From Gammaproteobacteria bacterium (GTDB lineage Bacteria; Pseudomonadota; Gammaproteobacteria; Steroidobacterales; GCA-2729495), in the NCBI GenBank assembly GCA_003695765.1, contig RFHQ01000161.1, positions 1 to 35,044 of the forward strand: a stretch of 35,044 nt of DNA, in the 5' to 3' direction. A model generated the notes under the pieces. That model was given only the letters and a program-made list of their open reading frames with translations. It was not told the DNA's origin and did not search any database. Every line of letters begins with the position of its first letter. Position 1 is the first letter of the stretch. A program made the position numbers and the translations under genes. Shown piece after piece: positions 1 to 35,044 of this stretch.

Positions 1-879
1 CGGCCACTCGCCGTTGAAAGACACCCGGTGCATCAGGCGATGGGCCTGCCCGAAATCGAAGATCCCGCGGTGTAGCGTCGAATAGTTGTCCCAGATGGCG
101 AGCGTGCCCGGCGCCCAGTGCAGGCGCGCCTGGTACTCCGGCCGTGTCTGGTGGGCGAACAGGAAGTCCAGCACGGCGCGGCTTTCCGCACGGCTCATGC
201 CGACGATCTCGCGCGCCAATAGTTCCGAGACGAACAGGAAACGCCGGCCGGTCTCCGGGTGAGTACAAACCACGGGGTGCTCGGTCGGGGGCAGGTAGCG
301 CCGCATCTCGTCCAGCGCCTTGCCGCCGAGTTGCTCGAGCACGCGCCAGGGATCGCGCGCGATGTTGTCGTGCAGGCAGCTGAGCCCATCCACAAAACCC
401 TGCCAGGCCCGCGACAGGTCGGCATAAGCGGCGCACTGGTCCGCCCAGACCGTATCGCCGCCACCGGGCGGTACGTCCAGCGCATAGAGCAAAGAGCCGC
501 GGGTCGGCCGGGGACGAAAGGAACTGTCCGCATGCCAGTTGATGTCTGACACCGGCCCGGCATACAGGGCCGGGTATTCCTGCACCCAGACGCCCGGAAA
601 GCCGTCGAGACTGCCGACGTAGCCCTGTTGCTGGATCTCGCCGAAGCGCTTGCCGAGCGCCAGCTGCTGCGCCGGTTGGAGCCGTTGTTCGCGCAGGAAC
701 AGCACCTGGTACTTCAGCCAGGCATCGCGGAGATCCGCGAACAGCGCGTCGTCCTCGACCGCATCGGCGACCTGAATGCCCTCGACCCAGGCGCCGAAGG
801 TGCCGGTCACCGGACGGGCATCGAAGTGTCGGTAGCGGGTCGGCCCGATCGGCTCGCGTTCCTGCAGGCGCTGGTCCAT
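1..879 (-). CDS. TauD/TfdA family Fe(II)/2-oxoglutarate-dependent dioxygenase (3' end cut by window)
   Basis: The frame reads MDQRLQEREP and is open for 293 codons to the window edge. The fold is recognisable as a taurine/2,4-D dioxygenase: the Fe-binding H-x-D is His116/Asp118 (WHADSSF), the distal His is His270 (NYSTLHRG), and the 2-oxoglutarate-binding arginines are Arg281 and Arg285 (RLMHRV), followed by the usual F-N-G-E near the C-terminus. Only a few residues should be missing. Such enzymes hydroxylate a substrate while decarboxylating 2-oxoglutarate in the cytoplasm; the substrate cannot be read from sequence and need not be taurine. The start lies 12 bases after the cytochrome c stop, with no clear ribosome site, so translation is probably coupled within the amidohydrolase-cytochrome operon. 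The family is certain, the reaction unknown. Confidence 0.9.
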   Translation of the reverse strand, partial: MDQRLQEREPIGPTRYRHFDARPVTGTFGAWVEGIQVADAVEDDALFADLRDAWLKYQVLFLREQRLQPAQQLALGKRFGEIQQQGYVGSLDGFPGVWVQEYPALYAGPVSDINWHADSSFRPRPTRGSLLYALDVPPGGGDTVWADQCAAYADLSRAWQGFVDGLSCLHDNIARDPWRVLEQLGGKALDEMRRYLPPTEHPVVCTHPETGRRFLFVSELLAREIVGMSRAESRAVLDFLFAHQTRPEYQARLHWAPGTLAIWDNYSTLHRGIFDFGQAHRLMHRVSFNGEWP

Positions 880-891
880 GCGGTATGCGGT

Positions 892-1290
892 TCAGGTACC
901 GGAAAATGTGCGGACGAAGGCCACCAGGTCCTTGATCTCCTGGTCGGTGAAATAGTCGCCCCAGGCCGGCATGATGATCGAGCGCCCGACCGCTGCCCCG
1001 CCACGGCAGATCGCCAGGTACAGGAATTCGTCGCTCAACTGGCGCATATAGGTTGGGTCACTCTGGTCGGCCGGTGGCTCGTCCATGTGCATAACGATGA
1101 CATCGGTCTTGCCGCTCGCGCCATGGCACTCGGCGCAGTTCTCCGCATGCAGCGCCGCCCCGCGCGCCGGGTCGCCGCGCAGCTCGCCGCTCGGCACGCA
1201 ACCGTTGCTGCTCAGTGCATCCTCGGCGGCGGCTGCCGACAAGACCGGCCCCAGCAGCAGGCCAGCGAGGAACAATGCGCCGCACCTCAT
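892..1290 (-). CDS. Small exported class I cytochrome c
   Basis: The product is 132 residues. An N-terminal signal peptide (residues 1-22, MRCGALFLAGLLLG then an Ala-rich cleavage region) is followed by one haem c site, CAECH at residues 52-56, and a likely axial methionine in MPAWG near residue 107. The end, FTDQEIKDLVAFVRTFS, is the typical last helix of a monohaem cytochrome c. It should sit in the periplasm and carry single electrons. Its ATG overlaps the stop of the upstream amidohydrolase as ATGA, so the two are translationally coupled. An extra Cys at residue 31 lies outside the haem motif. The pairing suggests it accepts electrons from a periplasmic oxidation connected with the operon's substrate, but no partner oxidoreductase is visible here. 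Confidence 0.88.
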   Translation of the reverse strand: MRCGALFLAGLLLGPVLSAAAAEDALSSNGCVPSGELRGDPARGAALHAENCAECHGASGKTDVIVMHMDEPPADQSDPTYMRQLSDEFLYLAICRGGAAVGRSIIMPAWGDYFTDQEIKDLVAFVRTFSGT

Positions 1291-2726
1291 GCCGCGACCC
1301 AGCCGTAAGCGGTGTTGCTGCGCCGGCCGCCATTCTCCCGCCAAGCGGCTTTCGCCTCGCTCAGCCGGTCCCCGGAAATCGCCTGCCGCTGTGCGCCGAC
1401 GTCGATGCCATACAGGCGCGCCGCGTTCAGGCCGAAGATCTTTTCCCGGTCGGCATCGGTCAGTGGCGGATAGCCGTGCCGTTCCTGCAGCTGCTCCGGG
1501 ATCTGGAAGCGGCGGAAGGCCTCGATCAGCCACTGCGGCGAGCCCCACCAGATGCAATCGGTGCCCCAGAGGATCCGTTCGGCCCCGAAACTCTGCAGCA
1601 ACTGTCCCAGCAGATGACCGGCGATCTCCGGGTGCGTGACGACCGAGAACGCGAACACCGTGCCCAATTCGGCGTAGACGTTGTCCAGCGCCGGGTCGGC
1701 GGCCACGGTCCGGCACAGGTCCGTGGTCCAGGGGATGTAACCGTTCTCGCCGATACCGCTCTTGCCCGGTGGCAGCGACGCCACCATGTGCCGCATGCCC
1801 GAGTGATAGACGATGAAGTTGAGATCGGGAAAATCCTTCGCGGCCGCGGTCATGTCTTCCGGCAGCCAGTACCAGTATTTCGGCTTGCCCTTCGGGCCGC
1901 GCCCCGGCAGCGGCAGGCCCTTGTGTGCGCTGATGTTGCGGATGCCCAGTTCGCGCGACTTCTCGAGGAAGGGGTAGGCGACGGCCTCGTCGTCCAGCCG
2001 CCACGGCGAGGTCGGGTTGCCGGTATAGAACTTCCAGCCGTCGATGCCGAGTTCCTTGACCTGGTATTCGGCGTCCTCCAGCGCATTCGGCAGGGTCGGA
2101 TCACCGAGGCCGTGGCTCAGCATGCGCTGCGATCCGGCGGCTGCGTTGACCGTGTTGCGCGTGCCGACCATGTCCTCGACCGGCAGCGCGAAGTGCTCGC
2201 GGGTACCGATCACGGCGCCTGAGATCATCGCCATCACGGTATCGCTGTCGAAGAAGATCTCGCGGATGTAATTGGCGCGGTGCAGATCGTCCTTGCCGGG
2301 GGCGACCTCGGCCAGCACCGGATTCAGGCCCAGCTTGCCGGTCATGCGGCGGAAGGCCAGCGGCCCGTCGATGCTGTCCTTTACATGATGGGTCTGGATG
2401 TCGACGATGAACTGGTCCTTGGGCCAGCGTTCGCTGAAAGCCGATGGATCCAGCGCTTCATCTGGGCTGACGTCGAAGCTGTCCCCGTAGACCCGGTTCA
2501 TCGCCAGAAAGGCGGCGGCCAGCCCGCCGCTGCTGCGCAGGAAATCACGCCGCGACAGCCCCAGCCGGCGCCCGTAGTCGTCGGCCATCGCCAGCAGCAA
2601 TGCCTCGACCTGCCGCTGGTCGGCCGTTTGCGGCAGCGGGTGGAATTCCTCGTTGGAGATCACCTGTGTCGGCAGGGGTAGCCGCCGGCCGAGCAAACGG
2701 TCCAGGCGATTCTTGCGGATCCACAT
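1287..2726 (-). CDS. Amidohydrolase family 2 protein with an internal twin-arginine motif
   Basis: The product is 479 residues from an ATG preceded by a good GAGGTG ribosome site about 8 bases upstream. Its C-terminal three quarters resemble the amidohydrolase-2 (ACMSD-like) TIM barrel: VDIQTHHV at about 109-115, SAHKG, IVYHSGMRH, and LWGTDCIWWGSP with the conserved Asp near the end. The usual D-x-H-x-H start of the barrel reads D-x-Q-T-H here, so one classical metal ligand is glutamine at residue 111. A Tat-like SRRDFLRSSGG followed by a hydrophobic stretch lies at residues 58-76, after a 57-residue coding-like extension, not at the very N-terminus. A second ATG at 2588 would give a conventional Tat signal. 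From memory, relatives carry the same extension, so I keep the longer form. The reaction is probably hydrolysis or decarboxylation; the substrate is unknown. Confidence 0.85.
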   Translation of the reverse strand: MWIRKNRLDRLLGRRLPLPTQVISNEEFHPLPQTADQRQVEALLLAMADDYGRRLGLSRRDFLRSSGGLAAAFLAMNRVYGDSFDVSPDEALDPSAFSERWPKDQFIVDIQTHHVKDSIDGPLAFRRMTGKLGLNPVLAEVAPGKDDLHRANYIREIFFDSDTVMAMISGAVIGTREHFALPVEDMVGTRNTVNAAAGSQRMLSHGLGDPTLPNALEDAEYQVKELGIDGWKFYTGNPTSPWRLDDEAVAYPFLEKSRELGIRNISAHKGLPLPGRGPKGKPKYWYWLPEDMTAAAKDFPDLNFIVYHSGMRHMVASLPPGKSGIGENGYIPWTTDLCRTVAADPALDNVYAELGTVFAFSVVTHPEIAGHLLGQLLQSFGAERILWGTDCIWWGSPQWLIEAFRRFQIPEQLQERHGYPPLTDADREKIFGLNAARLYGIDVGAQRQAISGDRLSEAKAAWRENGGRRSNTAYGWVAA

Positions 2727-2773
2727 GCTGCACACCTCATCGTCGGGGCCGGCCGCGCCGGCGGGTGGGCGCC

Positions 2774-2801
2774 AATGTAGCGCCGGGCCTGCGGTCGCCA
2801 A
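2774..2801 (-). promoter_or_regulatory. Candidate sigma-70 promoter for the amidohydrolase-cytochrome-dioxygenase operon
   Basis: On the minus strand TTGGCG (2801-2796) and TACATT (2779-2774) are separated by 16 bases, four of six matches each to the consensus boxes. Transcription would begin near 2767 and leave a leader of about 40 bases before the ATG at 2726. It lies downstream of the terminator at 2868-2896, so the operon would not depend on reading through that terminator. High-GC DNA yields chance matches, so this is only moderately supported. Confidence 0.35.
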
Positions 2802-2867
2802 AGCGGCGGGCGGCGGTGTGTCCATTGTTCGGGATGTCACTGCGACGGGTCCTGTCCGCGCAGCAGC

Positions 2868-2896
2868 AAAAAAATGGCCCCGCGTCCGCGGGGCCA
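2868..2896 (-). terminator. Rho-independent terminator on the minus strand
   Basis: A perfect 9-bp GC-rich stem, TGGCCCCGC with GCGGGGCCA (2896-2888 and 2883-2875), has a 4-base loop and is followed on the minus strand by seven consecutive T (2874-2868). The plus strand lacks a T-run after the hairpin, so orientation is clear. It is the best terminator in the window, yet it lies upstream of the amidohydrolase gene rather than after any gene. Confidence 0.88.
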
Positions 2897-2989
2897 AGTG
2901 TTGCCCGACAGCTTCGGGCCGTGGTCTCGCTTAAGGGGGAAGGGGTGACCACGAACGCATTCTGCCGCCGGCCGGCTTAAGCGAAGCTT
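2868..2989 (-). ncRNA. Candidate structured small RNA ending in a rho-independent terminator
   Basis: No minus-strand gene precedes the terminator at 2868-2896, yet the 90 bases before it are highly structured. In transcript order there is a U-C-G-C-U-U-A-A-G segment (2984-2976); a 7-bp stem CGUGGUC/GACCACG (2953-2947 with 2926-2920) closing a 20-base loop containing CCCCUUCCCCC; a 6-bp stem GCCCGA/UCGGGC (2919-2903); and the terminator. The first segment is perfectly complementary over 9 bases to CUUAAGCGA (2935-2927) inside the C-rich loop, giving either an H-type pseudoknot or two mutually exclusive folds. A weak promoter, TTCACG-16 bases-TAATGT (TAATGT at 3001-2996), would start the RNA near 2989, about 120 nt long. 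C-rich loops are used by several bacterial small RNAs to bind Shine-Dalgarno sequences. I do not recognise a named family; a leader or attenuator of the downstream operon is the alternative. Confidence 0.6.
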
Positions 2990-3007
2990 GGCGCGACATT
3001 AAGTTTT

Positions 3008-3036
3008 GTTCAGGCTTCGTGAACCAGTTCCTGAAC
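3008..3036. promoter_or_regulatory. Interrupted inverted repeat, possible operator
   Basis: GTTCAGG (3008-3014) and CCTGAAC (3030-3036) form a perfect 7-base inverted repeat with a 15-base spacer. A shorter GAAC-CA-GTTC palindrome sits inside it, so four GTTC/GAAC quarters alternate. It lies between the TATACT box of the protease gene and the possible start of the minus-strand RNA, where a bound regulator could affect both. The cognate regulator is unknown. Confidence 0.4.
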
Positions 3037-3044
3037 GGCGCATC

Positions 3045-3050
3045 TATACT
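3045..3050 (+). promoter_or_regulatory. Candidate -10 box (TATACT) for the subtilase gene
   Basis: TATACT matches five of six consensus positions in an otherwise GC-rich stretch and lies 81 bases before the protease ATG at 3132. No good -35 box is found at 16-18 bases upstream; the inverted repeat at 3008-3036 occupies that position, so an activator-dependent promoter is possible. Confidence 0.4.
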
Positions 3051-3131
3051 GGGGATGCTGCGGGCATCGGCCGGAGCCCAGGCCCGAACGGCGGCCGGCG
3101 CTTCCGGGGGTTCGCGGCGCGGGGCCGACGG

Positions 3132-5712
<2,581 letters not shown>

Positions 5713-5720
<8 letters not shown>

Positions 5721-5737
5721 CCAGCGGTCAGAGCGGC
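5713..5737. terminator. Hairpin spanning both stop codons of a convergent gene pair
   Basis: GCCGC-TGACC (5713-5722) pairs with GGTCA (5726-5730) and, after a 2-base bulge, GCGGC (5733-5737), giving a 10-bp stem with a 3-base loop. The protease TGA (5718-5720) and the opposing NnrU-family stop (5728-5730) are paired inside it. There is no U-tract on either side, so its role in termination is inferred only from position and stability. Confidence 0.45.
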
Positions 5738-6423
5738 AACCACGCGCCCAGCGGCGACACGCCGGCGAAAGCCGCGTGGAAGCGCAGCAGCGCAACCCAG
5801 GCCAGCAGGCCGAGCAGCGGGCGCCACCAGCCGATCTCGGACAGCCGCAGCCGGTTGCGTCCGGCCATGATCGCGGCAAAGGGCAGGATCGAGGTCACTG
5901 CGGCGAAGCGTTCCCACTGCGCGCCGGCGCTGGCGCGCCGCTTGGCATCGATGGATTTCGCCCCGGCGAGCGCGAGCAGGAGCAGGCTGCCGAACAGCAA
6001 AGCCGACGCGAGATCCCCGTTGACCAGCAGGTGGATTGCCGCCCAGAGGGCTGCGCCCATCAGGAACGGATGCCGGGTCACGCGCAGGATGCCACGGGCC
6101 GGCTCCGCCGCCTCGAGCAGGCGCTCGGCGCCGGCGAGCGTCGGGCTCGGTGTCGTCAGGCCGATCACGGCCAGCAGGCAGGCCGGCAGCATCAGCAGGG
6201 CGGCCAGCGGTTGCAGCGCGTGGACTTGTCCCCAGGTCTCGACGTAAGGGGCGGCCTTATAGGCCTCGGCCAGCCAGGCGAGGGCCAGCAGGGACAGCAG
6301 GGAATAGGCCAGCAGATAGGGAAGCTCGCCGATGCGCTGCATCAGCCAGCCACGCAAGCGCGTGCCGGAGATGCCGAGGTGGCTGCCGGTGAAGAAGATC
6401 GCGGCCAGCGTGAGGCGAAGCAT
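5728..6423 (-). CDS. NnrU-family integral membrane protein
   Basis: The product is 231 residues, almost entirely hydrophobic helices, with the family's recognisable N-terminus (TGSHLGISGTRLRGWLMQRIGE) and the central VTRHPFLMGAALWAAIHLLVNGDLAS segment typical of NnrU and related isoprenylcysteine methyltransferase-like membrane proteins. I count about six membrane segments. NnrU was named for a role around nitric oxide and nitrite metabolism in denitrifiers, but most members, this one included, sit away from denitrification genes and have no established function. A CTATAG-rich patch near 6458-6464 could serve as its promoter. No partner gene is evident: its neighbours are a convergent protease and a divergent transporter. 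Confidence 0.85.
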   Translation of the reverse strand: MLRLTLAAIFFTGSHLGISGTRLRGWLMQRIGELPYLLAYSLLSLLALAWLAEAYKAAPYVETWGQVHALQPLAALLMLPACLLAVIGLTTPSPTLAGAERLLEAAEPARGILRVTRHPFLMGAALWAAIHLLVNGDLASALLFGSLLLLALAGAKSIDAKRRASAGAQWERFAAVTSILPFAAIMAGRNRLRLSEIGWWRPLLGLLAWVALLRFHAAFAGVSPLGAWLPL

Positions 6424-6596
6424 CGGCCGGTGACTCCGGAGACAGGGGGTGGCGCCTATCTATAGCAGGAACAGGCGAGCGCCGCAGCCACGCTTCCCGC
6501 AGCCGGCACCGCCGCCTACACTAGGCGAATGACGGGCGGCGCAGTGCAGACCCGGCGGCTCGGCGTGTTCGGCAGCGCAGCGCGGGCGGACCGCTG

Positions 6597-7367
6597 ATGT
6601 TCAGCGGCAAAGGCGGGCGGCTGTTCGTCGTCCTGGCCGCTTTCTTCCTGACCAATGCGTTGCTGGCCGAGTTCGTCGGCGTGAAGATCTTCGCGCTGGA
6701 GCCGACGCTCGGTATCGCGCCGCTGGACTGGCGCCTGTTCGGCCAGCGCGGTTCGCTGAATTTCACCGTCGGCGTGCTGTTGTGGCCATTCGTGTTCGTC
6801 ATGACCGACGTCATCAACGAATACTTCGGCCGGCGCGGGGTGCGCTTCGTGACCTGGCTGACCATCGGGCTGATCGTCTACGCCTTCCTGTTTGCCTTTT
6901 TCGCAATCCGGGTGGCGCCGACGGACTGGTGGGTCGCTTCGCTCAGCCACCGCGGCGTGCCGGACATGCAGGCGGCTTTCGCGGCAATTTTCGGCCAGGG
7001 GCTCTGGTCCATCGGTGGCTCCCTGACGGCCTTCCTGATCGGGCAATTGCTGGATGTCGGGATCTTCCACCGGATCCGGCAGCTGACCGGCGAGCGGCTG
7101 GTCTGGCTGAGGGCCACCGGCTCGACGCTGGTCTCGCAACTCGTCGACAGTTTCGTCGTGCTCTACATCGCCTTCGTACTCGGACCGCAGCAGTGGGGCA
7201 TTGACCAGTTTCTCGCCGTCGGCACCGTCAACTACGGCTACAAGTGCCTGGCCGCCGTGGCCATGACGCCGCTGATCTACCTGGCGCACTGGACGATCGA
7301 TCGTTATCTCGGCGAGGAGGCCGGGCGCGTAAAGGCGCTGGCGGCGGAGGACCACGCCCAGTGGTAG
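6597..7367 (+). CDS. yhhQ: Queuosine precursor transporter, YhhQ family
   Basis: The product is 256 residues with about six hydrophobic helices. The family signature is clear: LTNALLAEFVGVKIF near the start, FVMTDVINEYFGRRGVRFVTW in the middle, and GSTLVSQLVDSFVVLYIAF followed by NYGYKCLAAVAMTPLIYLAHWTIDRYLG at the end. YhhQ proteins of the inner membrane import 7-deazaguanine precursors (preQ0 or preQ1) used to make queuosine in tRNA. No queuosine biosynthesis gene or preQ1 riboswitch is visible nearby, so whether the cell salvages or synthesises the precursor is unknown. The ATG at 6597 has a weak GGCGGA site. The VOC gene begins 4 bases after its stop, so the two are probably cotranscribed although no functional link is known. 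Confidence 0.9.
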   Translation: MFSGKGGRLFVVLAAFFLTNALLAEFVGVKIFALEPTLGIAPLDWRLFGQRGSLNFTVGVLLWPFVFVMTDVINEYFGRRGVRFVTWLTIGLIVYAFLFAFFAIRVAPTDWWVASLSHRGVPDMQAAFAAIFGQGLWSIGGSLTAFLIGQLLDVGIFHRIRQLTGERLVWLRATGSTLVSQLVDSFVVLYIAFVLGPQQWGIDQFLAVGTVNYGYKCLAAVAMTPLIYLAHWTIDRYLGEEAGRVKALAAEDHAQW

Positions 7368-7371
7368 TGGC

Positions 7372-8373
7372 ATGAGCGAGAGGGCAGTGCCGGCCCTCGA
7401 CGGTTCGCCGTTGGCCGCGGCCGTGATCGGCGTGGCCGACCTCAGTCGTTCAATGGCTTTCTACCGGGACCTGATCGGCATGGATGTCGTGCATGCCGGG
7501 CGCTGGCAGGGCCGCGCGTTCGAGCGGCACTGGGGCCTGCCGTCCGGCAGCGCGGCGAGCAGTGCCTTGCTGGCGGCCAGCGATGCGCCGGTCGGCCGCG
7601 TGCTGCTGCTGGAGTTCACTGCGTCGGCCCGTCAGCGCGTGCGCCAGCCTGGCCTGGCGCGGGCCTATGGCCTTGCCAACCTGAATTTCTATACCGCCGA
7701 CATCCATCGTGATGCGGAACGGCTGCGCGGCGCCGGTTACCGCTTCTGGTCTGCGCCGGTGCATTACGACCTCGGTCCGGAGGTCGGCACGCCGATCGAG
7801 GTCGTCTTCGAGGGGCCGGACGATGTGCCGGTCAACCTCGTCGAGCTGGCCAGTACCGACCCGGCCACCCGCATCGGTCAGATGCGGGCCTATGTGGAGC
7901 AACACGGGCGCACGCGCACCGGTTTCACGCCGGTCGTGACCTCGGCCCAGGTCGTCCGTGATCTGGAACGGGCGCGCGCCTTCTGCGAGCAGGTGCTCGG
8001 CATGCGTTTGCTGATCGACGAAGTCCTCGACAGCCCGGACACGAACCGGCTGCTCGGCCTGCCCGCCGGCAGCCGCAGCCGGGTACAGTTCATGCAGGGC
8101 GGGCACCCGTTCGGCAAGCTGGCACTGACGCAGCCGCTGAACTATGCCTGCGAGGATCTCGTGCCGCGGGCCGTGCCACCGAACATCGGTTATGTCGCCC
8201 AGCAGTTCCTCGTCGCGGACCTGCAGCAGGCCGCCGCCGTCGCCCGGGCACTCGCGGCGCCGGTCTATACGCCAGCGGTGGAACTGGATCTGCCCGGGCT
8301 CGGCCGCTGCGCCGCGATGCTGCTGCGCAACCCGGGCAGTGGCGCGCTGCAGGAACTGGTGCAGGCGCTGTAG
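7372..8373 (+). CDS. Two-domain VOC (glyoxalase/bleomycin-resistance/dioxygenase fold) protein
   Basis: The product is 333 residues made of two VOC modules: residues about 10-160, beginning AAAVIGVADLSRSMAFYRDLIGMDVV, and about 175-333, beginning TPVVTSAQVVRDLERARAFCEQVLGMRLL. The paired beta-alpha-beta-beta-beta layout resembles extradiol dioxygenases and other tandem VOC proteins, but the strict H-H-E metal triad of ring-cleaving enzymes is not obvious by eye, so I do not assign a reaction. Candidates are a lyase, an isomerase, a dioxygenase relative or a binding protein. It follows yhhQ by 4 bases and precedes a lipoprotein gene by 100 bases. The start ATG lacks a strong ribosome site, which suggests coupling to yhhQ. 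Confidence 0.8.
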   Translation: MSERAVPALDGSPLAAAVIGVADLSRSMAFYRDLIGMDVVHAGRWQGRAFERHWGLPSGSAASSALLAASDAPVGRVLLLEFTASARQRVRQPGLARAYGLANLNFYTADIHRDAERLRGAGYRFWSAPVHYDLGPEVGTPIEVVFEGPDDVPVNLVELASTDPATRIGQMRAYVEQHGRTRTGFTPVVTSAQVVRDLERARAFCEQVLGMRLLIDEVLDSPDTNRLLGLPAGSRSRVQFMQGGHPFGKLALTQPLNYACEDLVPRAVPPNIGYVAQQFLVADLQQAAAVARALAAPVYTPAVELDLPGLGRCAAMLLRNPGSGALQELVQAL

Positions 8374-8473
8374 AATCGGAACGGGGCCAACGCGATGAGA
8401 CGGGCGTCCCGCTGATATGTTCGGGCCAGCCAGACATGGGCGTTTGGCGCGCCGCCGCAATGAGGGGATCGCC

Positions 8474-9598
8474 GTGGGCGATCGGGCCGGCCTCCGGCTC
8501 GCCGCCCGCGCCTTGTTACCGGCCGCGGCGCTGTCTCTCGGGGCCTGCCTGTACGTCGGGCCGACCGGCAGCCATTACGAACCGAGTTATCCGTCGTCGG
8601 CCGCGACGGTGCGCCACGACCCCGCCGGCGGCTTCTGTGGACCTGCGGCGAGCTTGCGTCTTCCGCTGCACGACAACGCGGCGGTGCTGAATGCGCAACT
8701 CGTCGAACAGCGCGGGCGCCGGCTGGAGCTGCGCCTGCGGCTGGCGCTGCGCCCGGGCTCGCGTGCGCGCTTCCAGGGCAGAACGATCCTGCTGCACGAC
8801 CCGGACGAGGGCCGAGACTGGCGCATCGAGGATGCCCGTGTCGCCGTCAGCCAGATGTTGCCACCCTGGCCGGTCAGCGCCGAGCGTCCCTTGTCGCTCG
8901 AACTGCTCGCCCCGACGGCAGCCGATGCCCTGCCGGGCGATGCGTCGGCCGAGGCATCCTGGCGTGCGGTTCTGCCCGGCATCTGGCCCGAGCGGATCCG
9001 CGTCCAGCCGCCACCGCTGCTCGTCGACGGGCAGCGGATCGACCCGCCGCCGTTGATGCTGGCGGCCGATGCGGCAGAACGGGCTGCACGGATCGCCGAC
9101 GCAGGCGGCCCGTCCGGCAGCTGGTGGTGGCCCTATCACCTGCAGGCGCCAGTCGAGGCGCCGCTGTCGCTTGCCCCGGGGCTCGCGCTGTCGATCCGTG
9201 CGACCGCGACACACCTGGCCTTGGACCGCGTGCAAGGCGTCGAGGTCGAGTTGCAGCTGCGATTCGGCCCCGGCCGGCAATGGCGGCTGGCCGAGCCGCG
9301 CACCCTGGTTGGTGACCCCAGCAGCGGACAGCAATGGTCTCTGCCGGTGGAGCGCCTGAGCCTTCGTTACGACCCCTTCCGGCTGCCACTGGATGCAGTG
9401 ATGCACGCGCGCGGCAGTCCCGCCTGGCCTGAGCTCGCGATGCTACAGGCCAGCGGCGTCTGGCAGGTCAGCGAACGCGCGTTGCCGGGGCTGGATGTGC
9501 AATTGCCCGCGATCGAGATCGACGGGGAACTGATCGAGCTGGCGCCGTTGCGTTTCAAAAGGCAATTGTCGGTGGGCGTGGTGCCGCTGAACTGCTGA
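8474..9598 (+). CDS. Unrecognised lipoprotein
   Basis: I prefer the GTG at 8474, which has a GAGGGGAT ribosome site just upstream and gives 374 residues. An ATG at 8417 in the same frame would add 19 Arg-rich residues. The N-terminus is a lipoprotein signal, LRLAARALLPAAALSLGAC, with the lipidated Cys at residue 25. The mature part is rich in Leu, Arg and Pro and appears to hold two related beta-rich halves: RLELRLRLALRPGSRARFQGRTILLHDPDEGRDWRIE near 90 and VQGVEVELQLRFGPGRQWRLAEPRTLVGDPSSGQQW near 255. That suggests an internal duplication. I do not recognise a family. It should be anchored in the envelope facing the periplasm. The next gene is convergent, 17 bases away. Confidence 0.75.
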   Translation: MGDRAGLRLAARALLPAAALSLGACLYVGPTGSHYEPSYPSSAATVRHDPAGGFCGPAASLRLPLHDNAAVLNAQLVEQRGRRLELRLRLALRPGSRARFQGRTILLHDPDEGRDWRIEDARVAVSQMLPPWPVSAERPLSLELLAPTAADALPGDASAEASWRAVLPGIWPERIRVQPPPLLVDGQRIDPPPLMLAADAAERAARIADAGGPSGSWWWPYHLQAPVEAPLSLAPGLALSIRATATHLALDRVQGVEVELQLRFGPGRQWRLAEPRTLVGDPSSGQQWSLPVERLSLRYDPFRLPLDAVMHARGSPAWPELAMLQASGVWQVSERALPGLDVQLPAIEIDGELIELAPLRFKRQLSVGVVPLNC

Positions 9599-9615
9599 GC
9601 GCAGGAAACAGCGGA

Positions 9616-11667
9616 TCAGCTGGCCTCCGACAGCGCGGCAGCCAGCTCTTCCAGGCTGTGCACCGGCGCCTCGCAGCGGCTGCCACGGCAGACATAGGCC
9701 ACCGGCCCCTCCGCCGCTTCGCGCAGCGCCAGCCCGGCCGGCAGGCGGGCAGCCGGCGGAATCGCGAAGGCCAGCCGTTGCGGCGCGTAGACGGCCTGCA
9801 CGCTGGCCAGCCATTCGCCGGTCACCGCCGGCTCGCCGCGGATCACGACGATCGTCGGCTCGTCCAGGCTTTCCTCGAGCGCGTTCAGCAGGCCGGGATG
9901 GCCGTGCGGGAATTCCTCGAGCAGGCCCCGGGCCGCCGCCAGCGTCCGGTCGCTGGACTCGATGTAGCGGGTCTCGCCGAGCAGGTGACCGAGGCGGCGC
10001 AGGGCCAGCGCAGCGACAGCGTTGCCGGAAGGCAGCGCATCGTCGGCCATCGGTCGCGGCCGGTGAATCAGGGCTTCATGATCGTGCGCGGTGAAATAGA
10101 AGCCGCCGCGTTCCGTATCCATGAAACGCTGCAGTAACTGCTCCGCGAGCCAGCTGGCAAAGTCCAGGCGCGCGTCGTCCCAGTGGGCCTGCAGCAGTTC
10201 CAGCGTGGCATCCAGCAGGAAGGCATGATCGTCGAGGTAGGCAGGCAAGCGCGCGCGGCCGTCCTTGTAGCAGGCCAGCAGTCGGCCGTCGACGATCAGC
10301 TGTTCGCGAATGAAATCCAGCGCATCACTGGCTGCCTGGATCAGCTCGGGACGCTGCAGGGCGCGACCGGCGATGGCCAGCCCCCGGATCGCCAGCGCAT
10401 CCCAGCTGACCAGCTGTTTCTCGTCACGCAGCGGCCAGTTGCGTGCATCCCGGGCGGCCAGCAGTTTCGAGCGCGCACTGGCTAGCAGGCGGCGGGCCGC
10501 GGATTCACTGACACCCGCGGCCTCGGCCGCCGCGCTCAGCGACCGGGCCTGATGGAGGTGCCAGCGGCCCTCGAAGTTCGGCGCCTCGTCGAGGCCGTAG
10601 CGGGCCGCGAACACGGCGTATTCCTCGCTATCCAGTAACTTGCGCGCCTGGTCCGGGGTCCACAGGTAGAAGCGCCCTTCCTTGCCATCGGAATCGGCGT
10701 CCAGGGCCGCATAGAAACCTTCCTCCGGCGCATGCATATCGCGTAGTAACCAGTCGGCGGTCTCGGTCGCCACCGCGCGGTACAGCTCGTCGCCACTGAC
10801 CAGCCAGGCCTGGGCATACAGGGCCAGCAGCTGGCCATTGTCGTAGAGCATCTTTTCGAAGTGCGGGATGCGCCAGTAGCGATCCACGGCGTAGCGGAAG
10901 AAGCCACCGCCGAGCTGATCGTAGATGCCTCCCTCGGCCATGCGGGTCAGGGTCAGTGCAACGGCGAACAAGGCCTCGGTGTCCGGCTCGCTGCCGTGCG
11001 CGGTCCGGCGCCAGTGGCGCAGCAGCCGCTCCAGGACCGGCGCCTGCGGGAACTTCGGCGCGCCGCCGAAACCGCCATGCTCGCGGTCGAACTGGCCCAG
11101 CAAGGCATCGCGACCGGCCACCAGCAAGACCTCGGCCTGCCCGCCGGTCGGTGTGTCGCCACGGTCCAGTCGTTCGAGTGCCTCGACCAGTGCCTGCCCG
11201 GTCTGGCGGATCTCGTCCTGGTGCGTCGCGTAGTACTCGGCGATCTTCTCGAGCAAGTCCGGAAAAGCCGGCATGCCGTGGCGTGGTTGGTCCGGAAAAT
11301 ACGTGCCGCCGAAGAACGGCCGCTGGTCTGCCGGGTGCAGGAACATCGTCAGCGGCCAGCCGCCGGGGCGGCGCGTGATCAACTGGTGCGCCAGCTGGTA
11401 GATGCGGTCCAGGTCCGGACGCTCCTCGCGATCGACTTTGATGTTCACGAAGTGGCGATTCATCAAGGCGGCGATGTCCGGGTTTTCGAAGGACTCGTGG
11501 GCCATGACGTGGCACCAGTGACAGGCCGAATAGCCGATCGACAGCAGGATCGGCTTGTTTTCGGCGCGCGCCTTGGCCAGCGCTTCCTCACCCCAGGGAT
11601 ACCAGTCCACCGGGTTGTCGGCGTGCTGCAGCAGGTAGGGGCTGGTTTCGTCGGCGAGGCGGTTCAT
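9616..11667 (-). CDS. DUF255 thioredoxin-fold protein (YyaL/SSP411 family)
   Basis: The product is 683 residues from the ATG at 11667, which gives the family's standard N-terminus [24 protein letters not shown]. The first 170 residues form the thioredoxin-like DUF255 domain with a C-H-W-C pair at Cys49 and Cys52 ([14 protein letters not shown]). The remainder is the (alpha/alpha)6 barrel related to N-acylglucosamine epimerases, including [28 protein letters not shown] and [20 protein letters not shown]. Members occur from bacteria to the mammalian spermatogenesis-associated protein 20, but no reaction is established. The protein has no signal peptide and should be cytoplasmic. A frame continuing upstream to 11766 overlaps the divergent lgt promoter region and is not needed. 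Confidence 0.93.
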
Positions 11668-11692
11668 CGCGGATCCCGTGGGCGGACTGGCG

Positions 11693-11698
11693 ACTATA
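11693..11698 (-). promoter_or_regulatory. Candidate -10 box (TATAGT) for the DUF255 gene
   Basis: TATAGT on the minus strand lies 26 bases before the ATG at 11667. No convincing -35 box is found at the expected distance. On the plus strand TAAACT at 11728-11733 could serve lgt in the same 112-base divergent region. Both are weak calls. Confidence 0.3.
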
Positions 11699-11779
11699 CA
11701 CGACGCCTGTGGCCGCAGCCGGAGTGCTAAACTCGCCGGCGGCGGCGCCGCAGCACTTGCGCTCACAGGCAGGACTCCG

Positions 11780-12655
11780 ATGATCGACTACCCCGGCTTC
11801 GACCCGGTCGCCATCCACATCGGCCCGCTGGCCATTCGCTGGTACGGGCTGATGTACCTCGTCGGCTTCGCTGGCGGCTGGTATCTCGCCCGGCGCCGCG
11901 CGCAGCAGCCGCAGGCGCCCTGCCGGCCGGAGCAGGTGGACGATCTGCTGTTCTACGTGGCTCTGGGCGTGATCGTCGGCGGGCGGGTCGGCTATATGCT
12001 GTTCTATGGCTGGCAGCAGCTCGTTGCCGAGCCGTTGAGCCTGTTCCGGGTCTGGGAGGGCGGCATGTCTTTCCATGGCGGCCTGCTCGGCGTCATCGTG
12101 GCCTTGTGGCTGTTCGCGCGCAAGCTGAAGCGCGGATTCTGGGAACTGACCGATTTCGTCGCGCCACTGGTGCCGGTCGGTCTCGGAGCCGGGCGGATCG
12201 GCAATTTCATCAACGGCGAGCTCTGGGGAGCGCCGACGACGCTGCCCTGGGGCATGCGGGTCGGCTGCGACGCGAACCCGGTGCTTTGTTACCGGCAGCT
12301 CGGACTGCCGCCGGAAACGGCGCTGAGCCCGCCGCTGCACCCGACACCGCTGTACGAAGCCACGCTCGAGGGGCTGCTGCTGTTCCTCGTGCTCTGGCTG
12401 TATTCAGCCAGGCCGCGGCCGGTCATGTCGGTATCGGCGCTGTTCCTGATCTGTTACGCCGGGTTCCGATTCGGCATCGAGTTCCTGCGGCTGCCCGATG
12501 CCCATATCGGTTACCTGGCCTTCGGCTGGGTGACGATGGGCCAGTTGCTGAGCCTGCCGATGTTCATCGCCGGGCTGATCCTCTGGTGGCTCTCCCGGCG
12601 GCGGCCGGCTGGCCTGCCGGCGTCAGGACCCACAGACGGGGCAGGCCAGCCGTGA
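11780..12655 (+). CDS. lgt: Prolipoprotein diacylglyceryl transferase
   Basis: The product is 291 residues; the ATG at 11780 has an AGGA site 5 bases upstream. The Lgt signature [15 protein letters not shown] is present near residue 140, along with [13 protein letters not shown] containing the conserved His, and [12 protein letters not shown] towards the C-terminus. About seven membrane helices are visible. Lgt sits in the inner membrane and transfers diacylglyceryl from phosphatidylglycerol to the lipobox Cys of prolipoproteins, the first step of lipoprotein maturation; substrates encoded in this window include RlpA, the subtilase and the unknown lipoprotein. Its stop overlaps the thyA start as GTGA. 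The lgt-thyA order is widely conserved in gammaproteobacteria. Confidence 0.97.
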
Positions 12656-13446
12656 AGCAATACCTAGCATTGATGCGGCGCGCCCGGGACAGCGGCGCGC
12701 GCAAGGAAGACCGGACCGGCACCGGCACGCTGAGCGTGTTCGGCCACCAGATGCGCTTCGATCTGGACGAAGGCTTTCCCCTGGTCACGACCAAGAAGCT
12801 GCACATCAAGTCGATCGTCTATGAACTGCTGTGGTTCCTGCGCGGCGACAGCAATGTCCGCTGGCTCCAGCAGCATGGGGTCAGCATCTGGGACGAGTGG
12901 GCCGACGAAAACGGTGATCTGGGCCCGGTCTACGGCGTCCAATGGCGGTCCTGGCCGGCCGCCGACGGCCGGCGCATCGACCAGATCAGCGAGTTGCTCC
13001 AGACCCTGCGCAACAACCCCGATTCGCGGCGCATGCTGGTCTGTGCCTGGAATGTCGGCGAACTGGAGCGTATGGCATTGCCACCCTGTCATTGCCTGTT
13101 CCAGTTCTACGTGGCCGACGGACGCCTGTCCTGTCAGCTCTACCAGCGCAGCGCCGATATCTTCCTCGGCGTGCCGTTCAACATCGCCTCCTATGCGCTG
13201 CTGACGCACATGGTGGCGCAGCAGGTCGGACTGCGGCCGGGCGAGTTCATCTGGACCGGCGGCGACTGCCACCTGTACCTCAACCATCTCGAGCAGGCCG
13301 ACGAGCAGTTACGGCGCGAACCCTTGCCGCTGCCGCGGCTGGTCATCCGGCGACGCCCGCCGAGCCTGTTCGACTACGAGTTCGAGGATTTCGAGATCCA
13401 GGGCTACGAGGCGCATCCGCACATCCGGGCCGCGGTCGCCGTCTGA
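12652..13446 (+). CDS. thyA: Thymidylate synthase
   Basis: The start is the GTG at 12652, overlapping the lgt stop by 4 bases. It gives exactly 264 residues, the length of the E. coli enzyme, and the family N-terminus KQYLALMRR. The nucleophile is Cys146 in [13 protein letters not shown]. The dUMP-binding arginine lies in the early [13 protein letters not shown] segment, and [23 protein letters not shown] and HLYLNHLEQ are conserved family blocks. ThyA methylates dUMP to dTMP using methylene-tetrahydrofolate in the cytoplasm. Frames extending upstream into lgt are out of register with that gene and are not real. The convergent apaH stop lies 1 base beyond the thyA stop. Confidence 0.98.
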
Positions 13447-13447
13447 T

Positions 13448-14278
13448 TCAGTCGCCGATCGCCCGGTAGCCCGGCGAGGCCACGCTGACGAGGCGCAGCG
13501 GGCCGTCGATCCGGGCTGCCGTGAGCTGCCCGCCCCAGACACAGCCGGTGTCCAGTCCCAGCAGGTTTTCGCGCAGCAGCAGCCCCAGCGCCGACCAATG
13601 ACCGAAGATCACCCGCACCGCGGCGGTTGCGCGCCCCGGCACCTCGAACCAGGGCAGCAGGCCCGGCGGTGGCTGATCGGGTGGCCCCTTGCTGTCGAAA
13701 TCCAGGCGCCCGTCGGCGCTGCAGAAGCGGATGCGGGTCAGGCAATTGGTGATGCAGCGCAGCCGATCCGTGCCCTCGAGCCCATCGTCCCAGCGGTCCG
13801 GTTGCGCACCGTACATGCTGCGCAGGAACTCACCGGCTGCCTCGCCCTGCAGGCAGTCGCTGACTTCCCGCGCCAGCTTGACCGTCTGCAGCGGATTCCA
13901 GGCCGGCGCCGCACCGGCATGCACGAGCAGGGAGTTCAGGTCCGGCCGGTAGTGCGCCAGCGGCCGCCGCCGCAACCAGTCGATCAGTTCGTCGCGATCC
14001 GGCGCGCTCAGCACGGCGTGGAGATCGCCCGCCGCGACCGGCGGGTCGCCGGCCAGCGCGCAGGCCAGCAGGTGCAGGTCGTGGTTGCCGAGCGTGACGA
14101 TCGCCTGATCGCCGAGATCGCGGACGCGGCGCAGCACCTCCAGCGACCGCGGACCGCGGTTGACCAGGTCACCGACGAACCAGAGTTCGTCGCGGCCGCG
14201 CACCGGCCCGAGGCGGTCGAGCAGGGCGCAGAGTTCGGCGTCGCAGCCCTGCACGTCGCCGATCGCGTAGATGGCCAT
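13448..14278 (-). CDS. apaH: Symmetrical bis(5'-nucleosyl)-tetraphosphatase
   Basis: The product is 276 residues with the metallophosphoesterase metal motifs in order: YAIGDVQGC (residues 4-12), FVGDLVNRGPRS (about 34-45), VTLGNHDLHLL (about 61-71), and conserved His residues in LLVHAG and VIFGHWSALG. ApaH hydrolyses Ap4A to two ADP in the cytoplasm, limiting the stress nucleotide and controlling Np4 capping of mRNA in E. coli. It is the last gene of the lptD-surA-pdxA-rsmA-apaG-apaH cluster, 7 bases after apaG, the classic gammaproteobacterial order. It ends 1 base from thyA on the opposite strand. Confidence 0.97.
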   Translation of the reverse strand: MAIYAIGDVQGCDAELCALLDRLGPVRGRDELWFVGDLVNRGPRSLEVLRRVRDLGDQAIVTLGNHDLHLLACALAGDPPVAAGDLHAVLSAPDRDELIDWLRRRPLAHYRPDLNSLLVHAGAAPAWNPLQTVKLAREVSDCLQGEAAGEFLRSMYGAQPDRWDDGLEGTDRLRCITNCLTRIRFCSADGRLDFDSKGPPDQPPPGLLPWFEVPGRATAAVRVIFGHWSALGLLLRENLLGLDTGCVWGGQLTAARIDGPLRLVSVASPGYRAIGD

Positions 14279-14285
14279 CCGGCAG

Positions 14286-14675
14286 TCAGTTCAGGACGCC
14301 GGGGACGGCCAGCCTGAAGCGCGGGATCCGCGCCTCGAAGCCGGTGCCATCGTCACTGAGCATGCCGTAGCTGCCTTCCATCGTGCCGACCGGCGTCTCC
14401 AGCACCGCACCGCTGGAATAACGGTGCATGCGTCCCGGCAGGATCCGCGGCTGTTCGCCGACGACGCCGTCGCCGCGCACTTCCTGCACCTTGCCGTTGC
14501 CGTCGGTGATCAGCCAGTGGCGCGTCAGCAGCTTGGCCGGCAAGGCGCCGTTGTTGCGGATCGTGATCGTATACGCGAACACGTAACGATTGTCCGGCGG
14601 GTCCGACTGGTCCGCCAGGAAGCTGCTCTGCACCTCGATCAGAATGCTGTCGCCGAGTTCGTCCTGCCTGTCCAT
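14286..14675 (-). CDS. apaG: ApaG/DUF525 protein
   Basis: The product is 129 residues, the usual family length, from the ATG at 14675. Family features include the N-terminal [27 protein letters not shown] strand pair, [25 protein letters not shown] with the glycine-rich segment, and the C-terminal GTMEGSYGM. The fold is an immunoglobulin-like beta sandwich. A phosphate or nucleotide role has been proposed but its job in bacteria is not settled. It lies 10 bases after rsmA and 7 before apaH, inside the conserved operon. Confidence 0.95.
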
Positions 14676-14685
14676 CGACGGGATT

Positions 14686-15480
14686 CTAACCCGGCGGCCG
14701 GCGGCCACGCGCTGCGCTGGCATTCGCCAGGGCCACGAACTGCTCTGGCGCGAGGGTCTCCGGGCGGGCCTTGGGATCGATGCCCAGCGCTCTGATGTCC
14801 CGTGGCGGCAACAGCGGGGCGAGGCTGTTGGCGAGCTGCTTCCGGCGCAGGGAGAACGCCCGCCGCAGCAGCTCGTCGAAACCCCGGCGGTCATCGATCC
14901 GGTCGGCGAGGCTGCGGTCCGGAACCAGGCGCAGGAAGGCCGACTCGACTTTCGGCGGGGGACGAAAGGCGCCGGGCGCGATGCGGAACAGCGGTTCGGC
15001 CCGGCAGCGGACCGCCAGCGCCACGCTGAGCCGCCCGTAGGCCTTGCTGCCCGGGCCAGCAACGATGCGGTCGACGACCTCCTTCTGCAGCATCAGGTGC
15101 AGGTCGGCGAAACGCTCGGAATGCTCCAGCAGGTGAAACAGCAGCGGCGTGGAGATGTTGTACGGCAGGTTCCCGGCCAGCCGCCACACCCTGCCCGGCA
15201 GCTTCGCAAAATCGAAGCGCAGCGCATCGGCTTGCACGACGCGAAGCGCCGGCGTGCGCAGGCGGGCACTGAGTCCGGCGGCCAGTGCGCGATCGAGTTC
15301 AATGGCCGTGACCTCGACGCCGGCACCCAGTAGCGGTTCGGTCAGGGCGCCGGTACCGGGACCGATCTCGACGAAGCGTTGCCCGGGCAGCGGCGCGATG
15401 GCGCGAAGGATCTTCGCGATGACGTTGCGGTCGTGCAGGAAATGCTGCCCCAGCCGCTTGCGGGGGCGCGGCCCGTTCAA
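14686..15480 (-). CDS. rsmA: 16S rRNA (adenine1518/1519-N6)-dimethyltransferase
   Basis: The product is 264 residues. The start appears to be TTG, which overlaps the pdxA stop as TTGA and gives [15 protein letters not shown], exactly where family members begin; no ATG or GTG is available nearby. The S-adenosylmethionine site is [13 protein letters not shown] (about 38-50) and the catalytic motif is NLPY (104-107). [13 protein letters not shown] is the conserved C-terminal motif. RsmA (KsgA) dimethylates two adjacent adenosines in helix 45 of 16S rRNA late in 30S assembly, in the cytoplasm. A weak AGG precedes the TTG, so expression is probably coupled to pdxA. Confidence 0.95.
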
Positions 15481-16481
15481 GGCCTGGTGCCCGCCATGCG
15501 CGCGGCGAGTTCCAGTGCCGCGACCAGGCTGCCGGCGTCGGCTTTGCCACTGCCGGCCAGCGCCAGCGCCGTGCCGTGGTCCACCGAGCAGCGGACGATC
15601 GGCAGGCCCAGGGTCACGTTCACGGCCCGGCCGAAACCGACGTGTTTCAGCACCGGCAGCCCCTGATCGTGGTACATCGCCAGCACCGCGTCCGCCTGCG
15701 CCAGCGCTGCCGGCGTGAATGCGGTGTCGGCGCTGAGTGGCCCGACGAGCTGCATGCCCTCGGCGCGTGCCGCGTCGATCGCCGGTGCGATCGTATCCAG
15801 TTCCTCTCGCCCCAGGTGCCCGGATTCCCCGGCGTGAGGGTTCAGGCCGAGCACCTGGATCCGCGGCTCGGCGATGCCGAAACGCTGCCGCAGGCCGTCG
15901 GCGAGCACGCGCAGGCTGCCGAGCACCCGGTCACGGTTGATCGCGTCCGGCACCGCCCGCAAGGGCAGGTGGGTCGTGACCAGCGCGACCCGCAACTCGC
16001 CGGCGACCAGCAGCATCAGTGGCAAGTCGCAGCCGCAGCGCCTGGCGAGGTACTCGGTGTGGCCGGTGAATTCGATGCCGGCGTCGTTGATCACGCCCTT
16101 GTGCATGGGCCCGGTGACCAGCGCCGCGAACTCGCCGGCCAGGCAGCCGTCGCAGGCGCGATCCAGGGCGGCCAGCAGAGGCGCCGCATTGGCCGCCTCG
16201 AGCTGGCCCGGCCGGACCGTGGTGAGCAGCGGCCGCTCGCAGACCAGCATGCGCCCCGCGCTGGCCGGCCGCGGGGGAGATTCACGTCGGTAACTGCTGA
16301 TATTCAGCGGCAGCTGCAACTCGCGCGCCCGGGCCGCCAGCATGGCCGGATCGGCGACCACGACCAGCTCGAACGGCCAGTCGCGCTGCGCCAGCATGAC
16401 AGCGAGATCCGGGCCGATGCCGGCGGGTTCGCCGGGTGTCAGCGCGATGCGCGGAACCGGCGCTTCCGTTGCCTCGTGCAT
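15477..16481 (-). CDS. pdxA: 4-hydroxythreonine-4-phosphate dehydrogenase
   Basis: The product is 334 residues from the ATG at 16481. Motifs in order are RIALTPGEPAGIGPDL at the N-terminus, LVTGPMHKGVIN, FTGHTEYLA, LNPHAGESGHLGREE and YHDQGLPVLKHVGFGRAVNVTLGLPIVRCSVDHGTA. These supply the zinc-binding His residues and the NAD site. PdxA oxidises 4-phosphohydroxy-L-threonine in the DXP-dependent route to pyridoxal 5'-phosphate, in the cytoplasm. The gene sits 24 bases after surA and overlaps rsmA by 4 bases. Its product cofactor is used by the Dat enzyme encoded elsewhere in the window, though that link is only incidental. Confidence 0.97.
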   Translation of the reverse strand: MHEATEAPVPRIALTPGEPAGIGPDLAVMLAQRDWPFELVVVADPAMLAARARELQLPLNISSYRRESPPRPASAGRMLVCERPLLTTVRPGQLEAANAAPLLAALDRACDGCLAGEFAALVTGPMHKGVINDAGIEFTGHTEYLARRCGCDLPLMLLVAGELRVALVTTHLPLRAVPDAINRDRVLGSLRVLADGLRQRFGIAEPRIQVLGLNPHAGESGHLGREELDTIAPAIDAARAEGMQLVGPLSADTAFTPAALAQADAVLAMYHDQGLPVLKHVGFGRAVNVTLGLPIVRCSVDHGTALALAGSGKADAGSLVAALELAARMAGTRP

Positions 16482-16505
16482 GCGCGGCTCCGCGGCCGGC
16501 GACCG

Positions 16506-17813
16506 TCAGAGACGGTACTCGACGTAGGCTTCGTCGCGGAGGCGGCGCGCCCACAGCTCCGACTCCTCGCCGAGCTTGCTGTTGCGGATCGCGGCGATGG
16601 CCTTCTGGCGTTCGACTTCCTCGGTCGTATCCTCGACGCGGCGCTCGAGCACCTGGACGATATGCCAGCCGAACGGCGTCTTGAACGGCTCGCTGATGAC
16701 GCCGATCGGCAGTGACTCGACTTTTTCCCGGAACTCGGGCACGAAGACATCCGGGCTGGTCCAGCCCATGTCGCCGCCATCGACGGCAGAACCCGGATCT
16801 TCCGACAGCACCTTGGCGACGGCCGCGAAGTCGTCGCCGCCGATGATCTGTGAACGAACCTCCAGCAGCTTCTGGCGCACCGCCTGGTCGTCCAGCACCT
16901 CGTTCGTGGTCATCAGGATGTGCCGGACGTGCACCTGCTTCTGCAGGATCGGTTCGCCGCCGCGGCGGTTGTCCAGCCGCACCAGATGAAAGCCGCTGTT
17001 GCTGCGAATCGGCTCAGAGACCTGCCCCACCTGCAGGCCGGGCACCACGTCCGCGAAGATGGTCGGCAGTTCGTTGCCCTTGCGCCAGCCGAGCTTGCCG
17101 CCTTCCAGCGCGTTCTGGCCGTCCGAATTCGCGATCGCCAGTTGCGCGAAGTCTTCACCCGCCTGCGCCCGCCGGTACAGCTCCTCGATGCGCGCCCGGG
17201 CCGCGGCGATCTCCTGCTGCGTGGCCGTCGGCGAGACGGAGACCAGGATCTGCGAGATCTCGAATTCCTGGTTGGCGAACTTGCGGCCTTCCTGGCGCTC
17301 CAGGTATTCGTCGATTTCCCGCGGCGACACGTTGATCCGGGAAATCACGTCCCGCTGCCGCAGCTGTTCTACGGCGAGCTGATTGCGCAGTTCGTTGCGG
17401 TAGGTGCCGTAGTCGATGCCTTCGGCGGCGAGGGCTTCCGGCAGCTTCGCAAGGCTCACGCCGTTGCGTTCGGCGATGTTCGCCAGCGCCGCATTCAGGG
17501 TCTCGTCGGAGATGCGGATGCCCACCCGTTCCGCCCGCTGCAGCTGGATGCGCTGGATCACCAGCCGTTCGAGCACCTGGGGCACGAGCTGGGCCGGCGG
17601 TGGCACCGGCTGGCCGGCTGCCTGCAGGCGCTGCACGATGCGGCGAGTCTCGGAGTCCAGTTCGCTCTTCAGGACCACGCCGTCATTGACGACCGCGGCG
17701 ATGCCGTCGAGCAACTGCCCGTGCTCGCTGAGTTCGCGGGTCTGCGCGGGCGCCGCCTGCGGCAGTGCCGCCATCAGGACGGCCGCAAGGCAGGTGACGA
17801 TGCGGATCTTCAT
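16506..17813 (-). CDS. surA: Periplasmic chaperone and peptidyl-prolyl isomerase SurA
   Basis: From the ATG at 17813 the product is 435 residues with a signal peptide (MKIRIVTCLAAVLMAALPQAAPAQT). An ATG three codons earlier (17822) is equally possible. The N-terminal chaperone domain starts LDGIAAVVNDGVVLKSELD. Two parvulin domains follow, the first ending FHLVRLDNRRGG and the second beginning VRHILMTTNEV and ending WHIVQVLERR. A C-terminal helix closes the chaperone core. SurA escorts unfolded outer-membrane proteins, LptD among them, through the periplasm to the BAM complex. Sitting 52 bases downstream of lptD, it forms the conserved pair in which chaperone and client are cotranscribed. Confidence 0.96.
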   Translation of the reverse strand: MKIRIVTCLAAVLMAALPQAAPAQTRELSEHGQLLDGIAAVVNDGVVLKSELDSETRRIVQRLQAAGQPVPPPAQLVPQVLERLVIQRIQLQRAERVGIRISDETLNAALANIAERNGVSLAKLPEALAAEGIDYGTYRNELRNQLAVEQLRQRDVISRINVSPREIDEYLERQEGRKFANQEFEISQILVSVSPTATQQEIAAARARIEELYRRAQAGEDFAQLAIANSDGQNALEGGKLGWRKGNELPTIFADVVPGLQVGQVSEPIRSNSGFHLVRLDNRRGGEPILQKQVHVRHILMTTNEVLDDQAVRQKLLEVRSQIIGGDDFAAVAKVLSEDPGSAVDGGDMGWTSPDVFVPEFREKVESLPIGVISEPFKTPFGWHIVQVLERRVEDTTEEVERQKAIAAIRNSKLGEESELWARRLRDEAYVEYRL

Positions 17814-17865
17814 CGGGAACATATCGGGTAGGCAGGGCAAGGTTTCAAGCACTCGCTGACCGTGA

Positions 17866-20058
17866 TCAGTAGCGTAAATTACCATAGCCCAGCAATTCCT
17901 CCGCGGCCGTGCCGGGGTCGCTCAGACCCTTGAGGATGAACTGGACCCCGACCGAGGAATCCGAGTCGCCGCTGCGCCGCGTCACGTAGCGGCGCCAGTT
18001 CGCGCGGATCGCCCAGCAGCAGGTCTCGTACTCCAGCGCCACGAACTGTTCCAGCGCGGTGCTGCTTTCCAGCGAGTAACTGAAGCGGCCGACGAAGTTC
18101 CAGCGCCCGCCGATGGGCCAGGCCAGCGCGGCGTTCAGGTCTTCGAACGAGTCCCGCCGAAAGCGGTAGCCGAGACTGGCGACCCGCCGGGGATCGCGCT
18201 GGTAGCGAATGCCCAGTTCCGCGCGCCGCGTTTCGCTGCTGTCCGAATTCCACTGCAGGGTCGCGTTGGTGCGCCAGCGGCCGGCAAAGCGCCCGTTGAA
18301 CTCGGCGATGTAGTCCGACGAGTTGCTGTCGTTCGGCGGCTCGCCCGGCAGCGTCACGTCCTGTTTACTCAGGTAACGGAGCTGGCCCATCGTCAGTCGC
18401 AGGAACTCTCCGCCCGTTTGCGCATTGATCATTCGCGCGGTCAGGCCGAGCGCCACCTGGTTGGTGTCCGCGAGCCGGTCGTAGCCGACGAAGCGGTTCT
18501 TGCGGAACAGCTGGATGATATTGAGATCGGGGTCGATGGTGTCGAAGACCGGCAGGTCATCCTGACGGCGAAAGGGGATATAGGTGTAGAGCACGCGCGG
18601 TTCCAGCGTAGTGATCCAGCGCGAGCCGCTTGAGGCGCGCTCGAAACTGGTGCTCAGGTCGGCACTGAAGATCGGTGCGGTGCGGGTGGGGTTGCGCGGC
18701 TTGTCGGCCGGCAACCGGTTCAGGTCGTAGCGCGTATGCGCAAGGCTCACCGACGGCGTGAACTCGAAGAACTTCCAGTCCACCGGCAGCGACAGCGTCG
18801 GCATCAGGTGGGCGCGAAAACCGCGCACGCCGACTTTGCGGTCGAAGTAGCCGAGGTCGGCGAGAATCTCCCAGCTCAGGCCCAGCGCGGAGTCCGGGAA
18901 GTAGCCGTGGACGGTGAACTGCGGCATGCGGGCATAGGGTTTCTCGGCCGGCAGCAGGCTGGAGTCGATCGTCTGGTAGTCCTCTATGCGCAGCGCGGCA
19001 TCCCAGGCGCCGTTGAAGAACTCCAGGTCCAGCCGGCGCGGCAGGTGCGTCAGGCTGGTACTTGCGAAACCGCTGCCGAAATCCTCGAGGTACTCGTCGT
19101 CGGAGACGCTGGTGACGTTCAGGCGGGCGCGCCAGCCCCGGGGCAGCGCCGACTGGTGCGTGATGGCCAGCAGCGAGCGGTCCCGGTGCGCCTGGTCGTC
19201 GTCGGCGAGGTACTCGCCGTTGAGCCGTCCCTCGTGGCCACCGCTCAGCAGGTAGCGGAATTCGGCGCCCATCTGCAGTCCACGGCGGGTCATCAGCCGA
19301 GGTTTCAGCGTTGCGTCGTAGTTCGGGGCGATGTTCCAGTACCACGGGATCGACAGGTCCACGCCGCGGCTGCTGCTGGTGCCGAGGTCCGGGATCAGGA
19401 AACCGGTCTTGCGCCGGTTGCTGACCGGATAGGTGAAGTACGGCAGATACATCAACGGCAGGCCCTTGACCTCGAAGCGCGCGCCGCGTGCGGTCGCGTA
19501 GCCGCTTTCCTCGTCGACTTCGAGCCGGTCCGCGCGGATCAGCCAGTCGCGCTTGCCCGGCGGGCAGGCGGTGTAGGTCACGTCGCGCAACTTCAATCGG
19601 CCGTCGCCGAAGATGTCGATCACTTCGGCCGAGCCGCGCGCCGGCGCCGACCAAAGCTGGAACTCGGCACCCTCGATATGCGCGAGCCCGGTCTCGCGGC
19701 TGAAGCGGGCCTCACGGCCGAGGATCCGGGTGGCCGGATCGCGATATTCGACGTCGCCAGTGATTCGCAGCGTCTCGCTGTCGAAATCGTAGCGGGCGCC
19801 GCCGGCGCTGAGGTACTGGCGGCCGCTGCGCAGCACGATGTGATCGCTGAAGCTGGCCCCTTGTCCGGGCGTCAGTTCGGCACGTCCGGTCAGGATCTCC
19901 AGCTCGCCGCTGGCGGGCCCCGGTCCGCTGACCGGCAACGGCGGCGGCTCGACACGGCAGCCGCCCCAGTCGCGGTTGGCGACCTCCGGCTCCGCGGCCC
20001 CGGCCGCAATGCAGGCGCAGGCCAGTGCTGCGCTGATGATGGTCGGGTACGGGTGCAA
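17866..20058 (-). CDS. lptD: LPS-assembly protein LptD
   Basis: The coding sequence gives about 730 residues. It has an N-terminal OstA/LptA-like domain (GELEILTGRAELTPGQ to ACPPGKRDWLIRADRLEVD) and a long C-terminal outer-membrane beta barrel from about residue 220 to the final aromatic NLRY. The cysteines follow the LptD pattern: one near the mature N-terminus (GGCRVE), one in TACPPG, and a CC pair in ETCCW, which form the interlocking disulfides in E. coli. LptD with LptE inserts lipopolysaccharide in the outer leaflet. No ATG or GTG lies before the signal region; the TTG at 20058 (HPYPTIISAALACACIAAG follows) is the best start and lies about 24 bases after a likely transcription start. 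The signal has an unusually weak basic n-region, so the exact start is uncertain. Confidence 0.94.
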   Translation of the reverse strand: MHPYPTIISAALACACIAAGAAEPEVANRDWGGCRVEPPPLPVSGPGPASGELEILTGRAELTPGQGASFSDHIVLRSGRQYLSAGGARYDFDSETLRITGDVEYRDPATRILGREARFSRETGLAHIEGAEFQLWSAPARGSAEVIDIFGDGRLKLRDVTYTACPPGKRDWLIRADRLEVDEESGYATARGARFEVKGLPLMYLPYFTYPVSNRRKTGFLIPDLGTSSSRGVDLSIPWYWNIAPNYDATLKPRLMTRRGLQMGAEFRYLLSGGHEGRLNGEYLADDDQAHRDRSLLAITHQSALPRGWRARLNVTSVSDDEYLEDFGSGFASTSLTHLPRRLDLEFFNGAWDAALRIEDYQTIDSSLLPAEKPYARMPQFTVHGYFPDSALGLSWEILADLGYFDRKVGVRGFRAHLMPTLSLPVDWKFFEFTPSVSLAHTRYDLNRLPADKPRNPTRTAPIFSADLSTSFERASSGSRWITTLEPRVLYTYIPFRRQDDLPVFDTIDPDLNIIQLFRKNRFVGYDRLADTNQVALGLTARMINAQTGGEFLRLTMGQLRYLSKQDVTLPGEPPNDSNSSDYIAEFNGRFAGRWRTNATLQWNSDSSETRRAELGIRYQRDPRRVASLGYRFRRDSFEDLNAALAWPIGGRWNFVGRFSYSLESSTALEQFVALEYETCCWAIRANWRRYVTRRSGDSDSSVGVQFILKGLSDPGTAAEELLGYGNLRY

Positions 20059-20088
20059 GCCAGGGTTCCAGCGCGTGACAGGCGCGAA

Positions 20089-20094
20089 ATTATA
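20089..20094 (-). promoter_or_regulatory. Perfect -10 box (TATAAT) upstream of lptD
   Basis: On the minus strand TATAAT lies at 20094-20089, which would start transcription near 20082, 24 bases before the TTG at 20058. No matching -35 box is seen at 17 bases. The same AT-rich patch, read on the plus strand as TATATAT (20091-20097), ends 9 bases before the murU ATG. The two divergent promoters must overlap. Confidence 0.5.
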
Positions 20095-20106
20095 TATGCT
20101 TCGCGA

Positions 20107-20799
20107 ATGTCGATCCGTACGGCGATGTTGCTCGCGGCTGGTCGCGGGGAACGCATGCGACCACTGAGCGATACGCGGCCGAAGCCGTTGCTCGAGGCCG
20201 GTGGCCGCCCCTTGATCGAATACCCGCTGCGCGCACTGGCGGCTGCCGGCGTCCGCCGGGCCGTGATCAATACCGCCTGGCTCGGCGCGCAGTTGCGCGA
20301 ACGGCTCGGCGACGGGCGGGAGTTCGGGCTGGAGATCGTCTACAGCCGGGAGCCGCCCGCGGCGCTGGACACCGGCGGTGGCATCCGCCAGGCGCTGCCG
20401 CTGCTGGGTCCGGACCCGTTCTGGCTGGTCAACGGCGATGTCTACAGCGAATTCGACTTCCCTGCCTGGCAGCTGCCGGCGGCTGCCGTCGCGAAACTGC
20501 TGCTGGTGCCCAACCCCCCGCATCATCCGCGCGGCGATTTCTGCCTGCAGGGGCAGCGCGTGACCCTGGACACCGGCGAGCGGCTCACCTATGCCGGCAT
20601 CGCGCTGCTGCGGCCGCAACTGCTGGCACGTGAGCGCCCCGGCCGCTTCGCGCTGGCACCGGTGCTGAGAGCCGCGATTGCGCGCGGCCTGGTTCGCGGC
20701 GAACGCTTCGACGCCTGTTGGAGCGACGTCGGCACACCGGCCCGCCTGCGCGAGCTGGACCGGCACCTGAAAGCCGCTCGCCGATCCAGCCGCCGCTGA
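20107..20799 (+). CDS. murU: N-acetylmuramate alpha-1-phosphate uridylyltransferase
   Basis: The product is 230 residues, a sugar-nucleotidyltransferase fold. The nucleotide-binding signature LAAGRGERMRPLSDTRPKPLLEAGGRPLIEYPL lies at about residues 9-41, the metal-binding NGDVYSEFDF at about 112, and YAGIALLRP and WSDVGTPARLRELD near the end. This matches MurU, which forms UDP-MurNAc from MurNAc-1-phosphate in the recycling route described in Pseudomonas. There murU follows amgK, and both lie beside lptD. Here murU abuts lptD directly and amgK is absent. The AT-rich patch 9 bases before the ATG implies a very short or absent mRNA leader. A related mannose- or glucose-1-phosphate nucleotidyltransferase remains possible. 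Confidence 0.85.
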   Translation: MSIRTAMLLAAGRGERMRPLSDTRPKPLLEAGGRPLIEYPLRALAAAGVRRAVINTAWLGAQLRERLGDGREFGLEIVYSREPPAALDTGGGIRQALPLLGPDPFWLVNGDVYSEFDFPAWQLPAAAVAKLLLVPNPPHHPRGDFCLQGQRVTLDTGERLTYAGIALLRPQLLARERPGRFALAPVLRAAIARGLVRGERFDACWSDVGTPARLRELDRHLKAARRSSRR

Positions 20800-20887
20800 A
20801 TCCACCCGCGCAGCGGCAGCGAACTTCCACGCTGGCCGGCCTGCTTCCGGCAGTCCGCACATCGCCAGTGTCACCGGAGAAATCGAA

Positions 20888-21220
20888 ATGCATGGTAAGA
20901 ACCTGGTCTTTCTGGCCAGCCTGTTGTTCGGCGTCGCGTTGAGCGGCCCCGCCGCAGCCGCTTCGGGCGACTCGGCATTCCGCGCCTGCCGCACGGCAGT
21001 CGAAGCCGATATCGAGGGCAAGGCCCTGAACACCCGCCTGAGCAAGATCCGCCGGCGCGGCAACAACTACGAGATCTGGCTGAATCTGCTCGACCGCCAG
21101 GGCGCGTCGCAACGTGGCTATTGCTACGTTCGCCGGGGCAAGGTCGACCAGCTGGTCGTCGAGGAGGGCCGCTGGTCCGGCCGTGACCCCGAGCGGCCGC
21201 CGTCGGTGGACCTCGGCTGA
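20888..21220 (+). CDS. Small secreted protein of unknown function
   Basis: The product is 110 residues, with a GGAGA ribosome site 8 bases before the ATG at 20888. A clear signal peptide (MHGKNLVFLASLLFGVALSGPAAAA) leaves a mature protein of about 85 residues. The mature part is rich in Arg, with an FRACRTAVEADIEG start, a basic LSKIRRRGNNYEIWLNL segment and RGYCYVRRGKVDQL. Two cysteines in the mature part could form one disulfide. The pattern looks like a small periplasmic beta-rich domain. I do not recognise the family. It follows murU by 88 bases and may share its transcript, and it converges on lipB. Confidence 0.75.
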   Translation: MHGKNLVFLASLLFGVALSGPAAAASGDSAFRACRTAVEADIEGKALNTRLSKIRRRGNNYEIWLNLLDRQGASQRGYCYVRRGKVDQLVVEEGRWSGRDPERPPSVDLG

Positions 21221-21232
21221 CGCGGCTCAGCC
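21215..21232. terminator. Hairpin whose arms contain both stop codons of a convergent pair
   Basis: GGCTGA (21215-21220) and TCAGCC (21227-21232) form a perfect 6-bp stem with a 6-base loop. The left arm carries the TGA of the small secreted protein and the right arm the stop of lipB on the other strand. There is no U-tract, so its role in termination is inferred. Confidence 0.4.
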
Positions 21233-21838
21233 CAGTGCCGCGAGCAGGCTGCGCTCCAGTGCCTGCATGACCAGCGGCATGTCGGCCGGCGCTCCGAGGT
21301 CGGCGAGTTGCGTGACCGGCTGGCCGGCATAGCCGCAGGGATTGATGCGCGAGAAGGGCGACAGGTCCATCGCCACGTTCAATGCCAGTCCGTGGTAGCT
21401 CGCGCCGCGGCGCACGCGCAGGCCGAGGCTGGCCAGCTTCGCGTCATCGACATAGACACCGGGCGCGCCGGCCCGCGTGCCTGCCTCGACGCCCCAGCCG
21501 GCCAGCATCTCGATCACGGCGTTCTGCAGCGCCTCGACCAGCTGGCGCACGCCCAGCCGGCGCCGGCGCAGATCCAGCAGCGGGTAGACGACGAGCTGGC
21601 CCGGCCCGTGGTAGGTCACCTGACCGCCCCGGTCGACCTGCACGACGGGTATATCACCCGGGTCCAGCAGATGAGCGGCGTCCGCGTTCATGCCCAGCGT
21701 GAACACCGGCGGGTGCTCCAGCAGCCATAGCTCGTCCGGCGTGGCCTGGCCGCGCGAATCGGTCAGCCGCTGCATCGCCAGCCAGGTGCTGCGGTAATCG
21801 GCCAGCCCGAGGTGGCGGACCCGCAGCTCCGGGACCAT
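21227..21838 (-). CDS. lipB: Lipoyl(octanoyl) transferase
   Basis: The product is 203 residues from the ATG at 21838. Hallmarks are [22 protein letters not shown] (about 69-90), catalytic Lys134 in [15 protein letters not shown] with YHGLALNV following, and catalytic Cys168 in INPCGYAG. LipB moves octanoyl groups from acyl carrier protein to lipoyl domains of 2-oxoacid dehydrogenases and the glycine-cleavage H protein in the cytoplasm. The usual follower lipA is not found: the next gene is convergent, 6 bases away. It follows ybeD by 3 bases, the order dacA-(dat)-ybeD-lipB also known from enteric bacteria apart from dat. Confidence 0.96.
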
Positions 21839-21841
21839 CGC

Positions 21842-22108
21842 TCAGAGCGCAAACAGCACGCGGCTGCTTGCCGTCAGGTTCCGGTAGATGGCATCGAGTT
21901 GCGCGCGGTTCTCGGCCGTGATCGTGACCGTCACTGAGATGAACCGGCCTTCCCGGCTGGAGCGGATCGTCACGTCCTCATGGGCGACCGGCCCGGCCAC
22001 GGCGGCCACGAGATCCATCACATGAGCCGGAAAGCCCTCTGCATCGCGGCCCATGGCCTTGATCGGGAAGCGGCAGGGAAAATCGAAGGCACTGTCAGCG
22101 TCGTCCAT
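21842..22108 (-). CDS. ybeD: YbeD/DUF493 family protein
   Basis: The product is 88 residues with the family pattern FPCRFPIKAMGRDAEGFPAHVMDLV then SSREGRFISVTVTITAENRAQLDAIYRNLTA, a small ACT-like alpha/beta fold. Its start overlaps the end of dat by 14 bases and lipB follows by 3 bases. The conserved position between dacA and lipB suggests a link with lipoate or envelope metabolism, as proposed for E. coli YbeD, but no activity is established. Confidence 0.94.
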   Translation of the reverse strand: MDDADSAFDFPCRFPIKAMGRDAEGFPAHVMDLVAAVAGPVAHEDVTIRSSREGRFISVTVTITAENRAQLDAIYRNLTASSRVLFAL

Positions 22109-22940
22109 ACTTGTAATCTTCGTACATTGCGGCCACCGTTTGCCACACCGGTCCGGGCTCGCCGCTGCCGACCGGCTCGCCGTCGAGTCTGACGACGGCC
22201 GCGACGCCGCGCATTGCGCTCGTGATCCAGATCTCGTCGGCCGCCCGCAGCCGCGCCTCCGATACCGGTTCCTGCCGGCAGCGGTAGCCGGCCTCGTCGG
22301 CGAGGCGGACGACCAGGTCCGTGGTCGTGCCGGGCAGCACTTCCGGCCCGCCCGGCCGGCGCAGCAGGGTCCCACCCACGACCACGATCACCGAACTGCT
22401 GGCGCCCTCGGTCAGCCAGCCATCGCGCAGCAGGATGGCTTCCCTGGCGCCGGCCGCCTCGGCGCGTGCCCGCGCCAGCACGTTCGCCAGCAGTCCGGTG
22501 GACTTGATATCGCAATGCGCCCAGCGCTCGTCACTGGCGGTGATCGCGGCGATGGCCCCGGCGGGCGGTGGCGCCCGCGTGGCCATCGCGAAGACCGTCG
22601 GTTCGAGTGCCGCCGGGGGCAGGTGGTCGCGGCCGGTATCGGCCCCGCGGCTCACCTGCAGATAGATGGCCAGGTCGCCGCCACCGTTCGCGTCGATCAG
22701 CGACTGCAGGAGTTGCTTCCACCCGGCCTCGTCCAGCGGATCCGGGATCTGCAGTGCGGCCAGGCTGCGCCCGAGGCGCGCCAAGTGCGCATCCAGCAGC
22801 AAGGGGCGGCCAGCGTAGGCCGGGATCATCTCGTAGACCGCGTCGGCGAACAGGAAGCCGCGGTCCAGCGGCGAGATCCGGGCCTCTGCGATCGGCAACA
22901 GCCGGCCGTTGAGCCAGGCGATCGGCAGGGCCTCGGCCAT
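22095..22940 (-). CDS. dat: D-amino acid aminotransferase (fold type IV, D-alanine transaminase)
   Basis: The product is 281 residues. It begins IAWLNGRLLPIAEARISPLDRGFLFADAVYEMI, the D-alanine transaminase version of the class IV N-terminus. The pyridoxal-phosphate Lys is Lys146 in CDIKSTGLLANVLA. Conserved ILLRDGWLTEGASSSV (phosphate-site Glu) and LPGTTTDLVVRLA follow. Class IV also contains branched-chain aminotransferases and aminodeoxychorismate lyase, but the DRGFLFADAVYEMI and CDIKSTG segments favour Dat. It interconverts D-alanine and D-glutamate with their oxo acids in the cytoplasm. It lies 15 bases after dacA, whose product releases D-alanine from peptidoglycan, so recycling of that D-alanine is a reasonable inference. 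Confidence 0.88.
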   Translation of the reverse strand: MAEALPIAWLNGRLLPIAEARISPLDRGFLFADAVYEMIPAYAGRPLLLDAHLARLGRSLAALQIPDPLDEAGWKQLLQSLIDANGGGDLAIYLQVSRGADTGRDHLPPAALEPTVFAMATRAPPPAGAIAAITASDERWAHCDIKSTGLLANVLARARAEAAGAREAILLRDGWLTEGASSSVIVVVGGTLLRRPGGPEVLPGTTTDLVVRLADEAGYRCRQEPVSEARLRAADEIWITSAMRGVAAVVRLDGEPVGSGEPGPVWQTVAAMYEDYKYGRR

Positions 22941-22955
22941 CGCGTCGGCCCGCCC

Positions 22956-24098
22956 TTATTCGAACCACAGCAGTACCGAGTCCCGGGCCTGCTGCCAGAA
23001 AGAGCCGAGGTCGACCTCGTTCAGCGCGAACAGCTGCGCTTCGGCCAGTGTGCGGTCGGCCAGGTTCACGCGCAGGCGGCCGATGCTCTGTTCCGGGCTG
23101 ATCGGTGCGACGAGCTGTTCGGGCAGGTCCAGCTCCGCCCGCACCTGCGCATAGCTGCCGCGCGGTATCGTGACATAGACGTCTTCGTGGACGCCGAGAC
23201 CGGTGCGCTCGGGGTCGCCCTTCCAGACCCGGGTCTCGGCGACGGCATCCCCGGCCGGGTACATCAGGCGCGTCTCGAAGAATCGGAAGCCGTAGTTCAG
23301 CAGGGCCTGCGAGTCATCGGCCCGCGCGCTTGCGCTCTTGGCCCCCAGCACCACGGCGATCAGCCGCATGCCGTCCCGTTCGGCCGACGAGACCAGGCAG
23401 TAGCCCGCGGCATCGGTCATGCCGGTCTTCATGCCATCCACCGACGGATCCCGCCACAGCAGCGTGTTGCGGTTCTTTTGCGTGATGCCGTTGTAAGTGA
23501 ACTCGCGCTGGGAATACCAGCGGTAGTACTCAGGAAAGTCGTGCACGATCGCGCGCGCGAGCCGGGCGATATCGGCAGCGGTCGTGTAATGATTCTCGGC
23601 CGGCAGGCCGGTGGCGTTCTGATAATGTGTGTTCAGCATGCCGAGGCGCTGCGCATGCTGGTTCATCAACTCGGCGAATACCGACTCGGTGCCGGCCACG
23701 TATTCCGCCAGCGCAACGCTGGCGTCATTGCCGGATTGCACGATCATGCCCTGCAGCAGATCCTCGACACCGACCCGCGTGTTGACCTCGATGAACATGC
23801 GCGAACCGGGCGTTCGCCAGGCCTTTTCGCTGACCGGAACCTGGTCGCTGAGCTTGATCTGCCCGGCGCGCAGGGCGTTGAACACGACATAGGCCGTCAT
23901 CAGCTTGGTGATACTGGCCGGCGGCAGGCGCTCGTTCTCGTTGCGCGCGGCGAGAACCTGGCCGCTCAGATAATCGACGAGAATATAGCCACGCGAACCC
24001 AGCGCCGGTGGCGATGGCACCGGTACCTGGGCCGGCAGCGGCCCGGCGGCCAGCAATGCCAGGCCGAGCAGTGCCGTGCAGCGCACTCGCAATGACAT
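22956..24098 (-). CDS. dacA: D-alanyl-D-alanine carboxypeptidase (PBP5/6 family)
   Basis: From the ATG at 24098, which has a GGGGGA site 6 bases upstream, the product is 380 residues; another ATG two codons earlier lies too close to that site. There is a signal peptide to about residue 23. The active-site motifs are S-I-T-K (Ser62, Lys65), S-G-N (122-124) and K-T-G (224-226). A PBP5 C-terminal beta domain follows, and the last 15 residues (SFWQQARDSVLLWFE) look like the amphipathic membrane anchor. The enzyme trims the terminal D-alanine of peptidoglycan pentapeptides in the periplasm, limiting crosslinking. It follows rlpA by 28 bases in the elongasome operon. Confidence 0.96.
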   Translation of the reverse strand: MSLRVRCTALLGLALLAAGPLPAQVPVPSPPALGSRGYILVDYLSGQVLAARNENERLPPASITKLMTAYVVFNALRAGQIKLSDQVPVSEKAWRTPGSRMFIEVNTRVGVEDLLQGMIVQSGNDASVALAEYVAGTESVFAELMNQHAQRLGMLNTHYQNATGLPAENHYTTAADIARLARAIVHDFPEYYRWYSQREFTYNGITQKNRNTLLWRDPSVDGMKTGMTDAAGYCLVSSAERDGMRLIAVVLGAKSASARADDSQALLNYGFRFFETRLMYPAGDAVAETRVWKGDPERTGLGVHEDVYVTIPRGSYAQVRAELDLPEQLVAPISPEQSIGRLRVNLADRTLAEAQLFALNEVDLGSFWQQARDSVLLWFE

Positions 24099-24126
24099 GT
24101 TCATTCCCCCAAGTGCTTCATCAGTT

Positions 24127-25050
24127 TCAACAAGGATCGACGGCGCAGCCGGCCGCTTGCCGTGGCAGCCGGTCCGGCGCCGGCGGGGCCGTGACCAGCT
24201 GCGTTTCGTGAATGCCGAGCGCTGCCAGCCGCGCATTCAGCGCATCGTAATCGCCGGCGCCGCGCACCGGTCCGATCCGCACTCGGTACAGTGGCTGGGC
24301 AGCTGCCGGATCGTGGTGGATCTCGACCGGCGACAGGCCGGCGGCCTGGAGCCGCCGCTGCAGGGCGAGCGCGTTGGCGCGTTCGCCGAAGGCGCCGAGT
24401 TGCAGGTACAGGGCCGTATCCGGAGCACTGCCCACGACCGCCTCCGCCGGCCCCCCGGCGCCTCGCGGTCCGGCGCTGCCGGTGTCGGCGACGGCGCCGC
24501 CGCTCGCCACGGCCGCCGCTGGCTGCGCGGTGTCCCAGGGCAAGGCCTCGATCTCGACCAGGGTCGTGCCCTCGGCGATCATGTCCAGCCGGCGCGCCGC
24601 CGCGTAGGACAAATCGATGATGCGGTTGTCCACGAAGGGCCCGCGATCGTTGACGACGACCACGACGCTGCGCCCGTTGCGCAGGTTGGTTACCCGCACC
24701 CGGGTCGGCAGCGGCAGTGTCTTGTGCGCCGCGGTCATCGCGTGCATGTCGTAGCGCTCGCCGCTGGACGTCCGCTTACCGTGAAAATCCGGGCCGTACC
24801 AGGAGGCCACGCCGCGTTCGCGATAACCGGCGCTGCTGGCCATTACGTGGTAGCGCTGGCCGAAGACCTCGTAGAACGGCGGGTTGCCGCTGCGGCTGCG
24901 CGGTGGCTGGCCACTGTCGCGGCCAGCGGCCGCGGGCGCCGGTTGTTCCCAGCGCGTGGCCGTGCCGCAGCTCGCCAGCAGGATGGTGGCCAGCAGCACG
25001 GTTGCGCTCGCGGCCAACAGTGGCGGCGGAATGAGGTCGATGCGCCTCAT
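24127..25050 (-). CDS. rlpA: Septal-ring lipoprotein RlpA (lytic transglycosylase) with DPBB and SPOR domains
   Basis: The product is 307 residues with lipobox LLASC (Cys28). The double-psi beta barrel spans about 79-160 (GVASWYGPDFHGKRTSSGERYDMH then VNDRGPFVDNRIIDLSYAAA), where the Asp of NDRGPF and the early WYGPDFHGK Glu/His region form the active site. An Ala/Gly-rich linker leads to a SPOR domain (about 212-290, YLQLGAFGERANA to YRVRIGPV) that binds denuded glycan at the division site. In Pseudomonas RlpA cleaves peptide-free glycan strands to aid daughter-cell separation. Its start overlaps the mltB stop as ATGA. Confidence 0.94.
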   Translation of the reverse strand: MRRIDLIPPPLLAASATVLLATILLASCGTATRWEQPAPAAAGRDSGQPPRSRSGNPPFYEVFGQRYHVMASSAGYRERGVASWYGPDFHGKRTSSGERYDMHAMTAAHKTLPLPTRVRVTNLRNGRSVVVVVNDRGPFVDNRIIDLSYAAARRLDMIAEGTTLVEIEALPWDTAQPAAAVASGGAVADTGSAGPRGAGGPAEAVVGSAPDTALYLQLGAFGERANALALQRRLQAAGLSPVEIHHDPAAAQPLYRVRIGPVRGAGDYDALNARLAALGIHETQLVTAPPAPDRLPRQAAGCAVDPC

Positions 25051-26054
25051 GATCCTGCCTGCGCAGCCAGCGGCCCGGCCGGTTCGGCTGCCAGGGCTTC
25101 GGCGAGCTGGTAGACCGCCAGCGCGTACATCACGCTGCGGTTATAGCGGGTAATGACATAGGCATTGTGGAAGCCGACCCAGTATTCCGGCTGCTCGGCC
25201 CCTTGCAACTCGAACAGCGCGGCGCGCAGCTCCGCCGGCGGATCGCCGGCCGTGGCGATGCCGCGTTCCCGCAGGCTGCCGACCGTGTCGCGCAGGCTGA
25301 GGCGATTGTCGGATGTCGGCGGCGTCGCACCGGGCAGCGGCTGCGCCGGCGCGAAGACCGGGGCGTCGGGCTCCCAGCGATGGGCGACGAAGTAGTTGGC
25401 GACGCTGGCGATGATGTCATCCCAGCTGCCGAACAGGTCGCGGCGGCCGTCACCGTCGCCGTCGACCGCGTAGGCGCGGTAGCTGCTGGGAATGAACTGG
25501 GGCGCCCCCATGGCGCCGGCATAGGAGCCGAGCACATCCCCGACTGCCAGGTCTTCCTCGCGGGCCAGCAGAAAGAACTCGCGCAGTTCGCGGCGGAAGA
25601 AGCCGGCGCGCGGCGGGTAGTCGAACGCCAGCGTGCCGAGCGCGTCCAGGACCCGGAAGCGGCCCGTGCGCTGGCCGTAGAAAGTCTCCACACCGATGAT
25701 GGCGGCGATGATCTCCGCCGGCACCCCGCTGTCGCTGGCGACCCGGGCCAGCGTGTCCGCGTGTTGGCGGCGGAATTCGGCACCGGCCGCGATGCGTTCC
25801 GGTGTCAGGAAGATGGCGCGGTACTCGTGCCAGGGCTTGGTCTTTTCGGCCGGCCGGCGCATTGCTTCGAGGATGCGCTGCTGCGTCCGGCCGCCGGCCA
25901 GCGTGGCTTCCAGCCAGCCGCGCTCGAAACCTTCGGCCGCCAGCTCCGAGATGAAACTGCCGACTTCCGGGCGGCTGCTGTCCCAGGCGAGGGCCGGCGG
26001 CGGGCAGGCTAGCAGGGTCAGCAGCAAACAGCCGGCGCGGATCGTCCTTATCAT
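25047..26054 (-). CDS. mltB: Membrane-associated or periplasmic lytic murein transglycosylase B
   Basis: The product is 335 residues. A signal peptide (MIRTIRAGCLLLTLLACPPPALA) contains a possible lipobox, LLAC at Cys17, but this is followed by three prolines, so whether it is lipidated or cleaved by signal peptidase I is unclear. The catalytic Glu123 lies in GVETFYGQRTG. Other family blocks are YAGAMGAPQFIPSSYRAYAVDGDGDGRRDLFGSWDDIIASVANYF and the terminal NAYVITRYNRSVMYALAVYQLA. It cleaves glycan strands to give 1,6-anhydro-MurNAc ends. It overlaps both rodA and rlpA by ATGA and so is translationally linked to them. Confidence 0.95.
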   Translation of the reverse strand: MIRTIRAGCLLLTLLACPPPALAWDSSRPEVGSFISELAAEGFERGWLEATLAGGRTQQRILEAMRRPAEKTKPWHEYRAIFLTPERIAAGAEFRRQHADTLARVASDSGVPAEIIAAIIGVETFYGQRTGRFRVLDALGTLAFDYPPRAGFFRRELREFFLLAREEDLAVGDVLGSYAGAMGAPQFIPSSYRAYAVDGDGDGRRDLFGSWDDIIASVANYFVAHRWEPDAPVFAPAQPLPGATPPTSDNRLSLRDTVGSLRERGIATAGDPPAELRAALFELQGAEQPEYWVGFHNAYVITRYNRSVMYALAVYQLAEALAAEPAGPLAAQAGS

Positions 26055-27181
26055 CGGGCCAGTAGCTTCCGGTGCGTCTGGATGGACATGAGAATACCGA
26101 AACCGGTCAACAGGGTCACCATCGAGGTACCGCCGGCACTGATCAGCGGCAAGGGCACGCCGACGACCGGCAGCAGGCCGATGACCATCGCGGTATTGAC
26201 GAACACATAGAAAAAGAAGGTCAGGCTGATACTGCCCGCCAGCAGTCGGCTGAACGTGTCCTGCGCAGTCGCCGCGATGAACAGGCCGCGGCTGACGATG
26301 AGCAGGTAGATCAGCAGGACCGACAGCGCGCCGAGCAAGCCGAATTCTTCGCCGATCACCGCGAAGATGAAGTCCGTGGAGCGTTCCGGCAGGAACTCCA
26401 GCTGGGCCTGACTGCCGTTCAGCCAGCCCTTGCCGAACAGCCCGCCCGAGCCGATCGCGATCTTCGACTGGATGATGTGGTAACCGGCGCCCAGCGGATC
26501 ACGATCCGGGTCCAGCAGCGTCAGCACACGGGACTTCTGATAGTCGTGCATGACGAAATACCAGAGCGCCGGCAGCGAGACCAGGGCCACGCCGATCGCA
26601 CTGAAGAGGTAGGCCGCGCCGATGCCGGCGAGAAAGATGACGGCGGCTCCGGCCAGCGTGATCAGGATCGCGGTGCCGAGATCCGGTTGCAATGCGATCA
26701 TGGCGACGGGCAGCAGGGTCAGCGCCAGGCACAGCAGGATCGTGCCGAAGCTCGGCGGCAGCGGGCGTTCGTGCAGCAGCCAGGCCAGCATCATCGGCAG
26801 GGCGAGCTTCATGATCTCCGACGGCTGGAAGCGCAGGCCGATGTCCAGCCAGCGCCGTGCGCCCTTGCCGATGTCGCCGGTGTACAGCACCAGCGCCAGC
26901 AGCAGCAGGCCGGCCAGGTACAGCCACGGCGCCAGGCGCCGGTACCAGGCGGGTGGCAACTGGGCGACCAGCAGCATTGCGGCCAAGGCCACCAGCAGGC
27001 GGATCGCCTGGCGCAGGACCAGGGCTTCGCTCTGGCCGACCGCGCTGTAGAGGACCAGCAGGCCCAGGGCCATGATCGCGAGGATCCCGGCGAGCAGCAT
27101 CCCGTCGAGATGCAGGCGGCCGAGCAGGCGGGCCGTGGCCGTGAGCCGTGGGGGACGGCTGCCGTTCAACAGCGTGGTCAT
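26051..27181 (-). CDS. rodA: Rod-shape SEDS peptidoglycan glycosyltransferase RodA
   Basis: The product is 376 residues with about ten membrane helices. Recognisable are the cytoplasmic start (LHLDGMLLAGILAIMALGLLVLYSA), RWLDIGLRFQPSEIMKLALPM, the catalytic Asp in ALQPDLGTAILI, SGGLFGKGWLNGSQAQLEFLPERSTDFIFAVIGEEFG and the SEDS end motif VVGVPLPLISAGGTSMVTLLTGFGILMS. RodA polymerises glycan strands with PBP2 during elongation. Its ATG overlaps the mrdA stop as ATGA, and its stop overlaps the mltB start the same way, so production of the polymerase pair and of a hydrolase is tightly linked. Confidence 0.97.
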   Translation of the reverse strand: MTTLLNGSRPPRLTATARLLGRLHLDGMLLAGILAIMALGLLVLYSAVGQSEALVLRQAIRLLVALAAMLLVAQLPPAWYRRLAPWLYLAGLLLLALVLYTGDIGKGARRWLDIGLRFQPSEIMKLALPMMLAWLLHERPLPPSFGTILLCLALTLLPVAMIALQPDLGTAILITLAGAAVIFLAGIGAAYLFSAIGVALVSLPALWYFVMHDYQKSRVLTLLDPDRDPLGAGYHIIQSKIAIGSGGLFGKGWLNGSQAQLEFLPERSTDFIFAVIGEEFGLLGALSVLLIYLLIVSRGLFIAATAQDTFSRLLAGSISLTFFFYVFVNTAMVIGLLPVVGVPLPLISAGGTSMVTLLTGFGILMSIQTHRKLLAR

Positions 27182-29037
27182 GGCCCTGTCCCCAGGTAGG
27201 TTTCGATCACGCGGCGCGCGATCGGGGCGGCCGTGCGACTGCCGCTCTCGCCGTTCTCGACTACGACAGCGACGGCGATCGCCGGCCGTTCCAGTGGCGC
27301 GAAGGCGACGAACAGCGCATGGTCGCGCATCCGCTCCGCGATGTCTTCGGACTCGTATTCCTCGTCCTGGGCGACGCTGAACACCTGCGCGGTGCCGCTC
27401 TTGCCCGCCATCGTGAACGGCGCGTCGTAGCCGACCGCGCGCGCCGTGCCGATCTGGCTCTGCAGGACCGCGTGCATCGCGCTGATGATCCGGTCCCAAT
27501 GCTCCGGCTCGGTGACCGCCACTTCGTCGAGCGGCTCCGGGCCGAGGTACTCGATGTCACCGCTGACCGGGTCGCGGACGCCGCGCAGCATACTCGGCCG
27601 GTAACGCTTGCCCCGCGCCGCGATCGTCGCAGTCGCCTCGGCGAGTTGCAGCGGCGTGGCCAGCAGATAGCCCTGGCCGATACCGGTGATGACGGTCTCG
27701 CCTGGGTACCAGACCTGATCCTCCCGGCGGCGAAAGGCGGCGCGTTTCCACTCGGGCGTCGGCACCAGGCCGCTCTTCTCCCCGCCGAGGTCGATGCCGG
27801 TGCGGCTGCCCAGCCCGAACATCTTGAGATAGCTGGCGATGCGCTCGATGCCGAGCTGTCGTGCCAGATCGTAGAAATAGACATCGCAGGACTCGGCGAT
27901 CGCCCGGTGCAGGTCGACCGGGCCGTGCCCGCCCGGTTTCCAGTCACGATAGCGATGGCTCTTTCCCGGCAGCTGGTAATAACCGCCACAATAGACCGTG
28001 TCGTCCGGGCGCAGGCCGATGCTGTCCAGCGCCGCCAGCCCGAGCAGCGGCTTGATGGTCGAGCCGGGCGGGTAGGTGCCGCGCAGCGCCCGGTTGAACA
28101 GCGGCCGGTCCGGGTCTTCCTGCAGCCGGCGGAACTCGCGGCGGGTCATGCCCGAACTGAAGGCATTGCTGTCGTAGGACGGCGCGCTGACGAAGGCCAG
28201 GATCTCGCCGGTGTTCGGATCGATCGCAACGACGGCGCCGCGGCGCCCGGCGAGCCCTTGCCAGGCAGCCAGTTGTGTCTCCACGTCGAGGCTCAGCACC
28301 AGATCCTCGCCGGGGCGCGAAGCCTCGCCGCCGAGCCGGTCCATGATCCGGCCGCGGGCATTGACCAGCACCTCCGCATGGCCGACCTTGCCGTGCAGCA
28401 GCCGCTCGTAGCTGGCTTCGACGGCGACCTTGCCGATCACGGCCGTGCCGGCGTATTCGGCCTCGTCCAGTTCCCGCTTCTCTGCGGCGCTGATGCCGCC
28501 GACGTAGCCGACGGCGTGAGCAAAGGCGGGGCCGTAGGGATAGTTGCGTGCCAGTCGCGCACGAATCTCCACGCCCGGAAAGCGCGGCCGATTCACGGCG
28601 AAGCGGGCGACCGCCTCGTCGTCCAGCCGTTGCCGGATCGCGATCGAGTCGAAGCTGCGGTGCGAGGCGATCAGTTCCTTGAGTTCGGCGATGTCGACCG
28701 GGTCCAGCAAGCCGATCTCGGCCAGACCGCTCAGCGTGGCGTCGAGATCCGGCACCTGTTCCGGAACCAGTTCCAGCTGGTAGCTGGGGACGTTCTCGGC
28801 GAGTACGCGGCCGTGACGGTCGAAGATCAGTCCGCGTGTCGGCGGCACCGGCTGCACGCGGATCCGGTTGCCCTGGGACTGTGCCGAATAATGGTCATAG
28901 TCGATCAGCTGCAGTTGCACCAGGCGCGCGATCACCAGCCCCGACAGCGCGCAGATCAGCAGCGCCGACAGGATCAGGCGACCGAGAAACAGGCGTTGCT
29001 CGGCCCAGTGATCCTTGATCCGCAGGTTTGCCGCCAT
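27178..29037 (-). CDS. mrdA: Penicillin-binding protein 2 (elongation transpeptidase)
   Basis: The product is 619 residues. It has a short cytoplasmic N-terminus and one membrane helix (about 17-43), a pedestal region from about 60 (PPTRGLIFDRHGRVLAEN) to 250, and the transpeptidase domain. Active-site motifs are S-T-I-K with Ser326 (YPPGSTIKPLLG), S-C-D in ESCDVYFY, and K-S-G-T (546-549). It crosslinks new lateral-wall peptidoglycan in the periplasm and activates RodA. It starts 35 bases after mreD, and the order mreBCD-mrdA-rodA is the standard elongasome arrangement. All catalytic residues are intact. Confidence 0.97.
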   Translation of the reverse strand: MAANLRIKDHWAEQRLFLGRLILSALLICALSGLVIARLVQLQLIDYDHYSAQSQGNRIRVQPVPPTRGLIFDRHGRVLAENVPSYQLELVPEQVPDLDATLSGLAEIGLLDPVDIAELKELIASHRSFDSIAIRQRLDDEAVARFAVNRPRFPGVEIRARLARNYPYGPAFAHAVGYVGGISAAEKRELDEAEYAGTAVIGKVAVEASYERLLHGKVGHAEVLVNARGRIMDRLGGEASRPGEDLVLSLDVETQLAAWQGLAGRRGAVVAIDPNTGEILAFVSAPSYDSNAFSSGMTRREFRRLQEDPDRPLFNRALRGTYPPGSTIKPLLGLAALDSIGLRPDDTVYCGGYYQLPGKSHRYRDWKPGGHGPVDLHRAIAESCDVYFYDLARQLGIERIASYLKMFGLGSRTGIDLGGEKSGLVPTPEWKRAAFRRREDQVWYPGETVITGIGQGYLLATPLQLAEATATIAARGKRYRPSMLRGVRDPVSGDIEYLGPEPLDEVAVTEPEHWDRIISAMHAVLQSQIGTARAVGYDAPFTMAGKSGTAQVFSVAQDEEYESEDIAERMRDHALFVAFAPLERPAIAVAVVVENGESGSRTAAPIARRVIETYLGTGP

Positions 29038-29072
29038 GCCCGTTGTGATTCTTCAGGGAGCGCCGGCGGCCA

Positions 29073-29573
29073 TCAGGCGAAGGCGCGATCGCGTTGCTCC
29101 AGCCGTTCCCGGATGCGGTCCAGCAGCGCCATCACCGGTGGCCACAACAGGCCGCCCACCAGCACCTGGCTCCAGCGCGCGATGCCGACCGGCGGATTGC
29201 CGGCCATGCCGTCGATCCAGAACAGCAGGAAGGCCTCGAGCGCCAGCAGCGCGAATACCGTGGCCGTGAGTTGCCATAGCGGGAATATACGGATCTGCAG
29301 ATGGAAGCGCAGTGTCAGGTAGCCCAGAATGCAGAGGCTGAACGCGTGCTGGCCGAGGATGTCGCCCTGCAGCACGTCTAGCAGCAGGCCGATCAGCCAG
29401 GCGCTGCCCGGCCCGAAGCGCCGCGGCCACATCATGACCCAGTAGATCACCGCCATGCTGGCCCAAGGAGGGCGGAAGGGCGCCAGCGCCGCCGGCAGCG
29501 GCAGGGACATCAAGGCGGCCGCGCCCAGCAGCACGAGCCAGACCGGCCAGGCGGGTGCCGAACGGCGGCTCAA
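29073..29573 (-). CDS. mreD: Rod-shape-determining membrane protein MreD
   Basis: The product is 166 residues with about five membrane helices and the family pattern PPWASMAVIYWVMMWPRRFGPGSAWLIGLLLDVLQGDILGQHAFSL. The start is a TTG overlapping the mreC stop as TTGA. A strong GGGGAG site lies 8 bases upstream, which supports TTG as the real start even though an ATG occurs 22 codons later inside the first helix. MreD is an inner-membrane part of the elongasome that works with MreC to activate PBP2-RodA. Confidence 0.94.
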   Translation of the reverse strand: MSRRSAPAWPVWLVLLGAAALMSLPLPAALAPFRPPWASMAVIYWVMMWPRRFGPGSAWLIGLLLDVLQGDILGQHAFSLCILGYLTLRFHLQIRIFPLWQLTATVFALLALEAFLLFWIDGMAGNPPVGIARWSQVLVGGLLWPPVMALLDRIRERLEQRDRAFA

Positions 29574-30439
29574 GGTCCGCGCTCCCCGGCGGCCGTTGCC
29601 TGCCCCGGCCAGATCAGCAGCACTTCGCGTATCCGGTCGAGCTTCGCGGCCGGTTGCGCGCTGACGGTCAGGAAGGGCTCGCCCGGCCCGCTGCTGACCT
29701 CGGTCACGGTGCCGACGGGGTAACCGGGCGGAAAACTTCCGCCCAGGCCCGAGGTCACGAGCAGGTCGCCCGGCTGCACGTCGGCATTGCGCGGCAGGAA
29801 CGGCAGCGACAGCCGGTCGACCTGGCCGGTGCCGACGGCGATGGTCCGCTGCCGCGTGCGCAGCAGTTCCACCGGCACCGCGTGTTCGACGTCGGTGATC
29901 AGCAGTGCCTCGGCCGAGAAGACCTGGTCGCGGGTTACCTGGCCGACCACACCGTCGGCGTCGATCAGCGCCTGGCCGACGAACACACCGTCGCGGCTGC
30001 CCTTGTTGATGACGATGCGCTGGCGGAAGGGGTTCATGTCCACGGCCATGATCTCGGCGATCAGCACGCGGTCGCTGACCTTGGCCGTGGATTCGAGCAG
30101 TGCGCGCAGGCGGGCGTTCTCCTGCTCCAGCGAGGCCATGCGCTGCAGCCGGCCGGCCTGCTCCAGCAATCGGCGCTGCAGGGCTTCGTTTTCGTCCAGC
30201 AACTGGCCGCGCGTCGCCAGGTTCTCGGCGAGCCAGCGCCCGGCGGCGACCGGCGAGTCCAGCAGCAGTTGCAGCGGATACGCGCTGGCGGCCAGCACCC
30301 GGCGCAGGTCGAGCAGCAACTGGCTGCGACTGTCGGTCACCATCAGCAGGACCGCAATCAGGCAGAACACGGCGGCACGCAGTCCGGGACTGGTTTCGCG
30401 GAAGCCGCGCTGTTCGCTGTCAGGTGTGTTGAGCGCCAT
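29570..30439 (-). CDS. mreC: Rod-shape-determining protein MreC
   Basis: The product is 289 residues. A membrane helix (about 20-37, LRAAVFCLIAVLLMVTDSRS) is followed by a coiled coil (about 70-118, rich in Leu, Glu and Gln heptads) and the two beta-barrel domains (RVLIAEIMAVDMNPFRQRIVINKGSRDGVFVGQALIDADGVVGQV and GDLLVTSGLGGSFPPGYPVGTVTEV). It is the periplasmic scaffold that binds PBP2 and opens it for synthesis. It lies 62 bases after mreB and overlaps mreD. Confidence 0.96.
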   Translation of the reverse strand: MALNTPDSEQRGFRETSPGLRAAVFCLIAVLLMVTDSRSQLLLDLRRVLAASAYPLQLLLDSPVAAGRWLAENLATRGQLLDENEALQRRLLEQAGRLQRMASLEQENARLRALLESTAKVSDRVLIAEIMAVDMNPFRQRIVINKGSRDGVFVGQALIDADGVVGQVTRDQVFSAEALLITDVEHAVPVELLRTRQRTIAVGTGQVDRLSLPFLPRNADVQPGDLLVTSGLGGSFPPGYPVGTVTEVSSGPGEPFLTVSAQPAAKLDRIREVLLIWPGQATAAGERGP

Positions 30440-30501
30440 GCACCAGCTGGGTCAGCGCCGCGTGGCGGCCGGCGCGCGTGTCGGGCCCGGGCCGCCCGCA
30501 G

Positions 30502-31563
<1,062 letters not shown>

Positions 31564-31622
31564 CTAACCCGTAAAACGCCGGCTACTCTAGCAACGGGGG
31601 GGCAAATGGGCAACTGCGGGTG

Positions 31623-31628
31623 TATAGT
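31623..31628 (+). promoter_or_regulatory. Candidate -10 box (TATAGT) for gatCAB
   Basis: TATAGT is preceded directly by TG and lies 38 bases before the gatC GTG at 31667. The -35 position (about 31600-31605) has no match to TTGACA. It is the most AT-rich promoter-like patch in the 121-base mreB/gatC divergent region. Confidence 0.35.
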
Positions 31629-31666
31629 TACGCGCTTTTCCGGAGCGCGGAAACGCGGCGAAAAAA

Positions 31667-31954
31667 GTGGCCCTCAGCAGACAGGACGTAGAGCATATTG
31701 CGGACTTGGCCCGACTGGAGATCGGCGACGATGAAATCGCCGACATGGTCGCCAAGCTCTCGCAGATTCTCGGCATGGTCGCTGAACTCGGCGCAGCCGA
31801 CACGAGCGGGGTCGAGCCGATGGCGCACCCGCTGGAGATGGCGCAGCGCCTGCGTCCGGATGAGGTCACGGAGTCGGACCACCGCGAGCTCTACCAGCAG
31901 AATGCCCCGGACGTGGTCGACGGCCTGTACCGGGTGCCGAAAGTCATCGAGTAG
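31667..31954 (+). CDS. gatC: Asp-tRNA(Asn)/Glu-tRNA(Gln) amidotransferase subunit C
   Basis: The product is 95 residues starting at a GTG. It shows the family pattern LSRQDVEHIADLARLEIGDDEIADMVAKLSQILGMVAEL and the C-terminal LRPDEVTES ... NAPDVVDGLYRVPKVIE. GatC wraps around the GatA-GatB interface. The heterotrimer amidates mischarged Glu-tRNA(Gln) or Asp-tRNA(Asn), implying the cell lacks at least one of the matching direct synthetases. gatA starts 4 bases after its stop. Confidence 0.96.
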   Translation: MALSRQDVEHIADLARLEIGDDEIADMVAKLSQILGMVAELGAADTSGVEPMAHPLEMAQRLRPDEVTESDHRELYQQNAPDVVDGLYRVPKVIE

Positions 31955-31957
31955 GCA

Positions 31958-33409
31958 ATGCCCCGGCCGACCCTGGCAGAGCTGTCCCGTGCCCTGGCAG
32001 CCGGCGAGACCAGCAGCCGCGAACTGACGGAGGCGGCGCTGGCACGGATCGCGGCCGGCGACGAACGGCTGAATGCCTTTATTAATGTGTGCGCCGATGA
32101 GGCCCTGGCGGCAGCCGAGGCGGCCGACCGGCGGCGCGAGCGCGGCGAGGCGGGGCCGCTGACCGGCATCCCGATCGCGCACAAGGACATCTTCTGCACG
32201 GCCGGCATCGCGACCACCTGCGGCTCGCGGATGCTGGAGAATTTCGTGCCGCCCTACGACGCCACCGTGGTGCAGCGGCTGGCCGACGCCGGCGTCGTCT
32301 GCGTCGGCAAGACCAACATGGACGAGTTCGCGATGGGCTCGTCGAACGAGACCAGTTATTACGGGCCGGTGCGCAACCCCTGGGACGTCGAACGCTCCCC
32401 CGGCGGATCTTCCGGCGGTTCGGCCGCCGCGGTAGCCGGCGGGCTCGTCGTCGCCGCAACCGGCACCGACACCGGTGGCTCGATCCGCCAGCCGGCGGCG
32501 CTCTGCGGCGTCACCGGCATCAAGCCGACCTACGGGCGGGTGTCACGCTGGGGCATGATCGCCTTTGCATCCAGCCTGGACCAGGGCGGTGTGCTGGCAC
32601 TGAACGCCGAGGACGCCGCAATGCTGTTGACCGCGATGTCCGGCTTCGACCCGCGCGATTCCACCAGCGCCGAGGAACCGGTGCCCGACTATGTTGCCGC
32701 CCTGCACGGTGAACTGGCCGGACGTCGCATCGGCATCGTCCGGGAGTTCTTCGACGATGGCCTGGACGCCGGCTGTGCCGCGGCCGTGCGCGAGGCGCTG
32801 GGCGTGCTGGAAAGCCAGGGCGCCGAACTGGTCGAGGTTTCGCTGCCGAAGATCGGTCTCTCGGTGCCGACCTATTACATCGTCGCGCCGGCCGAGGCCT
32901 CATCGAACCTCTCGCGCTACGACGGCATCCGCTTCGGTTACCGCCACCCCGACGCGGCGACACTGGAAGAACTGTACAAGCTGACCCGCAAGGAGGGCTT
33001 CGGTGCCGAGGTCAAGCGGCGTATCCTGACCGGGACCTATGTGCTGTCCGCCGGCTATTACGACGCTTATTACCTCAAGGCCCAGAAGGTCCGCCAGCTG
33101 ATCGCCGACGATTTCCGCCGTGCCTTCGCCGAGGTCGATCTGCTCGCCGGGCCGACGGTGCCGACGCCGGCCTTCCGCCTCGGCGAGAAGCTCGACGACC
33201 CGGTGCAGATGTACCTGAACGACATCTATACGATCGGCGCGAACCTGGCCGGACTGCCGGCGGCCTCGGTGCCCTGCGGCTTCGTCGACGGCCTGCCCGT
33301 CGGCCTGCAACTGATCGCGCCGGCCTTCGGCGAAGCCCTGCTGCTGAATGCCGCCCACCGCTATCAGCAGGCGAGCGACTGGCACCATGCGCAGCCGGAG
33401 GCTGGCTGA
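31958..33409 (+). CDS. gatA: Asp-tRNA(Asn)/Glu-tRNA(Gln) amidotransferase subunit A
   Basis: The product is 483 residues, an amidase-signature enzyme. The Ser-cisSer-Lys triad is Lys76 (IAHKDIF), cis-Ser151 ([16 protein letters not shown]) and Ser175 ([12 protein letters not shown]), with the same spacing as in characterised GatA proteins. GatA releases ammonia from glutamine and channels it to GatB. The gene lies between gatC and gatB, 4 bases and 1 base from them respectively, so all three are expressed as one operon. Confidence 0.97.
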
Positions 33410-33410
33410 C

Positions 33411-34841
33411 ATGGTCTGGGAAACGGTCATCGGCCTGGAGATCCATGCGCAGCTGGCGACGCGCAGCAAGATCTTTTCCGGCTCGCCGACGGCCTATGGC
33501 GCCGAACCGAACACCCAGGCCTCGCTGGTCGACCTCGGCTATCCAGGCGTGCTGCCGGTGCTGAACGCGGAAGCCGTGCGGATGGCCGCCTTGTTCGGGC
33601 TGGCGATCGGCGCGACCGTGGCCCGGCGCTCGGTGTTCGCCCGTAAGAACTACTTCTACCCGGACCTGCCGAAGGGTTACCAGATCAGCCAGTATGAACT
33701 GCCGATCGTGCAGGGCGGCAGCCTGCTGATCCGCCTGCCCGACGGCAGCGAGAAGCGCATCGGCGTCACGCGCGCGCACCTCGAGGAAGATGCCGGCAAG
33801 TCGCTGCACGAAGGCCTCGGCGATGCGACTGGCATCGACCTGAACCGGGCCGGCACGCCCTTGCTGGAAATCGTCTCCGAGCCGGACATGCGCAGCCCGG
33901 CGGAGGCCGCGGCCTACATGCGCGAGATCCACCAGCTCGTGCGTTACCTCGGCATCTGCGACGGCAACATGCAGGAAGGTTCCTTCCGCTGCGACGCCAA
34001 TGTTTCGGTTCGCCCGCAGGGCGAGGCCAAGCTGGGCACCCGGACGGAACTCAAGAACCTGAACTCCTTTCGCTTCATCGAAAAGGCAATCGAATACGAG
34101 GTCGAGCGGCAGATCGACGTGCTGGAATCCGGCGGCCAGATCGTGCAGGAGACGCGGCTGTACGACGCCGACCGGAACGTCACGCGCTCGATGCGCAGCA
34201 AGGAAGAGGCCAACGATTACCGCTACTTCCCCGACCCGGACCTGCTGCCGCTGGTGCTCAGCGAGGCCTTCCTGGCCGAGGTGCAGGCCGAGTTGCCGGA
34301 GCTGCCGGAGGCGAAGCGCCGGCGCTTCGTCGCCAGCTTCGGGCTGCGCGACGACGATGTCGCGACGCTGACGGCGAGCCGCGAGCTGGCCGATTACTTC
34401 GAAGCCGTCGCGGCCACGGCGGAGGACCCGCGGCTGGCGGCCAACTGGGTGCTGGGCGAGCTGTCGGCGGCGCTGAACCGCGACGGCCTGGAGGTCGGCG
34501 CCAGCCGCGTGCCGCCGCATGCGCTCGGAGCGCTGCTCAAGCGGATCGAGGACGGCACGCTGTCGGGCAAGCTGGCCAAGGACGTGTTCGAGGCGATGTG
34601 GCGAGGCGAGGGCAGCGCCGACGAGATCATCGAGCAGCGCGGCCTGAAACAGATCACGGACAGCGGCGCGATTGAGGCGCTGGTCGATGAGGTGCTCGCG
34701 GCCAGCGAGGCGCAGGTGCAGCAATACCGCGACGGCAATCACAAGGTGCTGGGCTACCTGGTCGGCCAGGTCATGAAGGCCTCGGGCGGCAAGGCGAACC
34801 CGAAACAGGTCAACGAATTGCTGCGCCGCAAGCTCGGCTGA
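33411..34841 (+). CDS. gatB: Asp-tRNA(Asn)/Glu-tRNA(Gln) amidotransferase subunit B
   Basis: From the ATG at 33411, which gives the standard start [15 protein letters not shown], the product is 476 residues. Family blocks include [50 protein letters not shown] and [20 protein letters not shown], covering the kinase-like cradle that activates and amidates the tRNA-bound carboxylate. The C-terminal YqeY-like tail, ending [17 protein letters not shown], binds tRNA. A frame extending upstream to 33348 overlaps gatA and is not needed. Confidence 0.97.
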
Positions 34842-34852
34842 CCCCAAGGCTG

Positions 34853-34872
34853 TGGCCGTTTTCGGCCATTTT
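34853..34872 (+). terminator. Probable terminator of the gatCAB operon
   Basis: A perfect 6-bp stem, TGGCCG (34853-34858) and CGGCCA (34863-34868), has a TTTT loop and is followed by TTTT. It begins 12 bases after the gatB stop. The stem and U-tract are short, so efficiency is uncertain. Confidence 0.6.
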
Positions 34873-34982
34873 CGCGACACGTTCGCTGCTCGTTTTCGAT
34901 TTTTCCTGCATTTTCAGATCCTGGCGCGGCCACCGCGGCCGCCGGGCGTCGCCGGGCCGAACTGTGACGCGGTTCTGGCAGT

Positions 34983-35004
34983 AATATAAAGAAATCTTTA
35001 TATT
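34983..35004. promoter_or_regulatory. Perfect AT-rich palindrome, probable repressor operator
   Basis: AATATAAAGA (34983-34992) and TCTTTATATT (34995-35004) are perfect inverted repeats around AA, standing out in otherwise GC-rich DNA, 8 bases before an ATG at 35013. The sequence contains possible -10 boxes (for example TATATT at 34999-35004), so a dimer bound here would block initiation. It resembles, from memory, operators of ArsR-family regulators of the methionine and S-adenosylhomocysteine cycle (SahR type); that assignment is an inference. Confidence 0.6.
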
Positions 35005-35012
35005 CAGCCTCC

Positions 35013-35044
35013 ATGTCCGTCGACACTGCCAGCCGATGCCTGAA
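35013..35044 (+). CDS. Start of a gene running off the right edge
   Basis: An ATG 8 bases after the palindrome opens a frame beginning MSVDTASRCL that stays open for the last ten codons of the window. There is no obvious ribosome site, and another ATG in a different frame lies at 35036. Too little is present to identify it; an autoregulated transcription factor of the ArsR type would fit the operator. Confidence 0.3.
   Translation, partial: MSVDTASRCL

Follow-up and report, generated by a model that had tools for sequence, protein, structure and literature searches.

The minus strand of the 35,044-nt window analysed here (the whole stretch, positions 1 to 35,044 of contig RFHQ01000161.1) carries a candidate small RNA (sRNA) gene of 86 to 122 nt, which would run from about position 2953 (or about 2989) to 2868, divergent from a subtilase gene. 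Considered as a whole, the set of observations is likely to be explained by a free-standing sRNA gene whose C-rich loop would pair with target mRNAs and whose potential pseudoknot is incidental. The preliminary description of this DNA had proposed an undescribed sRNA with a C-rich loop, and this part of it is supported by the conservation of the hairpin, of one half of the C-rich loop and of the terminator in a second species, as well as by the lack of any Rfam family matching at threshold.

The 3' boundary of the element is an intrinsic terminator (2896-2868), made of a stem at 2896-2875 with 9 bp, 8 of them G-C, followed by a run of seven T at 2874-2868, where the transcript would end. It is the strongest of the 14 terminator-like sites found across the window, and no gene precedes it on the minus strand, as had been claimed: its neighbour on that side is the divergent subtilase (PF00082) on the plus strand, while the next gene downstream on the minus strand, coding for an amidohydrolase (PF04909), starts about 140 nt from the element. 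Upstream of the terminator, a 5' hairpin (2953-2920), which forms the conserved core of the RNA, consists of a 7-bp stem (2953-2947/2926-2920) closing a 20-nt loop, ACCCCUUCCCCCUUAAGCGA, and is followed by a second hairpin (2919-2903) that is predicted from the sequence and its folding, with a 6-bp stem (2919-2914/2908-2903, GCCCGA/UCGGGC). These two stems, and the 9-base complementarity between the loop and a segment further upstream that the preliminary description had pointed out, are all exact at their minus-strand coordinates. Compared to dinucleotide shuffles, the 86-nt core from 2953 to 2868 is unusually well folded (z of -4.0, reached by 1 of 500 shuffles), while the fold of a longer stretch including the leader (2995-2868) is ordinary (z of -1.1, 28 of 200 shuffles).

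A DNA search in 60 related genomes gave a single convincing match outside the window genome (E 7e-9), located in the congeneric isolate MO_074.B1 (JASJBD010000013.1, hereafter G004), where the homologue adjoins the same subtilase gene. A covariance model built from the window sequence alone finds this copy from end to end (44.9 bits, E 2.8e-10). As a neutral reference, the 4-fold sites of both flanking genes show 50-52% identity (about 51%) between the window and G004. Against this background, the segment CGUGGUCACCCCUUCCC (2953-2937), which comprises one arm of the stem and half of the C-rich loop, is identical at 17 of 17 positions, including the loop half ACCCCUUCCC (2937-2946). The aligned region on the 3' side of the hairpin is identical at only 5 of 20 positions, yet the pairing is retained (GACCAC becoming GGCCAC), and 6 of the 7 stem pairs are kept, one U-A being changed to U-G. 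The terminator is found at the equivalent place with its inner 7-bp stem (GCCCCGC/GCGGGGC) unchanged, and the G004 core is better folded than its shuffles as well (z of -3.9). Stem conservation holds for the 7-bp hairpin and for the terminator and fails for the second hairpin, at the place of which G004 has a 4-bp stem only. Since only two sequences are at hand, formal covariation has no power, and zero pairs are changed on both sides. Besides, the small open reading frames across the element do not keep their frame in G004 when the sequences are read by eye; this includes a frame starting from an ATG at 3000, which was rejected as a candidate on this ground.

Given that the amidohydrolase gene begins on this strand about 140 nt past the element, the latter could also be a cis-acting leader, its terminator then being an attenuator or riboswitch-like device in the 5' untranslated region of that gene. 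The comparison of gene order makes this unlikely. The window is collinear with contig 19 of G004 apart from a stretch of about 8 kb that, in the latter, sets the amidohydrolase off from the terminator, so that the next gene after the element encodes a flavin amine oxidase (PF01593), whereas the element itself stays with the subtilase side. This break in gene order just past the terminator argues against an amidohydrolase leader and leaves the sRNA unit intact. Moreover, the amidohydrolase is present in many related genomes that lack the element, and no Rfam riboswitch was matched at threshold. The additional segment of G004 (L033:3560-11750), which is lacking in the window, contains c-di-GMP-type genes in addition to the flavin amine oxidase. 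With the leader set aside, the best reading of the element from its sequence is that of a candidate free-standing small RNA.

Where its transcript would start depends on two putative promoters. The nearer one has a candidate -10 element at 2964-2959 (CAGAAT, CACAAT in G004), which relies on its pattern score and on its location in a block conserved in G004, GCGGCANAATG (2968-2958); it is devoid of a good -35 element and would place the start at the base of the hairpin, around 2953. The alternative, TTCACG-16-TAATGT (3023-2996), would lead to a start around 2989 and reaches a score of 5.4 in both genomes, a value equalled by 22% of shuffles and by 3.4% of random window segments. This second site lies in the block GGTTCACGAAGCCTnAAnAAAnCTTAATGT (3027-2996, minus strand), which is nearly identical in G004 and may govern the subtilase, the sRNA, or the two together; the G004 copy of this block contains two CTTAAT motifs set 10 nt apart from start to start, a pattern like that of response regulator sites. 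The site at 2996-3023 may accordingly be a promoter in its own right; it may instead bind an activator of the nearer promoter, or belong to the region that controls the subtilase. The start around 2953 fits better than that around 2989 because of the folding signal and of the variable leader of constant length that separates the two conserved blocks, the arrangement that an activator site paired with its promoter would be expected to show; both weak promoters may nevertheless be used.

The same upstream block lends itself to an explanation without any RNA gene, in which the conserved blocks would be DNA sites that control the subtilase promoter, and all that the terminator would do is stop transcription heading for the amidohydrolase. 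Few blocks are as well conserved as that at 3027-2996, which could indeed serve the subtilase promoter, for which a candidate -10 element, TATACT, is present at 3045-3050 (TATAGT in G004). However, the C-rich hairpin is situated about 100 bp from this -10 element, in its stem the pairing, and not just the sequence, has been preserved, and the core beats shuffled folds in both genomes. We therefore regard this explanation as rather improbable, and retain that of an independent sRNA gene.

The preliminary description further proposed that the RNA forms a pseudoknot or two mutually exclusive helices, in which the upstream arm UCGCUUAAG (2984-2976) pairs with the loop arm CUUAAGCGA (2935-2927), its exact complement, and that the palindrome CTTAAG might allow dimerisation. 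Under such a scheme, the RNA would toggle between the C-rich hairpin and the pseudoknot, or a CTTAAG kissing dimer, thereby exposing or hiding the C-rich loop. In the window genome, the exact 9-bp match between leader and loop is reached by only 6 of 5000 shuffled leaders, and loop lengths of 22, 11 and 0 nt would, by inspection, permit such a fold. Nevertheless, when 103-nt segments are shuffled or drawn at random, 2-4% of them contain an inverted match 9 nt or longer, which makes the 9-nt match weak evidence when taken alone. The best pairing between leader and loop in G004 spans 6 bp, a length that 1520 of 5000 shuffled leaders attain, and lies about 5 nt out of register, so that the arms of this one relative do not remain complementary in register through their sequence change. 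Both arms are located within sequence at neutral identity, the surroundings of the upstream arm being identical at 11 of 20 positions and the sequence of the loop arm not being conserved, and the palindrome is not kept in G004 either. An apparent compensatory change of the two arms in G004 (CCAAUUGGGG / CCCCAAAUUGG) was considered and discarded, since shuffling indicates that it is expected by chance in sequence so rich in C and G runs. Finally, the 5' arm may precede the transcript start and would be left untranscribed if the nearer promoter is used. Arms at neutral identity together with a chance-level match in G004 indicate that the pseudoknot is not a conserved feature; that of the window genome is most likely incidental, although it could exist in the window species only. 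A switch of this kind is accordingly very unlikely, and it is just as hard to credit a lineage-specific sRNA with a C-rich seed gated by a leader-loop pseudoknot here, the gate having been rewired or lost in the relative.

In terms of function, it is the conserved loop half that draws attention as a potential seed for target pairing. In Xanthomonas, the C-rich loops of the sRNA sX13 repress mRNAs carrying G-rich motifs near their translation starts (PMC3771888), and Burkholderia RNAs of the ncS27 type show complementarity to ribosome-binding sites in their CU-rich stretches (PMC5688073). By analogy with these RNAs, and provided that the RNA is real, a comparable mode in which the C-rich loop pairs with G-rich ribosome-binding regions appears reasonably probable. 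The complement of the loop segment ACCCCUUCCC is GGGAAGGGGU, and the segment would thus pair with G-rich, GGGAAGGGGU-like sequences at or near the ribosome-binding sites of mRNAs, perhaps with the help of Hfq, which is encoded in both genomes, thereby lowering the translation of the targets. In the window genome, 30 occurrences of GAAGGGG have an ATG 3-11 nt further on, versus 10 for the reversed control; the corresponding counts in G004 are 16 and 16. Plausible gene starts among these sites are those of an AcrB-family transporter, a TonB-dependent receptor and a gamma-glutamyltranspeptidase, and the comparison of loop complements before ATG in both genomes disclosed no shared target.

The element is present in one copy in the window genome and its distribution beyond G004 was followed at several scales. 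It was not found elsewhere among the 40 genomes covered for the family, the genus included, a set in which many species are absent and drafts are incomplete. In the same line, no copy was seen in the subtilase upstream regions of seven other family genomes, a plasmid search gave no match, and a covariance search in 396 genomes of the order yielded no further homologue, all the other matches that were inspected being terminators, coding sequence, or a separate element of another genus. When the 14-mer of the loop followed by a T-run was searched in 84,980 species genomes, 14 matches were obtained, of which only that of G004 has the stem. Within the limits set by missing species and incomplete drafts, the distribution is narrow and lineage-specific.

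The separate element just mentioned belongs to another genus of the family and combines a C-rich loop with a strong terminator just 3' of a gene end (L088:600-768 and L085:600-774; genomes G014, G036 and G061), with weaker instances of the same type in G007, G025 and G034. Other than between G014 and G036, a near-identical pair, identity among its copies is 69-79%. The copy of G061 carries CCCCUUCCCCCCUAAGCG, which is close to the window loop; this likeness is probably convergent. Being located 3' of a gene and in a different place, the element was not taken as homologous to that of the window, and is perhaps a 3'-UTR-derived sRNA. In G014 (contig C1) and G036 (contig C65), a 25-nt sequence (the GGTGGTCGCGGCTCGCG region, query bases 217-241) recurs many times just past the 3' end of this C-rich element, in part with a 126-bp period.

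As regards known RNA families, the Rfam check suggested in the preliminary description returned no family at threshold for either copy. The best or near-best family below threshold for both copies is anti-hemB (RF02837), with 17.4 bits (E 0.2) for the window and 20.2 bits (E 0.023) for G004, against a gathering score of 49.5; suhB / mmgR (RF00519) follows the same trend, with 18.1 and 17.4 bits, respectively, against a gathering score of 41. The anti-hemB RNA (Burkholderia RNA 7, also ncS04, PMC5688073) resembles the candidate in its layout, which associates a 5' hairpin with a C-rich loop, a second hairpin and a terminator over about 81 nt; it differs by the sub-threshold score, by its occurrence in another class and by its neighbours, so that the shared layout is a resemblance and not membership. 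The Xanthomonas sX13 is likewise a short sRNA, whose apical loops carry CCCC motifs, and comes from a G+C-rich gammaproteobacterium; however, it has three C-rich stem-loops and is Hfq-independent (PMC3771888), whereas the candidate has one C-rich loop, and the Rfam scans gave no match to the sX13 family. Finally, the double-hairpin ncS27 RNAs (Toxic small RNA, RF02278, PMC5688073) are short hairpin sRNAs whose unpaired CU-rich stretches are complementary to ribosome-binding sites, but they occur in several copies per Burkholderia genome, compared to one copy here, and RF02278 gave no match up to an E value of 10 with either copy.

The features common to C-rich-loop regulators, namely a conserved unpaired C-rich loop, a stable hairpin and a short unit ended by a terminator, are found in the two genomes. 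Because the hairpin and the terminator are kept in the relative while the pseudoknot is not, the element is probably an undescribed but ordinary sRNA of this known functional kind. General understanding of such regulators would stay unchanged: next to sX13, anti-hemB and ncS27, there would be one more C-rich-loop RNA of like layout without family relation at threshold. If this reading is true, an uncultured gammaproteobacterial lineage would possess a hitherto undescribed sRNA gene in single copy, the short conserved seed of which lends itself to direct testing.
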